Part shown: in pieces, positions 1 through 64,000 of the stretch
Layout of the letters: each line of letters opens with the position of its first letter
Numbering within the stretch: the stretch's first letter is position 1
From: Vibrio aerogenes
Lineage (GTDB): Bacteria; Pseudomonadota; Gammaproteobacteria; Enterobacterales; Vibrionaceae
Direction: 5' to 3'
Length of the DNA: 64,000 nucleotides
NCBI RefSeq assembly: GCF_024346755.1
Contig: NZ_AP024861.1
Span: 1,550,001-1,614,000, forward strand
Program-made: the position numbers and the translations under genes
The notes under the pieces: generated by a model
What the model was told of the DNA's origin: nothing
What the model saw: the letters and a program-made list of their open reading frames with translations, nothing else
Databases searched by the model: none

Positions 1-778
1 GCAGAAATGTGATTATGATGTAGCGAAAGCTGAACGCGGTATCGTATATATTGATGAAATAGATAAGATTTCCCGTAAATCAGAGAACCCTTCGATTACG
101 CGTGACGTCTCTGGCGAAGGTGTTCAGCAGGCGTTGCTCAAGTTAATCGAAGGAACTGTGGCTTCAGTTCCTCCCCAGGGTGGAAGAAAGCATCCTCAGC
201 AAGAGTTTTTACAGGTTGATACCTCTAAAATCCTGTTTATTTGCGGCGGGGCATTTGCCGGACTGGACAAAGTTATTGATCAGCGTGTTGCTACCGGTAC
301 TGGTATTGGATTTGGTGCTGAGGTGCGTTCGAAAGATGAAAGTACTGCTGTTGGCGAGTTATTTAAAAAAGTTGAACCAGAAGATTTGGTTAAGTATGGG
401 TTGATCCCTGAGTTCATTGGTCGTTTACCAGTCACAGCGACTTTAACTGAATTAGATGAAGATGCTTTAGTCAAAATCCTTTGTGAACCGAAAAATGCAT
501 TGACGAAGCAATATGGTGCGCTTTTCGAACTGGAAGATGTTGAACTTGAATTGCGGGAAGATGCTTTACGGGCAATTGCCAACAAAGCGATGAACCGGAA
601 AACGGGGGCACGTGGCCTGCGTTCGATTCTTGAAGCTGTTTTGCTTGAAACGATGTATGAGCTTCCTTCCATGGAAAGTGTGACTAAAGTGGTCATTGAT
701 GAATCAGTTATTAAAGGTGAGTCTGAGCCGTTGCTCATCTACTCCAGCAGTGAGAATCAAGCTGCCGGTGCTGAATAA
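1..778 (+). CDS. clpX: ATP-dependent Clp protease ATP-binding subunit ClpX (3' part)
   Basis: AAA+ unfoldase that recognises tagged substrates and feeds them to the ClpP peptidase in the cytoplasm. The window opens inside the gene; the frame is open from base 2 and gives about 258 C-terminal codons, roughly 60 percent of a typical ClpX of about 425 residues. Visible are the Walker B segment ([10 protein letters not shown]), the arginine-finger region around [10 protein letters not shown] and the sensor-2 segment ([11 protein letters not shown]). The N-terminal zinc-binding domain and Walker A lie outside the window. The next gene is lon, as in many gammaproteobacteria. A strong terminator follows the stop codon. 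Identity is certain from the motifs and the neighbour. Confidence 0.97.
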
Positions 779-791
779 TTCAGCAAAAGAT

Positions 792-822
792 AAAAAAGGA
801 GGTAATCATTACCTCCTTTTTT
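792..822 (+). terminator. Intrinsic terminator after clpX
   Basis: A perfect dyad with 15-nt arms around a single central base. The core is AGGAGGTAAT opposite ATTACCTCCT, flanked by six A on the left and six T on the right. It begins 13 bases after the clpX stop codon and should end the clpX transcript, separating it from the lon promoter. Confidence 0.9.
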
Positions 823-832
823 CTATTATATG

Positions 833-860
833 ATTGAATCCAGTGATTTAACCCCCATAT
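833..860 (+). promoter_or_regulatory. Sigma-32-like heat-shock promoter of lon
   Basis: The sequence ATTGAAT (833-839) lies 13 bases before CCCCATAT (853-860). The sigma-32 consensus is CTTGAAA, 11-16 bases, CCCCATNT, so the -35 element matches at 5 of 7 positions and the -10 element fully. It ends 36 bases upstream of the lon start, and lon is a known sigma-32 regulon member in E. coli. Function here is inferred from sequence and position. Confidence 0.7.
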
Positions 861-896
861 ACTGCCATAACAGACTGAAGCGGAAGAGAGAAGAAT

Positions 897-3248
897 ATGA
901 ACTTGGAACATTCCGAGCGTATAGAAATTCCCGTGCTGCCACTCAGAGACGTAGTGGTATACCCTCATATGGTTATTCCTTTATTTGTTGGTCGTGAGAA
1001 GTCTATCCAGTGTTTAGAAGCGGCAATGGATAACAACAAACAAGTCCTTCTTGTCGCTCAGAAGGAAGCGGAGACCGATGAGCCAGCTATCGATGATTTA
1101 TTCGATGTGGGTACGGTTGCAACTATCTTACAACTATTAAAATTACCAGACGGAACAGTAAAAGTTTTAGTTGAAGGACAACAACGGGCAAGGATTGAAT
1201 CTTTTATCGAGGGAGACTTTTTCTCTGCTCAGGCTCAGTATCTTGAAACTCCCGAAATGGACGAAAGAGAGCAGGAAGTTGTTGTTCGTAGTGCAATCAA
1301 TCAATTTGAAGGTTTCATTAAATTAAATAAAAAGATTCCACCTGAAGTATTAACGGCTTTGAATGGAATTGATGAAGCTGCACGTCTTGCCGATACAATC
1401 GCTGCTCATATGCCACTGAAGTTAGTGGATAAACAGCATGTGCTTGAAATTCTGGATGTGACTGAACGTCTGGAATTTTTAATGGGTCAGATGGAATCAG
1501 AAATTGATTTGCTTCAGGTTGAAAAACGCATCCGGAATCGGGTGAAGAAGCAGATGGAAAAATCTCAGCGTGAATATTATTTGAATGAGCAAATGAAAGC
1601 GATTCAAAAAGAGCTGGGAGAAATGGACGATGCGCCAGATGAGTTTGAAGCTCTGAAGCAAAAAATTGATGCATCCAAAATGCCGAAAGAGGCCAAAGAA
1701 AAAACAGAACAAGAGTTGCAGAAGTTAAAGATGATGTCACCGATGTCAGCTGAAGCAACTGTTGTCCGAAGCTATATAGACTGGATGGTCAATGTTCCAT
1801 GGAGTAAACGGTCTAAAGTTAAGAAAGATCTGTCTAAAGCAGAAGATGTACTCAATGAAGACCATTATGGTCTTGAAAGAGTTAAAGAGCGTATTCTGGA
1901 ATATTTAGCTGTCCAGAATCGTATTCAGAAGCTGAAAGGGCCTATCTTGTGTTTGGTTGGTCCTCCAGGCGTAGGAAAAACTTCTCTTGGCCGTTCAATT
2001 GCTGCAGCCACTGGCCGTAAATATACCCGAATGGCTTTAGGCGGAGTGCGCGATGAAGCTGAAATCAGAGGACATCGCCGGACTTATATTGGTTCGTTGC
2101 CTGGTAAGCTTATCCAGAAGATGGCAAAAGTGGGTGTGAAGAATCCACTATTTTTGTTGGATGAAATCGATAAAATGTCTTCGGATATGCGGGGTGATCC
2201 AGCATCAGCTCTGTTAGAAGTTTTGGATCCGGAACAGAATAACTCCTTCAACGATCATTATTTAGAAGTTGATTACGACTTGTCTGATGTGATGTTTGTT
2301 GCAACTTCGAACTCAATGAATATCCCGGGTCCTTTGTTGGATCGTATGGAAGTGATTAGGCTATCTGGCTATACAGAAGATGAAAAACTGAATATAGCTA
2401 AGCGTCACCTTGTGTCTAAACAAATTGAGCGTAATGGTTTAAAAGCATCTGAAATTGAACTCGATGACTCTGCAATTATAGGTATTATCCGTTATTATAC
2501 CCGTGAAGCCGGAGTTCGGGGGTTGGAGCGGGAAATTTCGAAGATTTGTCGCAAAGCTGTGAAGAAGATTTTACTGGATAAAGGCGTCAGTAAAGTCACG
2601 ATTAATCAAGACAACCTGAAAGAATTTTTAGGGGTACAACGGTTTGATTATGGTAAAGCTGAAGACAACAACCGAATTGGTCAGGTCACTGGTTTAGCAT
2701 GGACTGAAGTTGGCGGGGACTTGCTGACTATAGAGACTCAGTCGATGGTGGGTAAAGGTAAGCTGATTCAAACCGGTTCACTTGGTGATGTGATGCAAGA
2801 GTCCATTCAGGCTGCAATGACAGTCGTCAGGTCGCGGGCGAAAAAACTGGGTATTAATGAAGATTTTCATGAGAAAAGAGATCTTCACGTCCATGTTCCT
2901 GAAGGTGCGACTCCGAAAGATGGTCCAAGTGCTGGTATTGCAATGTGTACAGCTCTGGTTTCCAGTTTGACTGGTAATCCGGTAAAAGCTGAAGTTGCAA
3001 TGACTGGGGAAATTACTTTGCGCGGTGAAGTTTTACCAATTGGTGGGCTGAAGGAAAAACTGCTTGCGGCACATCGTGGCGGGATCAAGACCGTAGTCAT
3101 CCCAAAAGATAATGAGCGCGATTTGGAAGAGATCCCGGAAAATGTTATCGCCGATCTGAAAGTGATACCTGTGCAATGGATTGATGATGTTTTGACAATT
3201 GCACTAGAGAAAGAGCCTTCCGGAGTTGAGTTTGATGCTCAAAAATAG
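897..3248 (+). CDS. lon: ATP-dependent Lon protease
   Basis: Cytoplasmic homo-oligomeric AAA+ serine protease that degrades misfolded proteins and specific regulators. The 783-residue length equals the usual LonA size. Order of parts: N-terminal substrate-binding domain (about 1-200), long coiled-coil segment (about 210-290), AAA+ module with Walker A GPPGVGKT at 355-362 and Walker B FLLDEIDKM, and C-terminal protease domain. The catalytic dyad is Ser678 (in DGPSAG) and Lys721 (in GGLKEKLLAA). The ATG is preceded by a purine-rich GAAGAGAGAAG ribosome-binding site. A sigma-32-like promoter lies just upstream and a terminator separates it from hupB. Confidence 0.98.
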   Translation: MNLEHSERIEIPVLPLRDVVVYPHMVIPLFVGREKSIQCLEAAMDNNKQVLLVAQKEAETDEPAIDDLFDVGTVATILQLLKLPDGTVKVLVEGQQRARIESFIEGDFFSAQAQYLETPEMDEREQEVVVRSAINQFEGFIKLNKKIPPEVLTALNGIDEAARLADTIAAHMPLKLVDKQHVLEILDVTERLEFLMGQMESEIDLLQVEKRIRNRVKKQMEKSQREYYLNEQMKAIQKELGEMDDAPDEFEALKQKIDASKMPKEAKEKTEQELQKLKMMSPMSAEATVVRSYIDWMVNVPWSKRSKVKKDLSKAEDVLNEDHYGLERVKERILEYLAVQNRIQKLKGPILCLVGPPGVGKTSLGRSIAAATGRKYTRMALGGVRDEAEIRGHRRTYIGSLPGKLIQKMAKVGVKNPLFLLDEIDKMSSDMRGDPASALLEVLDPEQNNSFNDHYLEVDYDLSDVMFVATSNSMNIPGPLLDRMEVIRLSGYTEDEKLNIAKRHLVSKQIERNGLKASEIELDDSAIIGIIRYYTREAGVRGLEREISKICRKAVKKILLDKGVSKVTINQDNLKEFLGVQRFDYGKAEDNNRIGQVTGLAWTEVGGDLLTIETQSMVGKGKLIQTGSLGDVMQESIQAAMTVVRSRAKKLGINEDFHEKRDLHVHVPEGATPKDGPSAGIAMCTALVSSLTGNPVKAEVAMTGEITLRGEVLPIGGLKEKLLAAHRGGIKTVVIPKDNERDLEEIPENVIADLKVIPVQWIDDVLTIALEKEPSGVEFDAQK

Positions 3249-3277
3249 TGATATATAGCAAAAATAACTAATTGTTT

Positions 3278-3317
3278 ACGCTGATTAGCAAAAAAAAGGC
3301 TTGTCAGCGTTTTTTTT
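3278..3317 (+). terminator. Intrinsic terminator after lon
   Basis: ACGCTGA (3278-3284) pairs with TCAGCGT (3304-3310) across a 19-nt loop, and a run of eight T follows (3310-3317). It lies 29 bases past the lon stop codon. The long loop makes the hairpin weaker than the other terminators in this window. Confidence 0.65.
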
Positions 3318-3436
3318 GAACGTTAACTTTACTTAATATGGCTTAAGCCCTGTACTGATAAGGCTTGAGGCATTTATAACTCATGGAATATATACACCGT
3401 AATTAATAATGATATAGGTGGCAAAGGGGAATCACA

Positions 3437-3709
3437 GTGAATAAAACTCAGTTAGTAGAACAAATTGCATCAAATGCAGATATCTCTAAAGCAGCTGCAG
3501 GGCGTGCGCTTGATGCATTTATTGAAGCGGTTGGCACAGCATTACAGTCTGATGATCAAGTTGCCCTTGTGGGTTTTGGTACTTTTAGTGTGCGTACCCG
3601 TGCCGCTCGTACTGGCCGTAATCCCAAAACGGGTGAAGAAATCCAGATTGCTGAAGCTAAAGTACCTTCTTTTAAAGCAGGTAAAGCATTAAAAGATGCG
3701 TGTAATTAA
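3437..3709 (+). CDS. hupB: DNA-binding protein HU-beta
   Basis: Small histone-like protein that binds and bends DNA without strong sequence preference and compacts the nucleoid. The 90-residue length is standard. The N-terminal helical dimerisation part ([11 protein letters not shown]) is followed by the signature beta arm, with [21 protein letters not shown] and its Arg/Pro tip. It uses a GTG start preceded by an AAAGGGGA ribosome-binding site. The position directly after lon is the classical hupB location, which separates it from hupA. A strong terminator follows. Confidence 0.96.
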
Positions 3710-3764
3710 TCTGGTTTGGAATTTTGTGATTTTGAAACAAAATTAAATAGAAGTTTATGAAATT

Positions 3765-3799
3765 ATGCGCATCATAGTGATGCGCATTTCTTTTTTTTT
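3765..3799 (+). terminator. Intrinsic terminator after hupB
   Basis: A perfect 10-bp stem, ATGCGCATCA (3765-3774) with TGATGCGCAT (3778-3787), closed by a TAG loop and followed by a T-rich tract ending in nine T (3791-3799). Confidence 0.9.
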
Positions 3800-3895
3800 G
3801 GTATCATCATCGCCAGAACCAATAAGTTTATTTTAGTTTATTCAATTTAAAACTGATGAAGCGTGAGGCTTTTAAGCCTGGAGAACAATTAGATT

Positions 3896-5752
3896 ATGAT
3901 GGATCGGTTACGCGAAGGTGTGAATAGCATCGCGATCAAGATTATCCTTGGAGTTATTATTCTTTCATTTGTATTTGCCGGGGTAAGTAGTTACCTCGTT
4001 AGCGGGAAGAACAACTCTGCTGCAAAAGTTGGCGATACACAAATTAGCCGGATTGCTTTTGATAAAGCTTATCAAGGTGAACGCAACCGGATGCAGTCAC
4101 AGTTAGGAGATTATTTTTCAAACATGATCTCAGATCCTGGCTATGTGGCTTCATTTAAGCGTTCTGTTTTAGACAAAATGGTTAATGATGTTCTGATTAA
4201 GCAATATGCTCAGTCTTTGGGATTAAGAATTAGTGACAGTCAAATCCGGCAGGCTATTCTTGATATTCCCCAGTTTAAATCCAATGGCAAGTTTAATCAG
4301 GAAACATACCAGTCATTGTTGCGTGCAAATGGGTTTACGCCAGATTCTTTTGCTGAACAGATGCGTAGTGATATGCTGAAAAGTCAGATTATTGATGCAA
4401 TACAGACCAGTGGTTTTTCTTTAGAAAGTGAAGTCCAGGCACAGGCTGCCCTTTTTTCCCAAAAGAGAGATATCAGGACTGCTTTGATGCATGTCGATGA
4501 TTACGCTAAGAAAGTCAAATTAAGTGACGATGAAGTGAATCAGTATTATAAGAGTCATCAGAGTGATTTCATGCGTCCAGAGCAGTTTAAAGTTTCCTAC
4601 ATTGAACTATCGGCGAAAAAACTCAAAGAAAAAATTAGTATTTCTGATGAAGAAGCAAAGAAATATTATCAAGACCATCAGAGTCAATACTCAACCAAAG
4701 AACAGCGTAAAGTCAGTCATATTCTGGTCAAGGATAAGAGTGAAGCTGATGCCATTCTCAAGCAATTAAACGCCGGGGAAGATTTTGCTGAACTCGCTAA
4801 GGAGAAGTCACAAGATCCCGGAAGTGCGAACCATGGTGGACAGTTAGATTGGTTTGAACATGGCGTTATGGATCCTGAGTTTGAAAAAGCCGCTTTTGCT
4901 CTGAAGAAAGCAGGTGATTTATCTCAGGTGGTTAAATCAACATTTGGCTATCACATTATTCGGTTAGATGATGTCAAGCCTTCAGTTGTTAAACCTTTTA
5001 AGGATGTCCAATCTGATATCGTATCTACTTTGAGTGATGAAAAAGCCGCTGATCGTTTCTATAAACTGCAAAGTGAATTAGAAAAAGTTGCCTTTGAAAG
5101 TCCAGATTCATTGGATGATGCAGCGAAAGTCATTGATGCGAAAATCCGGACAACTGATTTTGTTTCCGCGAATGAATTGCCGGAAGTGATCAGTTCTTCT
5201 AAAGTGAAAGATGCCCTGATGAATAATCCGGAAGTGAAGGAAGAAGGTCTCAACTCTTCAGTCATCGAAATAGCGCCAGAGGATGTCGTTGTTGTCCGGG
5301 TTGAAGAAGTTCGTCCCGAAATGGTACTTGCATTGGATAAAGTACGTGACAAGGTTGTATCAAAACTATCCCGGATGAAAGGCGAGCAGGAAGCGTCATC
5401 TGTGGCTCAGAAGGTGTTAGCCGCCTTGCAAAATGGTGATCAGTCACCTTTAAAAGAGAATCAGCTTTCTTTTGGTGAATTATCTTCAATAGACAGAAGT
5501 TCTCCGTTATCTCATGCTGTGTTTGCGATGAAAAAGCCAGAAGATGGCGGTGTTGTCTATGGACAGACAAAAGATCAGAATGGTGACATCGTTTTTGTTG
5601 AATTAACAAAAGTGACGACTGATGTTGATGAACAGTTAAGTAAAAGTTTAGGCGCTCAAATGGTTCGGTCCGGAAGTCAGCAAGATATTGCCGATTTGCT
5701 GGAAGTTTTACGCTCCAATACTGAGATAGAGTACTATCTTACTTCTCAGTAG
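3896..5752 (+). CDS. ppiD: Periplasmic folding chaperone / peptidyl-prolyl isomerase PpiD
   Basis: Inner-membrane-anchored chaperone facing the periplasm near the SecYEG exit, helping newly exported outer-membrane proteins fold. The 618 residues comprise a short cytoplasmic N-terminus, one transmembrane helix (about 14-34), a SurA-like N-terminal chaperone region, a parvulin domain (about 270-360, from KVSHILVKDK to GYHIIRLDDV) and a C-terminal chaperone lobe. Two adjacent ATG codons (3896 and 3899) are possible starts, and the family usually begins MMDRLR-like, so the first is kept. It stands alone between terminators, after hupB as in E. coli. Confidence 0.96.
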   Translation: MMDRLREGVNSIAIKIILGVIILSFVFAGVSSYLVSGKNNSAAKVGDTQISRIAFDKAYQGERNRMQSQLGDYFSNMISDPGYVASFKRSVLDKMVNDVLIKQYAQSLGLRISDSQIRQAILDIPQFKSNGKFNQETYQSLLRANGFTPDSFAEQMRSDMLKSQIIDAIQTSGFSLESEVQAQAALFSQKRDIRTALMHVDDYAKKVKLSDDEVNQYYKSHQSDFMRPEQFKVSYIELSAKKLKEKISISDEEAKKYYQDHQSQYSTKEQRKVSHILVKDKSEADAILKQLNAGEDFAELAKEKSQDPGSANHGGQLDWFEHGVMDPEFEKAAFALKKAGDLSQVVKSTFGYHIIRLDDVKPSVVKPFKDVQSDIVSTLSDEKAADRFYKLQSELEKVAFESPDSLDDAAKVIDAKIRTTDFVSANELPEVISSSKVKDALMNNPEVKEEGLNSSVIEIAPEDVVVVRVEEVRPEMVLALDKVRDKVVSKLSRMKGEQEASSVAQKVLAALQNGDQSPLKENQLSFGELSSIDRSSPLSHAVFAMKKPEDGGVVYGQTKDQNGDIVFVELTKVTTDVDEQLSKSLGAQMVRSGSQQDIADLLEVLRSNTEIEYYLTSQ

Positions 5753-5869
5753 GATTTTTTATGTAACTGATATGTTTGTTTATACGGGTTGCCCATGCAG
5801 CCCGTAGTATCCTTCAGGGGATATCGTCGCTTTTTTTCTCCGGTTGAATAGGATGAATCTATTCTTTAA

Positions 5870-6187
<318 letters not shown>

Positions 6188-6212
6188 TTCGTTGTAAATG
6201 TGAATGATTACC

Positions 6213-6243
6213 ACAGGACTTATGAATTCATAAGTCCTGTTTT
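6213..6243 (+). terminator. Intrinsic terminator after comEA
   Basis: A perfect 28-bp palindrome (6213-6240, arms ACAGGACTTATGAA and TTCATAAGTCCTGT) followed by three further T residues. It starts 26 bases after the comEA stop. The T tract is short, but the stem is long enough for termination. Confidence 0.75.
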
Positions 6244-6396
6244 ACTATGTCTCCGAAGAATGATGGCTTTTGGAAATCTTTAGTGGCCCGATAAAAATAT
6301 ACACATTATAATCGTCAGCCAAAGGTGAGCAGTCCCCTGAAAAATACCGATTATTTTAAATTGTGAACATAGCAGTCTCGTATAATGGAGAAAACC

Positions 6397-7086
6397 ATGT
6401 CTTCTGATGCACCAGTGATAACTGTAGATGGTCCCAGTGGCGCCGGAAAAGGCACGTTGTGTATGATGTTGGCTAAAAAGCTGGGTTTTGAGCTTCTGGA
6501 TTCAGGGGCTTTGTATCGTGTTCTTGCTCTGGCTGCAATTCATCATGGTGTTGATACCGGGTCAGAAAATGCGCTTGTCCCTTTAGCAACTCATCTTGAT
6601 GTTGAATTTATTGCGGATGGTGAGTTGGTAAAAGTCTTCCTGGAAGGGGAAGATGTTTCCGGTGAATTACGTAAAGAAGAGACGGGGATGGCTGCGTCAA
6701 AAATTGCAGCTTTGCCCAGGGTAAGGGAAGCCTTGCTCAGACGTCAGCGCTCTTTTGTTAGCAACAAAGGTTTAGTGGCTGATGGCAGGGATATGGGAAC
6801 AATTGTTTTTCCCGAAGCCAAAGTGAAAATCTTTTTAGATGCAAGTGCAGAAGAACGTGCAAAAAGGCGTTTTAATCAGTTGCAAAATAAAGGTCTGGAT
6901 GTTAAATTCGATGATCTTTTAAGCGAAATAAAAGTGCGGGATGAAAGAGACAGAAACAGACTCGTCGCACCACTGAAACCAGCAGATGATGCATTGATTG
7001 TTGATTCAACATCGATGGATATAATGCAGGTTTTTTGTATTTCGCTGGATTATATTAAATCTGAATTAGTTATTGATATCGATTGA
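6397..7086 (+). CDS. cmk: Cytidylate kinase
   Basis: Phosphorylates CMP and dCMP with ATP, recycling pyrimidine nucleotides in the cytoplasm. The protein begins [20 protein letters not shown], with the P-loop GPSGAGKGT near residues 11-19, and contains the [11 protein letters not shown] segment and the lid region [10 protein letters not shown] chose the ATG at 6397, giving 229 residues. A TGGAG ribosome-binding site sits 6 bases before it, and homologues align from this methionine. The in-frame ATG at 6385 overlaps that site. The order cmk-rpsA-ihfB is the conserved arrangement. Confidence 0.96.
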
Positions 7087-7195
7087 TAATCGATTGTTTC
7101 AGATTAACGTTGATCGCAAGGATGATGATTAGCGAAGTTAATAACCCCATGTGGTAGGATGCCCGTGGACGTTTAAATTATTGAAGATTAAATAA

Positions 7196-8866
7196 ATGAC
7201 TGAATCTTTTGCTCAACTCTTTGAAGAGTTTCTGAATGAGACTGAATTCCAAGCTGGTACTATTGTTAAAGGTACTGTAGTTGCTATTGAAAATGGCTTT
7301 GTTCTTGTAGATGCTGGCTTGAAATCTGAGTCCGCTATTCCTGCTGAACAGTTTAAAAATGCATCTGGCGAGCTTGAAGTTGAAGTTGGCTCTGAAGTTG
7401 ATGTTGCACTTGATGCTGTAGAAGATGGCTTCGGTGAAACTCAGCTTTCGCGTGAGAAAGCAAAACGCCATGAAGCTTGGATCGTTCTGGAGAAAGCTTA
7501 CGAAGAAGCAGAAACTGTTGTTGGTGTTATCAATGGAAAAGTTAAAGGTGGCTTTACTGTTGAACTGAATGGTATTCGTGCTTTCCTTCCTGGTTCTCTG
7601 GTTGATGTACGCCCAATTCGTGATACTGCTCATTTAGAAAACAAAGAGCTCGAGTTTAAAGTAATTAAACTTGATCAAAAGCGTAACAATGTTGTTGTAT
7701 CCCGTCGTGCTGTTATCGAGTCTGAAAACAGTGTTGAACGTGATGAGCTTCTTGAAACATTACAAGAAGGTACAGAAGTTAAAGGTATCGTGAAGAACCT
7801 GACTGACTACGGTGCATTCGTTGATTTAGGTGGTGTTGACGGTTTGCTTCATATCACTGATATGGCGTGGAAACGTGTTAAGCATCCATCTGAAATTGTA
7901 AATGTCGGTGACGAAATTTTAGTAAAAGTACTGAAATTTGATCGTGATCGCACTCGTGTCTCTCTGGGCTTGAAGCAACTTGGTGAAGATCCATGGGTTG
8001 CAATTGCTAAACGTTATCCTGAAGGTCACAAGCTGTCAGGTCGCGTCACTAATCTGACTGATTACGGCTGTTTCGTAGAAATTGAAGAAGGCGTAGAAGG
8101 TCTGGTTCACGTTTCAGAAATGGATTGGACAAACAAAAACATTCATCCATCGAAAGTCGTTAATGTCGGTGATGAAGTTGAAGTTATGGTTCTTGACATT
8201 GATGAAGAGCGCCGCCGTATTTCTCTGGGTCTGAAGCAATGTAAAGCGAACCCATGGCAAGAATTTGCTGAAGGTCAGACTAAAGGTGATAAAGTTACTG
8301 GTAAGATCAAGTCTATCACTGACTTCGGTATCTTCATCGGCCTGGAAGGTGGCATTGATGGTCTTGTCCACTTGTCTGATATTTCCTGGAATGTTCCTGG
8401 AGAAGAAGCTGTTCGTGAATACAAGAAGGGTGATGAGATCTCAGCTGTTGTTCTTGCAGTTGATGCAGAACGTGAACGCATCTCTCTTGGTGTGAAGCAG
8501 ATGGAAAGTGATCCATTTAACGCATATGTATCTGAAAACAAAAAAGGTGCATTAGTCAATGGTACTGTAACTGCAGTTGATGCGAAAGGTGCTACAATTG
8601 AACTAGAAGATGGCGTTGAAGGTTACATTCGTGCTTCTGAAGTATCTCGTGACCGTATAGAAGACGCGTCTCTTGTTTTGAATGTAGGTGATAGTGTTGA
8701 AGCGAAATTTACTGGTGTTGATCGTAAAAATCGTGTAATTAACCTTTCAGTCAAAGCGAAAGATGAAGCAGAAGAGCAAGAAGCAATGGCTTCACTGAAC
8801 AAGCAAGATGAATCTTCGTTTGGTAGTGCAATGGCTGATGCATTTAAGGCTGCTAAAGGCGAATAA
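7196..8866 (+). CDS. rpsA: 30S ribosomal protein S1
   Basis: RNA-binding ribosomal protein that unfolds mRNA on the 30S subunit and is needed to translate mRNAs with weak Shine-Dalgarno sites. The 556 residues hold six S1/OB-fold repeats; the central four show the repeated pattern [22 protein letters not shown] and SLGLKQ. Codon use is that of a highly expressed gene. The ATG has no canonical Shine-Dalgarno (ATTGAAGATTAAATAA precedes it), as is known for E. coli rpsA, where this allows S1 autoregulation. Downstream is a strong terminator and then ihfB. Confidence 0.98.
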
Positions 8867-8878
8867 TCAGACTCGCCG

Positions 8879-8904
8879 AAAAAGGAGCCGTTTGGCTCCT
8901 TTTT
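8879..8904 (+). terminator. Intrinsic terminator after rpsA
   Basis: A perfect 11-bp stem, AAAAAGGAGCC (8879-8889) with GGCTCCTTTTT (8894-8904), closed by a GTTT loop. It lies 12 bases past the rpsA stop and probably limits read-through into ihfB. Confidence 0.9.
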
Positions 8905-8948
8905 CTGTAACTAAGTTCTGATATTCCTAGAGTAAAAAGAGGGACACT

Positions 8949-9233
8949 ATGACAAAGTCTGAATTGATTGAAAGATTATGTGCAGAGCAAACTCACTTGT
9001 CCGCAAAAGAGATTGAAGATGCAGTAAAGGATATTCTGGAACACATGGCTTCTTCGTTAGAACGAGGCGATAGAATAGAAATTCGTGGCTTTGGCAGTTT
9101 CTCTTTACACTATCGTGAACCACGTATCGGACGAAATCCAAAAACAGGAGATAAGGTAGAACTTGAAGGCAAGCATGTACCTCATTTTAAACCTGGTAAG
9201 GAACTTCGAGAACGTGTAAATAGCAACCTGTAA
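8949..9233 (+). CDS. ihfB: Integration host factor subunit beta
   Basis: Beta subunit of IHF, the sequence-specific DNA-bending heterodimer used in transcription, replication and recombination. The 94 residues have the HU/IHF fold: N-terminal helices [14 protein letters not shown], then [21 protein letters not shown], where the proline arm intercalates into DNA. Length and motifs distinguish it from HupB at 3437-3709. The ribosome-binding site is GAGGGA before the ATG. It lies after rpsA as in E. coli and is followed by its own terminator. Confidence 0.96.
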
Positions 9234-9257
9234 ATTGTTTTGCTTCTTACAGATCTG

Positions 9258-9287
9258 CGGCATATCTATTGATATGCCGTTTTTTTT
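9258..9287 (+). terminator. Intrinsic terminator after ihfB
   Basis: Perfect 9-bp stem CGGCATATC (9258-9266) with GATATGCCG (9271-9279), loop TATT, followed by eight T (9280-9287). Confidence 0.92.
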
Positions 9288-9375
9288 AGGTTTGACGATA
9301 CTAAATATTCATGGTGTAGGCGGTGATTTTCTTGCATAATCAGGGCTGCTGATAACTGATGTAGGTTTTTCTATT

Positions 9376-9654
9376 ATGAGAATTATAAAAATATTATCTA
9401 TCATTGCCCTTTTCATTATAGCCCTTGCTCTGGGAGCCCAAAATCAGGAAACTGTTACCTTTAATTATTTAATTGCTAAAGGAAGCTTTCATCTGTCCTG
9501 GCTGATGGGAATGATTTTTGTGATTGGTTTTATCATCGCATGGTTGATTTTTGGAAGTTTGCATCTTAAATCCAGATTGCAGATCAGGAAGTTGAACAAG
9601 CAGTTAAAGCAGTATGAGAATAAGAGCCAAGGCACAAAAGATAATATTGGATAG
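9376..9654 (+). CDS. lapA: LPS assembly protein LapA (DUF1049)
   Basis: Small inner-membrane protein that works with LapB in coordinating LPS synthesis and transport. The 92 residues carry two hydrophobic helices (about 4-21 and 40-62) separated by a short periplasmic loop with the conserved AQNQETVTFNY segment, then a basic cytoplasmic coiled-coil tail (about 63-85). It is the first gene of a lapA-lapB-pyrF unit; the lapB start is 10 bases after its stop. Identity rests on the DUF1049 pattern and this context. Confidence 0.92.
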   Translation: MRIIKILSIIALFIIALALGAQNQETVTFNYLIAKGSFHLSWLMGMIFVIGFIIAWLIFGSLHLKSRLQIRKLNKQLKQYENKSQGTKDNIG

Positions 9655-9663
9655 TCCCGGTTA

Positions 9664-10833
9664 ATGTTAGAAATACTCTTCTTGCTATTGCCTATAGCTG
9701 CTGCATATGGATGGTATATGGGTCATCGCAGTGCTCAGCAGGACAAGCAGAAACAGTCACATCAGATTTCTCGCCAATATGTCGCGGGTTTAAATTTACT
9801 GCTTTCAGATCAATCTGACAAAGCCGTTGATCATTTCATTGAATTACTCCAGGTCGATGATGAAACGATTGACACTCATCTGGCGCTGGGAAATTTGTTT
9901 CGTTCCAGAGGGGAAGTTGATCGAGCCATTCGTATTCACCAAAACCTGATATCCCGCTCCGGACTTACTATTGAGCAGAAGAATCTCGCTCTTCAGCAGT
10001 TGGCAAAAGACTACATGGTCGCTGGCTTTTTAGATCGTGCCGAGCGTATTTTTGAACAGTTGCTTGATGAACCTGAACACCGTGAGTCTGCTTTACTCCA
10101 GTTGACTTCTATCTACCAACAAACCAGAGAGTGGATGAAAGCCATTGAGTGCGCTCACGCCTTAGTCAGGCTTGGCAGAAAAAAAATGCGAAGTAGTATT
10201 GCTCATTTTTGGTGCGAATTGGCGTCTGATGCCTACGCGCTAAGAGATGAAGTTAAGGCAGTTCAGTTATACCGGAAAGCCTTGTCAGAGGACGCTCAGT
10301 GTGTTCGGGCAAGTATTGAACTTGGTAAGTTATACCTCGAAAATGAAGATTATAAGCAGACAATCCATTATATGGAGATGGTTCTTGAACAAGATGCTGA
10401 TTTTGTCGGTGAAGTTTTATCCACTTTGGCAGATTGCTACCATCATCTTGGACAAGAACAGGAGCTGATACAATTCTTAAAGCGATGCATCAATGCTCAT
10501 GCTGGTGCTTCCTCTGAGCTTATGCTGGCTCAATTAGTCGCTCAACATGAAGGTACCGGAGCCGCACTCGATTTATTGACGAAGCAGTTGGCTAAGAACC
10601 CGACAATGAAAGGGTTTTATCGCCTGATGGATTATCATTTGGCTGAGGCTGAAGAGGGGCGGGCAAAAGAAAGTTTATCAGCATTACAGAGCATGGTTGG
10701 TGAACAAATGAGAATCAAACCAGACTATCGTTGCAGAAAGTGTGGGTTTTCTTCTCACTCTCTATATTGGTATTGTCCTTCCTGTAAAAGTTGGGGAAAG
10801 GTGAAGCCTATTCGTGGTTTAGATGGGGAATAA
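9664..10833 (+). CDS. lapB: LPS assembly protein LapB (YciM), TPR protein with rubredoxin-like knuckle
   Basis: Membrane-anchored adaptor that limits LPS synthesis by promoting FtsH degradation of LpxC. The 389 residues comprise an N-terminal membrane helix (about 1-19), an array of TPR helices across the middle (for example LALGNLFRSRGEVDRAIRIH) and a C-terminal zinc knuckle with the pairs CRKCG and CPSC, a rubredoxin-type metal site. It is tightly spaced after lapA and 55 bases before pyrF. Length and all parts match YciM/LapB. Confidence 0.95.
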   Translation: MLEILFLLLPIAAAYGWYMGHRSAQQDKQKQSHQISRQYVAGLNLLLSDQSDKAVDHFIELLQVDDETIDTHLALGNLFRSRGEVDRAIRIHQNLISRSGLTIEQKNLALQQLAKDYMVAGFLDRAERIFEQLLDEPEHRESALLQLTSIYQQTREWMKAIECAHALVRLGRKKMRSSIAHFWCELASDAYALRDEVKAVQLYRKALSEDAQCVRASIELGKLYLENEDYKQTIHYMEMVLEQDADFVGEVLSTLADCYHHLGQEQELIQFLKRCINAHAGASSELMLAQLVAQHEGTGAALDLLTKQLAKNPTMKGFYRLMDYHLAEAEEGRAKESLSALQSMVGEQMRIKPDYRCRKCGFSSHSLYWYCPSCKSWGKVKPIRGLDGE

Positions 10834-10888
10834 TCCCATCTCGAAAACTGTTTGTTATTATACTTTCTATTAGGTCAGAGGAGTCAAA

Positions 10889-11584
10889 ATGAACGACCCA
10901 AAAGTTATTGTGGCATTAGATTATGATAATCAGTCTGAGGCACTTCGTTTTGTCGATATGATTGAGCCAACAAGTTGTCGCTTAAAAGTTGGTAAGGAAA
11001 TGTTTACGCTGTTTGGGCCTGATTTTGTTCGTCAATTGCACCAACGTGATTTTTCAGTATTTTTAGATTTAAAGTTTCATGATATTCCGAATACCTGTTC
11101 TAAAGCAGTTAAAGCTGCAGCTGATCTTGGCGTGTGGATGGTTAATGTCCATGCAAGTGGTGGGCAGGAAATGATGAGCGCTGCCCGCGAAGCAATTGCC
11201 CCTTATGGGGATGACAGACCATTACTGATTGGTGTGACAGTGCTGACAAGTATGTCTCAATCTGATATGAAAAGCATAGGGCTGGACATCCTTCCACAGG
11301 AGCATGTTTTAAGATTAGCGGAATTAGCTAAAGGTTCAGGTTTAGATGGTATTGTATGCTCTGCACAGGAAGCTCACTATCTCAAATCTGAACTGGGACA
11401 AGACTTTAAGCTTGTTACTCCCGGAATCAGGCCTGCAGGAGCTGAGAAGGGGGATCAAAAGCGAGTGATGACACCCTATGATGCAATTCAGGCCGGTTCT
11501 GACTATCTTGTCATCGGGCGTCCCATCACTCAGGCGAAAGATCCGGCTGCCGTCCTTACCGAGATAAATCAATCAATTCTTTAA
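10889..11584 (+). CDS. pyrF: Orotidine 5'-phosphate decarboxylase
   Basis: Catalyses the last step of UMP synthesis, decarboxylating OMP to UMP in the cytoplasm. The 231-residue TIM barrel shows the catalytic motif [10 protein letters not shown] (charged Asp-Lys-Asp network), an N-terminal VALDYDN strand and the phosphate-binding end TPGIRP and VIGRPIT. The ribosome-binding site AGAGGAG stands 6 bases before the ATG. Linkage to lapA-lapB is conserved in enterics and vibrios. The 3' end meets miaE convergently over a shared terminator. Confidence 0.97.
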
Positions 11585-11611
11585 TCTCTGAATTTGCTTC
11601 TGCATGTTCCA

Positions 11612-11637
11612 AAAGGTTGTATTTTTATACAACCTTT
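11612..11637. terminator. Bidirectional terminator between pyrF and miaE
   Basis: Perfect 10-bp stem AAAGGTTGTA (11612-11621) with TACAACCTTT (11628-11637) and a TTTTTA loop. The right arm overlaps the miaE stop codon (11636-11638) on the minus strand. A and T runs flank both sides, so it can serve both convergent genes. Confidence 0.75.
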
Positions 11638-12409
11638 ATTGTGCCGGTATGCCACTATGAAATTTGAAATCCTTATCCGGACTTGAGATTAACTCTGCTT
11701 CGATTCTGCCGAATTCTTGTATCCGGGGCAAAATATCCTTTGATGAGATCGATTGTGCCAGGTTGAGATAATCCTGAAAATGCCTTGCCTCAGAGCGAAG
11801 AAGTGAAAAATAGAAACCAGCAATATCGTTGTCCATATATGGTGCCAGTCTGGCAAATCTTTCGCAGGAACGTGCTTCAATATAAGCACCTATGATGAGT
11901 TTATCGATTAACGTATCTGGTTCATATGTCTTTACGTGTGAAAACATGCCTTTTGCATACCTGCTGGCAGGAATACTTTGGTATACAATTCCCTTTTTAT
12001 CCATAATTTCAAGCACTTGACAAAAGTGATGTAATTCCTCTTTGATCAGTAATACCATTTTATCAATAAGCTGTTGACTATAGGGGGAATCTGATTTGAC
12101 GATAATATTTTTTGAGAAGTTATTCTGTTCTTTCAGCATTTTCAGATCGCCGATATTTTTATAGGCGAACGCTTCGTATGGCCGAAGCCAATGATGCAAG
12201 TCAACCGCACTATTTTGATCGACTGCATATTTTTTGATGAGAAGCATTGCCGACTGGCCTGCTTTTAATTCGCAAAGGAGATGATCAGTGAGTATGGTGG
12301 CCAGATTTTCTGGTTTTTGGGCTTCAACCAGCCACTCTTCAGGTGTGTCACACTGGAGGAATGTTTCTATTGGTTGGAGTAGGGAGGATATAGCTGAGTA
12401 ACTTTCCAT
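11636..12409 (-). CDS. miaE: tRNA-(ms2io6A37) hydroxylase MiaE
   Basis: Non-haem di-iron monooxygenase that hydroxylates the isopentenyl group of ms2i6A at tRNA position 37, an O2-dependent step. The protein has the ferritin-like ligand motifs EELHHF, EARSCERF and EARHFQDYL, and it aligns with Salmonella MiaE from DHLLCELKAGQSAMLL through the C-terminal DKDFKFHSGIP. I place the start at the ATG ending at 12409 (257 residues). An in-frame upstream extension to 12475 exists, but it would have to be translated through the terminator hairpin at 12429-12449. The ribosome-binding site is weak. Confidence 0.93.
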   Translation of the reverse strand: MESYSAISSLLQPIETFLQCDTPEEWLVEAQKPENLATILTDHLLCELKAGQSAMLLIKKYAVDQNSAVDLHHWLRPYEAFAYKNIGDLKMLKEQNNFSKNIIVKSDSPYSQQLIDKMVLLIKEELHHFCQVLEIMDKKGIVYQSIPASRYAKGMFSHVKTYEPDTLIDKLIIGAYIEARSCERFARLAPYMDNDIAGFYFSLLRSEARHFQDYLNLAQSISSKDILPRIQEFGRIEAELISSPDKDFKFHSGIPAQ

Positions 12410-12428
12410 GAGATACGGTACCAAAAAT

Positions 12429-12449
12429 AAAAAAGCCGCTTTATGCGGC
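12429..12449 (-). terminator. Intrinsic terminator between the 12485-13264 gene and miaE
   Basis: Read on the minus strand: GCCGC (12449-12445), loop ATAAA, GCGGC (12439-12435), then six T (12434-12429) and further T-rich sequence. It ends the transcript of the membrane coiled-coil gene and lies upstream of the chosen miaE start. Confidence 0.8.
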
Positions 12450-12484
12450 CTGAAAGAATAACTGAAAAGGTTCAAGCCTGAAAG

Positions 12485-13264
12485 CTACCATTTTTTCTTT
12501 TCACCAAACAATGCATCAATATCGTTATCCCGTTCATTTTCATTTTGCATTTGTTGCTCTGCTGCACGGGTTTTCTGGCGCTTGCTTTCAAGTTCATCAA
12601 GCATATCTTGTAATTTACCTTTTGCTTGCACAGAGTATGCGTCATTTCTGGTGCTGAGAACATCAATACCCTTTTTAATCAATTGAGTTGCTGTCCCTGC
12701 TTGCCCTCTGTTAATCGAATCTTTCGCTCGTTTGATCACATTTTCGATATTGATGCGAATTTGCATTGTTTCCAGACGGGCATTCTCATTCACATATGCT
12801 TGTGTATCAAACCGGCCTTTATTATGTTCTGTACGTATCGTATCCCTTAAACGTTTGACCAGCTTAAGCATCACAATTGCCTGTTTGTCGCTGCTTGGTA
12901 CTTTAAATGCCGTGCTATCTTTATCGGGATGATTTTCTTTCAGGTGTTTTACCTGACGTTGCATATCCTGAACTCTCTGAGACAAGGGTTTATTCTTGGG
13001 ATCCAGTTCATGCATACTTTGAAGGGCGTCCAATATTCTGTTGTTCAGACACACCAAAAGAGCTTTACTAAATGGAATATGATGTGCATTGCCTATCAAT
13101 TCTTCAGTTGCATCAATAATTGCTATATAACGGGCTGATTCGTGTTTTTTTGCTGCATCAACTTTAATTTTGTACTGCAGCATCATGTTATAGCCAAGTA
13201 CTAAAAAAAGTAATAATCCGACCAATGTGATGATTAATCCAATACTCATATATCTTGTATTCAA
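12485..13264 (-). CDS. Uncharacterised membrane-anchored coiled-coil protein
   Basis: I do not recognise a functional family. The 259 residues begin with a short N-terminus and one strong transmembrane helix (about 7-27, IGLIITLVGLLLFLVLGYNM). The rest is a long soluble region rich in Lys, Glu, Gln and Arg with helical, coiled-coil character, including an IRINIENVIKRAKDSINRGQ segment and a highly charged tail (about 215-259). No enzyme motif or lipobox is visible. The positive-inside pattern is not decisive for topology. It is transcribed away from cysB and ended by its own terminator before miaE. Some vibrio annotations call such proteins DNA repair ATPase, but I see no Walker motif. Confidence 0.8.
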   Translation of the reverse strand: MNTRYMSIGLIITLVGLLLFLVLGYNMMLQYKIKVDAAKKHESARYIAIIDATEELIGNAHHIPFSKALLVCLNNRILDALQSMHELDPKNKPLSQRVQDMQRQVKHLKENHPDKDSTAFKVPSSDKQAIVMLKLVKRLRDTIRTEHNKGRFDTQAYVNENARLETMQIRINIENVIKRAKDSINRGQAGTATQLIKKGIDVLSTRNDAYSVQAKGKLQDMLDELESKRQKTRAAEQQMQNENERDNDIDALFGEKKKW

Positions 13265-13496
13265 CCGTAATTCGCTAAAACACAGTCAAGAATATAGCAC
13301 TCCTGACAATAACTTCATAACAACATGACAGAATTTGACATGTCTTGCTAGTGAATGATTACACATTCCCGGACAAAAGTGAAAAATCTGGGCTGAAAAA
13401 CACTAATTCCAGAGTAACTCTCAATTATTTTCTGGAAGTTGTTACTTCAGGGGTATTAATTCACATCATTAACCATTATAACTAATGATTATATAA

Positions 13497-14523
<1,027 letters not shown>

Positions 14524-14880
14524 CATGGTTTAGTGAATTTCTGTCAGGCCGTCATTCATCCGTATTGTGCTGGGTAACTTTAAATGGATATTAAAATGTA
14601 AATGAGAAGTTTTTTGTTTTTTATTTAATGTGTAAAGTGGATAACTGACTGTTTTTATGATGATTTGACATCAAACATGATCTTCTGAAATCCGTTCAAA
14701 ACAGCAGAAAAATCTGTTGAAATGATTTGATATCGATTATAGTCAGCCTATTTAGTTGTATTCACTGGGTGCTTGTGTAATATAACGAATTAATGGCTGA
14801 TATAGTTCTTATCTAGAAAGCTAAGATTTTTTATATTTTTTTAGTGTAATTGCAAGGAAGTAATAAAGGTGGAATAGGGT
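14524..14880 (+). other. cysB-lrp intergenic region (lrp leader and promoter region)
   Basis: About 360 bases without a gene, strongly AT-rich in the second half, as expected for an lrp promoter subject to Lrp or H-NS. A possible promoter is TTGAAA (14717-14722) with TATAGT (14738-14743), but the 15-base spacer is shorter than ideal. A perfect TTGACA at 14665-14670 lacks a matching -10. A long leader of more than 100 bases would precede lrp if either is used. No ORF or hairpin with a T run is convincing here. Confidence 0.4.
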
Positions 14881-15375
14881 ATGGCAGACAACTATAAAAA
14901 GCCATCTAAGGATTTAGATCGTATTGATCGCAATATTTTGAATGAACTGCAGCGAGATGGGCGCATTTCGAACGTCGAGTTATCTAAGAGGGTGGGTTTA
15001 TCGCCTACGCCGTGTCTTGAGCGGGTTAGGCGTCTTGAACGCCAAAACTACATTATGGGTTATACTGCATTGTTAAACCCGCAATATCTCGATGCATCAT
15101 TGTTGGTTTTTGTTGAGATAACTTTGAATCGTGGTGCTCCGGATGTTTTTGAACAGTTCAATAATGCTGTTCAGAAGTTAGATGATATTCAGGAATGTCA
15201 TCTGGTATCTGGAGATTTTGACTATTTGCTTAAGACCCGTGTTTCCGATATGGGGGCATACCGGAAGTTACTGGGGGACACATTGCTTCGTTTACCGGGG
15301 GTAAATGATACCCGGACTTATGTTGTGATGGAAGAAGTGAAACAAACGAATCAACTGGTGATTAAAACAAGATAA
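14881..15375 (+). CDS. lrp: Leucine-responsive regulatory protein Lrp
   Basis: Global regulator of amino-acid metabolism, also an architectural DNA-binding protein, responding to leucine. The 164 residues show the AsnC/Lrp helix-turn-helix (LDRIDRNILNELQRDGRIS, then LSKRVGLSPTPCLERVRRLE) and the RAM effector domain (ECHLVSGDFDYLLKTRV, LPGVNDTRTYVVMEEVK). Length and sequence are the canonical Lrp of gammaproteobacteria. The ribosome-binding site is AAAGGTGG. It is followed by ftsK, the conserved lrp-ftsK order. Confidence 0.97.
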   Translation: MADNYKKPSKDLDRIDRNILNELQRDGRISNVELSKRVGLSPTPCLERVRRLERQNYIMGYTALLNPQYLDASLLVFVEITLNRGAPDVFEQFNNAVQKLDDIQECHLVSGDFDYLLKTRVSDMGAYRKLLGDTLLRLPGVNDTRTYVVMEEVKQTNQLVIKTR

Positions 15376-15461
15376 TATAGCGTTATGACCCGGAATTTTC
15401 TATATTCTGACTGAAGTTTATTGGGTTTTAAGCGTCGGTATGATTAAATGATGGTAATACA

Positions 15462-15493
15462 CCGGGCGGCATTTAGCCGCTCGGATTCTTTTA
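15462..15493 (+). terminator. Intrinsic terminator after lrp
   Basis: CCGGGCGGC (15462-15470) pairs with GCCGCTCGG (15476-15484), one G-U wobble, loop ATTTA, followed by ATTCTTTTA. It lies 87 bases past lrp and before ftsK. Confidence 0.75.
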
Positions 15494-15562
15494 TACTCAC
15501 GGTAATTTGTGAGTGGATGTAGTTGTTTACTGTTGTTACTAAGTTCTGGTTAAAGATAATCT

Positions 15563-18382
15563 ATGTTTAAAGAGAGTAAGAGTACAGTTCAGACTCTGAT
15601 TAAAACTAAAGCGGATGTCTCCCGGTCATCTCGTTTGAATGGTGTTCAGCGGTTGAGAGAATGTGCTTTGATTTTGGCAGTGCTCTTATCCGTTTTTTTT
15701 TCTGTTGCTCTTTTTACTTTTAACCCAGCGGACCCATCCTGGTCACAAACATCCTGGGGTGGTGAATTACACAATGCTGGTGGTTATATTGGTGCCTGGA
15801 TTGCTGATACACTTTTTTTTACCTTTGGCTCAATTGCTTATCCACTTCCTGTCTTTATCACTGTTATTGCCTGGATTCTGTTTAGAAAGCCGCGGGAAGA
15901 GCCGACTTTACCCATTGATTTTATGCTTTGGGGAACCCGTTTACTTGGGTTTGTGATTCTTTTACTGACCAGCTGTGGTTTGGCTAACATCAATTTCGAT
16001 GATCTATGGTATTTTTCATCAGGAGGCGTTGTTGGTGATGTATTAAGTAATCTGGCAATACCAACATTCAATATTCTGGGTAGTACATTAATTTTTCTGT
16101 TTTTATGGGGAGCCGGTTTTACACTGTTGACCGGAATATCCTGGCTTACCATTGTCGAGTGGCTTGGTGATGTATGTATTTCCTGCTCAACGCGAATACT
16201 GGCAAAAATTCGTAAAGATTCATCTGAGATTGTGCTTCAGTCACCAGTGCAAGTCCCTGATTTTTCTGTTGATATGGTTTCTGAAGTTAAAAGTGAAAAA
16301 AATTCTCACATTGTTTCTGAGCCTGATATACCTGATATACCTGATATTTCTGAATCTGTTACAAGTGACACAAGAGATTATCATATTCACTTACCTCAAT
16401 CATTCAGTCTGAACGAGCAAGCGCATCAGGCTGATAGTGAGATAAGTCATGAGGCAGATGATTCTGGAACAGATGAAAGTGATTGCATCCGGGATGTTAA
16501 AAACAGTCCTCAGGAAGAAATACTTGTGTCAGAGCAACCGTCCATTGCTTCTGTCCAAATTCCGGAAGAAGATGTAATCCTGCCTGAAAAGCAATCAGAC
16601 GACTCTGAAATTCAGTCTGGCAGGTTGTCGATTGATTCTGTAGAGATTGATCCTCAGTCAGAACCATTAATATCTGATCTGGATGTCCTTGATGATGATG
16701 AAAGTATAAGTCATGCTCAGGTGGAAAGTGATGTACCTGATGAATCAGAGGACATTATACGGGCAACAGATGGCAATATTGATGAGGATGTTGTGGCATT
16801 TCAGAATATTATTGCTGAGGCAAAAGAAGTTGAACTGTCTAAACAGAATCCTTTCTTGGTGCAGAAAGACGTTGATTTGCCTGAACCGGAAGAACCGCTT
16901 CCGACGCTCGAGCTGTTATATCATCCTGAAAAGCGTGATGATTTTATTGATCAGGATATGTTGGAGCACATTGCCCGGTTGGTAGAATCAAAACTGGCAG
17001 ATTACAAGATTAAAGCGAGTGTTGTAGGAATTTATCCTGGCCCGGTTATTACGCGCTTTGAACTGGACCTGGCTCCGGGCGTGAAAGTTAGTCGCATCTC
17101 TGGTTTGTCCACTGATTTAGCCCGATCTTTATCTGCTTCCGCTGTTCGCGTGGTTGAAGTGATACCGGGAAAACCATATGTCGGACTCGAATTACCAAAT
17201 CTGACGCGTCAAACTGTCTATCTCTCTGATGTCATTAGCAGTGATAAGTTTCAACGTTCCACTTCTCCGACAACTGTTGTTTTAGGGCAGGATATTGCCG
17301 GGGAAGCGGTAGTCGCTGATTTAGCAAAAATGCCTCATGTCCTCGTTGCCGGAACAACTGGCTCAGGTAAATCTGTTGGTGTGAATGTGATGATTCTGAG
17401 CATGTTATATAAATCAACTCCGGATGAAGTCAGATTTATCATGATTGATCCCAAAATGCTTGAACTTTCAATTTATGAAGGTATACCACATTTACTTACC
17501 GAAGTTGTCACTGATATGAAAGATGCATCCAATGCGCTTCGCTGGTGTGTTGCTGAGATGGAACGCCGGTATAAATTGATGTCAGTTCTGGGTGTCAGAA
17601 ATATTAAAGGTTTTAATGAGAAACTGGACCTTGCTGAGCAGGCTGGGCATCCGATACATGACCCGTTATGGAAAGAAGGGGATAGTATGGATGCTGAACC
17701 GCCACGGCTGGAGAAACTTCCATTTATTGTCGTCATTGTCGATGAATTTGCTGACTTGATGATGGTTGTCGGCAAAAAAGTTGAAGAGCTCATTGCGAGA
17801 CTTGCCCAAAAAGCCCGGGCGGCCGGTATTCACCTTGTTCTTGCGACTCAGAGACCTTCTGTTGATGTTATCACCGGATTGATTAAGGCTAACATACCGA
17901 CAAGAGTTGCATTTACTGTCTCAACGAAAACTGATTCAAGAACTATTTTGGATCAGGGTGGCGCAGAGTCATTGTTAGGGATGGGGGACATGCTTTATTT
18001 ACCTCCGGGTTCCAGTCATACGACCCGTGTGCATGGTGCATTTGCATCCGACGATGACGTCCATGCAGTGGTTAACAACTGGAAAGCCAGAGGTAAACCG
18101 GACTATATTCCGGATATTACACACGGAGAGCAAGGACCTGAAGCTTTACTTCCTGGGGAGCAGATTGATTCTGATGAAGATGTTGATCCTCTGTTTGATC
18201 AGGTTGTTGCTCATGTTGTTGAAACCCGGCGAGGCTCTGTTTCCGGAGTTCAGCGGAGATTTAAAATTGGTTATAACCGTGCAGCAAGGATTGTTGAACA
18301 GCTTGAAGCTCAAGGGATTGTGAGCGCTCCCGGACATAATGGAAACCGGGAGGTATTAGCTCCTGCACCGGTTAAAGAATAA
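15563..18382 (+). CDS. ftsK: DNA translocase FtsK
   Basis: Septal membrane protein that pumps chromosome ends through the closing septum, activates XerCD recombination at dif and supports divisome assembly. The 939 residues comprise an N-terminal membrane domain with about four hydrophobic helices (about 30-215), a linker (about 215-445), a RecA-like motor with Walker A GTTGSGKS at 597-604 and Walker [11 protein letters not shown], and a C-terminal gamma winged helix (about 875-939, [21 protein letters not shown]) that reads KOPS. The linker is short and acidic, rich in Asp, Glu and Ser, unlike the long Pro/Gln-rich linker of E. coli FtsK (1329 residues). Confidence 0.96.
16322..16348 (+). 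repeat. Three 9-bp tandem repeats in the ftsK linker
   Basis: Two copies of CCTGATATA and one CCTGATATT in tandem, in frame, encode the PDIPDIPDI stretch of the FtsK linker. In-frame units change linker length without disrupting the protein, so copy number may vary between strains. Confidence 0.75.
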
Positions 18383-18389
18383 AACGCTT

Positions 18390-18423
18390 GAGCAGCCAGC
18401 AGAGAAAACTCAGCTGGTTGCTC
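18390..18423. terminator. Hairpin between convergent ftsK and dsbB
   Basis: GAGCAGCCAGC (18390-18400) pairs with GCTGGTTGCTC (18413-18423), one mismatch or wobble. The loop can extend the stem with GAG/CTC around AAAA. It starts 8 bases past the ftsK stop; the following sequence is only weakly T-rich (TTGTCGTTGTTT). Confidence 0.65.
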
Positions 18424-18434
18424 TTGTCGTTGTT

Positions 18435-18953
18435 TCAGTGAATTTTTCTTAATTGTACGAGAATAAATATTGAGGCAACGAACATGTTTGCTGCAAAAAT
18501 GATGACCAACCACTGTGGCATAGAAAGGCTTAAAAATTGCCAGGATATTTCGCTACAGTCACCATAAGCCTTGAACATCCATGGCATCCACTGATCCAGC
18601 GGAGCCCAATGCGGGAGCTGAACGAAGGCATCACAGGTTGCAAATGGTGATGGATGTAGCTGATATTCTACATGCTGCCTTGCAAGGTTAAAGCCTCTGA
18701 GTGCCGTGTACCCCCAACCAAGCAGACCTGCAATTCTGAAGATAATATTTTCTGGCGCTATTAATCCGACCAATGCAGAGACGGCAATCCCCAACATTGC
18801 AATTCTTTCATAAATGCACATCACACATGGCGCCAGTTTCATTCCATGCTGAAAGAAAAGTGCACATAACTCAAAAAATATAACGAATAAAAATAAAATA
18901 AGCCAAGCGATCCGGCGCCGGGAGAATTGATTTAATTTAGTTATCAGTGTCAC
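18435..18953 (-). CDS. dsbB: Disulfide bond formation protein DsbB
   Basis: Inner-membrane quinone-linked oxidase that reoxidises DsbA in the periplasm. The 172 residues have four hydrophobic helices and the two periplasmic cysteine pairs: Cys43 and Cys46 in APCVMCIYER, and Cys107 and Cys133. These correspond to Cys41/44 and Cys104/130 of E. coli. The neighbour upstream on the same strand is nhaB, with a terminator between them, so it probably has its own promoter. Confidence 0.96.
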   Translation of the reverse strand: MTLITKLNQFSRRRIAWLILFLFVIFFELCALFFQHGMKLAPCVMCIYERIAMLGIAVSALVGLIAPENIIFRIAGLLGWGYTALRGFNLARQHVEYQLHPSPFATCDAFVQLPHWAPLDQWMPWMFKAYGDCSEISWQFLSLSMPQWLVIIFAANMFVASIFILVQLRKIH

Positions 18954-18974
18954 TGTTTAATATCCTGTAAAAAT

Positions 18975-18997
18975 AAAAAAGCTCTGTAATACAGAGC
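18975..18997 (-). terminator. Intrinsic terminator after nhaB
   Basis: On the minus strand GCTCTGTA pairs with TACAGAGC (18997-18981) with a minimal loop, followed by six T (18980-18975) and further T-rich sequence. It lies 37 bases past the nhaB stop and upstream of dsbB. Confidence 0.88.
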
Positions 18998-19033
18998 CTT
19001 TTAATGCGAAATAGTTCCGGACTCAAGGTGGAA

Positions 19034-20626
19034 TTAATGCCCTCCTGATGTGGCTGGGGACAGCACTTCAGGGACATGGTGTGAGATCCAGTGTAGATCA
19101 TAATAAGCTGCGGTTAGAGGCTCTACAAGGAACATAATACCAAGCAGGCCAATAATCGCCAGAACAATAGTATAAGGCAGAGCCATGATAACCATACGGC
19201 CATAAGATAGCCTGATAAGTGGTGCTAAAGCTGAAGTCAGTAAGAACAGGAATGCTGCTTGTCCGTTCGGTGTTGCAACCGATGGAAGATTGGTCCCTGT
19301 ATTAATCGCAACAGCAAGTAAATCAAACTGATCACGGGTGATAATGCCTTCAGTCAGCGCTGTTTTTACTTCATTGATATAAACGGTCCCAACAAACACA
19401 TTGTCTGAAACCATGGATAGCAGTCCGTTAGCAACATAAAACATTGCCAGCTGAAGATCAGCATTTTCCAGATGTAATACGGCTTCAATGACTGGTTTGA
19501 AAAGATGCTGGTCAATAATGACCGCAACAACAGAGAAGAAAACGGCAAGTAAGGCTGTAAATGGCAAAGCTTCTTCAAATGCTTTACCAATGGCATGTTC
19601 GTCAATGATACCGGTAAAGGTTGTTGCAAGGATAATCACAGACAATCCGATAAGTCCGACAGCCGCGATGTGTACCGCTAAGCCTACAATCAGCCAAACC
19701 GCTATCAATCCCTGTATCCAGAGTTTGGCTACGTCAAGGTTTGTGCGGTGTTTCTTTTGCTCTGTTTCATAGTCGACCAAAATCTTACGCACATTTTCAG
19801 GAAGCTCAGCACCATAGCCGAAAATTTTCATTTTTTCGACGAGGATACAAGTGAAGATACCAAAAATAAAAACAGGAAATGTTACCGGGGACATTCGAAG
19901 CAGAAACTCTCCAAAATGCCAGTGTGCCTGATCAGCAATAATAAGGTTTTGGGGCTCTCCCACCATGGTCATTACACCGCCTAATGCAGTACCAACACCC
20001 GAATGCATTAACAGTGATCTCAGGAAAGAACGATAATTTTCCAGATCATCCCGGGTGAGGTCGGAGATATGTTCATCCTGAGTATGATCATGAGAATTAT
20101 GTTCACCCCGACCGGATGCAACCTTATGATATATTGCATAAAATCCAACAGCCACACTAATAATAACTGCAATAACTGTCAGTGCATCGAGAAAAGCGGA
20201 TAAAAATGCGGCAGCAACACAAAAAGCAAGTGATAACTTCACTTTTGAGCGTACGCCTAAAAGAATCTTCGTAAAAATAAAGAGGAGAAGCTGTTTCATG
20301 AAGTAGATGCCTGCGACCATAAAGATCAAGAGAAGCAGAACCTCTATATTTGCAACCAGTTCATGTTTAACCTGCTCCGGGCTGGTCATACCTATTGCAA
20401 CTGCTTCAATGGCAAGAAGTCCTCCGGGTTGGAGAGGATAACATTTCAGAGCCATTGCAAGGGTAAAAATAAATTCAGCAACCAGACACCATCCGGCAAC
20501 AAATGGGCTTACATAGAAAAAGACAATAGGATTAACAATGAGAAACGCGATAATTGCCAGTTTATACCAGTCTGGCGCCTTTCCAAGGAAATTTTTAATA
20601 AAAGCATTTCTTAATGAAATAGGCAT
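19034..20626 (-). CDS. nhaB: Na+/H+ antiporter NhaB
   Basis: Inner-membrane electrogenic antiporter that expels sodium in exchange for protons, important for pH and sodium homeostasis in marine bacteria. The 530 residues have about a dozen hydrophobic helices, with the NhaB segments [22 protein letters not shown] and [18 protein letters not shown] and a His-rich loop ([12 protein letters not shown]) between helices. Length matches V. cholerae and E. coli NhaB. It is divergent from fadR, as in E. coli. Confidence 0.96.
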
Positions 20627-21247
20627 GATGATTACTCTTATTATTTGCTATGAATAGATGACATATAACCACTGATATTGAACGCAAAATATACGATTTT
20701 ATCTATTCAAAAATTAAACATTTTACAGTAACAGGCTTCTTTTTGAACAATCAACTTGCTACTCCCAAATACAAATAGTTATGGTTTTCATTCTGAAAAC
20801 CATATTCCTATATTAGGCTATGACTCATACTTAAAAAATAATGCGTAGTTACCGGAGATTCTCACATATAAAACGCATCAAATATAATTGTTTTATTATA
20901 AAAAGTGTAACAACTTCACACCTGGTACGTGATAAGGACCTCAATAGTTATCTTTAGCAATTTTGAACAGGTGAATGCATTTGTAATAAATTTACTAATT
21001 TGTAATTTAATGAACCATTTCAATGCTATTCATTGTATAAAAACTCAATTGATGACGATTTCATTGTAGTTGAATTTCAAAATGGTAATCTTAAGCTAAA
21101 TCAAATCAGCAATAAGTTATTCGTTTTATCAATGATCGCCAAGAGTAATACCAGAAAAATAACTAATTGTGAAATTTCCGCATTACAGCAACTGGTGTTA
21201 TCATGTGGGCCACTTGTCTTACAAAAACTAAACTGGAAAAGTACTGA
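20627..21247. other. nhaB-fadR divergent intergenic region
   Basis: About 620 bases, AT-rich, between divergently transcribed nhaB and fadR; unusually long for this window. It holds a perfect 10-bp-arm dyad (20780-20804), TATGGTTTTC around ATTCT. Two partial FadR operator matches were noted: ACCTGGTACG at 20920-20929 fits the first nine to ten positions of the FadR box but the right half does not, and AACTGGT at 21190-21196 is a half-site. An 88-codon frame with a TTG start runs into fadR out of frame and is judged spurious. Promoters for both genes must lie here. Confidence 0.6.
20780..20804. repeat. Perfect dyad upstream of nhaB
   Basis: TATGGTTTTC (20780-20789), spacer ATTCT, GAAAACCATA (20795-20804). 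It has no T run and low GC, so operator-like rather than terminator-like. It is about 150 bases upstream of nhaB. Confidence 0.8.
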
Positions 21248-22084
21248 ATGGTCATTAAGGCAAAAAGCCCGGCGGGTTTTGCAGAAAAATACATTATAGA
21301 AAGTATCTGGAATGGACGTTTTCCTCCAGGTTCGATTCTTCCTGCCGAAAGAGAACTGTCAGAACTGATTGGTGTTACGAGAACGACTTTACGGGAAGTT
21401 TTACAGCGTTTAGCCCGTGATGGCTGGCTAACGATTCAACATGGAAAGCCGACTAAGGTAAATCAGTTCATGGAGACATCAGGACTGCATATACTAGATA
21501 CACTGATGACGCTGGATGCAGATAATGCAACGAGTATTGTTGAAGATTTACTTGCGGTACGAACGAACATTAGTCCTATTTTTATGCGTTATGCTTTTAA
21601 AGTGAATCAAACACAATCACAGAAAACGATCCAAAGAGTGATTGAGTCCTGTGAGTCCCTGCTGCGCGCTGAATCCTGGGATGTTTTTATTGAAAACTCA
21701 TCATATGCCGGAAAAATTCTTCAGCATGTCAAAGCCGAAGAAGAAGACCAGGAAGAAAGAGAGCAGAAATTAATCGCTAAGACTTTCAATTTTTATGATT
21801 ATATGTTGTTCCAGCGTCTGGCTTTTCATTCTGGGAATCAGATATACGGTCTTATTTTTAACGGATTGAAAAAGCTTTATGATCGTGTTGGATCCTATTA
21901 TTTTTCGAATTCAGAAGCCAGAATCCTGGCGCTTACTTTTTATAAAGATTTATTGGTTCTGTGTCATTCTGAAAATCATGAGCAACTGCCGGCTCTGATT
22001 CGTCAGTATGGCATAGAGAGTGGTCAGATCTGGAATGAGATGAAGCGCTCTTTGCCTACAAGTTTCACCGAAGATGATAGCTGA
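21248..22084 (+). CDS. fadR: Fatty acid metabolism regulator FadR (Vibrio-type)
   Basis: GntR-family regulator that represses fatty-acid degradation genes and activates fabA/fabB; long-chain acyl-CoA releases it from DNA. The 278 residues have the N-terminal winged helix ([20 protein letters not shown] then [14 protein letters not shown]) and the all-helical acyl-CoA domain. E. coli FadR has 239 residues. The extra ~40 residues correspond to the Vibrio insertion that creates a second ligand site in V. cholerae FadR, here probably around [19 protein letters not shown] at 21248; the upstream site TGGAAAAG is a weak ribosome-binding site. Confidence 0.95.
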
Positions 22085-22086
22085 TT

Positions 22087-22107
22087 AGAAGGGCAACTGG
22101 CCCTTCT
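22087..22107. terminator. Hairpin between convergent fadR and the CARF-like gene
   Basis: AGAAGGGC (22087-22094) pairs with GCCCTTCT (22100-22107), loop AACTG, directly after the fadR stop codon and 8 bases from the stop of the convergent gene. The T run is interrupted (TACTGTTTT). Confidence 0.7.
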
Positions 22108-22114
22108 TACTGTT

Positions 22115-23275
22115 TTAAAGATTCTCATGGCCGCCAGCTTTTTTGAACCAGCATGTTAAATGGTGTTTCAGAGTTTTTAATTCATCAGGACCTATTAATG
22201 CCAGTCCTAAATCTTGTGCTCTTGTGACATCATTTTGTCTGAGAGGCCTGAAGCTGATCAGCATCGCTCTGGCTTGTAACCCTCCTAAAAGGTCGCGAAG
22301 AGACTCCAGTTTATAGAGCGTATCATCTCCATCATCTCTCATCCCTTTCGTTTTACACTCGATGATATGCAGTTTATTGTTTACTACAGTTGCAATGTCG
22401 AGCTCATTTTTAACTTCTTTATCACCTAACTGCCGGTAAACCTGGACATTGAGTGACCGGTCCTGAATGGTCGGCATATCATCCTGTATCTGTCGGACAA
22501 CATTGTTAACCAGTGTTTCTAACCATTCACCATTTGCAAACCGCCTCGCATCTTCAGTCGCAAATGTCAGTATGCCTTTGTCGTATGAAGCCAGTTCTGC
22601 TCCAACCAGATCATTGATGAGTATACTGAGCTCTTTATATCCTTGCTGTTTTTCAGTTAAGGCAACGGATAGTTTTTGTTCTTTTCGACATGTTGTTGCA
22701 AGGTAATTGAGGGTTGCCAGTCCGGGACCGAGCTCGAGTGCATTGCCTGCCCAGTATTCCCCCAGCTTACAAAGTTTAATATCCATGGATGGGGTAAGCT
22801 TTTGCTCTGAAAACTCACCTCTGGCACCAAAAATAGTTAAATAATCAGAAATCGTAATTCGGTCTTGCACCTGAGTATCCTGAAAATTATCAGGATACAG
22901 CCAGCAAAGGCAATCTGAATCAGGTTCCACTACAAAAATTGGCCACTGAAAACTCCGGAATACCTCATAGACAGATAAGAGCCTGTGCCGCAAACCACAG
23001 CTGGCATTCAGCTGAATATGCTGACCTTTCTGCTTCAATTCGCTGGCTAGTTTATATATTGCGCTTTTGATTGAGATAATGTTACTTCCGGAAGGAATTT
23101 CATAAAACTCACTTGTAATTTGATGTTGTTCCAGAACAGCCTCAATACGGTGATATATTGGTTTTTGAGTAAGATCGCCCAGTAAGATGATATGTGAACT
23201 CACATTTCTGTGATCCAGTAGTGGAGTAACAAGACGAACAGGATCCTGGTCAATGATGCCAACATGAATAATCAT
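22115..23275 (-). CDS. DUF1887 protein: CARF-like domain plus PD-(D/E)XK nuclease domain (VC1899-like)
   Basis: A 386-residue protein of the DUF1887 family, whose V. cholerae member VC1899 has a solved structure. The N-terminal ~150 residues look like a Rossmann CARF-type fold (IIHVGIIDQDPVRLVTPLL). The middle links to a C-terminal PD-(D/E)XK nuclease with GEWLE (249-253), Asp293 in NELDIATV, and Glu306/Lys308 in IIECKTKG, a complete D-x12-ExK set. Relatives Card1/Can2 are activated by cyclic oligoadenylate from type III CRISPR systems. Here the usual CARF pocket motif (NxTGGTK-like) reads NASCGLRHR (91-99), and no CRISPR or cas gene is visible. Activity and ligand are unknown. Confidence 0.85.
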   Translation of the reverse strand: MIIHVGIIDQDPVRLVTPLLDHRNVSSHIILLGDLTQKPIYHRIEAVLEQHQITSEFYEIPSGSNIISIKSAIYKLASELKQKGQHIQLNASCGLRHRLLSVYEVFRSFQWPIFVVEPDSDCLCWLYPDNFQDTQVQDRITISDYLTIFGARGEFSEQKLTPSMDIKLCKLGEYWAGNALELGPGLATLNYLATTCRKEQKLSVALTEKQQGYKELSILINDLVGAELASYDKGILTFATEDARRFANGEWLETLVNNVVRQIQDDMPTIQDRSLNVQVYRQLGDKEVKNELDIATVVNNKLHIIECKTKGMRDDGDDTLYKLESLRDLLGGLQARAMLISFRPLRQNDVTRAQDLGLALIGPDELKTLKHHLTCWFKKAGGHENL

Positions 23276-23692
23276 AGATTTTCCTCATGCTTACCTGCAA
23301 AAGTTGAAAGGAAAGTGGTGCAGGTTGCTTTTAACATATATATGATGAAACAGGCAAAAAACAAGAGGAGCGGAGTAATAAGTCACAAAATATGACCTGC
23401 TTTTTACACAAGATAATCAGAGATTACGTGAATGATATTGTGGTTGGTGCATATATTGCAGTACTTTGTTCTGTTCACAAGGTCTGATGTTCATTTTTTA
23501 AGAAGAGTTTTGATTGAGCTTCATTTTTAAAAAGAGCATACTTTATCCGGGCTTTCATTTGTGGTTTTCTTTGTTTGTTTTTGAGGTTTTCGTCTGACGG
23601 ATGAAGACGTCTTTTACCCCGGAAGTTCATGTTTAAAAAGCAATATATAACTGTCCCCAGGATAACAACATCTAAAAATATTAGGAGCAATT
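23276..23692. other. Intergenic region between the DUF1887 gene and hinT
   Basis: About 417 bases holding the promoter regions of two divergent genes. A 71-codon minus-strand frame (23475-23690) begins at a TTG right after an in-frame stop, lies over the hinT ribosome-binding site and has no Shine-Dalgarno of its own; I do not accept it as a gene. No clear terminator, RNA gene or repeat is visible. Confidence 0.5.
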
Positions 23693-24043
23693 ATGGCTGA
23701 AGAAACTATATTCAGTAAGATTATTCGTAAAGAAATACCGGCTGACATCCTTTATCAGGATGACCTGGTCACTGCATTCAGGGATATCACTCCGAGAGCA
23801 CCAAGCCATATTTTGATCATCCCAAACAAATTGATTCCAACGATTAACGATGTTGAAGAAAGTGATGAACTTGCTTTAGGACGAATGTTCACAGTCGCTA
23901 AGAAGCTGGCAGAACAGGAAAAAATTGCTGAAGACGGGTATCGGTTGATTGTAAATTGTAATTCTCATGGCGGACAAGAGGTCTATCATATCCATATGCA
24001 TCTGTTAGGTGGTAAACCATTAGGTCCATTGCTCATGGATTAG
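23693..24043 (+). CDS. hinT: HIT-family purine nucleoside phosphoramidase HinT
   Basis: Histidine-triad hydrolase that splits AMP-lysine-type phosphoramidates. The 116 residues carry the triad HIHMH (His99, His101, His103) and the N-terminal [20 protein letters not shown] segment. The ribosome-binding site TTAGGAG precedes the ATG. In E. coli hinT starts the hinT-ycfL-lpoB-thiK cluster; here the same block follows with a COG3014 lipoprotein gene in place of ycfL. Confidence 0.95.
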
Positions 24044-24129
24044 GTTTCTTGAGTGCTGTTTATGCCATCCACCGGATATTTTTTGGGGTAGTGAACCGTG
24101 AGTGAGACAATAAAATCAGGCGAAATTGA

Positions 24130-25533
24130 ATGAAGTTTTTTCGGTGCTTTTTTATTTTTCTTATGGCTTTTTTAGTCAATGCCTGTGCAAATTTTTCGGC
24201 TGAAAATTTGTTCAGTGATTATGCTACCCGAAATAGCGAACTTCATCAGAGAATAAAGCAGGGTGATTATTCACATGTTCTGGATATGCTCGATAGTGAC
24301 TCTGCAACAGATGATATTTTAACACCCATGGAAAAGGGGCGGATCGCGCTGCTTAATCGTGATTATCAAAAAAGTCTGCTGTTTTTTGATCAGAGTAACA
24401 AGGCAATTGAGCGTCAGCAGGAGCTTGCAACAATTTCTCTTTCAAGAGAAACGGCGAATCTGGGGTCACTGTTCGTTAATGATAACATTAATGATTATAT
24501 ACCTGCTGATTATGAAGTCGGCTTTCTCCATCTTTATTCTGCATTGTCATATGTGCATGAAAATGAACTTCAGGATGCCCTGGTAGAGCTGAGACGGGCA
24601 AATCAGGTTCAGGAACAGGCCAAAAAGACAAGAGAAGATGTTTTAGAACGAGAAGAGGAACAGTTAAAAAATCAGGGAATTCAGCCTGATATAGGGAGTA
24701 TTCTGTCTGGTTATCCTGATGCAGGTAAAGGTCTTCAGGCAGTTCAGAATGGTTATCTCTTTTATCTTTCAGCGCTCCTTTATGAAGCATCAGGCGCGCT
24801 GAATGATGCTTATGTTGATTATCGTCGCGCACTTGCAGTCGCCCCAGATAATCATGCTGTGATTCAGGGAACGATGAGGTGTGCAGAAAAGTTAGGGATG
24901 AAAGATGATTTGTCTCTGTTGCGCAAACGTTATGGAAATTTATCTCTGGCTTTGTCTTCTAATCATAGTCGTGTAATTATTATTCAGGAACAGGGTATTG
25001 TGGATATGCTGAGAGGATGGCAGCAATCCGTTCCTGTTTTTCATGATAATAACAGGCACTATGGGCTGTATTCTCTGGCATTACCTTATTATCAATCATA
25101 CAATCGTTTACAGGTGATGCCCGTTAATCTTAACCGAAAAGCTATTTACGGCGCTTTACTGGCAGATACAAACTTAATGGCCAGATATCAATTAAAAGAA
25201 CAGCTTCCGTCTGTGATACTTCGTCAAATATTGCGACTGGCCGCAAAAAATAGTCTGCGGCATGGACTGAGTCACAGAAATAGTGATGGTGTTGTCAACT
25301 TGATGATGAATGTCTGGAATGTTGCGACAGAACAGCCAGATACACGGAGCTGGATAACATTACCTGGCTCTGTTTTTAGTGCAACAGAAGTGGTTGAATC
25401 AGGTAAACAGCAAATCATTGCCGGTCACCGGACATATGCATTCGATGCGCCAGAAAAGGAAACAGTTTTGGTTTGGTTGTCCCGGCAGGGAAACAATACG
25501 GTTATCTGGCATAAAGTTTTGGGAAAACTATGA
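24130..25533 (+). CDS. COG3014-family lipoprotein of unknown function
   Basis: A 467-residue predicted outer-membrane lipoprotein. The signal peptide ends in the lipobox LVNAC with Cys19, followed by Ala, so no inner-membrane retention signal. The mature part shows TPR-like helical pairs (for example AYVDYRRALAVAPDNHAVIQ) in the first half and a C-terminal half of unknown fold (VMPVNLNRKAIYGALLADTN; SVFSATEVVESGKQQIIAGHRT). COG3014 proteins are found beside lpoB in vibrios, which suggests a link to peptidoglycan synthase activation or envelope function; that is inference. No enzyme motif seen. Confidence 0.85.
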   Translation: MKFFRCFFIFLMAFLVNACANFSAENLFSDYATRNSELHQRIKQGDYSHVLDMLDSDSATDDILTPMEKGRIALLNRDYQKSLLFFDQSNKAIERQQELATISLSRETANLGSLFVNDNINDYIPADYEVGFLHLYSALSYVHENELQDALVELRRANQVQEQAKKTREDVLEREEEQLKNQGIQPDIGSILSGYPDAGKGLQAVQNGYLFYLSALLYEASGALNDAYVDYRRALAVAPDNHAVIQGTMRCAEKLGMKDDLSLLRKRYGNLSLALSSNHSRVIIIQEQGIVDMLRGWQQSVPVFHDNNRHYGLYSLALPYYQSYNRLQVMPVNLNRKAIYGALLADTNLMARYQLKEQLPSVILRQILRLAAKNSLRHGLSHRNSDGVVNLMMNVWNVATEQPDTRSWITLPGSVFSATEVVESGKQQIIAGHRTYAFDAPEKETVLVWLSRQGNNTVIWHKVLGKL

Positions 25534-25693
25534 ACTGGATTATCGTTTAGTGGTTAGTACAGTCATATATGTACAGTGTTCTAAATTTGTTTGTCTGAAT
25601 AGTGATTAGAATTTAAACTTTATCGGTCGGCATTTTCAAAAGTCAGGAAGAGCAGACGAATCAGTTAATGAACGTGGGTTGAGGTGGACCTTT

Positions 25694-26284
25694 ATGAAAA
25701 AGAGTATGATTTTAGTGTTGGGGCTGGCGGCAATCATGAGCGGCTGTTCCAATAAGGTATATTATGGTGATGCTCAGGCAGTGGAAACGAAGACAGTTGA
25801 TTTTGGTTCCACAGATTTGCAAACGATCGCTTCTGACATGGTTGATAGTATGCTGACGTCAGGATCTGTTGCTGTCATTACCCATAATGTCAGACCTGTT
25901 GTTTTTGTCGAAAGAATTAAAAACAAAACAAGTGAACATATTGATACTGAGTCAATTACCGATACTATTAGTACTAAACTATTGAATTCCGGCAGGTTTC
26001 GTTTTGTTGATATGGACAGAGTGGAAGCTGTCAGGGAACAGCTGAATTTTCAAAATAATGATCAGCTGGTAGATAAAAGCAGTTCTGTCCAGTTTGGCAA
26101 GATGCTGGGTGCTCAATATATGCTTTATGGCAACTTATCCAGTATTGTAAAAAACGCTGGTAGTGATAAAGATGTCTACTACAAAATGACAATGCGTTTA
26201 ATGGATTTGAAAACGGGTTTAATTGAGTGGGCAGATGAAACTGAAATCAGAAAAGAGCAGACAAAATCTTTTCTTGGCTTATAA
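25694..26284 (+). CDS. lpoB: Penicillin-binding protein activator LpoB
   Basis: Outer-membrane lipoprotein that reaches through the peptidoglycan to stimulate the transglycosylase of PBP1B in E. coli. The 196-residue protein has a lipobox with Cys18 (IMSGC) and the LpoB core with IASDMVDSMLTSG, FVERIKNKTSEHIDTESITDTI and GAQYMLYGNLSS. The ATG at 25694 is preferred over an in-frame TTG at 25679, because GAGGTGG just upstream of the ATG is the ribosome-binding site and would be coding if TTG were used. Residue +2 is Ser, consistent with outer-membrane sorting. It is followed 52 bases later by thiK. Confidence 0.93.
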   Translation: MKKSMILVLGLAAIMSGCSNKVYYGDAQAVETKTVDFGSTDLQTIASDMVDSMLTSGSVAVITHNVRPVVFVERIKNKTSEHIDTESITDTISTKLLNSGRFRFVDMDRVEAVREQLNFQNNDQLVDKSSSVQFGKMLGAQYMLYGNLSSIVKNAGSDKDVYYKMTMRLMDLKTGLIEWADETEIRKEQTKSFLGL

Positions 26285-26336
26285 GAGCACAGAAATGTTG
26301 AACAGTCTCTGAAGCAAAGCCGGAAAGGAGGTAGTA

Positions 26337-27197
26337 ATGGCAAGAATGTCATGGCGGGAAGCTTGTTTGCTTGAACCTTCTTTAGCCTCAGTTTCCGGCG
26401 CTTTTAAGGCATCTCCCTTGATTGCCGAGATGTTATCAGGTGGATTGACGAATCGTTGCTGGAAAGTTGAATTTAATGAACATGTTCCGGTTGTGTGGCG
26501 GCCTTCAACATTAGTCACCCAATACTTTTCTATTTCCAGACATCAGGAATACAGGATTTTATCAGCACTTGATACAGCCGGTTTCTCTTTATCTCCCAAA
26601 CCTTACTCGCTGAAAGACGAAGGACTTATTGTTGAATGGATTGATGGTGAACCGCCTGATCAGGATGACGAAAAGCTATTAGTCGGACTCTTTGTTCAAA
26701 TTCACCAGTTTCCGGTCAAGCATTTGCCTGTTATTCCGTTTTCATATATTGCCCGCTTGGATCATTACTGGTTTCAGCTGCAATCTCTCGGATTTCCGAC
26801 AGATACTGTTCAGGCACTTTATGAACAGTGGCGTGTCATGCCGAACATTAAAGAGACATCTGATACTTTATGCCATTTTGATCTCGGTATGCATAATATT
26901 ATTAAAACGGCTTCGGGATTCAAAGTTATCGATTGGGAGTATGCGGCGCTTGCCGATCCAAGGCTTGATTTAGCAATGAGTTTTGGAACAGAAGAGGCGC
27001 TCGCAAAAATCGTTACTGACTATTGTTACCAGAGACATATCAGTGATACAGATGACTGGATCGATGGTGTAAAACAATGGATACCCCGTGCCCGTATGCT
27101 TGCTATGCTATGGTATTTTATTGCTGAAATAGTGTGGGATAGTAAGATTATGGGAGAGGAAGCGAAAAAAATTAAACGGTCGCTATCTGATTTGTAG
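26337..27197 (+). CDS. thiK: Thiamine kinase ThiK (APH phosphotransferase fold)
   Basis: Phosphorylates thiamine to thiamine monophosphate in salvage. The 286 residues have the aminoglycoside-phosphotransferase fold: nucleotide-binding loop LSGGLTNRCWKVEF, hinge IVEWIDGE, catalytic HFDLGMHN (His180, Asp182, Asn187) and metal-binding IDWEYA (Asp199). The position after lpoB is the E. coli thiK position. A strong AAAGGAGGT ribosome-binding site precedes the ATG. A choline/aminoglycoside kinase assignment by fold alone would be less specific; context favours ThiK. Confidence 0.85.
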   Translation: MARMSWREACLLEPSLASVSGAFKASPLIAEMLSGGLTNRCWKVEFNEHVPVVWRPSTLVTQYFSISRHQEYRILSALDTAGFSLSPKPYSLKDEGLIVEWIDGEPPDQDDEKLLVGLFVQIHQFPVKHLPVIPFSYIARLDHYWFQLQSLGFPTDTVQALYEQWRVMPNIKETSDTLCHFDLGMHNIIKTASGFKVIDWEYAALADPRLDLAMSFGTEEALAKIVTDYCYQRHISDTDDWIDGVKQWIPRARMLAMLWYFIAEIVWDSKIMGEEAKKIKRSLSDL

Positions 27198-27276
27198 TCA
27201 TACCAGAGCACTCGCTTTGGTAAGCTTGGGTATATTTTGATGTAGTTCCTTTAGTCTATGCATTGGAGAGGTCGAG

Positions 27277-27825
27277 ATGATCATTTATTTACATGGTTTT
27301 GATTCTACAAGTCCGGGTAATCATGAGAAGGTTTTACAGTTGAAATTCATTGATGATGATGTTCGGTTTATTAATTACAGTACATTGCATCCCAAACATG
27401 ATATGCAACATCTGTTAAAAGAAGTTGATAAGGCGATCCAATTGAGTGAAGATTCATCCCCGGTGATTTGTGGTGTTGGTCTGGGTGGATACTGGTCGGA
27501 ACGGATTGGTTTTTTATGTGGAATAAAGCAGGTTATTTTTAATCCGAACCTTCACCCGGAAGAAAATATGCTTGGTAAGATTGATCGTCCTGAAGAGTAT
27601 GAAGATATAGCAACTAAATGTGTCAGTCAGTTCAGAACGAAGAATAAAGGTCGTTGTTTGGTGATTTTGTCCAGAAATGATGAAGTACTTGATCATCGCC
27701 GGACTATGACTGAATTATCTGACTATTACGATATTATCTGGGATGATGAACAAAGCCATAAATTTAAGAAAATTTCTCATCATTTAAAAGCTGTGGATAC
27801 ATTTAAAGGTAAAACTGAGGCTTGA
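27277..27825 (+). CDS. ycfP: YcfP family alpha/beta-hydrolase-like protein
   Basis: A 182-residue cytoplasmic protein of the YcfP (UPF0227) family. The start [10 protein letters not shown] and the segment [17 protein letters not shown] are characteristic. In true hydrolases the elbow would be GxSxG, but here as in the family it is GVGLGG, without the nucleophilic serine, so catalysis by the usual triad is unlikely. Asp/His positions late in the protein ([25 protein letters not shown]) resemble the rest of the triad. Function unknown. It lies between thiK and ndh as in E. coli, where nagZ intervenes. Confidence 0.9.
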
Positions 27826-27866
27826 TTCATGTGAACGCAGGGCTTTTCTTTGTAAGAAATCATAGG

Positions 27867-27894
27867 TTGCATGGACAGAATAGCCCCTTATAAT
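27867..27894 (+). promoter_or_regulatory. Possible ndh promoter with an FNR-like site
   Basis: TTGCAT (27867-27872), 16 bases, TATAAT (27889-27894). Just upstream, TTGTA-N4-ATCAT at 27850-27863 fits the FNR consensus TTGAT-N4-ATCAA at 7 of 10 positions and would be centred near -44. FNR represses ndh in E. coli. The -35 match is poor and the leader to ndh would be over 200 bases, so this is tentative. Confidence 0.3.
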
Positions 27895-28119
27895 ATCGAT
27901 AATTATAAAATTTAGTCGTCTGTAAAATGGCTTGAAAACATGATTTTCAGGTGAATCGTGCAGGCTCAAAAAGTAAAGTATCAGCTTATTCTCCACCACT
28001 TTCGGGTGCTCGTGTTTTTATTGTTCAATTCATGATGTGGATTTTGCTGTTGATATCCGTCTGTTTTCTGAAACTTTGACTTGGGTAAACCAGGTAAGTG
28101 CGTATTGGGGATTTATTTC

Positions 28120-29409
28120 GTGACTCGAATTATAGTTGTAGGTGGCGGTGCTGGTGGTTTGGAACTTGTAACTAAACTTGGCAGAACCTTGGGAAGAAAA
28201 AAACGTGCTCATGTTACTTTGGTTGATAAAAATGCCAGCCATTTGTGGAAGCCTTTATTGCATGAAGTGGCTACCGGTTCTCTTGATGAAGGGGTTGATG
28301 CCCTGAGTTACAGGGCTCATGCGAAAAATCATCATTTTGATTTTCAAATGGGTAGTCTCGAGAATATTGACCGGGAGCGCAAGGTCATTCATCTTGCAGA
28401 GCTAAGAGATGAACATGGTGAGTTGCTTCTTCCAAGAAGAGAAATTGAATATGATCTGCTTGTATTAGCAATTGGTTCGACATCGAATGACTTTAATACA
28501 CCAGGCGTCAGGGAGCACTGTATTTTTCTCGATAGTCCGGGGCAGGCACATCGTTTCAGAACTGAAATGAATAATGAGTTTTTAAAACTCCATGCACACA
28601 ATGGACAGGGAACTGTTGACATTGCTATCGTTGGCGGTGGTGCAACAGGTGTTGAACTTTCTGCAGAGTTACACAATGCAGTGAAAGAATTACAGAATTA
28701 TGGGTTTGGGGATCTGGATTCAAGTAAGCTGAATGTTAACCTTGTCGAGGCTGGTGAGAGAATTTTGCCGGCATTACCTCCCCGGATTTCAGGGGCTGCA
28801 CATCATGAATTGACCAAACTCGGTGTTACTGTCCGGACTGCTACCAGGATTACTCAGGCTGATGCGGATGGACTGGTGACTCAAGAAGGCGAAAAAATTC
28901 CGGCACAGATCATGGTTTGGGCGGCAGGAATTAAAGCGCCTGATTTTATGAAAGAAATTGCCGGGTTGGAAACAAACCGAATTAATCAGCTTGTTGTGAC
29001 CAGTACACTGCAGACAACACGTGATGAAAATATTTTTGTCATTGGTGATTTAGCACAGTGTACTCAACCGGATGGCTCATTTGTTCCCCCGAGAGCACAA
29101 GCTGCACATCAGATGTCAACCCAGACTTTTAAAAACATTGTTGCAAAATTGAATGGCAGGGAGTTAAAGCCATATATTTACAAGGATCATGGCTCTTTGG
29201 TCTCATTGAGCCGGTTTTCTACTGTCGGTAGTTTGATGGGGAACCTGACAAAAGGTTCAATGATGGTTGAAGGACGGATTGCACGGGTTGTGTATATTTC
29301 ATTATACCGGATGCATCAAATGGCTTTACATGGAATGTTTAAAACTTCTTTAATGCTTTTGGTTGGCAGAATTAACCGTGTTTTACGACCAAATCTGAAG
29401 CTTCATTAG
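28120..29409 (+). CDS. ndh: NADH dehydrogenase type II
   Basis: Single-subunit FAD enzyme on the inner face of the cytoplasmic membrane, passing electrons from NADH to quinone without pumping protons. The 429 residues have the FAD-binding GGGAGGLE near the N-terminus, a second dinucleotide fold [16 protein letters not shown], and FVIGDLAQ near the C-terminal third. I use the GTG at 28120: TGGGGA lies 8 bases upstream, and E. coli Ndh is similar in length. An in-frame TTG at 28081 would add 13 residues before the Rossmann fold. The downstream terminator is shared with csiV. Confidence 0.95.
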
Positions 29410-29417
29410 ATATAATT

Positions 29418-29455
29418 AAGAAAAGACCCGGCATCTTGATGCCGGGTCTTTTCTT
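29418..29455. terminator. Bidirectional terminator between ndh and csiV
   Basis: Perfect 18-bp inverted repeat with a 2-base centre; the GC core GACCCGGCATC pairs with GATGCCGGGTC, flanked by AAGAAAA and TTTTCTT. It serves the convergent genes ndh and csiV. Confidence 0.93.
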
Positions 29456-29466
29456 TTGTCTGTATA

Positions 29467-30240
29467 TTACTGAGTGACTTTTCTGACTTGCAGGATAATA
29501 CCCATTAGCGGATGATCAAAATAGATGGTTTCTCCGCTACGCATCCTTCTCTTCTGATTTAGCCGGTATGGTTGTAAAAACTTTTCTTCAGTAACGACCG
29601 AATTGATGGACTGAAGGTGGCCAAGCTGTATATTTGTATCATGATTACTTTCAGCATCTGAGCTGGTATCAACAGGGATATCCTGAACGGATATTTCTTT
29701 GATTCCAGGTATTTTCAGGTCAAAAACTGCGTCAGCATACAAATAGTGCTGAACATAAACCTGAAGCTTTCCATCCAGTTCATAAAGCGCTTTAGGGATG
29801 GATGTTTCAATCACACCTTCGACTGGAGAGTGGCTTAAAGAGGATGCCAGTTCTCTGCCATCGGGCCGATAGACAGACGCGAAATTCTTACCTGCTTGAA
29901 TATGAAAAGCAGGTGCATACGCTTGCCCCTGATCTCCCTGTCGCCACGCTGTGTGCAAGAGCACATGAAAGCCTGCGTGCCGGTTCAGCCTTTGCTCCTG
30001 CGCATTTAATTTATATTCACTACGGGGGAGAAGAGCCACTCCTTTTTTTGCCCGATAACTTTGAGAATTCAGGCTGCCAGTTTTATTAAATGCAATGGCA
30101 GGAAGACGAGCCGGCCAGGATTCATTTGTATTTTCAGTATCTGCGACACGTTTAAAAATGATCACTTCGATGTCAAATTGTCTCTTAGCCCAACCAGGCA
30201 TTGCGATGAAGAGCATCAATAGTGGGATCAGCTTTTTCAT
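29467..30240 (-). CDS. csiV: CsiV-like periplasmic protein (DUF-type), PBP1A activation partner
   Basis: In V. cholerae, CsiV is a peptidoglycan-binding periplasmic protein required with LpoA for PBP1A function. The 257 residues have a signal peptide (about 1-18, ending PGWA) and the family start KRQFDIEVIIFKR, followed by a globular part rich in Gln/Tyr and a C-terminal FDHPLMGIILQVRKVTQ. I use the ATG at 30240: GGGAG lies 5 bases before it, whereas an in-frame GTG at 30246 overlaps that site. Position between ndh and mfd supports the assignment. The name is by family and context resemblance. Confidence 0.75.
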   Translation of the reverse strand: MKKLIPLLMLFIAMPGWAKRQFDIEVIIFKRVADTENTNESWPARLPAIAFNKTGSLNSQSYRAKKGVALLPRSEYKLNAQEQRLNRHAGFHVLLHTAWRQGDQGQAYAPAFHIQAGKNFASVYRPDGRELASSLSHSPVEGVIETSIPKALYELDGKLQVYVQHYLYADAVFDLKIPGIKEISVQDIPVDTSSDAESNHDTNIQLGHLQSINSVVTEEKFLQPYRLNQKRRMRSGETIYFDHPLMGIILQVRKVTQ

Positions 30241-30285
30241 TATCACTCCCTTACGATGATTAGAGATTTTGGCCGTTGTCAGGCA

Positions 30286-33200
30286 TTATACTTTGGGTAA
30301 CAGATTTTGTTGAAAATATGTCAGTATATCCTGAATAAACCGGAGTCTCTCCGGGCGTTGTTCCAGTGACACGGTAAATTTCAGTTTTGTCGGCCCGTCC
30401 ATAGCAAATACCTGGGGCTGGGACTGCAAAAGCTGGACTAAACAGGTTGGGTCAATATTAGCATTAAGATGAAAATCTATATAACCACCTTTTTGATGGG
30501 CCTCTATTTTCCTGATATTCAGTTTCGCTGCTTTCAGCTTAAATTGAGTAATTTCCAATAAATTTAACGCGGCATCCGGCAGTTTTCCAAACCGGTCTAT
30601 GAGCTCAACTTTGAGTTCATTCAGTTCATTTTCATCAGCGACGCTGGCAATCTGTTTATACATCGATAACCGTGTATTAATATCCGGAATATAGTCATCA
30701 GGTAACAGAGCAGGTAGTCTGAATTCAACTTCAGTCTGTTCTTTGAGTAAGTCTTCAAGCGCGGGCTCTTTGCCAGACTTTAATGCTTCAACAGCTTGTT
30801 CAAGCATTTCCATATACAGCGTAAATCCTACGGATTGTATCTGACCACTTTGCTCATCACCCAGCAACTCTCCCGCGCCTCTGATTTCAAGATCATGTGT
30901 TGCCAGTGTAAAACCAGCTCCAAGATCTTCCAGAGATGCCAGCGCCTCTAAACGTTTTACGGCATCTTTGGTTAAAGCCTTCGGAGGCGGCGTCATCAGA
31001 TAAGCATAAGCTTGGTGGTGTGAACGTCCGACCCTGCCTCTGAGCTGGTGTAATTGAGCCAGACCCAGAGTATCTGCTCTGTGAATGATGATTGTATTTG
31101 CTGTCGGAACATCAATACCAGTTTCAATAATTGTGGTACAAACTAACAAATTAAAACGTTGGTGGTAGAAGTCGTTCATAATTTGTTCAAGTTCACGCTC
31201 CCGCATTTGTCCATGAGCGACAGTAATACGGGCTTCCGGGATCAGCTTTTCTAAATCTGCAGCGACTTTATCAATCGTTTCTACCTGATTATGAAGATAG
31301 TAAACCTGTCCCCCCCGCATGATTTCACGTAAAACTGCTTCACGAATCACACTGTTTTCATCTTGACGGATGAACGTTTTAACCGCAAGCCGTCTTGCTG
31401 GCGGGGTCGCAATAATAGAAAGATCCCGCATGCCACTCATCGCCATATTGAGTGTCCGGGGAATCGGTGTCGCTGTGAGTGTCAGAATATCCACATCTGC
31501 CCGCATCGCTTTGACTTTTTCTTTTTGGCGGACCCCAAAACGATGTTCTTCGTCAACAATTAACAGGCCCAGATCATTAAACTGAAGTTCACTGGACAGT
31601 AACTTATGAGTACCAACCAGAATATCTACTTTTCCTTCTTTTACATCGCTGATGATCTGTTTTTGTTCTTTTGCTGTTTTGAATCGGGAAAGCACCTCAA
31701 CACGAATTGGATGATTGGCAAATCGATCCCGGAAGTTTTCAAAATGTTGCTGTGCTAATAAGGTGGTCGGAACAAGTACAGCAACCTGTTTACCATTATC
31801 AGTACTGACAAATGCAGCACGCATGGCGACTTCGGTTTTGCCGAAACCAACGTCGCCACACACAAGGCGGTCCATGGCTTTATTTTGACACATATCAGAA
31901 AGAACGGCGTTAATCGCCATTGCCTGATCATCGGTTTCTTCAAAAGGAAATCCTGATTTGAAAGTAGCGTATTGTTCCCGGTCAAGAGCAAACCGGTAAC
32001 CCGGTTTAATTTCGCGTTTGGCATACACATCGAGGAGTTCCGCAGCGACATCCCGGACTTTTTCAGCGGCTCTGCGCCGGGCTTTTGACCAGGCTTCTCC
32101 GCCCAGCTTATGAATCGGAGCATGGTCTTCAGCATCGCCTGAATAACGACTGATTAAGTTGAGTGAAGCAACCGGGACATAGAGCTTCGCCTCATTTTGA
32201 TACTCCAGAGTCATATATTCAGTTTTGATGCCGCCAACTTCTAATGTCTGTAACCCAAGATAGCGTCCGATGCCATGATCAATATGTACAACGGGTTGTC
32301 CGGGTTTTAACTCCGCAAGATTGCGAATGATAGCGTCACCGTTTGTCTGGCGTTTATCTTTCTTACGCCGGTGAATGACCCGATCACCCAGTAAGTCACT
32401 TTCACAGATAAGTGCAACGGGGGGGTGCTGCAAAATAAAACCGTGCTCAGCAGCCCCGACAATAAGAGATAAAGAAGCATCATCATGGCAAGCCTGATAA
32501 AAATCAGCTTGTTCAGCCGGCCTGAATTTTATGGGGTGTAGCAGTTCGAGAAGCGCTTCCCGACGACCTTCTGATTCAACTGAAAAAATAATTTTACCAG
32601 CAAAATTTTCAGCAAACTGACGCAAAGAACCGAGAGGTTCTTTCTGTTGATGCTGCAGTTTGATGTCTGGCAGTAAACTTATCGGGGCGTTTGTTCTGCC
32701 AGATTTACTCTCTATTGCTGTCTGATGCAACTGAACTGATGGATATTGTTTCAGGTAGCCGAACAGATGATCTTTTTGCAGCCATAGTTCTCCGGGAGGA
32801 AGCAGCGGACGTAATGGATCGACTTTTCGTTGTTCATATCGTTCACTGACATCCGTGAGAAAACGATCAATCGCCGGTTCGGGATCGCCAATGATAATGA
32901 TCTGACTTTCATCCGGAAGGTAATCAAATAATGTCTCAGTCTGTTCAAAAAACAGAGGCTGCCAGTACTCAATACCGGCAGGCCAGGTGCCTTTTGAGAC
33001 TTGCATATATACAGATTCAGGTTCTCTTCGGGCCTCAAACTGTTGACGCCAGCGGTTCCGGAACGCTTCAATGGCATCTGCTGATGTCGGAAACTCATGA
33101 GCAGGTAATAAACAGATCTCATCTATGGTTTCCAGAGAGCGTTGGGTCTCGGTATCAAATGTACGGATTGTTTCGATTTCATCATCGAAAAAGTCAAAGC

Positions 33201-33747
33201 GATACGGATGCTCACATCCCATTGGAAACAAATCAAGTATAGCTCCCCGGCTTGCATATTCCCCTGGCCCAAAAACCTGGTCGACATGCCTGTAGCCAGA
33301 TTGTTCAAGCTGATGACGGAGTTTTTCTAATGAAAACTGGTCACCCTGTCTGACCATCAGCGTGTGTTGCAGGAGGAATGATCTGGGCGACTGTTTTTGG
33401 AGCAGGGTAGAAACGGGTGCGATCGTTATCCCGGCCTTTTTGTTTGGCAGCTGGTACAGTCTGGATATGCGTTCAGAAATGATTTCCTGATGAGGAGAGA
33501 AATTGTCGTAAGGAAGTGTTTCCCAATCAGGAAAAAGTGCAATTTCCTGTGAGAAAAAAGCTTCGGTCTCTTGCTGTAATTTTAATGCGGTTTGCGTATC
33601 AGCGGTGACCAGTAATGTATGGTGATTATGCTGCAGTGCTAATTCTGCAGCTGCAAGAGCAAGGCTGGAACCGGACAGGTTTCCGATTTGTTTTTTGTCC
33701 CCTGAGCCTTGGGGGACACTGACAGATAATATGGATGGCGTGGTCAT
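30286..33747 (-). CDS. mfd: Transcription-repair coupling factor Mfd
   Basis: ATP-driven translocase that removes RNA polymerase stalled at lesions and recruits UvrA. The 1153 residues comprise an N-terminal UvrB-like part (FFPDWETLPYDNFSPHQEI; FGPGEYASRGAILDLFP), an RNA-polymerase-interacting domain (about 480-560, GQPVVHIDHGIGRY), the RecG-like motor with Walker A CGDVGFGKTEVA and the DEEH box, and a C-terminal TRCF domain. I start at the ATG at 33747, 10 bases after the PilZ stop; a TTG at 33777 would overlap the PilZ gene. Translational coupling to the PilZ gene is likely. Confidence 0.96.
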   Translation of the reverse strand: MTTPSILSVSVPQGSGDKKQIGNLSGSSLALAAAELALQHNHHTLLVTADTQTALKLQQETEAFFSQEIALFPDWETLPYDNFSPHQEIISERISRLYQLPNKKAGITIAPVSTLLQKQSPRSFLLQHTLMVRQGDQFSLEKLRHQLEQSGYRHVDQVFGPGEYASRGAILDLFPMGCEHPYRFDFFDDEIETIRTFDTETQRSLETIDEICLLPAHEFPTSADAIEAFRNRWRQQFEARREPESVYMQVSKGTWPAGIEYWQPLFFEQTETLFDYLPDESQIIIIGDPEPAIDRFLTDVSERYEQRKVDPLRPLLPPGELWLQKDHLFGYLKQYPSVQLHQTAIESKSGRTNAPISLLPDIKLQHQQKEPLGSLRQFAENFAGKIIFSVESEGRREALLELLHPIKFRPAEQADFYQACHDDASLSLIVGAAEHGFILQHPPVALICESDLLGDRVIHRRKKDKRQTNGDAIIRNLAELKPGQPVVHIDHGIGRYLGLQTLEVGGIKTEYMTLEYQNEAKLYVPVASLNLISRYSGDAEDHAPIHKLGGEAWSKARRRAAEKVRDVAAELLDVYAKREIKPGYRFALDREQYATFKSGFPFEETDDQAMAINAVLSDMCQNKAMDRLVCGDVGFGKTEVAMRAAFVSTDNGKQVAVLVPTTLLAQQHFENFRDRFANHPIRVEVLSRFKTAKEQKQIISDVKEGKVDILVGTHKLLSSELQFNDLGLLIVDEEHRFGVRQKEKVKAMRADVDILTLTATPIPRTLNMAMSGMRDLSIIATPPARRLAVKTFIRQDENSVIREAVLREIMRGGQVYYLHNQVETIDKVAADLEKLIPEARITVAHGQMRERELEQIMNDFYHQRFNLLVCTTIIETGIDVPTANTIIIHRADTLGLAQLHQLRGRVGRSHHQAYAYLMTPPPKALTKDAVKRLEALASLEDLGAGFTLATHDLEIRGAGELLGDEQSGQIQSVGFTLYMEMLEQAVEALKSGKEPALEDLLKEQTEVEFRLPALLPDDYIPDINTRLSMYKQIASVADENELNELKVELIDRFGKLPDAALNLLEITQFKLKAAKLNIRKIEAHQKGGYIDFHLNANIDPTCLVQLLQSQPQVFAMDGPTKLKFTVSLEQRPERLRFIQDILTYFQQNLLPKV

Positions 33748-33757
33748 TTCAATTGGT

Positions 33758-34327
33758 TTAATCGTTATCCCGTTCAACGGAACGTTGACGAAGTAATTTT
33801 TGTTGTTGGTAAAGTGCAGCTTTAATCAGTAAGTCCTGATCGCTGTCTCTGAGACGGACATACCGGGCTTTCACCGAATAATAACTGCCTTCCTGCTGGC
33901 ACGATTCAACCTCTGCGTAGCAATAAATGGCAGAGGGTGGATAATCAAGGAATAATTTCACTCTGAGTCTGGTCCCGGTTGCCACTGGTGTGTCGCTTGT
34001 ATAAGTAAACTGACTTGCCCCGAAAGACACTGTTTGATGGCAAAGCGAAGGTTCGTTTTGCTGTGACAGCATAAAATTCAGTAGCAGATTTAACTTTCGG
34101 TTTTGGCTGTCGAGCAGGTTCACCAGACTTTTCAGGTCCCGGCTTTTTAATTCTTGTTTTGCAGTATCTGCCAGTTGCTCCAGCTGGCTGAATTCACTGG
34201 CAACCACAAACGGTACAGGAATTTCAGCGATGAAATCTTCATCGTCAGGCAGCAAAAAACTTTCATCTAATGGTTCGATGTTACTTGTCAGTGAGTGAAC
34301 GACTGTAAAAAACTCTTGTTCGATCAT
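33758..34327 (-). CDS. PilZ-family protein upstream of mfd (PlzB-like)
   Basis: PilZ domains usually bind cyclic di-GMP through RxxxR and (D/N)xSxxG. This 189-residue protein has an N-terminal helical part (about 30-85, FSQLEQLADTAKQELKS) and a C-terminal beta-barrel (about 95-180, LRVKLFLDYPPSAIYCYAEV). RxxxR is not visible, and the second motif is only approximated by TVSFGASQ, so cyclic di-GMP binding is doubtful. The V. cholerae gene beside mfd, plzB, is also reported as non-canonical. Start at 34327 follows AAGGAA by 6 bases. It is co-transcribed with mfd. Confidence 0.8.
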   Translation of the reverse strand: MIEQEFFTVVHSLTSNIEPLDESFLLPDDEDFIAEIPVPFVVASEFSQLEQLADTAKQELKSRDLKSLVNLLDSQNRKLNLLLNFMLSQQNEPSLCHQTVSFGASQFTYTSDTPVATGTRLRVKLFLDYPPSAIYCYAEVESCQQEGSYYSVKARYVRLRDSDQDLLIKAALYQQQKLLRQRSVERDND

Positions 34328-34491
34328 AATGAATTCCTTCATACCAGAACATTGATTATCACCATACAGATGAAGTAATCAAGGGATATGCGGTCATTCA
34401 TGCGAATTAACAAGGATTTGGCAAATTAATGCTACAACCTCAAGCTGATAATCGTTAAAGTACCGGGCAATACTTTCGATGGATTTATTGT

Positions 34492-35700
34492 ATGTTTCAT
34501 CCTGTTTCTGTTTTTATTGGCCTCAGGTATCTGAGGGGACAATCAGGTGATCGCTTCAGCCGCTTTGTGTCGAGAATATCCACAGCTGGTATTACGATTG
34601 GTGTTTTGTCGCTGGTGGTCGTGTTATCGGTGATGAATGGATTTGAATCACAGCTCAAAGGCCGGATTTTAGGTGTCTTACCTCAGGCTATGGTATATCA
34701 ACAGAAAGAAAAAACACCATGGAGCAAGACATCTCCGGCTTTCATTTCCGGGTTATCAGTCAGCCATCAGGCCGAGCCTCTGGTTCGAAGCGAAGCTGTG
34801 ATTCAAAGTACCACAGAGCTCTCTGCGGGAATCCTGCTGGGAATATTACCTGAAACGGGTGATCCGGTTTCAGATTATTTAATTGCCGGAGATATGAAAA
34901 ATATATATCCGGGTGCTTATTCTGTATTTCTTGGCAGCCAGCTGGCAAGGCGGCTGAATGTTACTCTTGGGGATAAAGTCCGTTTAATGGTCACACAGGC
35001 CAGTCTTTTTACACCTCTGGGGCGGATTCCCAGTCAGCGAAATTTCATCGTGGCAGGAATATTTAATACGGGGTCTGACATTGATGGCCAGTTGATGATT
35101 ACACATATCCGGGATGCTCAACGATTATTGCGTTTACAGGAAAATGTTATTTCCGGCTGGCGGCTGTTTTTTAATGATCCGTTTGTTGTTTCTGATATTG
35201 ATCGTAATGCCTTACCTGAAGGATGGCACTGGAGTGACTGGCGGGAACAGCGTGGTGAGCTTTTTCAGGCAGTAAAAATGGAAAAAAACATGATGGGGTT
35301 GATGTTGGGCCTGATTGTGGCAATTGCAGCATTTAATATTATTTCTGCGCTGATTATGGTGGTGATGGAGAAGCAGTCGGAGGTGGCTATTTTGAAGACC
35401 CAGGGAATGAATAAATTACAGGTGCTGTTTATTTTCATTGTTCAGGGAGCAAGTAGTGGTATTGTCGGGGCTGTATCCGGCGGTATTTTGGGTATTTTGC
35501 TGGCATCATACCTGAATGAGATTTTGTCTGTACTCGGTGTGGATTTGAGAACTTTAGGTGGGTCTTTACCGGTTGATATTCATCTGGTTCAGGTATTTGT
35601 GGTTGAACTTTTTACTATCGGATTAAGTATATTGGCGACGTTTTATCCTTCTTTACGGGCATCATCCGTCCATCCTGCTGAGGCGCTGAGATATGAATAA
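34492..35700 (+). CDS. lolC: Lipoprotein-releasing system permease LolC
   Basis: Inner-membrane subunit of the LolCDE ABC complex that extracts outer-membrane lipoproteins and hands them to LolA. The 402 residues have an N-terminal helix (about 25-50, [20 protein letters not shown]), a large periplasmic domain (about 50-265) that contacts LolA, and three C-terminal helices (FtsX-like permease pattern). It overlaps the lolD start by 8 bases. Separate LolC and LolE genes are present rather than a single LolF. Confidence 0.95.
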
Positions 35701-36376
35701 CCTGCTTCATTGTCATTGTATTAAAAAAACTTACCAGGAAGGCAGTTTATCTACGCAAGTCTTAAATGGTGTGAGCTTCTCAATGTCCCGGGGAGAACTG
35801 GTTTCTATTGTCGGAGCATCCGGTTCCGGAAAAAGTACATTACTGCATATATTGGGGGCTTTAGATACACCAACCAGCGGGGATGTGAACTTTTTAGGGC
35901 AGCCGTTATCTGATCTGAAAGATAAGCAACAAGCCAGAATCCGGAACCGGCATATCGGGTTTATCTATCAGTTTCATCATTTGTTATCTGATTTCAGTGC
36001 GTTAGAGAATGTTGCTATGCCTTTGCTCATCGGGGGAGAAAAACCTTCTCTGGCCCGTCGTCATGCTGAAGAGTGGTTGAAGAAAGTCGGTTTGTCTCAC
36101 CGTGTCGGACACAGACCCGGTGAATTATCCGGAGGAGAAAGACAACGGGTTGCCATCGCCAGAGCTTTGGTGAATCAACCCGAACTGGTTTTGGCTGATG
36201 AGCCAACAGGAAATCTGGATTATAAAACGGCGCATGCAATTTATGATTTGATGCGGGAGCTGAATGAATTGTCACAGACTGCCTTTTTAGTTGTGACTCA
36301 TGATCAGGAGCTGGCCGATAAAATGGATCGTAAGCTGTTCATGAAAGATGGGCTGTTGGTTCAGGTGGAGGTTTAA
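35693..36376 (+). CDS. lolD: Lipoprotein-releasing system ATP-binding protein LolD
   Basis: ATPase of LolCDE; ATP hydrolysis drives lipoprotein release. The 227 residues carry Walker [10 protein letters not shown], the Q-loop region IYQFHHLL, signature [15 protein letters not shown], Walker [13 protein letters not shown] and the switch His in VVTHDQELA. It overlaps lolC by 8 bases and precedes lolE by 5, so the three are translated as one operon. Confidence 0.97.
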
Positions 36377-36381
36377 GCTTA

Positions 36382-37629
36382 ATGTTATCTTCTTTGTCTC
36401 TGTTGATTGGCTATCGTTTCAGCCGCTCCAGAAAACGAAATCAATTAGTTTCTTTCATATCGATATCATCCATGATTGGTATTGCTTTTGGTGTTTCAGT
36501 CATTATCGTTGGATTGTCGGCTATGAATGGTTTTGAACGAGAACTGAATCACCGGGTACTTTCTGTCATTCCTCACGGTGAGTTTGAAGGTGTCAGAGGG
36601 CCAATCCAGGACTGGCCGAAAATGATTGAAAAAGTGGATCAGTTTCAGGATGTTCTGGCAGCTGCGCCCTATGTCCGGTTTGTGGCACTTGCAGAAAATG
36701 GTCAGCAATTGAAGGCAGTCGAAGTGCGTGGTGTTGAACCTGTAAGTGAAGATGGCGTATCTGATTTATCAAAATATATTTCAGGTGAAAGCTGGAAAAA
36801 TTTTGTACCGGGGAAGAAGCAAATCATTTTAGGGCAGGGGGTTGCTCAGAAGTTAGCGATCAAAACTGGTGATTTTCTTACCTTAATGGTTCCGGAAAAA
36901 AAATCCGGATCCGGATTATTGAAATCTCCACAGAGAATCCGGCTTCAGGTCAGTGGATTATTGAAATTACATGGGCAAATTGACCATAATTTGGTGCTTA
37001 TTCCTCTGGCCGATGCACAGCAATATACCGGGATAGGCAGCGCAGTCTCCGGTATTTCTGTCAAAGTATCTGATGTCTTTCGTGCCAGTGAAATAGTGAG
37101 AGAGGTTGGTCGTCAGTTGGAGCAGTATGTCTATCTGACAAGCTGGCAACGTAAGTACGGTTACCTTTACCGGGATATTCAGCTTGTCAGAACCATTCTG
37201 TATTTGGTGATGTTCCTCGTGATCGGTGTGGCGAGCTTTAACCTTGTCTCTACTCTAACAATGGCCGTCAAAGATCGGGCTTCAGAAATTGCGATTCTCA
37301 GGACGATGGGGGCATCAGATCACCTGATTCGTCTCATTTTTATGTGGCAGGGTGTATTTTCCGGTGTATTCGGGAGTCTGGCGGGTAGTGCTGCCGGGAT
37401 TGCGATTTCATTCAATCTTACTCATATTATTCAATGGATGGAGCGCTTGTTTCATCATCACTTTTTGTCTGGTGATATCTATTTTGTTGACTTTTTACCA
37501 TCTCAGGTCAGAACTGAAGATGTACTCATGGTATCCGTAACCGCGATTGTCCTCAGTTTAGTCGCAACTTTGTATCCGGCATCCCGCGCTAACCGGTTGA
37601 ATCCTGCCTCTGTCCTTTCTTCAAAATAA
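36382..37629 (+). CDS. lolE: Lipoprotein-releasing system permease LolE
   Basis: Second membrane subunit of LolCDE, which binds the lipoprotein substrate. The 415 residues repeat the LolC layout: N-terminal helix after SLLIGYRFSRSRKRNQLVSF, large periplasmic domain (about 50-270), three C-terminal helices, and the FtsX-type end ATLYPASRANRLNPASVL. Distinguished from LolC by position after lolD and by sequence. The 3' end faces the DUF2062 gene. Confidence 0.95.
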   Translation: MLSSLSLLIGYRFSRSRKRNQLVSFISISSMIGIAFGVSVIIVGLSAMNGFERELNHRVLSVIPHGEFEGVRGPIQDWPKMIEKVDQFQDVLAAAPYVRFVALAENGQQLKAVEVRGVEPVSEDGVSDLSKYISGESWKNFVPGKKQIILGQGVAQKLAIKTGDFLTLMVPEKKSGSGLLKSPQRIRLQVSGLLKLHGQIDHNLVLIPLADAQQYTGIGSAVSGISVKVSDVFRASEIVREVGRQLEQYVYLTSWQRKYGYLYRDIQLVRTILYLVMFLVIGVASFNLVSTLTMAVKDRASEIAILRTMGASDHLIRLIFMWQGVFSGVFGSLAGSAAGIAISFNLTHIIQWMERLFHHHFLSGDIYFVDFLPSQVRTEDVLMVSVTAIVLSLVATLYPASRANRLNPASVLSSK

Positions 37630-37643
37630 TGTAATCATATTTT

Positions 37644-37682
37644 ATGACAACGATATTTTCGATCAGGAAAACACGTTGTCAT
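37644..37682. repeat. Inverted repeat between lolE and the DUF2062 gene
   Basis: ATGACAACG (37644-37652) and CGTTGTCAT (37674-37682) are perfect 9-bp arms around 21 bases. It is 15 bases past the lolE stop and could be a weak terminator for either convergent gene; T runs are poor. Confidence 0.6.
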
Positions 37683-37765
37683 TCTATCCTGTCATATTTT
37701 GCATTTGGTTTTGGGATGTGCGATGTGATTCGGTTTTCTGTGCAGGACAGCCTGCCATAAACCAG

Positions 37766-38275
37766 TTACTTTAACTGTCGCTTCTGCCAGCTTCGGACGA
37801 CAGAGTATCGCCAGAGCCCGTGAATACCAAAGTATCCGATAACAGCGCAGACGATACCGCAAATCGTACATCCGACCAGAAGTGGCGGAGCAATTGAAGA
37901 CATTTGATTGGCAATAAAATCCCATGACAATTCAAAATGAAAATGTTGTGGGGGCTCACTCAGCACCCATGCGCCAAGTTTATATGCAAAATAAAATAAC
38001 ACTGGCATGGTGATTGGATTGCTGACCCAGACCAAAGCAATTGATAGCGGAAGATTGACACCGCATAAAATGGCCAGACCAGCAGACATGATCATCTGAC
38101 TGGGGAGTGGGACAAAAGCCATAAAAAGGCCAATAGCAAAGGCACCGGCTGCAGAGCGGCGATTTAGACACCATAAATTAGGGTTATAAAGAACATTCCC
38201 AAAAATTTTCAGTGCTTTTTGGCGTTTGATTAATTCTCTGTCTGGCAAAAAACGTTTAATAAGTTTTTTAGGCAT
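37766..38275 (-). CDS. DUF2062 membrane protein
   Basis: A 169-residue protein of the DUF2062 family with two or three hydrophobic helices (about 45-75, AAGAFAIGLFMAFVPLPSQM; 85-115; 125-155). The VPLPSQM stretch and the WVSNPITMPVLFYFAY segment are family marks. Function unknown; members often lie near comEC or LPS genes. The ATG at 38275 is chosen over a TTG at 38284. It is divergent from comEC with only 8 bases between start codons, so each promoter must lie inside the other gene. Confidence 0.88.
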   Translation of the reverse strand: MPKKLIKRFLPDRELIKRQKALKIFGNVLYNPNLWCLNRRSAAGAFAIGLFMAFVPLPSQMIMSAGLAILCGVNLPLSIALVWVSNPITMPVLFYFAYKLGAWVLSEPPQHFHFELSWDFIANQMSSIAPPLLVGCTICGIVCAVIGYFGIHGLWRYSVVRSWQKRQLK

Positions 38276-38283
38276 AAAAAACA

Positions 38284-40533
38284 ATGACTCTTATAAGAAA
38301 TGGCAGATTTTTTTTCCCTTATATCTTCACATTGTGCTCGTCACCTTATTGGCCTGTTATGCCTGATGTGAAGTGGTGCTGCTTACCTGCCTTGTTACTA
38401 CTAATTGTTATTCATATTCGCAGTTGTGTATGGGTCTCTGCGATCTGTCTTGCTGCAATTGTTGTGCTGGTTTACGGGAATCTGATGAAACAGCAAGCCA
38501 GTATGATCCATCACTCCGGGCATGATATTACCATAAACGCAGAAGTTGACAGCTTTTTTAAACCAAATAGTTTCGGATATAGCGGAAATATTCATATCTT
38601 ATCGATTGACCAGATAAAAATGAGCGCATTAATTCAGCCGGCAGTGAAATTATATTCACCTGTCCAGTTATTTCCGGGTGATCAGGTTAATTTTCATGTG
38701 AGAGTGAAGCCAGTGATCGGTTTGCTCAATGAAGCGGGTTTTGACAGTGAAAAATATTATTTCGGAAAACATATCGTTGCCCGGTTAATTGTAAAAGAAC
38801 ACTCAGACTTTATTGTTATTACACCGGTATCTTTCCGGATGAAACTATACAGGGCAGTCGCACAATTAATTGAATATAATCTCAATCGTCCTTTGTTACT
38901 TGCTTTGTCTTTTGCAAACAGAAATGAAATTAACAGCCAGTTTTGGCAACAGTTACAAGAGACTGGTCTGGCACATTTGATAGCTATCTCCGGGCTTCAT
39001 ATTGGTGTTGCATATCTTTTAGGCTTTTATCTGGGGGCGTTTTTTTCCAGAGCTCAGGCTCGCCTGCTTTGGTTTCCTGTGATTACCGGAGTCGCTGTCT
39101 CGATAGGTTATGCGTGGCTGGCTGGTTTTTCGCTGCCGACACAAAGAGCTTTATGTATGATAGGAATCCACCTTCTGTTTCAGCTCCGGCAAGCTCAGGT
39201 AAGTTATGGTCAAAGGTATTTGATATCCTTATCTATTCTATTAACGTTGGATCCTTTTAGCTGCGTTTTAAATAGCTTTTGGTTGTCATTTCTTTCCGTG
39301 TTTTTTGTCCTGTATTTTGTAAATCAGTCCAGAGAAGAACCTGCGGGAATATATCAAGGGATTAAAAGCCATTTCAAATTAACAATATGTATGATGCCCG
39401 TCGGTTCATTCTTTTTTGGTGGAATCAGTTTGTTAGCTCCACTTTATAACCTGCTGTGGATTCCATGGTTTAGCTTTGTCATTGTTCCGGTGTTATTTCT
39501 GGCTATCATTTGTAGTATTGTTGTTCCGTCAGTAGCCGTCTGGTTGTGGCAGCTGACTGAATATTTATTAAAGCCGGTGATTTATTCGTTTAATTTTTCT
39601 CACCATAGCTGGGTATATACTTCAGATCATTTGACGATATGTATGTTAATGTTTGTCTTGGTTTTTTTGACACGACACATTTTTACCCGGCGTCTTTTTC
39701 AACTGATCGTTTTACTCATCGGTGGGAGATTTGTTTGTGGTATTTCAAATCGTGACTGGCAGGTTGATATTTTAGATGTGGGCCATGGACTCGCTGTATT
39801 GATCGAAAAAAACAAGCACTATGTACTTTATGATACAGGCAAAGGGTGGGGGACAGGGAGTATTGCTCAATCTGTCATTGACCCTGTATTACATCACAGA
39901 GGTGTAGACCAGCTTGATGGGCTTATCCTTAGTCATATGGACAATGATCATGCCGGAGGCAGAAAGTGGATTGAGAATAACTGGCATCCGTTATGGAAGC
40001 GCTCAAGTCAGTTATTAAAGAATTATTTACCCTGTATCCAGGGGGAGAGCTGGGATTGGCAAGGACTACAGTTTGATGTTCTCTGGCCGCCATCGCAGGT
40101 CAAACGGGCCTACAATGAACATTCATGTGTCATCCGGGTTTTCGATAAAGTTCACCATTACTCTGTCATGTTGACCGGGGATATGACGGCTGAGAATGAA
40201 CGGCAGATCCGCAGACATTTTCCCGACTTAAAGAGTGATATTCTGATGGTTCCTCATCATGGTAGTCAGACATCTTCAACACGACAATTCATCATACAGG
40301 TGCATCCACAGGTTGCTATAGCATCAACCGGAAAAAGTAATCCGTGGCATTTACCGAACGCAAGGGTGAGACAACGATATGATTCATTGGATATCCCATG
40401 GATTGACACGGGGGAAGCGGGGCAGATTCGTTTGACTTTCCGCGATGGTGCGCCTGAGGCTGAGATCAAGACCTGGCGTTCAGGGGGCTTCTCCCCATGG
40501 TATAGGCAGATGCTGCGTAAACAGGTAGAATAG
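38284..40533 (+). CDS. comEC: DNA internalisation protein ComEC/Rec2
   Basis: Inner-membrane channel that takes up single-stranded transforming DNA during natural competence. The 749 residues have an OB-like N-terminal part, a competence domain of several helices with LAHLIAISGLHIGVAYLLG, and a C-terminal metallo-beta-lactamase-like domain with LILSHMDNDHAGG and VPHHGSQTSS. All three parts are present and uninterrupted, so the gene looks functional. comEA is at 5885-6187. The msbA gene follows 36 bases later. Confidence 0.95.
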   Translation: MTLIRNGRFFFPYIFTLCSSPYWPVMPDVKWCCLPALLLLIVIHIRSCVWVSAICLAAIVVLVYGNLMKQQASMIHHSGHDITINAEVDSFFKPNSFGYSGNIHILSIDQIKMSALIQPAVKLYSPVQLFPGDQVNFHVRVKPVIGLLNEAGFDSEKYYFGKHIVARLIVKEHSDFIVITPVSFRMKLYRAVAQLIEYNLNRPLLLALSFANRNEINSQFWQQLQETGLAHLIAISGLHIGVAYLLGFYLGAFFSRAQARLLWFPVITGVAVSIGYAWLAGFSLPTQRALCMIGIHLLFQLRQAQVSYGQRYLISLSILLTLDPFSCVLNSFWLSFLSVFFVLYFVNQSREEPAGIYQGIKSHFKLTICMMPVGSFFFGGISLLAPLYNLLWIPWFSFVIVPVLFLAIICSIVVPSVAVWLWQLTEYLLKPVIYSFNFSHHSWVYTSDHLTICMLMFVLVFLTRHIFTRRLFQLIVLLIGGRFVCGISNRDWQVDILDVGHGLAVLIEKNKHYVLYDTGKGWGTGSIAQSVIDPVLHHRGVDQLDGLILSHMDNDHAGGRKWIENNWHPLWKRSSQLLKNYLPCIQGESWDWQGLQFDVLWPPSQVKRAYNEHSCVIRVFDKVHHYSVMLTGDMTAENERQIRRHFPDLKSDILMVPHHGSQTSSTRQFIIQVHPQVAIASTGKSNPWHLPNARVRQRYDSLDIPWIDTGEAGQIRLTFRDGAPEAEIKTWRSGGFSPWYRQMLRKQVE

Positions 40534-40569
40534 CGCGGTTATTAATTGATAGAAGAATATAATTGATTT

Positions 40570-42318
40570 ATGTCAAATATAAGTGATGAGACAACGTGGG
40601 TAACCTTTAAACGTCTTTGGGGTTATATTCGGTTATACAAAGCTGGTTTGGTTGTTGCAGTAATAGCGTTAATATTGAACGCGTTTGCTGATACATATAT
40701 GGTCTCTTTACTCAAACCTTTACTGGATGAAGGATTTGGTTCTGCAAAATCAGATTTTCTGAAGGTTTTACCATTCATTATTCTTGGAATGATGTTTTTA
40801 CGCGGGGTGACCAGCTTTGTTTCTGCCTATTGCCTGAGTTGGGTGTCTGGTCAGGTCGTTATGATGATGCGGAGAAATATATTTAATCATTTCATGCATA
40901 TGCCTGTCAGTTTCTTTGATAAGGAGTCTACCGGTGGTCTCCTGTCCAGAATTACTTATGATTCAGAGCAGGTTGCAGGTGCAACCAGCAGAGCTTTAGT
41001 CAGCATTGTTCGTGAAGGTGCAAGTATCATTGGACTGCTGGGGCTAATGTTTTGGAATAGTTGGCAGCTTTCTTTGGTATTGATTATTGTTGCTCCGGTT
41101 GTTGCTTTTGGGATCAGTCTTGTATCGAAAAGATTTCGTAAAATCTCAAAGAATATGCAAAATGCTATGGGTCAGGTCACTTCTTCTGCTGAACAAATGT
41201 TGAAAGGGCATAAAGTGGTTTTAAGTTATGGCGGGCATGATGTAGAGCGAAAACGGTTTGAAAAGGTAAGTAATTACATGCGCCAGCAGTCAATGAAGCT
41301 GGTATCTGCTCAATCTGTTGCTGATCCTGTTATTCAGATGATCGCCTCTCTGGCTCTGGTGACAGTTTTGTTTCTTGCCAGTGTTGACTCGATTCGTGCT
41401 GAGCTTACTCCGGGAACTTTTACCGTTATCTTTTCAGCCATGTTTGGTCTGATGCGTCCGTTAAAAGCTCTGACGGGTGTAACATCACAATTTCAAAGAG
41501 GCATGGCAGCGAGTCAGACTTTGTTTGCTTTTATGGACCTTCAGTTGGAAAAAGACACCGGTACGTATAGTGTCGAATCGGTTCGTGGTGATGTGCAGGT
41601 AAAAAATGTTTCGTTTACTTATCAGGGGAAAGAAAAGCCGGCTTTGTCGAATATCTCCTTTTCTGTCGGTCAGGGAAAAACGGTCGCTCTTGTAGGACGT
41701 TCCGGATCAGGGAAAAGTACGATAGCTAATTTATTTACCCGTTTTTATGATATTGATTCAGGAGAAATTTTTCTGGATGGACATGATATATACGACTACA
41801 AGTTATCCAACCTGAGACAGCACTTTGCTCTGGTTTCTCAAAATGTTCATCTGTTTAATGATACGATTGCCAACAATATTGCTTATGCCGCCACTGAGAA
41901 ATATTCCCGTGAGCAAATTGAAGAAGCTGCGCGTTTGGCATATGCCATGGAATTTATTCAGGATATGCCGGATGGATTAGACACCATTATCGGTGAAAAT
42001 GGTGCAAGTTTGTCTGGGGGACAGCGGCAGAGAATTGCAATTGCACGGGCCTTGCTAAGAGATGCACCTGTTTTGATTCTGGATGAAGCGACTTCAGCGC
42101 TGGATACTGAATCAGAACGCGCAATTCAGCTTGCCCTGAACGAACTTCAAAAAAATAAGACGGTTCTTGTGATTGCTCACCGCCTTTCGACGATAGAGGA
42201 TGCGGATGAAATTCTGGTCATTGAGGAAGGTGAAATTATTGAGCGGGGCCATCATCAGGAATTATTATCACGTTCTGGTGCGTATGCCCAGTTACACCAA
42301 ATTCAATTTAGTGGGTAG
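40570..42318 (+). CDS. msbA: Lipid A export ABC transporter MsbA
   Basis: Homodimeric exporter that flips the lipid A-core across the inner membrane. The 582 residues have six membrane helices (about 20-305) with the family segment [22 protein letters not shown], then a nucleotide-binding domain with Walker [10 protein letters not shown], signature [16 protein letters not shown], Walker [12 protein letters not shown] and switch His in IAHRLST. Length equals E. coli MsbA (582). lpxK follows 8 bases later. Confidence 0.97.
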
Positions 42319-42326
42319 GGCTGCCA

Positions 42327-43334
42327 GTGGTGGATAAGCTATGGTTTTCTGACCATTGGGTAAGATGGTTGCTTGCACCGGTTTTGTGGCCATTAAGTAT
42401 CGTGTATAAGTATGTAAGTGAAGCCAGAAAACAAGCTTATCATTCGGGGAACAAACCCGTGTACAGAGCGCCGGTGCCTGTCGTGGTTGTTGGTAATATT
42501 ACGGCTGGAGGTAACGGAAAAACACCGGTCGTTGTATGGCTTGTGGAAAAACTGCTGCAGTATGGCATGAAGCCTGGTGTTGTTTCCCGTGGTTATGGTG
42601 GAAAATCGTCCGTCTATCCGTTACTGCTTTCTGAGAAAACGTCTGTTGAGGCGTGTGGTGATGAACCGATGCTTATTTATCAGCGCACCGGTGTGCCAGT
42701 CGCTGTCGACCCGGTGAGAGCTTCGGCTGTACAGGCGTTATTGAACGAGGGCGTCGATATCATCATTACTGATGATGGTCTGCAGCACTATGCACTGGCC
42801 AGAGATATAGAAATAGTCGTCGTGGATGGTCAGCGGCGTTTTGGAAATGGCAGGTATATTCCATATGGCCCGATGCGGGAATCCCTGTCACGTTTGAAAA
42901 CGGTTGATTTTGTAATTAATAATGGTGGGCAAATCAGCGATAATGAAATCGGGATGACTCTCACACCTCAAATGGCTGTCAATCTGGCTGACAACCGGAC
43001 AATATCAGTGGATCATCTGACAAAGCCTGTTGCCTTTGCCGGTATCGGAAATCCATCCCGTTTTTTTGAGACTCTCGGGCGGCTGGGTGTGAGTTTAGTC
43101 GACTCAAAATCATTTTCTGATCATCAGGAGTTTGATTTTGAAGATCTGGAAGCTTTTTGTTCCTCTGGTGATCACGTCATTATGACGGAAAAAGATGCGG
43201 TAAAATGCAGAGCATTTGCCCGGGGCAACTGGTGGTATTTACCGGTTTCTGCAACATTTCAATCAGCAGATGAGCAGAAAGTTATTGAATTAATTAAGAA
43301 AGTGGCGGAAAAGTATGGATCATCGTTTGCTTGA
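42327..43334 (+). CDS. lpxK: Tetraacyldisaccharide 4'-kinase LpxK
   Basis: Adds the 4'-phosphate to lipid IVA precursor at the inner membrane. The 335 residues have an N-terminal membrane-associated helix ([20 protein letters not shown]), Walker A TAGGNGKT in the [15 protein letters not shown] segment, and IITDDGLQH with the catalytic DDGLQH motif. Downstream it overlaps ycaR by 20 bases. The GTG/ATG choice is settled by the [11 protein letters not shown] start, with a GGCTGCCAG-type weak ribosome-binding site. Confidence 0.96.
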
Positions 43335-43494
43335 AATTGTGGCTTGTCCTGTCTGTAAAGGCAAGCTGACCTATGACAAAGTTCATCAGGAACTTATTTG
43401 TAAATTTGATCGACTGGCATATCCCATTCAGGATGGCATCCCGGTGTTACTTGAACCTGAAGCCCGCTCAATGGCGATGGATGAGGGACGATAA
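43315..43494 (+). CDS. ycaR: Trm112-family zinc-binding small protein YcaR
   Basis: A 59-residue protein that begins inside the end of lpxK (20-base overlap) and ends where kdsB begins. It has the start [20 protein letters not shown] with the CPVC pair and a single Cys later ([20 protein letters not shown]), the Trm112-like knuckle. It lies between lpxK and kdsB exactly as ycaR in E. coli. The 4-base linkage (TAAATG) implies coupled translation with kdsB. Function is unknown. Confidence 0.92.
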
Positions 43495-44256
43495 ATGTCA
43501 TTTACCGTCGTGATTCCTGCACGTTACCAATCGTCCCGTCTTCCGGGAAAGCCATTAGCGGATATATGCGGGCGCACTATGATTCAGCGGGTCTATGATC
43601 AGGCCATGCAGTCTGGTGCTCAGCGTGTGATTGTTGCCACGGATGACCCCCGCATTGAGCAGGTTGTGACTTCATTCGGGGGGCAGGTATGCATGACAAG
43701 TCCGGATCATGAGTCTGGTACAGAACGTCTGGCTGAGGTGGTAGCAACGCTGTCTTTACCCGAAGAGCATGTTGTGGTGAACGTACAGGGAGATGAGCCA
43801 TTAATTCCTCCGGGCATTATCTCACAGGTTGCTGAAAACCTGCAGTCTCATCCTGTGCCAATGGCTACGCTGGCTGTACAGACTCAGGAAGCAGAAGATA
43901 TTTTTAATCCAAATATCGTCAAAGTCGTGACTGATCAGAATGGTTATGCGCTCTATTTCAGCCGAGCTGCAATCCCATGGGACAGAGACTGCTATCCTCA
44001 CGATGCAAGGTCTGTACAGCATCCGGTATTACGTCATATAGGTATTTATGCTTACAGAGCGGGTTTTATTCAAACTTATGTTGACTGGAATTCAAGCCAA
44101 TTAGAAAAAATTGAGTGCCTCGAACAGCTTAGAGTACTTTGGCATGGTGAAAAAATTCATGTTGATATCGCGCATGAAGCACCTCATATCGGGATTGATA
44201 CACCCGAGGATCTTGAACAGGTACGTCATATTATTGCAAAACAAAACAGACCGTAA
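43495..44256 (+). CDS. kdsB: 3-deoxy-manno-octulosonate cytidylyltransferase KdsB
   Basis: Activates Kdo as CMP-Kdo for the inner LPS core, in the cytoplasm. The 253 residues begin [19 protein letters not shown], a nucleotidyltransferase fold with the NVQGDEPLI metal-binding strand and the [10 protein letters not shown] and [19 protein letters not shown] C-terminal segments. The stop codon TAA lies inside the loop of a strong terminator, ending the msbA-lpxK-ycaR-kdsB operon. Confidence 0.97.
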
Positions 44257-44271
44257 GGTCTGTTTTGTTTT
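44238..44271. terminator. Bidirectional terminator overlapping the end of kdsB
   Basis: Perfect 15-bp stem AAAACAAAACAGACC (44238-44252) with GGTCTGTTTTGTTTT (44257-44271), loop GTAA. The TAA stop of kdsB (44254-44256) lies in the loop. It faces the convergent spoVR gene (stop at 44288). Confidence 0.93.
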
Positions 44272-44287
44272 ACTGCTAAAATGACTT

Positions 44288-45820
44288 TCAGGTTTCATGC
44301 TTATCCGGGCAGATGGCAAGCCTTTCTCTTCTGCCCGAATCTTTCAGCTCTTCCAGTATGACATCAAATCCCCACAGCCTGTGAAGATGTCTGAGAACTT
44401 CCTCAAAACTTGAGTCGAGAGGAATCCGATCATGAGGCGCATATTGCAACGTTAAGGATCGGTCTCCCCGGATATCGACATCAAATATCTGTATATTCGG
44501 TTCTATATTGCTGAGATTATATTGAGCTGCAAGCTTTTCTCTGATCTGCTTATAACCAGATTCATCATGAATTGCACTGACTTCAATGAAATTTTTACGA
44601 TCATCATCAGTGATTGAAAAAAGTTTAAAGTCCCGAATGATTTTAGGAGACAGATACTGACTGATGAAGCTTTCATCTTTAAAGTTTTGCATTGCAAAAT
44701 GCACAGCATCAAGCCAGTTACTGCCCGCCAGTTCAGGGAACCAATGACGATCTTCTTCTGTTGGGTGCTGACAGATCCGTTGTATATCCCGGAACATTGC
44801 AAACCCAAGAGCATAGGGATTGATACCGCTATAGTACGGGCTGTTATAGGGTGGTTGTGCAACGACACTGGTGTGGCTGTGAAGAAATTCAAGGATGAAT
44901 CTTTCCGATACCGTCCCTTCATCATAGAGGTGATTCAGGATCGTGTAGTGCCAGAAGGTTGCCCATCCTTCATTCATGACCTGTGTTTGTTTTTGCGGAT
45001 AGAAGTATTGGCTTATTTTCCGCACAATCCGTACGATTTCCCGTTGCCATGGCTCCAGTAACGGCGCATGTTTCTCGATAAAATAAAGAATGTTTTCCTG
45101 AGGCTCACTCGGGAAATTTTCTTTGATGATGTCTTCTTTTTCTTCCGATTTCGGCAGCGTTCGCCATAACTCATTCACCTGAGACTGAAGATAAGCCTCT
45201 CTTTGTTCTTGTCTGGCTTTCTCTTCAGTGATGGATATTTTTTCTGGCCGTTTATATCGGTCAACACCGAAGTTCATCAAGGCATGGCAAGAATCCAGAA
45301 TTTCTTCAACTTCGGCAACACCATACTTTTCTTCACAGGTGGTGATATATTTTTTGGCAAACAGTAAATAATCAATAATCGAACTCGCATCTGTCCATGT
45401 CTGAAACAGATAATTACCTTTAAAAAATGAATTATGTCCATAGCACGCATGAGCCATAACTAATGCTTGCATTGTGATGGTGTTTTCTTCCATCAGGTAG
45501 GCGATACAGGGATCAGAATTTATTACAATTTCATATGCAAGGCCCATTTGTCCGTGTTTGTAACCTTGTTCTGTCTGTATAAATTTTTTACCAAAGGACC
45601 AGTGGTTGTAATTAATGGGCATCCCGATGCTTGAATATGCATCCATCATTTGTTCTGATGTGATAATTTCAATCTGATTTGGATAAGTATCTAAACGGTA
45701 ATGTTCTGCGACCCTTTTTATTTCAGTGTGATAACGTTCCAGCAGATCAAATGTCCAGTCAGGGCCGTCAGGTAGTAATTTATCTTGTCTTTTTGAACCT
45801 GATTTTATCTCTGTTGTCAT
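44288..45820 (-). CDS. SpoVR family protein (YcgB)
   Basis: The 510-residue SpoVR/YcgB family member; function is not established, though in E. coli it is linked to stationary phase and nitrogen-starvation responses with yeaGH. Segments visible include YPNQIEIITSEQMMDAYSS, YEIVINSDPCIAYLMEEN, HACYGHNSFFKGNYLF, MNEGWATFWHYTILNH and NPYALGFAMFRDIQ. The HxxxGH and NEGWATFWHY histidines and glutamates hint at a metal-binding site, which is inference. It is 13 bases after yeaH and completes the prkA-yeaH-spoVR unit. Confidence 0.93.
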   Translation of the reverse strand: MTTEIKSGSKRQDKLLPDGPDWTFDLLERYHTEIKRVAEHYRLDTYPNQIEIITSEQMMDAYSSIGMPINYNHWSFGKKFIQTEQGYKHGQMGLAYEIVINSDPCIAYLMEENTITMQALVMAHACYGHNSFFKGNYLFQTWTDASSIIDYLLFAKKYITTCEEKYGVAEVEEILDSCHALMNFGVDRYKRPEKISITEEKARQEQREAYLQSQVNELWRTLPKSEEKEDIIKENFPSEPQENILYFIEKHAPLLEPWQREIVRIVRKISQYFYPQKQTQVMNEGWATFWHYTILNHLYDEGTVSERFILEFLHSHTSVVAQPPYNSPYYSGINPYALGFAMFRDIQRICQHPTEEDRHWFPELAGSNWLDAVHFAMQNFKDESFISQYLSPKIIRDFKLFSITDDDRKNFIEVSAIHDESGYKQIREKLAAQYNLSNIEPNIQIFDVDIRGDRSLTLQYAPHDRIPLDSSFEEVLRHLHRLWGFDVILEELKDSGRRERLAICPDKHET

Positions 45821-45833
45821 TCAGGATTCCTCC

Positions 45834-47105
45834 CTAAGCCGTCTCTTTGTGAAATAATTCTCTGAATACAGGGAATATATCGTCTACTGACTGAATATTT
45901 TTCATTGCAAAGTTTTCACTCTCAGGCAGTAATTTTTCATATTCATGCCATAGTGTCTGATGGGAACGGCGTGTGATTTCTATGTATGCATAATATTGAC
46001 AATAAGGTAATAAATTTTTCGACAGGATTGAGTGGCATTTCGGTGAATCATCAGCCCAGTTATCGCCGTCTGAAGCCTGGGCAGCATATATGTTCCATTG
46101 ATTTATCGGATATCTTTTTTCTATGATTTCATGCATGAGTTTGAGGGCACTGGATACAATCGTTCCTCCGGTTTCCTGAGAGTAGAAAAACTCATGCTCA
46201 TCTACTTCTTTCGCCTGGGTATGGTGGCGGATAAAAATGACTTCAACATTTTTATAAGTCCGTGTCAGGAACAGGTACAGCAGAACATAAAAGCGTTTTG
46301 CAATATCTTTGGTTGCCTGATCCATTGAGCCGGATACATCCATCAGGCAAAACATCACAGCCTGACTGGATGGAATCGGGCGCTTTTCGTAGTTCTTGTA
46401 ACGTAAATCAAATGTATCGATAAATGGAACATTCTTAATTTTCTTTTTCAACTCCCCAATGTCATGTTCCAGGCGGTTTTCTTCAAGTGGCTGAGCCGGT
46501 TCTTCTTGTTTAATCCTCAACAGCTCTGCTTCCAGCTCATGAAGTAAGCGTTTTTTACCAGCTGTCATAGCGGTTCTGCGGGCAAGGGATTGCTGCAACG
46601 ACCGCACAACAGAGATATTTGCCGGGACGCCTGCGGTCTGAAAACCTGCCCGATGTGTTTTCCACTCTGTAATTTTGTTGACTTGACGTTTTTTTAAATT
46701 GGGTAATGCCAGGTCGTCGAACAGAATATCAAGATATTCGTCTTTAGAAATCTGAAAAACAAAATCGTCACTTCCTTCTCCGTCAGCACTTGCATCTCCC
46801 TGACCTGCACCACCGCCTGAGCCGCCTCCCTGGGGACGATCTATTTTGTCTCCGGTGATGAATTGGTCATTTCCGGGATGAACCCGTTCTTTCAAGCCGC
46901 CTTTGCCCTGATGAAAAACAGGCTCTTTAATATCTCTGCTGGGGATAGATATGTCTTCCCCGGATTCTGTATTCGTGATTGAACGACGGTTGACGGCATC
47001 TGCGATTGATTCTTTAATTTGTTGTTTATGCCGACGCAGAAAGCGCTGACGGTTGACAGCACTTTTATTCTTGCCGTTTAATCTTCTGTCAATAAATTGC
47101 GCCAT
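45834..47105 (-). CDS. YeaH/YhbH family protein with VWA-like domain
   Basis: A 423-residue protein of the YeaH/YhbH family (DUF444), partner of PrkA. N-terminal basic region ([20 protein letters not shown]), a Gly-rich low-complexity stretch (about 105-125), and a C-terminal von Willebrand-like part with [21 protein letters not shown], where DVSGS is a MIDAS-type metal motif. The final ~180 residues are acidic and histidine-bearing. The neighbouring prkA and spoVR are a conserved stress module in many proteobacteria. Confidence 0.93.
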
Positions 47106-47174
47106 ACTTAACCCCTTTCCTTTTGTTTCACCCGGCGGTAAAAATTTCAGCCGTGGCTAGGCTATTCCCGGAAT

Positions 47175-47223
47175 GGAATACAGAGGAGGATGATATATTT
47201 CATCCTTCTCCTGTCTGTGTTCC
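47175..47223 (-). other. Large hairpin between prkA and yeaH
   Basis: GGAATACAGA (47175-47184) pairs with TCTGTGTTCC (47214-47223), one G-U wobble, and an inner stem GGAGGATGA / TCATCCTTCTCC extends it. No T run follows on the transcribed strand, so it is not a simple terminator. It may process or modulate the prkA-yeaH transcript. Confidence 0.75.
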
Positions 47224-47254
47224 ATAAAGCACCGGTTGTGGTGGTGCAGATTAT

Positions 47255-49189
47255 TTATGAAGATTTACGAACACGTAAATACCACTCAGATAGCAGTCTG
47301 ACTTGTTTCTCTGTATACCCTTTCTCCATCATCCTTGCCACAAAGTCATCATGCTTTTTCTGTTCTTCAGAAGATGTTTTTGTGTTAAATGAGATCACAG
47401 GAAGCAGTTCTTCTGTATTCGAGAACATCTTTTTCTCAATGACTGTCCGGAGTTTTTCATAACTTGTCCATACAGGATTGCGGCCACTGTTATTAGCCCG
47501 CGCTCTCAGTACAAAGTTTACTATTTCATTTCGGAAATCTTTGGGGTTACTGATACCGGCAGTTTTTTCGATTTTTTCCAGTTCGCTATTGAGTGCTGAG
47601 CGATCAAATAATTGTCCGGTTTCCGGATCCCGGTATTCCTGATCCTGAATCCAAAAGTCAGCATAGGTGACATAACGATCAAAAATGTTTTGTCCATATT
47701 CTGAGTATGATTCCAGATAAGCTGTCTGAATTTCTTTGCCGATGAATTCGACATATCTCGGGACCAGATAGCCTTTTAAAAATTCCAGATAACGTTCAGC
47801 GGTTTCCTGAGGGAATTGTTCTCTTTCGATTTGCTGTTCAATGACATAAAACAGATGAACCGGGTTAGCAGCAACTTCAGTTTGATCGAAATTGAATACC
47901 CGCGATAATATTTTAAATGCAAACCGGGTTGACAGGCCAGACATCCCTTCATCAACACCGGAGTAATCCCGGTATTCCTGATAGCTTTTTGCTTTTGGGT
48001 CAGTATCTTTCAGAGTCTCGCCATCATAAACCCGCATTTTAGAGAATACGGATGAATTTTCAGGGACTTTTAAGCGGGATAAAACACTAAATTGCGCCAG
48101 TGTTTCCAGCGTGCTCGGAGAGCAGGGTGCTAGTGATAATTCACTGTGATCCAGAAGTTTCTGATAGATTTTGACTTCTTCTGAAACACGAAGGCAGTAT
48201 GGCACTTTGACAATATAGACCCGATCTAAAAAGGCCTCATTATTTTTATTGTTTCTGAATGCCTGCCATTCCGATTCATTAGAGTGGGCAAGTATCATAC
48301 CTTCAAAAGGCAATGCAGACAGGCCTTCTGTACCGTTATAATTTCCTTCCTGAGTTGCTGTCAGCAAAGGGTGTAAAACTTTTATCGGTGCTTTGAACAT
48401 CTCAACGAACTCCATCAGCCCCTGATTAGAGCGGCATAAAGCACCAGAATAACTATATGCATCCGGATCGTCTTGTGAGTAGTGTTCCAGCTTACGAATA
48501 TCAACTTTACCAACCAGTGAAGAGATATCCTGATTATTTTCATCTCCTGGCTCTGTCTTGGCGACTGCGATTTGATCCAGGACTGAAGGCCGAAGTTTAA
48601 TCACTTTGAATTTTGTAATATCACCGCCAAATTCATGAAGCCTTTTTGCAGCCCAGGGCGACATGATAGTACGGAGGTATCGTTGATCAATGCCATATTC
48701 ATTTTTCAGCAAATCACCATCTTCTCCGACATCAAACAGACAAAAAGGATGATCATTTACCGGGCTGCGTTCCCCATTTGCAGTCAGTATGTAAATCGGC
48801 ATTTGTTGCATCAGTGCTTTAAGTTTCTCTGCGAGAGATGACTTACCGCCACCGACAGGGCCAAGTAAATATAAGATTTGCTTTCTTTCTTCAAGTCCCT
48901 GAGCAGCGTGCTTGAGGTAAGAAACGATTTGCTCGATAGAATCTTCCATCCCATAGAAGTCTTTAAAAGTATCGTATCTTGCAATGACCCGGTTTGAAAA
49001 GATACGACTCAGACGGGGATCTTTTGAGGTATCGATTAATTTGGGCTCACCGATTGCCATTAACAATCGTTCTGCTGCATTGGCATAAGCACTTTTGTCT
49101 TCCTTACACAGCATTAAAAATTCTTGCAGTGATAGCTCTTCTTCTTTAGAGGCTTCATAACGAGATTGGAAATGGTCAAATATACTCAT
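47255..49189 (-). CDS. PrkA family serine kinase / AAA+ protein (YeaG)
   Basis: The 644-residue PrkA/YeaG protein has an AAA+ N-terminal part with Walker A LGPVGGGKSS and Walker B MILAHSNESEW, and a C-terminal kinase-like domain, consistent with a serine kinase or protease role in stress physiology. In E. coli YeaG acts in nitrogen starvation. Start is supported by the AGGGAG ribosome-binding site. Transcribed with yeaH and spoVR on the minus strand. Confidence 0.94.
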   Translation of the reverse strand: MSIFDHFQSRYEASKEEELSLQEFLMLCKEDKSAYANAAERLLMAIGEPKLIDTSKDPRLSRIFSNRVIARYDTFKDFYGMEDSIEQIVSYLKHAAQGLEERKQILYLLGPVGGGKSSLAEKLKALMQQMPIYILTANGERSPVNDHPFCLFDVGEDGDLLKNEYGIDQRYLRTIMSPWAAKRLHEFGGDITKFKVIKLRPSVLDQIAVAKTEPGDENNQDISSLVGKVDIRKLEHYSQDDPDAYSYSGALCRSNQGLMEFVEMFKAPIKVLHPLLTATQEGNYNGTEGLSALPFEGMILAHSNESEWQAFRNNKNNEAFLDRVYIVKVPYCLRVSEEVKIYQKLLDHSELSLAPCSPSTLETLAQFSVLSRLKVPENSSVFSKMRVYDGETLKDTDPKAKSYQEYRDYSGVDEGMSGLSTRFAFKILSRVFNFDQTEVAANPVHLFYVIEQQIEREQFPQETAERYLEFLKGYLVPRYVEFIGKEIQTAYLESYSEYGQNIFDRYVTYADFWIQDQEYRDPETGQLFDRSALNSELEKIEKTAGISNPKDFRNEIVNFVLRARANNSGRNPVWTSYEKLRTVIEKKMFSNTEELLPVISFNTKTSSEEQKKHDDFVARMMEKGYTEKQVRLLSEWYLRVRKSS

Positions 49190-49402
49190 AGTTAATTCTC
49201 CCTGAATGTCCAGATGACACAGAATCGCATCAACGCATATCGCACACTCTTTAAGACTAGTCGCTAATTAGCAATTTTGCTTAAAAAATATGTGCTTAAT
49301 CAAAAAATGATGAGAGAGAACTGACTAAGTCAGCACATTATAAATCTGGTAAATTGTTTGATATTTTATCTATAGATAATAGCAATTTATGGGGACATGT
49401 AA

Positions 49403-49426
49403 TTTGGGAGGAATTTACCTCCCAAA
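49403..49426 (-). terminator. Hairpin downstream of yfbU
   Basis: TTTGGGAGG (49403-49411) pairs with CCTCCCAAA (49418-49426), loop AATTTA. It lies 13 bases past the yfbU stop on the minus strand; the following T-rich stretch is short (AAATTAC). Confidence 0.55.
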
Positions 49427-49438
49427 CAGAATGGATAC

Positions 49439-49939
49439 TTATGCACTTAAAATCTTCAGAAATTCTGCTGTTGAAAGGTGGTATTGGCGGGGGCAGCTCT
49501 TCCAGGAAGCCAGCATGCGCCGGTATTTATCAAGCATTGTTACCTGACTGTTGAAATGATGATCACCTTTGTCAAATTGTGTATACAGACCTTCTGAATC
49601 GACCAGAAAACGGACATAATGAACCAGCTGTGGTTCAGTTGATAAATCAAATCCTAAAAACTGCAAGCGTCGATCATCGATTTCACTCTGATCTTGTCCG
49701 GACAGAAGCTTATATGATTCCTGCATGGCATGATACATTTCCATAATATCAATAATTTCTCGGCATGCATCTTCAGACATACAGCCAAATTCTTTGTTCA
49801 GCTCACGCATATGCAGTGCATAGCCCCGTTCTACAATTGTCTGAAACCTTTTATATTTTTCAGCATTAGCGGGGTCTAACTGAGTCATCAGACGATACTG
49901 ATTTGATAAGATGAGGCGTTGAGCGTTAGTCATTTCCAT
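49439..49939 (-). CDS. yfbU: YfbU family protein
   Basis: The 166-residue UPF0304/YfbU family, very close in length to E. coli YfbU (164) and beginning with the same [15 protein letters not shown]. Other shared segments: [28 protein letters not shown]. The function is unknown, though E. coli YfbU overexpression is associated with growth arrest. Small cytoplasmic helical protein, no known motif. It is in its own transcription unit between the stress cluster and pflA. Confidence 0.95.
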
Positions 49940-50166
49940 AACAAAATCCTACTCTTTATTTGAAGATTAATATGATTTCAGAATAACGTCTTTTTCGTGC
50001 CTGAAACATGATCTCAACACAGATTTAATTCATTTATCATCTGGGTAACTTTGTCTTTTTCTTAAAAGGAAACGCTCCCGGGCTGTTGGCCTGAGAGCGT
50101 TAAAAATAAAGTTGAAATGATAAAATACTCAGAGAATAAGACAGTGTTTTGCAAATAAGCCCGCTT

Positions 50167-50907
50167 TTAATATTTAACCTGACTGTGATACTGACTTAAC
50201 ACGGATACGATTTTATCCATCGTCTCTGCCGTAGGTGGTTCAACGCCTTCCAGAGGATATGTTTCACCCATGGCTTCCCATTTATGTGCACCTAATTTGT
50301 GATATGGCAACAATTCTATCTTCTCAATATTATCCATATCCTGAATAAACTGCCCAAGCAGATGTGCTGATTCTTCGTCATCGGTATATCCGGGCACAAC
50401 GACGTAACGTATCCACGTTGTTTGTCCTTTGGTATGCAGGTAGCGGGCAAAATCGAGCGTCCGTTTATTGGAAACACCAATAAACTTCTGATGGATCTCA
50501 TCTTTCATATGCTTGATATCAAGCATGACCAGATCAGTCACATCCAACACCTCATCAATCACAGGGGTGTACTTACGGATGTATCCATTGGTATCGAGAC
50601 AAGTATGTATTCCTTCGCTTTTTGCCGCTGTGAAAAAGTCGCGGACAAATTCCGGCTGAAGCATCGCCTCACCACCAGAACAAGTGATACCACCACCTGA
50701 AGCATTCATGAAATGACGGTATGTTTTTACTTCTTTAATGATTTCTTCAACTGTGACTATCTTTCCCGTATGTGTATCCCAGGTATCTCTGTTATGGCAA
50801 TACATACAGCGCATTAAGCATCCCTGCATAAAAACAATAAAACGGATACCCGGGCCATCGACAGTGCCACATGACTCAAAAGAATGAATACGACCAGTAG
50901 TTGACAT
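50167..50907 (-). CDS. pflA: Pyruvate formate-lyase activating enzyme PflA
   Basis: Radical-SAM enzyme that generates the glycyl radical on PflB. The 246 residues have the cluster motif CLMRCMYC (Cys30, Cys34, Cys37), CxxxCxxC, and the start [22 protein letters not shown]. The partner pflB lies on the same strand at 53249-55525, with a chemoreceptor gene between them on the opposite strand, so pflA probably has its own promoter in the region 50908-51291. Confidence 0.95.
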
Positions 50908-51291
50908 ATTGAAATCTCATTAGCTGAATTATCCGTTATTTTATTACATTTTCATAAGATTACATAGGGGCTGCTGTACTTGTGACGACTTATTCAAGAG
51001 AAGAATATTGGCTGATGTTTGTGACCTGTTCAAACTCTGGGCAACTTCTGTGGAAATTAACCATGGATGCATTGATGGCACAGACGCTACCGGATTATCT
51101 CTGTGTCGATCCGCGCTTTTGTAAGTCAGCAGAATCGACCAGAGTCCCCATGTAAATATGTAAATATGTAAATATGTAAATATTTTTGTGATATTTGTTA
51201 AATAAATGTATCTTAATGTCAGGCTGAGTCGGGGGAATCGACACCTACAGGATGTACTGTGGTTTAGAGGGATATAAGGGAATCACTTATC
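50908..51291. other. pflA-chemoreceptor divergent intergenic region
   Basis: About 384 bases holding divergent promoter regions. It contains four perfect tandem copies of an 8-bp unit at 51150-51181. A 57-codon frame with GTG start (50982-51155), whose stop overlaps the first repeat copy, has a possible AGGGG site 11 bases upstream and no recognisable family; I do not accept it as a gene. AT-rich toward the chemoreceptor. Confidence 0.6.
51150..51181 (+). repeat. Four tandem copies of the 8-bp unit ATGTAAAT
   Basis: Perfect copies at 51150-51157, 51158-51165, 51166-51173 and 51174-51181. They lie about 110 bases upstream of the chemoreceptor start, outside any accepted gene. Such a short perfect array can change length by slippage and may tune promoter activity. 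Confidence 0.95.
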
Positions 51292-53172
51292 ATGGATGTA
51301 CTGAAGTTATCACAGAAACAGAAGAATACGGTTTTCATTATTATTTTATGCTGTGGCTTTGTGCTTATGGGGCTTTTTATTGCACAAAAGTTATCGAGTA
51401 TGTCCGCTTATTATGAGCAGAGTGGAAAAGTAGCGCATGAAGAAGTAACACTTTTTGCCACACATACCAAGCTATTGTCTCTTGCCGCAGGTAGAAATGA
51501 AGTGCTGGCAAAAGACATCAGTCATGTTTCAAAAGACTTAGACGCTTTAGTGAAAGATGTGTCTTTAGATGCACAATTTCTGCAGACGATATCCCTGCAT
51601 CGTGAGAGTGAACAAATTCGTGATGCGATTATGCAGTTTGAAAGCAGTATGAAGCCATGGCTCAAAATAAAGTCAGAGCTGGGGTTTAGTGTTAAAGAAG
51701 GACAACTGGCTATTTTGTCCGAATTATCTCATACGATTGAAGAAAAGATCGAAGAAACAGGTATGGTGACAATTCGTTCTGATTTCAGGGCAATGATTAA
51801 AGCACAGCAAAATTATTTACTGGCACCTGGTGAGCAGCATATGAAGCTGTTTAATCGTGCAATGGCCATGTTTGTCAATACATCAAAATCTTATGCAACA
51901 TATGGGATTTACAAGCAGGAGATAGAGCAGTACAAGCAGGTCTTTGTCAGAATCGGTGAGCTTTCACAACAATTGCAGGCAATAGAAGCGAAATTATCTA
52001 AAGCAGAAAAGGTTGCCCAGTCAGTGATTCACGAAGTGTCTCAAAAAATGATGTCAGTGAGTCAGGAATATAAGGTTCAGGCACAAGCGGAGGCATCCCA
52101 GACGATGTGGTCAGTTTTGGTTGCCTGTGCTGCTTTAGCTACCATGACGATAACAATTTTCTGGGCACAAAATATTTCTTTTACACGCGTTTTGGATCAG
52201 ATTAAAAACGTTCTTGAAAATCTCTCCAAAGGTGACTTATCGCAACGACTGGATATTTCGACGAACAGTAAAGATGAATTCAATCAGTTGGCCGCTGCAA
52301 TTAATCGTAGCTGTATCAATTTGGGGGTGTTGGTGAAAAAAGTAAAAAAAAGCAGTCAGTACTTGTCTGGTGATGCTGCTGATTTGAATCAGAGTTTGGA
52401 TCGTCTGGTGGACTCTCAACTGGATATTGTTAATCAAACAGAAATGCTTGCTTCTGCGACAGAGCAGGTGAGTGTCACAGCAAAAGAAGTAAGCCAGTCC
52501 TTATCATTTGTTGCTGAGATTAGTCAGGATTCTACAAATGCTGCCCAAGAAGGTAGTCAGGTGATTAAAAGTGCCATTCATTCACTTGAAGAAGTTAATC
52601 AGATTCTGACATCGGCGGCTGCTCATATTAAACAGCTTGAGCAAGCTTCTGATAAGGTTGATTCTGTGATGGATATTATCAATTCTATTGCAGAGCAAAC
52701 GAATCTGTTGGCTTTAAATGCCGCTATTGAAGCTGCCCGTGCGGGAGAGCAGGGCAGAGGTTTCGCTGTTGTGGCTGATGAAGTCAGGAGTCTGGCAGTA
52801 CGAACAGTTGATGCTGTCTCGGATATTTCTGTAACCATTGAGACGATGAAGCGCGAAAGCACAGAAGTGATCCAGTTTATTGGTCAGTCAGAGCATTCAA
52901 TTCAATCGGGTCAGGAGAAAGGGAATGAAGCCATGCAAGCTCTGTCTCATATCACGGACAAGGCGACTGAAACGGCCAGCCAAACTGAAAATATATTTCT
53001 GTCAATGAAAGAGTTGGCGACAACCAGTCAGTCTATGGCAAATAATATGGCTCAAATATCTGATTCGATGAAAAATCTGGAAGAGGATAATGAGAAGCTA
53101 AGAAATACCAGCAGGCTTGTTGAGCAACGATCTTCTGATTTATCCAAAGATTGTCAGCAGTTTTTGTTATAG
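51292..53172 (+). CDS. Methyl-accepting chemotaxis protein
   Basis: The 626 residues have a transmembrane helix (about 14-32), a periplasmic ligand domain (about 33-270, all-helical, HBM-like in length), a second helix (about 272-295), a HAMP region (about 295-348) and a cytoplasmic signalling domain with the conserved hairpin tip [20 protein letters not shown] and [19 protein letters not shown]. It lies between pflA and pflB on the opposite strand, which suggests but does not prove a role in sensing something linked to fermentation or redox. Ligand unknown. Confidence 0.93.
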
Positions 53173-53197
53173 ACATTTTTCAGAAGAGAAGATGTAT

Positions 53198-53224
53198 AAA
53201 AAAGCTCCCATATCGGGAGCTTTT
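53198..53224. terminator. Bidirectional terminator between the chemoreceptor and pflB
   Basis: GCTCCC (53204-53209) pairs with GGGAGC (53215-53220), loop ATATC, flanked by AAAAAA and TTTT. It serves the plus-strand chemoreceptor and the minus-strand pflB. Confidence 0.88.
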
Positions 53225-53248
53225 ATAATGATGCACTGAATTTTCTGA

Positions 53249-55525
53249 TTACATAGTTTCAGTAAATGTACGGGCAATTACATCTGCTTGCTGTTCAGCA
53301 GTCAGAGAGTTGAAGCGTACAGCATATCCTGAAACACGAATGGTTAATTGTGGATATTTTTCAGGGTGTTTCACTGCATCTTCCAGTGTTTCACGATTCA
53401 ATACGTTCACGTTCAGGTGTTGGCCACCTTCGACACTTGATTCGTGGTGGAAGTAACCATCCATCAAGCCTGCAAGGTTAGAACGTTGTGAATCCATATC
53501 TTTACCTAAAGCATTAGGTACGATAGAGAACGTATAAGAAATCCCGTCTTTTGCGTGAGCAAATGGTAATTTACCGACTGAAGTCAGGGATGCAACTGCA
53601 CCTTTTTCATCACGGCCGTGCATTGGGTTTGCACCAGGACCGAATGGAGCGCCTGCACGACGGCCATCAGGTGTATTACCTGTTTTCTTACCATAAACCA
53701 CGTTTGAAGTGATTGTCAGGATAGACTGAGTTGGAATCGCATCACGGTAAGTTTTCAGTGAACGGATTTTGGTCATGAATGTTTCAACTAACTGACATGC
53801 GATGTCATCAACACGTGAGTCGTTGTTACCGAATTTTGGATAATCGCCTTCGATCTTGAAGTCAACAGCAACGCCATCTTCATCACGAATCGGTGTTACT
53901 TTTGCGTATTTAATCGCAGACAGAGAGTCAGCTGCAACAGAAAGACCCGCGATACCACATGCCATTGTGCGTTTTACATTGAGATCATGCAGTGCCATCA
54001 GTGATGCTTCGTAGCTGTATTTATCATGCATGAAGTGAATCGCATTCAGAGCTGTGACATATTGTTTTGCCAACCAGTCCATGAAGTGATCCATTTTCTC
54101 CCAAAGCTCATCATAATCCAGAACTTCAGCAGTGATTTTTGGCATTTCAGGACCAACCTGCATTTTCGATTTTTCGTCTACACCGCCGTTGATGGTGTAA
54201 AGCATCGTTTTGGCAAGGTTTGCACGAGCACCGAAGAACTGCATTTGCTTACCAACAACCATTGGAGATACACAACAAGCAATTGCATAGTCATCAGAAT
54301 CAAAGTCCGGACGCATCAAGTCATCGTTTTCATATTGAATTGATGAAGTATCGATAGAAACTTTTGCACAGAATTTTTTGAAGCCTTCTGGCAGTTGCTC
54401 AGACCAAAGAACAGTAATGTTTGGCTCAGGAGATGGCCCCATTGTGTACAAGCTGTTCAGGAAGCGGAAGTTTGTACGTGAAACCAAAGTGCGTCCGTCA
54501 AGACCCATACCACCGACAGATTCTGTTGCCCAGATTGGGTCGCCAGAGAACAAATCATCATATTCTGGTGTACGCAGGAAGCGAACCATACGCAGTTTCA
54601 TCACGAAATGGTCGATCATTTCCTGAGCTTGTTCTTCTGTAATTTTTCCGGCCGCGATATCGCGCTCAATGAAAATATCCAGGAATGTAGAAGTACGGCC
54701 CAGAGACATTGCTGCACCATTTTGAGATTTAACAGCAGCCAGATAACCGAAGTAAGTCCATTGGATTGCTTCTTGTGCAGTTTGAGCAGGACGTGAAATG
54801 TCACAACCGTATTTTGCAGCCATCTCTTTAATTTGACCCAGAGCACGGTGTTGCTCAGCAACTTCTTCACGCAGTTGAATCGTTGCTTGCAGGTCTTCGC
54901 CATTTTCCATTTTCTCTTGCAGAGAAGTGAATTGAGCGAATTTATCTTTCATCAGGTAATCAATACCGTAAAGTGCAATACGACGATAGTCACCGATGAT
55001 ACGGCCACGGCCATATGCATCTGGCAAACCAGTCAGAACACCGGATTTACGACATTTCAGAATAGATGGTGTATAGACATCGAAAACACCTTGGTTATGT
55101 GTTTTACGATATTCAGAATAGATTTTACTGACTTGAGGATCCAGCTCACGACCATATGTATGGCATGAGCCTTCGATCATACGGATGCCGCCGTTAGGGA
55201 TAATCGCACGTTTCAGCGGTGCATCAGTCTGAAGACCTACGATTTTTTCCAGATCTTTGTTAATGTATCCGGCATCGTGCGAAGTAATGGTAGAAATAAC
55301 GGAAGTATCGAAATCAACAGGAGCGTGAGTAGAGTTTTCCTGTTTGATGCCTTCCATTACCTGAGCCCAAAGCTTTTGTGTTGCTTCAGTACCCTCAGAA
55401 ACCAGGAAAGATTCATCACCTTCATATGGAGTGTAATTTTTTTGAATAAAATCACGAACGTTAACTTCGTTTTGCCAGTCTCCAGCAGCAAAACCTTCCC
55501 AAGCTGTAGCAAATTGCTCTGCCAT
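53249..55525 (-). CDS. pflB: Formate C-acetyltransferase (pyruvate formate-lyase)
   Basis: Glycyl-radical enzyme that converts pyruvate and CoA to acetyl-CoA and formate under anaerobiosis. The 758 residues have the active-site cysteine pair Cys417/Cys418 (AIACCVSPM) and the radical Gly733 in [13 protein letters not shown] use the ATG at 55525, preceded by AGGTAGG; an in-frame upstream extension would add about 15 residues and is unsupported. Codon use is that of a highly expressed gene. The activator gene pflA is 2.3 kb away on the same strand. Confidence 0.97.
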
Positions 55526-56045
55526 GATATACCTACCTTTAATGAGTAGAGAAAAACACGTACTGACCATAGCCGTTGAGCCAGCTAACCTTTAACAACA
55601 GGAAGTCAGTACACTCTTCGAATAAAAATATGAATAAACAATTCAATATGAATCTGACTGTTTATTGATATTATCACTCTTAAGTCCTGTTCACCGTGAC
55701 GAAGTCAGCTTAGATTAAAAAAAAAGACAAACCTTAAACTAAATCAATAAAACTTAAAAAATTGAAATAAATAGTGAATGATAATTCATCAGTCCCGGTA
55801 TTAAGCACGCTTAAATCAGGAATATTCCCTTAAGTTTAGACATTACTCCCATACCCGGTTGTTCTATGTTAAGAAAGTGATATAAATTTATTGATTTTTT
55901 GTTGCGTGAGCTGTGAGGGCACAAGACCCGGAAAGGGACTTATATGAGACAGAATATCTCATATAAGTAATTACTTTCAAAGATAAACACGCTCTAAGGT
56001 CAACAGAACCTAAATATATTGAAAAATTATCAGGATAGATAATAT
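55526..56045. other. pflB leader region and xthA-pflB intergenic gap
   Basis: About 520 bases, AT-rich, carrying the pflB promoter region and leader. An 8-bp inverted repeat, GTACTGAC (55560-55567) and GTCAGTAC (55605-55612), could fold the leader. A TTGAT..ATCA dyad at 55665-55677 resembles an FNR box with a spacer one base short. A perfect 12-bp-arm dyad is at 55938-55968. No gene is visible. Confidence 0.6.
55938..55968. repeat. Perfect 12-bp-arm dyad upstream of pflB
   Basis: ACTTATATGAGA (55938-55949), 7-base spacer, TCTCATATAAGT (55957-55968). AT-rich and without a T run, so more operator-like than terminator-like. It is 78 bases past the xthA stop and 412 bases upstream of the pflB start. 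Confidence 0.85.
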
Positions 56046-56852
56046 TTATACATTAAATGTTGCCCATATCGGAGCATGGTCTGATGGTTTCTCTAGTCCC
56101 CGGAGTTCATAATCAATATCAGACTCGACACAACTTACCGTCAGGCTTTTTGTTGCAAGAATTGCATCAATGCGCAATCCCCTGTTGTCATCAAAACCAC
56201 GGGAACGGTAATCAAACCATGAGTATCTGTCTTCGGTGTCTGGATGAATATGGCGATATGTATCCGTTAAACCCCAGTCTAATAATGTGGAGAGCCACTC
56301 CCTTTCTTCCGGCTGGAAAGAGCATTTCCCGGTTTTCAACCATCTTTTCCGGTTCACTTCACCGATACCTATATCAATATCAGCAGGGCTGATATTGATA
56401 TCTCCCATGATAATCATCTTTTCTTCCGGATTGTGTGCCTTCAGATAAGACATCAGATCCTTAAAAAATTGCCTTTTATAAGGAAACTTTGTTTCATGAG
56501 CGATGTTTTCTCCCTGAGGGAAATAGCCATTCAGGATTTTTACGGTACTCCCATCCTGCATTTGAAAAGTACCGATGATCATTCTTTTCTGATGTTCGTC
56601 TGTGTCTGATGGAAAGCCATATTCCACTTTCACTGGTGATTGTCTGGACAGCAATGCAACACCATAATGTGCTTTTTGCCCATGATAAAAAACTTCATAT
56701 CCCATGGCTTTGAGTTGTGCTTCAGGAAAAGCATCATTATGAACTTTGATCTCCTGTAATCCGATAATATCGGGTTGATGTTTATCTATGAGTGCCTGAA
56801 GTTGAGGAATGCGGGCCCGCAGGCCATTAATATTGAAGCTGACGACTTTCAT
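56046..56852 (-). CDS. xthA: Exodeoxyribonuclease III
   Basis: AP endonuclease and 3'-5' exonuclease of base excision repair. The 268 residues have the exonuclease III signatures: [24 protein letters not shown] with Glu34, GDINISP, and the SDHAPI end with His. Length matches E. coli (268). The gene runs toward the pflB leader with no terminator seen and may share a transcript end with the dyad at 55938-55968. Confidence 0.96.
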
Positions 56853-56885
56853 GGTAATTGTCCTTATAAACGATAGCTCAACCAG

Positions 56886-57074
56886 CTATTGTTTTATTGT
56901 TTTTTCGGGAGCTGCAGCGGTGATTTTTCTTTCGAGATCATGCCTGACAATCTGTAGTGCCTCAAGTGCTGTTACAGGATCCACTTCATTTGCTTCCAAT
57001 AAATAAATCAAATCAACCGCCAGTTGAATCGCTTTAGGCGCTTCTTCAATTGGTTGAACCGGGTGAGCCATCAT
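56886..57074 (-). CDS. ybaM: YbaM family small protein (DUF2496)
   Basis: A 62-residue acidic helical protein with the DUF2496 pattern AIQLAVDLIYLLEANEVDP and ALEALQIVRHDLERK, similar to E. coli YbaM. No catalytic motif. Two adjacent ATG codons (57074 and 57071); GGAG lies 4 or 7 bases before them, so the second may be the true start. Function unknown. It is 33 bases upstream of xthA. Confidence 0.85.
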   Translation of the reverse strand: MMAHPVQPIEEAPKAIQLAVDLIYLLEANEVDPVTALEALQIVRHDLERKITAAAPEKTIKQ

Positions 57075-57127
57075 TCTTCTCCTTTCACGTCAGGATCAAT
57101 AGATCTGAATATGTTGTGTATCTGAAA

Positions 57128-57907
57128 CTATAAGGTATCAAACCAGGCATGATATGCGAGCCGTATAGCAAGGATGCTGACAACAATAATGAAAACAGGT
57201 CTGATAAATGGAGAGCCAAAACGAATGGCGGAATGCGCACCGACATAAGCGCCTATCATCAGGCAAAATCCCATCACCAAACCAAGCACCCAGTTGATAT
57301 GGCCAAGTATGGCAAAGGTAATCAGGGAAGTCATATTGCTTGTAAAGTTCATTGCTTTTGCAAGTCCGGAAGAGAATAAGATGTTCAGACGGTATAAAGC
57401 CATTGAGGAGACGACCCAGAAGGCGCCGGTTCCTGGTCCGGCTATTCCATCATAGAATCCCAGCGTGAGCCCCTGAATGATTTGTTTTATTTTCAGACAG
57501 GGCACATTCACTTTATCCGGATGATGCTTTCCATGTTTGGGATGATAAAAAATGGTATAAAGAGCGGCCAGTAAAATAATCAGTGGCAAAAACTTTTCCA
57601 GCCAGGCCTTACTGATCAAATCAACGATGAGTGTACCAGTGATTGCCCCGGCTAACGTTGAAAAAAAGACATGTTTCCATTGCCGGGGTTTAAACATCTG
57701 CTTTTTATAATAAGTGATAGCTGCAGTTGACGTTGCAAAGGTGGCCGCAACTTTATTTGTACCAAGGGCAATATGAGGCGGTAGCCCAAGGGATAGTAGT
57801 GCAGGGACCGTGAGCAGTCCGCCCCCGCCAGCAACACCATCTATAAAACCGGCAATAAACGCAACTAATGCCAGCATAAGCAGTGTGACTGGCTCAAGAT
57901 ATTCCAT
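57128..57907 (-). CDS. TSUP-family sulfite/sulfonate permease (YfcA-like)
   Basis: A 259-residue membrane protein with about eight hydrophobic helices and the TSUP/DUF81 marks GFIDGVAGGGGLLTVPALL near the N-terminus and GFYDGIAGPGTGAFWV in the second half. Family members export or import sulfite, sulfonates or other small organosulfur compounds; substrate here is unknown. The downstream gene in transcription is ybaM. E. coli yfcA is a close relative by length and motif. Confidence 0.88.
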   Translation of the reverse strand: MEYLEPVTLLMLALVAFIAGFIDGVAGGGGLLTVPALLSLGLPPHIALGTNKVAATFATSTAAITYYKKQMFKPRQWKHVFFSTLAGAITGTLIVDLISKAWLEKFLPLIILLAALYTIFYHPKHGKHHPDKVNVPCLKIKQIIQGLTLGFYDGIAGPGTGAFWVVSSMALYRLNILFSSGLAKAMNFTSNMTSLITFAILGHINWVLGLVMGFCLMIGAYVGAHSAIRFGSPFIRPVFIIVVSILAIRLAYHAWFDTL

Positions 57908-57924
57908 TCAATATCAACCTTTGT

Positions 57925-60006
57925 TTATTCGTTGGTACCAATAATACGCTGAAACGGAGGCAGGGCATCAAGTAATGCTTTTCCATACCATTTTGTGATG
58001 ATGCGGCGGTCAAGAATGACTACTCTACCAGAATCATTTTCATTGCGCAGTAACCGGCCTACAGCCTGAATCAGTTTTCTGCTGGCTTCCGGAACGGTGA
58101 TTTGCATAAATGGATTACCACCTCTGGACTCGATATATTCGGCATGAGCTTGTTCAACGGGAGATGTTGGAACTGAAAACGGAATTTTGGTAATAACCAC
58201 ATTCTTTAACAGATTTCCGGGTAAATCCAAACCTTCAGAAAAGCTGTTTGTACCAAACAATATGGATGTTTTTTGCTTAGAAATGGCCTGAGAGTGCATT
58301 TGAAGAATTTTTGTCCGGGGCTTTTCCCCCTGTACCTGGCATAACCAACCATTTTTCTTGAATAAGATCTGAAGCTTTTCAGCCACCTGATTCATTTGCC
58401 AGTAGGATGAAAATAATATCAGATTCGCTTTTCTCTCCTCTATATACTGGGGTAAATGTTTTATCAGTTCCTGAGTATATTCTGGTGACTGAGGCTCTGC
58501 CGGAAAATGAGGAATAAATAGCTGACCTTTTTTTGCAAAATCAAAAGGGGAGGATAGGGCCAGAAAACGGGTGCCTTCCTTATCATTCAGACTAATACCT
58601 GACTGGTGGCAGAAAAAGGAGAAAGAGTTTAGTGCCCGGAGAGTTGCAGAAACGGCAATTGCGCCTGAACACCGGCTCCACAATTGCTGGTCAAGTTTCC
58701 AGCCAATTTCTATCGGGGAGACATTCACGACATAATCACCAGGATGTTCCTCATTAATGCTCAGCCAGCGGGCTAAAGGTGCACCATTTTCTCTGTCCGG
58801 TTCTGCCATCATCGTCCAGACTCTTGCCAGATTATCAAGTCTTTGAAGAAAAAAGCTGAGCTCAGCCAGAACAGGAGCACTCTGATGTGAAGAGAGTTCT
58901 CCTTCCTTTATACGTTCGCTAATTAAGTCAGCTATTTTCCCTGTTGCCTGATAAGTTTGATTCGCTGCTTTTTTTAAGTGCACAGCTTCATCTGCAAGCC
59001 AGGCAGGAAGCTCTCCGTGTTCAAAACGGATACTGCCATCTTCAAATTGTTCCGGGATAATTTGCTGGCTAATCTGATTCAGAGACGGAATTAAGACCTG
59101 AATATTTTTTGAAATTTCGTCTTTAAACCTGAAAGCTCTTTGTTCATCGGTTAATTGTATCCATTTTCCGGCAGACTGATTGAGGGTTTCCAGCCAGCCA
59201 GCAGCACCTTTCAGTGACGCTGATGCAGCAGCATGCTCTCTGGCAACATGGTATAAATGATGCGCTTCATCAAAGACATAGATTGACTGTTCAGGCTCCG
59301 GGAGAATCACACCTCCGCCCAGATCTGCATCTGCCATTACCAGACTATGATTGGCAATAATAATATCTGCACTGCTTAATTCTGCCCGTGCCTGATGAAA
59401 AGGACATTTTCTGTGAGCTGAAAATGCGGCGTTACAGCTTTGTTTATCACTAACAATCAATTGCCATTGTTTGGTATCGACAGGTTTTTCCCAGTTGTCA
59501 ATATCACCGTCCCATTTTCCTGCTGACAGCTTGTCATACATGTGCTGGAATAAATCCATATTGGAATCAGATTGAGTGCCAATAAATAAAGAAGCCTGAG
59601 AAGAGTCCTGACTGCACACCGATGCTAATTTTTCCAGACAACAGTACCGTTGTCTGCCTTTTGCAATCCGGAATTGGAACTCTAAATCGCTTAATCGACG
59701 GTATAGTGGTAAATCTTTATTCACAAGCTGTTCTTGTAACGCAACCGTCGCTGTAGAAATAATTAAAGATTTATTGTTGAGGATAGCTACCGGAACTGCA
59801 CCCATCAGGTATGAGAGAGATTTGCCAATGCCGGTTCCAGCCTCAGCAACCAGCATTCTGTTTTTTTCATGGTAACTGCCACAAAGCGTTTTTGCGATTT
59901 CTGCGATCAGGTAATTTTGCCCGCGGCGGGGGATGAATTTATCCATTTGTATCTGCAGGTTTTGATAGCTCTTACGTATCGATTCCTGAATCTGCCTGGT
60001 TAGCAT
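57925..60006 (-). CDS. dinG: ATP-dependent DNA helicase DinG
   Basis: Superfamily 2 5'-3' helicase of the XPD class that unwinds R-loops, D-loops and G-quadruplexes. The 693 residues have Walker A EAGTGIGKS (54-63), the DEAH box (246-249) and the C-terminal QAVGRLLRNENDSG motif. XPD-class enzymes bind an Fe-S cluster through four cysteines (E. coli 120, 194, 199, 205). Here Cys122/Cys123 are adjacent (RYCC), with Cys191 and Cys201, and the middle cysteine is absent, so cluster ligation may differ. Start at 60006 follows GAGGT by 6 bases. Confidence 0.93.
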   Translation of the reverse strand: MLTRQIQESIRKSYQNLQIQMDKFIPRRGQNYLIAEIAKTLCGSYHEKNRMLVAEAGTGIGKSLSYLMGAVPVAILNNKSLIISTATVALQEQLVNKDLPLYRRLSDLEFQFRIAKGRQRYCCLEKLASVCSQDSSQASLFIGTQSDSNMDLFQHMYDKLSAGKWDGDIDNWEKPVDTKQWQLIVSDKQSCNAAFSAHRKCPFHQARAELSSADIIIANHSLVMADADLGGGVILPEPEQSIYVFDEAHHLYHVAREHAAASASLKGAAGWLETLNQSAGKWIQLTDEQRAFRFKDEISKNIQVLIPSLNQISQQIIPEQFEDGSIRFEHGELPAWLADEAVHLKKAANQTYQATGKIADLISERIKEGELSSHQSAPVLAELSFFLQRLDNLARVWTMMAEPDRENGAPLARWLSINEEHPGDYVVNVSPIEIGWKLDQQLWSRCSGAIAVSATLRALNSFSFFCHQSGISLNDKEGTRFLALSSPFDFAKKGQLFIPHFPAEPQSPEYTQELIKHLPQYIEERKANLILFSSYWQMNQVAEKLQILFKKNGWLCQVQGEKPRTKILQMHSQAISKQKTSILFGTNSFSEGLDLPGNLLKNVVITKIPFSVPTSPVEQAHAEYIESRGGNPFMQITVPEASRKLIQAVGRLLRNENDSGRVVILDRRIITKWYGKALLDALPPFQRIIGTNE

Positions 60007-60516
60007 AATTACCTCAGTCTTTCTCGGGAGCACATCTTAGCACACATCAGCAAATGATCAGAAGTTCCCTCAAATCGGTTTTTTTTGTTTTGAAGCATGA
60101 TCTTCTTCACAAAAAGCATCTATTCATGAGGCAACTGATATTGTTTTGCTATGTAAAAAATATAAAACCATAAATTAATCATATGTTTTTTATAAAATTC
60201 TTAAATTTATAAAAAATACACTTAAATTTGGTTTTTAATTCTGTTTTTCTGTTCATTCACAGAGTGTGATGATATTCGCAAAGATGATTGCATCCTATAC
60301 AGCACTGGTATGAACCCGTAATAAATGCTTGTTTAATCATGATTTATTCTGTTTTGTTTGGTTTTTTTAGAATATTTGACACTTAAGATATTATTTAGCA
60401 ATCTAATAAATGAAACAAATGATGGTTACTGACGTGATAAACAGTGGCCGCAAAATAAAAAGAGAATCTAAATAAAAATAAAGTTCTCTTAAACTAAGAA
60501 AAGGCAGTGGATTAAT
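60007..60516. other. dinG-porin divergent intergenic region
   Basis: About 510 bases of very AT-rich sequence carrying the porin promoter region. It holds a CRP-like site (60263-60282), a consensus TTGACA (60376-60381) without a well-placed -10, and an AAGAGAA/TTCTCTT hairpin (60460-60490) just before the porin start. No LexA-type box was found upstream of dinG. No gene is visible. Confidence 0.55.
60263..60282 (+). promoter_or_regulatory. CRP-like site upstream of the porin gene
   Basis: TGTGA (60265-60269), six bases, TCGCA (60276-60280): nine of ten matches to the CRP half-sites. It is about 235 bases upstream of the porin start. V. cholerae ompT is CRP-activated through far-upstream sites, which fits. 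Binding is not shown. Confidence 0.5.
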
Positions 60517-61464
60517 ATGAAAAAGACTCTAGTAGCTCTTGCTGTGTTAGCAGCAGGTTCAGCTCAGGCAGCTGAAGTGTATAACAATGATGGTGTGAGT
60601 GTCAGCATCTCCGGTTCTGCAGAAGTTCAGTATATTCAGGATTTCGAGCAAGATGGCACTAATGTTGACGCAACAACCCGTCTTGATGACGGCGATGTGA
60701 CTATCACAACTTCGATCGAAATGACTGATGATTGGGCAACGGTTGCAGGTCTGAGCTATGACTTAGCTACAGATGATCGTGATGCAGAAACTGATAAGCT
60801 CTATGTTGGTTTTGAAAGCTCAGAATACGGTACAATCACTTTTGGTCGTCAAACTCTGATTGCTGATGATGATGGTATTGGAAAAGATTTTGAACTGGGT
60901 GATCTTCAGTACTTTGGTACTCAGATTGAATCTGCAGATGATGTTGTTAAGTATGTATATGACAATGGTCAGTTCTACTTTGGTTTGAGCCATGATTTAG
61001 ATGCTGCAAATGGTGACTCAACAAGTGGTGTAGAAGTCCTTGATGGGCGTATTGGTGTACGTTTTGATGACTTTGACGTTCGCCTGTATGTATATACTGA
61101 TGATTATGCATCTGGGTTTGAAACAACAGCATATAATCTGGAAGCTGAATATACATTTGATGCATTCAACATTGCTGCGTCATATGGTGAAGCTGAGATT
61201 GAAACTAGCTCCGGTGCAACTTTCTTTGATGCTACGTATATTGAGCTGAACGGTTCTTATACTGTTGATAAATTTACATATGCGATTGGCTATGCATTTG
61301 TTTCTGAAGATGAAACAGACACTGACGGTGATAACATTTACGCGAACGTTGTTTATCAACTTCATGCCAATGTCCGCACTTACGCCGAAATTGGTTATAA
61401 AGATATCGACAACACAGCAGACTACGATCTAGGCTATCTGGTTGGTATGGAAGTGAAATTCTAA
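60517..61464 (+). CDS. ompT: OmpT-like general porin
   Basis: Outer-membrane beta-barrel porin. The 315 residues have a signal peptide (about 1-18, ending SAQA), then alternating amphipathic strands with Asp-rich turns and a C-terminal GMEVKF ending in Phe, typical of outer-membrane insertion. Proteins of this kind and location beside dinG correspond to V. cholerae OmpT, which is repressed by ToxR and activated by CRP; the small RNA VrrA also represses ompT there. The name is by context and family resemblance; OmpU/OmpT distinction cannot be fully made here. Confidence 0.85.
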   Translation: MKKTLVALAVLAAGSAQAAEVYNNDGVSVSISGSAEVQYIQDFEQDGTNVDATTRLDDGDVTITTSIEMTDDWATVAGLSYDLATDDRDAETDKLYVGFESSEYGTITFGRQTLIADDDGIGKDFELGDLQYFGTQIESADDVVKYVYDNGQFYFGLSHDLDAANGDSTSGVEVLDGRIGVRFDDFDVRLYVYTDDYASGFETTAYNLEAEYTFDAFNIAASYGEAEIETSSGATFFDATYIELNGSYTVDKFTYAIGYAFVSEDETDTDGDNIYANVVYQLHANVRTYAEIGYKDIDNTADYDLGYLVGMEVKF

Positions 61465-61491
61465 TTGAATTTAATTTCTGTGATGATTTTG

Positions 61492-61516
61492 AAACCGCCT
61501 CAATGAGGCGGTTTTT
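61492..61516 (+). terminator. Intrinsic terminator after the porin gene
   Basis: AAACCGCCTC (61492-61501) pairs with GAGGCGGTTT (61505-61514), loop AAT, then TT and A. It starts 28 bases past the porin stop. Confidence 0.9.
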
Positions 61517-61589
61517 ATTATCTCTGTTTTCTCGGTTTACTCTATAATTCATCTTGGATTTCAGTTCATTGACAACAGGATCATGATCT

Positions 61590-62237
61590 ATGAGACGTAT
61601 TCAAATTATCACAATAGTCTTATTGGGGCTTTTGGCTGCTTCAGGAGTCAATGCCGCTACAATTTCCAGCGAAAAAGCAGTCGAGATTCTGGCTCTGGAT
61701 GGTCAGGCGCTCGACAGTGGTCGTTATGTGAATGATAAAACGCTTGAGGTCGCTGCCGGGCAGCATCAATTGGTGATTCGCTATTATGGTGATGTCCGAA
61801 AAGGCTCGAAAAGCGCAATTTATTCAACACCACCTTATATTTTCACTGTGGATCTTAAGCAGAATGATCAGGTCACCATTCTTGCTCCATCACTCAAATC
61901 ATATTCTCAGGCAAAAGCGTATTTTCGTCGTGGTGCAGAATGGACACTTCGCTATCAGGATGGCACCGAGAAAAAAATCCAATATGAGAAGCTGACCGGA
62001 AAGGGGCTGATGCCATTCACGGATATAGAAAAAGCGATTGCAGCCTACAATAAAAAGCACCGTCAGCAACAGTTTCTTCCGGCGACGCAAGTTGGCACAC
62101 CGATAGCTGCTCAAGTGTTACAAAAAACACCAGCGGGTCAGAATGATACACTGATTCAGACCATTCAGTTGTTGTATAATAATGCAACGCCGGAACAAAA
62201 AAGCACAATCAAACAATGGATGAGTAACCAGCCCTGA
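61590..62237 (+). CDS. DUF2057 family periplasmic protein (YccT-like)
   Basis: A 215-residue secreted protein of the DUF2057/UPF0319 family, with a signal peptide (about 1-22, ending VNA). The mature part begins ATISSEKAVEILALDGQ, with conserved LEVAAGQHQLVIRYYG and TVDLKQNDQVTILAP. In enterics a member, YccT/CsgI, influences curli; in vibrios the function is unknown. Its 3' end converges with ychJ. Confidence 0.85.
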   Translation: MRRIQIITIVLLGLLAASGVNAATISSEKAVEILALDGQALDSGRYVNDKTLEVAAGQHQLVIRYYGDVRKGSKSAIYSTPPYIFTVDLKQNDQVTILAPSLKSYSQAKAYFRRGAEWTLRYQDGTEKKIQYEKLTGKGLMPFTDIEKAIAAYNKKHRQQQFLPATQVGTPIAAQVLQKTPAGQNDTLIQTIQLLYNNATPEQKSTIKQWMSNQP

Positions 62238-62269
62238 ACGAGTCGGGTGACAGAGCCGGACACAAGACA

Positions 62270-62659
62270 CTATTCTGAAATCATGCCATCAATATAGAAC
62301 CAGATCCCGTTTTCCCGGATAAAACGGGATCGTTCCTGCAAGCAAAAGCTTTGCCCGTTTCGCTGAAAGTAGGCTTTGAAATGGACAAACCCTTCATCCC
62401 CTGAATTTCCTGGAGCCGAGTCCAGAATCACCAGTTTGTCCCAGTGATTTAATATCCCGTCTTCTATCCCCTGACGATCTTGTCCTGCTTCATTACTTAT
62501 ATGGTAGGTTTGCTGGATAAAGTCCGTCACTCCTATCGCATAGGCTGTGTAACGTGCCCGCATTAACTGCTCTGGTGTTTCGGCATTGCTGTGATTCATA
62601 TGGATAGGCTGACAGCAATTTTTATAGTGGCGTTTGCTGCCACAAGGACATTTTTTCAT
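62270..62659 (-). CDS. ychJ: YchJ family protein with N-terminal SEC-C motif
   Basis: A 129-residue UPF0225/YchJ protein. It begins MKKCPCGSKRHYKNCCQPIH, a SEC-C zinc knuckle (Cys4, Cys6, Cys15, Cys16), followed by an NTF2-like domain with LMRARYTAYAIGVTDFIQQTY and VHFKAYFQRNGQSFCLQE. Zinc binding is inferred from the cysteines. Function unknown. It is 11 bases after the lpxH stop and likely transcribed with lpxH. Confidence 0.93.
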   Translation of the reverse strand: MKKCPCGSKRHYKNCCQPIHMNHSNAETPEQLMRARYTAYAIGVTDFIQQTYHISNEAGQDRQGIEDGILNHWDKLVILDSAPGNSGDEGFVHFKAYFQRNGQSFCLQERSRFIRENGIWFYIDGMISE

Positions 62660-62670
62660 ACGATTGAACC

Positions 62671-63414
62671 TTATTGATCTGAATATTCAGTAATTAACTG
62701 ACGGTCTAAATGATACTGTCCCAGATGATCGTATGTCAGTACGGATATCTCTTTTCCCCAGTCACCTAAAACGATACGAACTTTTTTAGAGTCAGATGAA
62801 TGATACGTATGGATATCAGGCCGGTGGGTATGACCGTGAATCAACAAATTGACATTTTGGTCGTTCATAACCCGCTGCACTTCACTTTGATTGACATCCA
62901 TAATTTCAAATGATTTGTTTTGTTTATCCTGACGGACGTTCGTCTGTATTTTACTGACAATTTTTTGTTTTATCCGGAAAGGCAGAAGCCGGAAGAGGGC
63001 TTGCCTCCAGGGTTGATGTACTTTTTCACGAAACTGAAGATAACGCACGTCATCAAGGCATAAAGTATCACCGTGCATGATGAGCGCGCGCTGTCCATAC
63101 AATGAAATCACGGTATGTTCCTCAAGTAATGTGACTCCTGTTTCCGTGGCAAAGCGTTTTCCGACCAGAAAATCTCTGTTGCCGTGAATAAAGTAGCAAG
63201 GCGTACCACCAGAGGTAACGTCTTTCAGGGCTGCTTTAATTTCTCTGGCAAAATCAGTTGGATCTTTATCATCGATCCAGAAATCAAATAAATCGCCAAG
63301 AATATAAAGTGCATCGGCATGTATTGCTTGATGGCGAAGAAATTGTCTGAAAGCTGCCGTCAGTTCTGGATGCGCAGGGCTCAAATGTAAATCAGAGATA
63401 AAAAGTGTGTGCAT
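62671..63414 (-). CDS. lpxH: UDP-2,3-diacylglucosamine hydrolase LpxH
   Basis: Manganese-dependent phosphoesterase that splits UDP-2,3-diacylglucosamine to lipid X, peripheral on the inner membrane, an essential lipid A step. The 247 residues have the calcineurin-like metal motifs FISDLHLSP (Asp8, His10), LGDLFDFW (Asp41), HGNRDF (Asn79), MHGDTLC and IHGHTHRPD. Length is standard. It is upstream of ychJ and 66 bases downstream of ppiB, with a terminator between. Confidence 0.97.
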   Translation of the reverse strand: MHTLFISDLHLSPAHPELTAAFRQFLRHQAIHADALYILGDLFDFWIDDKDPTDFAREIKAALKDVTSGGTPCYFIHGNRDFLVGKRFATETGVTLLEEHTVISLYGQRALIMHGDTLCLDDVRYLQFREKVHQPWRQALFRLLPFRIKQKIVSKIQTNVRQDKQNKSFEIMDVNQSEVQRVMNDQNVNLLIHGHTHRPDIHTYHSSDSKKVRIVLGDWGKEISVLTYDHLGQYHLDRQLITEYSDQ

Positions 63415-63433
63415 CTTATGTTATTTCAATTGA

Positions 63434-63460
63434 AGAAAAGAGCGCCTGACAGACGCTCTT
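63434..63460 (-). terminator. Intrinsic terminator after ppiB
   Basis: On the minus strand AAGAGCG pairs with CGCTCTT (63460-63454 and 63444-63438) across a 9-base loop, followed by TTCTTCAATTG. It separates ppiB from lpxH. Confidence 0.8.
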
Positions 63461-63480
63461 TAATTAGGATTGGCGTGGCG

Positions 63481-63975
63481 TTATTCTTCGATCGTTGTAC
63501 CAGTAATGACAACCTCTTCAAGAGGAACGTCCTGATGCATACCGTAAGAACCGGTACTCACACCTTTGATTTTATTGACAATGTCCATACCTTCGACAAC
63601 TTCACCGAAAACACAGTAGCCCCAGCCATCCATTGATTCTGAACGGAAATCAAGGAAAGTATTATCATTCACGTTAATAAAAAACTGAGAACTGGCAGAA
63701 TGTGGTTCCATGGTCCGTGCCATAGCAAGCGTACCTGTTTTGTTACTCAGGCCATTATTGGCTTCGTTTTTAATCGGAGCCCGGCTGGTTTTTTCCTGAA
63801 GGCCGGATGTCATACCACCGCCCTGGATCATGAAGCCATCAATCACGCGGTGGAACAGGGTATCGTCATAAAAATTCTCACGGCAGTACTGGAGGAAGTT
63901 CGCAGACGTTTCCGGTGCTTTTTCTTCGTTAAGCTGAATTTTTATGTCGCCAAAATTGGTATGAAGGGTGATCAT
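63481..63975 (-). CDS. ppiB: Cytoplasmic peptidyl-prolyl cis-trans isomerase PpiB
   Basis: Cyclophilin-type isomerase. The 164 residues lack a signal peptide and show [24 protein letters not shown]-like [17 protein letters not shown] and [14 protein letters not shown], the canonical cyclophilin motifs with the active-site Arg and Phe. This separates it from the parvulin PpiD at 3896-5752. The gene precedes lpxH in the conserved ppiB-lpxH order. The region upstream of its start reaches the window edge. Confidence 0.96.
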
Positions 63976-64000
63976 ATGACTACCTTTTATGTTTTCTAAC

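Follow-up and report, generated by a model that had tools for sequence, protein, structure and literature searches.

VC1899 of Vibrio cholerae (PDB 1XMX), the founding member of the DUF1887 family, was one of the earliest CARF proteins to have its structure solved (PMC7969007). It has been used as a CARF model in an article that also notes family members without CRISPR linkage (PMC4012209), and it was earlier expected to accommodate cA4 (PMC6981274). The passages on VC1899 in PMC7969007 report a weak RNase that lacks cA4 regulation and DNase activity and is nearly inactive in vitro with cA4. They name E291 and D293 as key active-site residues, and they already describe both the orphan status of the protein and a pocket unlike that of Can2, a cA4-activated enzyme linked to type III CRISPR. 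For VC1899 these passages speak of no cOA besides cA4. Our literature search brought up no paper that we recognized as treating the family-wide conservation of VC1899/DUF1887, and we found no relevant passage on CARF4, orphan, Can2 or Card1 proteins in PMC12669027. Here we analyze a VC1899 orthologue of Vibrio aerogenes, encoded within a 64,000-nucleotide stretch of DNA (the window), and follow the residues of its pocket and nuclease site across the Vibrionaceae.

Results and Discussion

The features of the gene and its protein are collected in Table 1. The Card1-like endonuclease domain, PF09002, matches residues 241–379 with 199 bits (cut-off 26.4), the PADLOC CARF4 model covers residues 1–379, and PF23400 matches residues 35–145 under its cut-off; NCBIfam gives no match for the protein at E ≤ 1. 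Fold comparison returns 1XMX, Can2, Card1 and further CARF domains. With PF09002 carrying an E-x-D...E-x-K site and with an N-terminal CARF fold, the protein belongs to the DUF1887/VC1899 family (PF09002, PADLOC CARF4 CARF-PDDEXK), and the Card1/Can2-like architecture that an initial annotation had read from this DNA is borne out. The protein is an orthologue of VC1899 whose sequence differs outside the fixed sites. Card1 (6wxw, 6xl1) and Cdn1 (9u49, 8z4i), whose PDB entry titles give cA4 or cA3 as ligand or activator, share 15–18% identity with it. The gene, on contig C1, is the sole matching place in its own genome.

Table 1. Features of the VC1899 orthologue, with positions counted along the window
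Feature	Position	Strand	Basis
VC1899 orthologue, DUF1887 / CARF4 CARF-PD-(D/E)xK protein, 386 aa	22115..23275	-	
CARF (Rossmann-like) domain, residues 1-150	22826..23275	-	PADLOC CARF4, PF23400, fold match
Pocket loop 1, D9-x-D11-x-x-R14	23234..23251	-	residue counts, 239 proteins
Pocket loop NASCGLRHR, residues 90-98	22982..23008	-	residue counts, 239 proteins
Strand-5 end V115-x-E117	22925..22933	-	residue counts, 239 proteins
PD-(D/E)xK nuclease domain, residues ~240-379	22139..22558	-	PF09002
Nuclease motif GEWLE, residues 249-253	22517..22531	-	residue counts, 239 proteins
Catalytic E291-x-D293	22397..22405	-	239/239; PMC7969007
Nuclease-site E306-C-K308	22352..22360	-	residue counts, 239 proteins
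Promoter-like block CTTGTTTTTT...TATATATG	23335..23365	-	90 bp upstream of start codon

The recurrent neighbor of the gene, which we take to be udp, is found next to it in 45 of the 76 loci (1.5-kb flanks), fadR in 19, and neither in 12. With fadR in only 19 loci, the core fadR-adjacent position assigned by the initial annotation does not hold family-wide. The udp gene is convergent to ours in 15 of 21 long loci, and its recurrence looks incidental. No conserved partner gene was seen recurring beside the gene, nor any synthase, and the gene looks monocistronic with shifting neighbors. Upstream, the word CTTGTTTT, chosen from k-mer counts of the same upstream regions, occurs in 46 of 77 orthologue upstreams against a mononucleotide-shuffle mean of 0.74. 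Where a block of the form CCCTTGTTTTTT...TATATg...ggcttgc is present among the genus loci, it mostly stands about 90–100 bp ahead of the start, with the copy of the window gene at −90. This promoter-like block is retained in the genus loci despite their differing neighbors, and from its letters it may be a sigma-70-type promoter. The 77 upstreams give no indication of SOS control: an exact LexA box, CTGT-N8-ACAG, is found in 0 of 77, and when one mismatch is allowed 4 of 77 carry a box, fewer than the mean of 8.3 in shuffled sequences. A search of locus L001 against Rfam at E ≤ 0.1 gave no match.

The described Can2 enzymes (Sulfobacillus thermosulfidooxidans, 7bdv; Thermoanaerobacter brockii, 8q3z) are type III linked, whereas the window gene is not, and the two differ in the pocket. 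Where Can2-related rows mostly read S-x-Q-x-x-P, the window protein has D-x-D-x-x-R; where they mostly read N-x-T-G-G-T-K-P/L-M, it has NASCGLRHR; Y115 and, most often, H117 become V115 and E117; and in the nuclease domain a G250 found in most Can2 rows is replaced by E250. The S, T, K and Y residues that bind cOA in Can2 are exchanged in the family for D9, D/V/T34, R96 and V115. Fourteen sites are fixed in the Vibrionaceae clade (≥98%) and hold another, likewise fixed residue in Can2 (≥75%); 8 of these fall within 31 pocket-loop positions, the limits of which we set after the site list was seen (Fisher p 1.5e-6; 1.5e-4 inside the CARF domain). Pocket and locus were both tested, and since neither is that of a Can2/Card1 CRISPR effector, the protein is not classed as one.

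Conservation was counted in a main set of 239 proteins sharing 55% identity or more, which reduce to 92 representatives at 90% and whose rows take in database proteins, near-duplicates, the partial row L090, and L129, a gene returned by the search in two pieces and read only as its stop-bounded ORF. D9 and D11 are present in 238 of the 239 (one gap each) and R14 in all; N90, S92, C93, G94, H97, V115 and E117 are present in 239 and R96 in 238. The nuclease residues E291, D293, E306 and K308 are each found in 239/239, as is the E250 of the Vibrionaceae clade. At 238 or 239 each, these pocket residues, F149 included, are as fixed as those of the nuclease, with R98 at 236. The 92 representatives keep the pocket and nuclease sites in 91 or 92 cases and R98 in 90. 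A second count covers 77 family rows, made up of the window protein and 76 loci, mostly best matches, out of 191 matching genomes. Apart from gaps in a single partial row, these show no variation at D9, D11, R14, N90–G94, R96, H97, V115, E117 and F149, nor at E250, E291, D293, E306, C307, K308 and T309, of which A91, C307 and T309 were counted here and not in the 239. Pairwise identity among the 77 rows is as low as 53%, and 132 of 386 positions are invariant. Sixty-five of 80 named loci are of the family class, and all 65, having been chosen among the 80 by D9 and E250, carry D11, R14, SCG, RH, V115, E117 and F149.

Not every position that PMC7969007 places around the modelled cA4 is fixed: Q10 (61/77) and D34 (45/77) vary. 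Taken together, nine cA4-surrounding CARF residues have a mean entropy of 0.35, compared with 1.06 for random CARF sites (permutation p 0.008). The divergent protein L120 (genome G001, 2.6 Mb; 43% identity) falls below the cuts of 400 bits and 55% identity and hence outside the 239. It is changed at H97, R98, V115 and E117 and retains D9, D11, R14, NASCG, R96, E250 and the catalytic residues. Inner stops occur in at least 14 matching rows (13 from one genus, plus G008), and in the four that were checked (L063, L065, L068, L070) they lie at the protein end. The pocket is thus rebuilt rather than decayed and is nearly fixed family-wide. The initial annotation was right that the motif departs from N-x-T-G-G-T-K and that the nuclease core is intact; its description of the pocket as degenerate is contradicted by the counts in the 239 proteins.

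On balance, and by analogy with Can2, we lean toward viewing the protein as a domesticated, stand-alone CARF-PD-(D/E)xK dimer, the pocket of which would be re-specialized for a non-cOA ligand. The strongest rival is a conserved nuclease that has no small-molecule sensor, its CARF domain serving in dimerization or in protein/RNA docking, while substrate, partner or metal would control the activity. V115 and F149 among the fixed CARF residues are hydrophobic and may have a role in packing, so that fixation could reflect dimer packing instead of ligand binding, and the lack of a recurrent synthase or partner gene beside the gene is in keeping with this. The fixed charged and polar residues D9, D11, R14, R96, H97 and E117, however, sit in loops equivalent to the cOA-binding loops of Can2, and we regard a sensor-free nuclease as a serious but rather unlikely alternative.

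The relatives of the protein were placed in a tree of 117 rows, for which 33 family rows were hand-chosen and five short or odd Can2 rows left out; it was made by a quick method, has several long branches and is rooted at midpoint. The 33 Vibrionaceae rows form one clade with an SH-aLRT support of 97, or 99 with L120. This clade lies within a group of 96 rows, nearly all of which have non-canonical pockets, and a branch with a support of 100 divides the group from the remaining 21 rows. Among the sister rows with names, most come from marine gammaproteobacteria (Thalassotalea, Shewanella, Pseudoalteromonas, Paraglaciecola, Neiella), and most read NAS[CNT]GxR with E/D117. These DUF1887 genes have 31–39% identity to the window protein, have G250, and vary at residues 9, 11, 14, 97 and 98; few matches were found beyond the Vibrionaceae in the order and class samples. 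All 61 sister-clade rows (100%) and 90% of 21 Can2 rows have G250, and E250, directly before W251-L252-E253, marks the Vibrionaceae clade. Because this mark lies in the nuclease, sensor and effector have both been altered in the clade. A pocket turned catalytic or metal-binding, with D-x-D, C93, H97 and E117 sensing metal or redox state or degrading a nucleotide, would suit the composition of the fixed residues; only some sister-clade members retain C93 and H97, however, and we consider this reading improbable.

Some individual loci of this wider group deserve mention. Inspection by eye of up to eight neighbors per locus, each read over its first 80 residues, shows cas genes alongside 1 of 13 non-canonical-pocket loci (L150–L156, L160, L162, L164, L166, L171 and L119), the one being that of Neiella, which PADLOC confirms. 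In Neiella litorisoli (L154:7989-13827; same in L117) the DUF1887 gene with a non-canonical pocket has as its neighbor a type III-D cas cluster with a CARF-TM protein of its own, and the PF22335 search of this genome detected no Cas10. In Thalassotalea sp. G2M2-11 (L150:6419-9152) a TraG/VirD4-like coupling ATPase (PF02534) stands directly upstream of an orphan DUF1887 gene, and two long genes further downstream have no clear PADLOC match; the ATPase was rejected as a conserved partner, being absent from the 15 other loci compared. Chromosome 2 of Thaumasiovibrio occultus (L155) bears a second, sister-clade DUF1887 copy reading NASCGPRHI, and the family orthologue is also present (L194).

A match to the gene is found in 191 of 197 evenly sampled Vibrionaceae genomes, in 12 of 13 genera, and in 184 of the 190 good genomes of the family sample, the weakest family match among the matches listed having an E value of 3.9e-100. 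The six genomes without it measure 1.0, 1.1, 2.1, 2.6, 3.1 and 4.4 Mb, and the first four are small. In three of the six hinT was found, and its 1.5-kb flanks hold no orthologue remnant (best tblastn E 3.5). Eight of 31 matches in an order sample of 295 genomes lie outside the family, and a class sample of 369 genomes gave 19 outside it, at 25–40% identity. Mobile carriage was rejected: 50,697 phage records held no match, and 72,556 plasmid records held a single weak, half-length one (Aeromonas, 30%) and no near-full copy. Over 55 close pairs the dN/dS (NG86) has a median of 0.022 and a range of 0.010–0.22, and the gene is under purifying selection. A relic gene, as suggested for VC1899, would agree with the weak RNase, the missing cA4 control and DNase activity, and the pocket unlike Can2 described in the VC1899 passages of PMC7969007, but it is highly improbable given 191/197 carriage, selection that is not relaxed, the fixation of both sensor and nuclease sites over 239 proteins, and small genomes making up four of the six that lack the gene.

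The genome does contain a type III system. A type III-B CRISPR-Cas locus spans C3:62994-76611 (L004:4994-18611) on the 85.8-kb contig C3, which is probably a plasmid because a Replicase/PriCT-1 protein and a resolvase are encoded near the locus. It encodes Cmr6, Cmr5, Cmr4, Cmr3, Cas10/Cmr2, Cmr1, a CARF8-TM-like protein, Csx16 (97 bits) and RT-Cas1, and it is flanked by two short arrays, one with 3 and one with 4 copies of a 35-nt repeat (67–70-nt spacing). The CARF8-TM-like protein (604 aa) has a short match to PADLOC CARF8 at 29.9 bits and no Pfam match; the 1027-aa protein matches reverse transcriptase and Cas1, and its N-terminal part is presumably Cas6. Cas10 itself (PF22335, C3:67504-67890) scores 109.9 bits, and its palm reads GGED; the usual Cas10 palm motif is GGDD. 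Another PF22335 match, on C2 at 35.7 bits, is a 527-aa protein reading GGEEF that looks like a GGDEF protein, and two further matches fall below the cut-off. A type I-F Cas1 on C2:541960-542634 (L231) makes a second CRISPR system likely.

Across the family, Cas10 (PF22335 palm2, E ≤ 1e-12) was detected in 7 of the same 197 genomes, a lower bound, as this search missed Neiella (G838) with its type III-D cas cluster; a related Cas10 screen (0/12, L160 left out) is weakened by the same miss. The gene is present in 7/7 genomes with detected Cas10 and in 184/190 without (Fisher p 1.0), so its presence is independent of detected Cas10 in the family. In five of the seven, gene and Cas10 are on separate contigs (the assembly is fragmented in three of the five), and in the remaining two they lie 0.42 and 1.37 Mb apart. 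By contrast, of the 19 class-level genomes outside the family, at least 14 have Cas10, within 10 kb of the gene in 9, and all nine of these Cas10-adjacent genes read N-x-T-G-G-[TAN]-K.

The absence of CRISPR asserted by the initial annotation therefore applies at most to the window: the gene does lie outside any CRISPR locus, on C1, and the genome has type III-B with two arrays on C3. An ordinary type III effector, answering cOA from the Cmr complex on C3, has the existence of that system in its favor, but we judge this very unlikely. The C3 locus comes with a CARF-TM protein and Csx16 of its own, the window protein is without most of the cA4-contacting residues of Can2, and the passages of PMC7969007 describe the V. 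cholerae orthologue as unresponsive to cA4. Because the gene occurs independently of detected Cas10 across the 197 genomes, the type III-B system does not explain it.

Conclusions

What is new here is that a non-canonical pocket and a nuclease site are nearly fixed across the family and that the gene occurs independently of detected Cas10. Under the re-specialized sensor-nuclease that we favor, the gene would have been kept on the chromosome from the common ancestor of most, if not all, Vibrionaceae onward, and its product would most likely be a homodimer, like Can2. Binding of a small ligand in a CARF pocket rebuilt at D9/D11/R14, C93/R96/H97/R98, V115/E117 and F149 would open the PD-(D/E)xK nuclease cleft, which could then cut RNA (or DNA) in a metal-dependent manner. 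As the pocket is rebuilt and near-fixed and most carriers are without detected Cas10, cA4 is probably not the ligand; a molecule that nearly all Vibrionaceae produce independently of Cas10 is the likelier one. Dimeric gating, the existence of the ligand and a defense or stress role are what we infer for the protein. The initial annotation's suggestion of a different ligand or a CRISPR-independent role is in part supported, by the altered pocket and by the independence from detected Cas10; the gene probably answers to a non-CRISPR signal. More tentatively, the family may use CRISPR-free CARF signaling, in which a small molecule of endogenous origin, produced by nearly the whole family without Cas10, binds the re-specialized pocket and switches the nuclease on under stress or phage infection. 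The near-fixation of a non-cOA pocket together with the nuclease site across the Vibrionaceae points to a working sensor-nuclease, and with the residues named here the question of what activates an orphan CARF protein becomes defined and testable.
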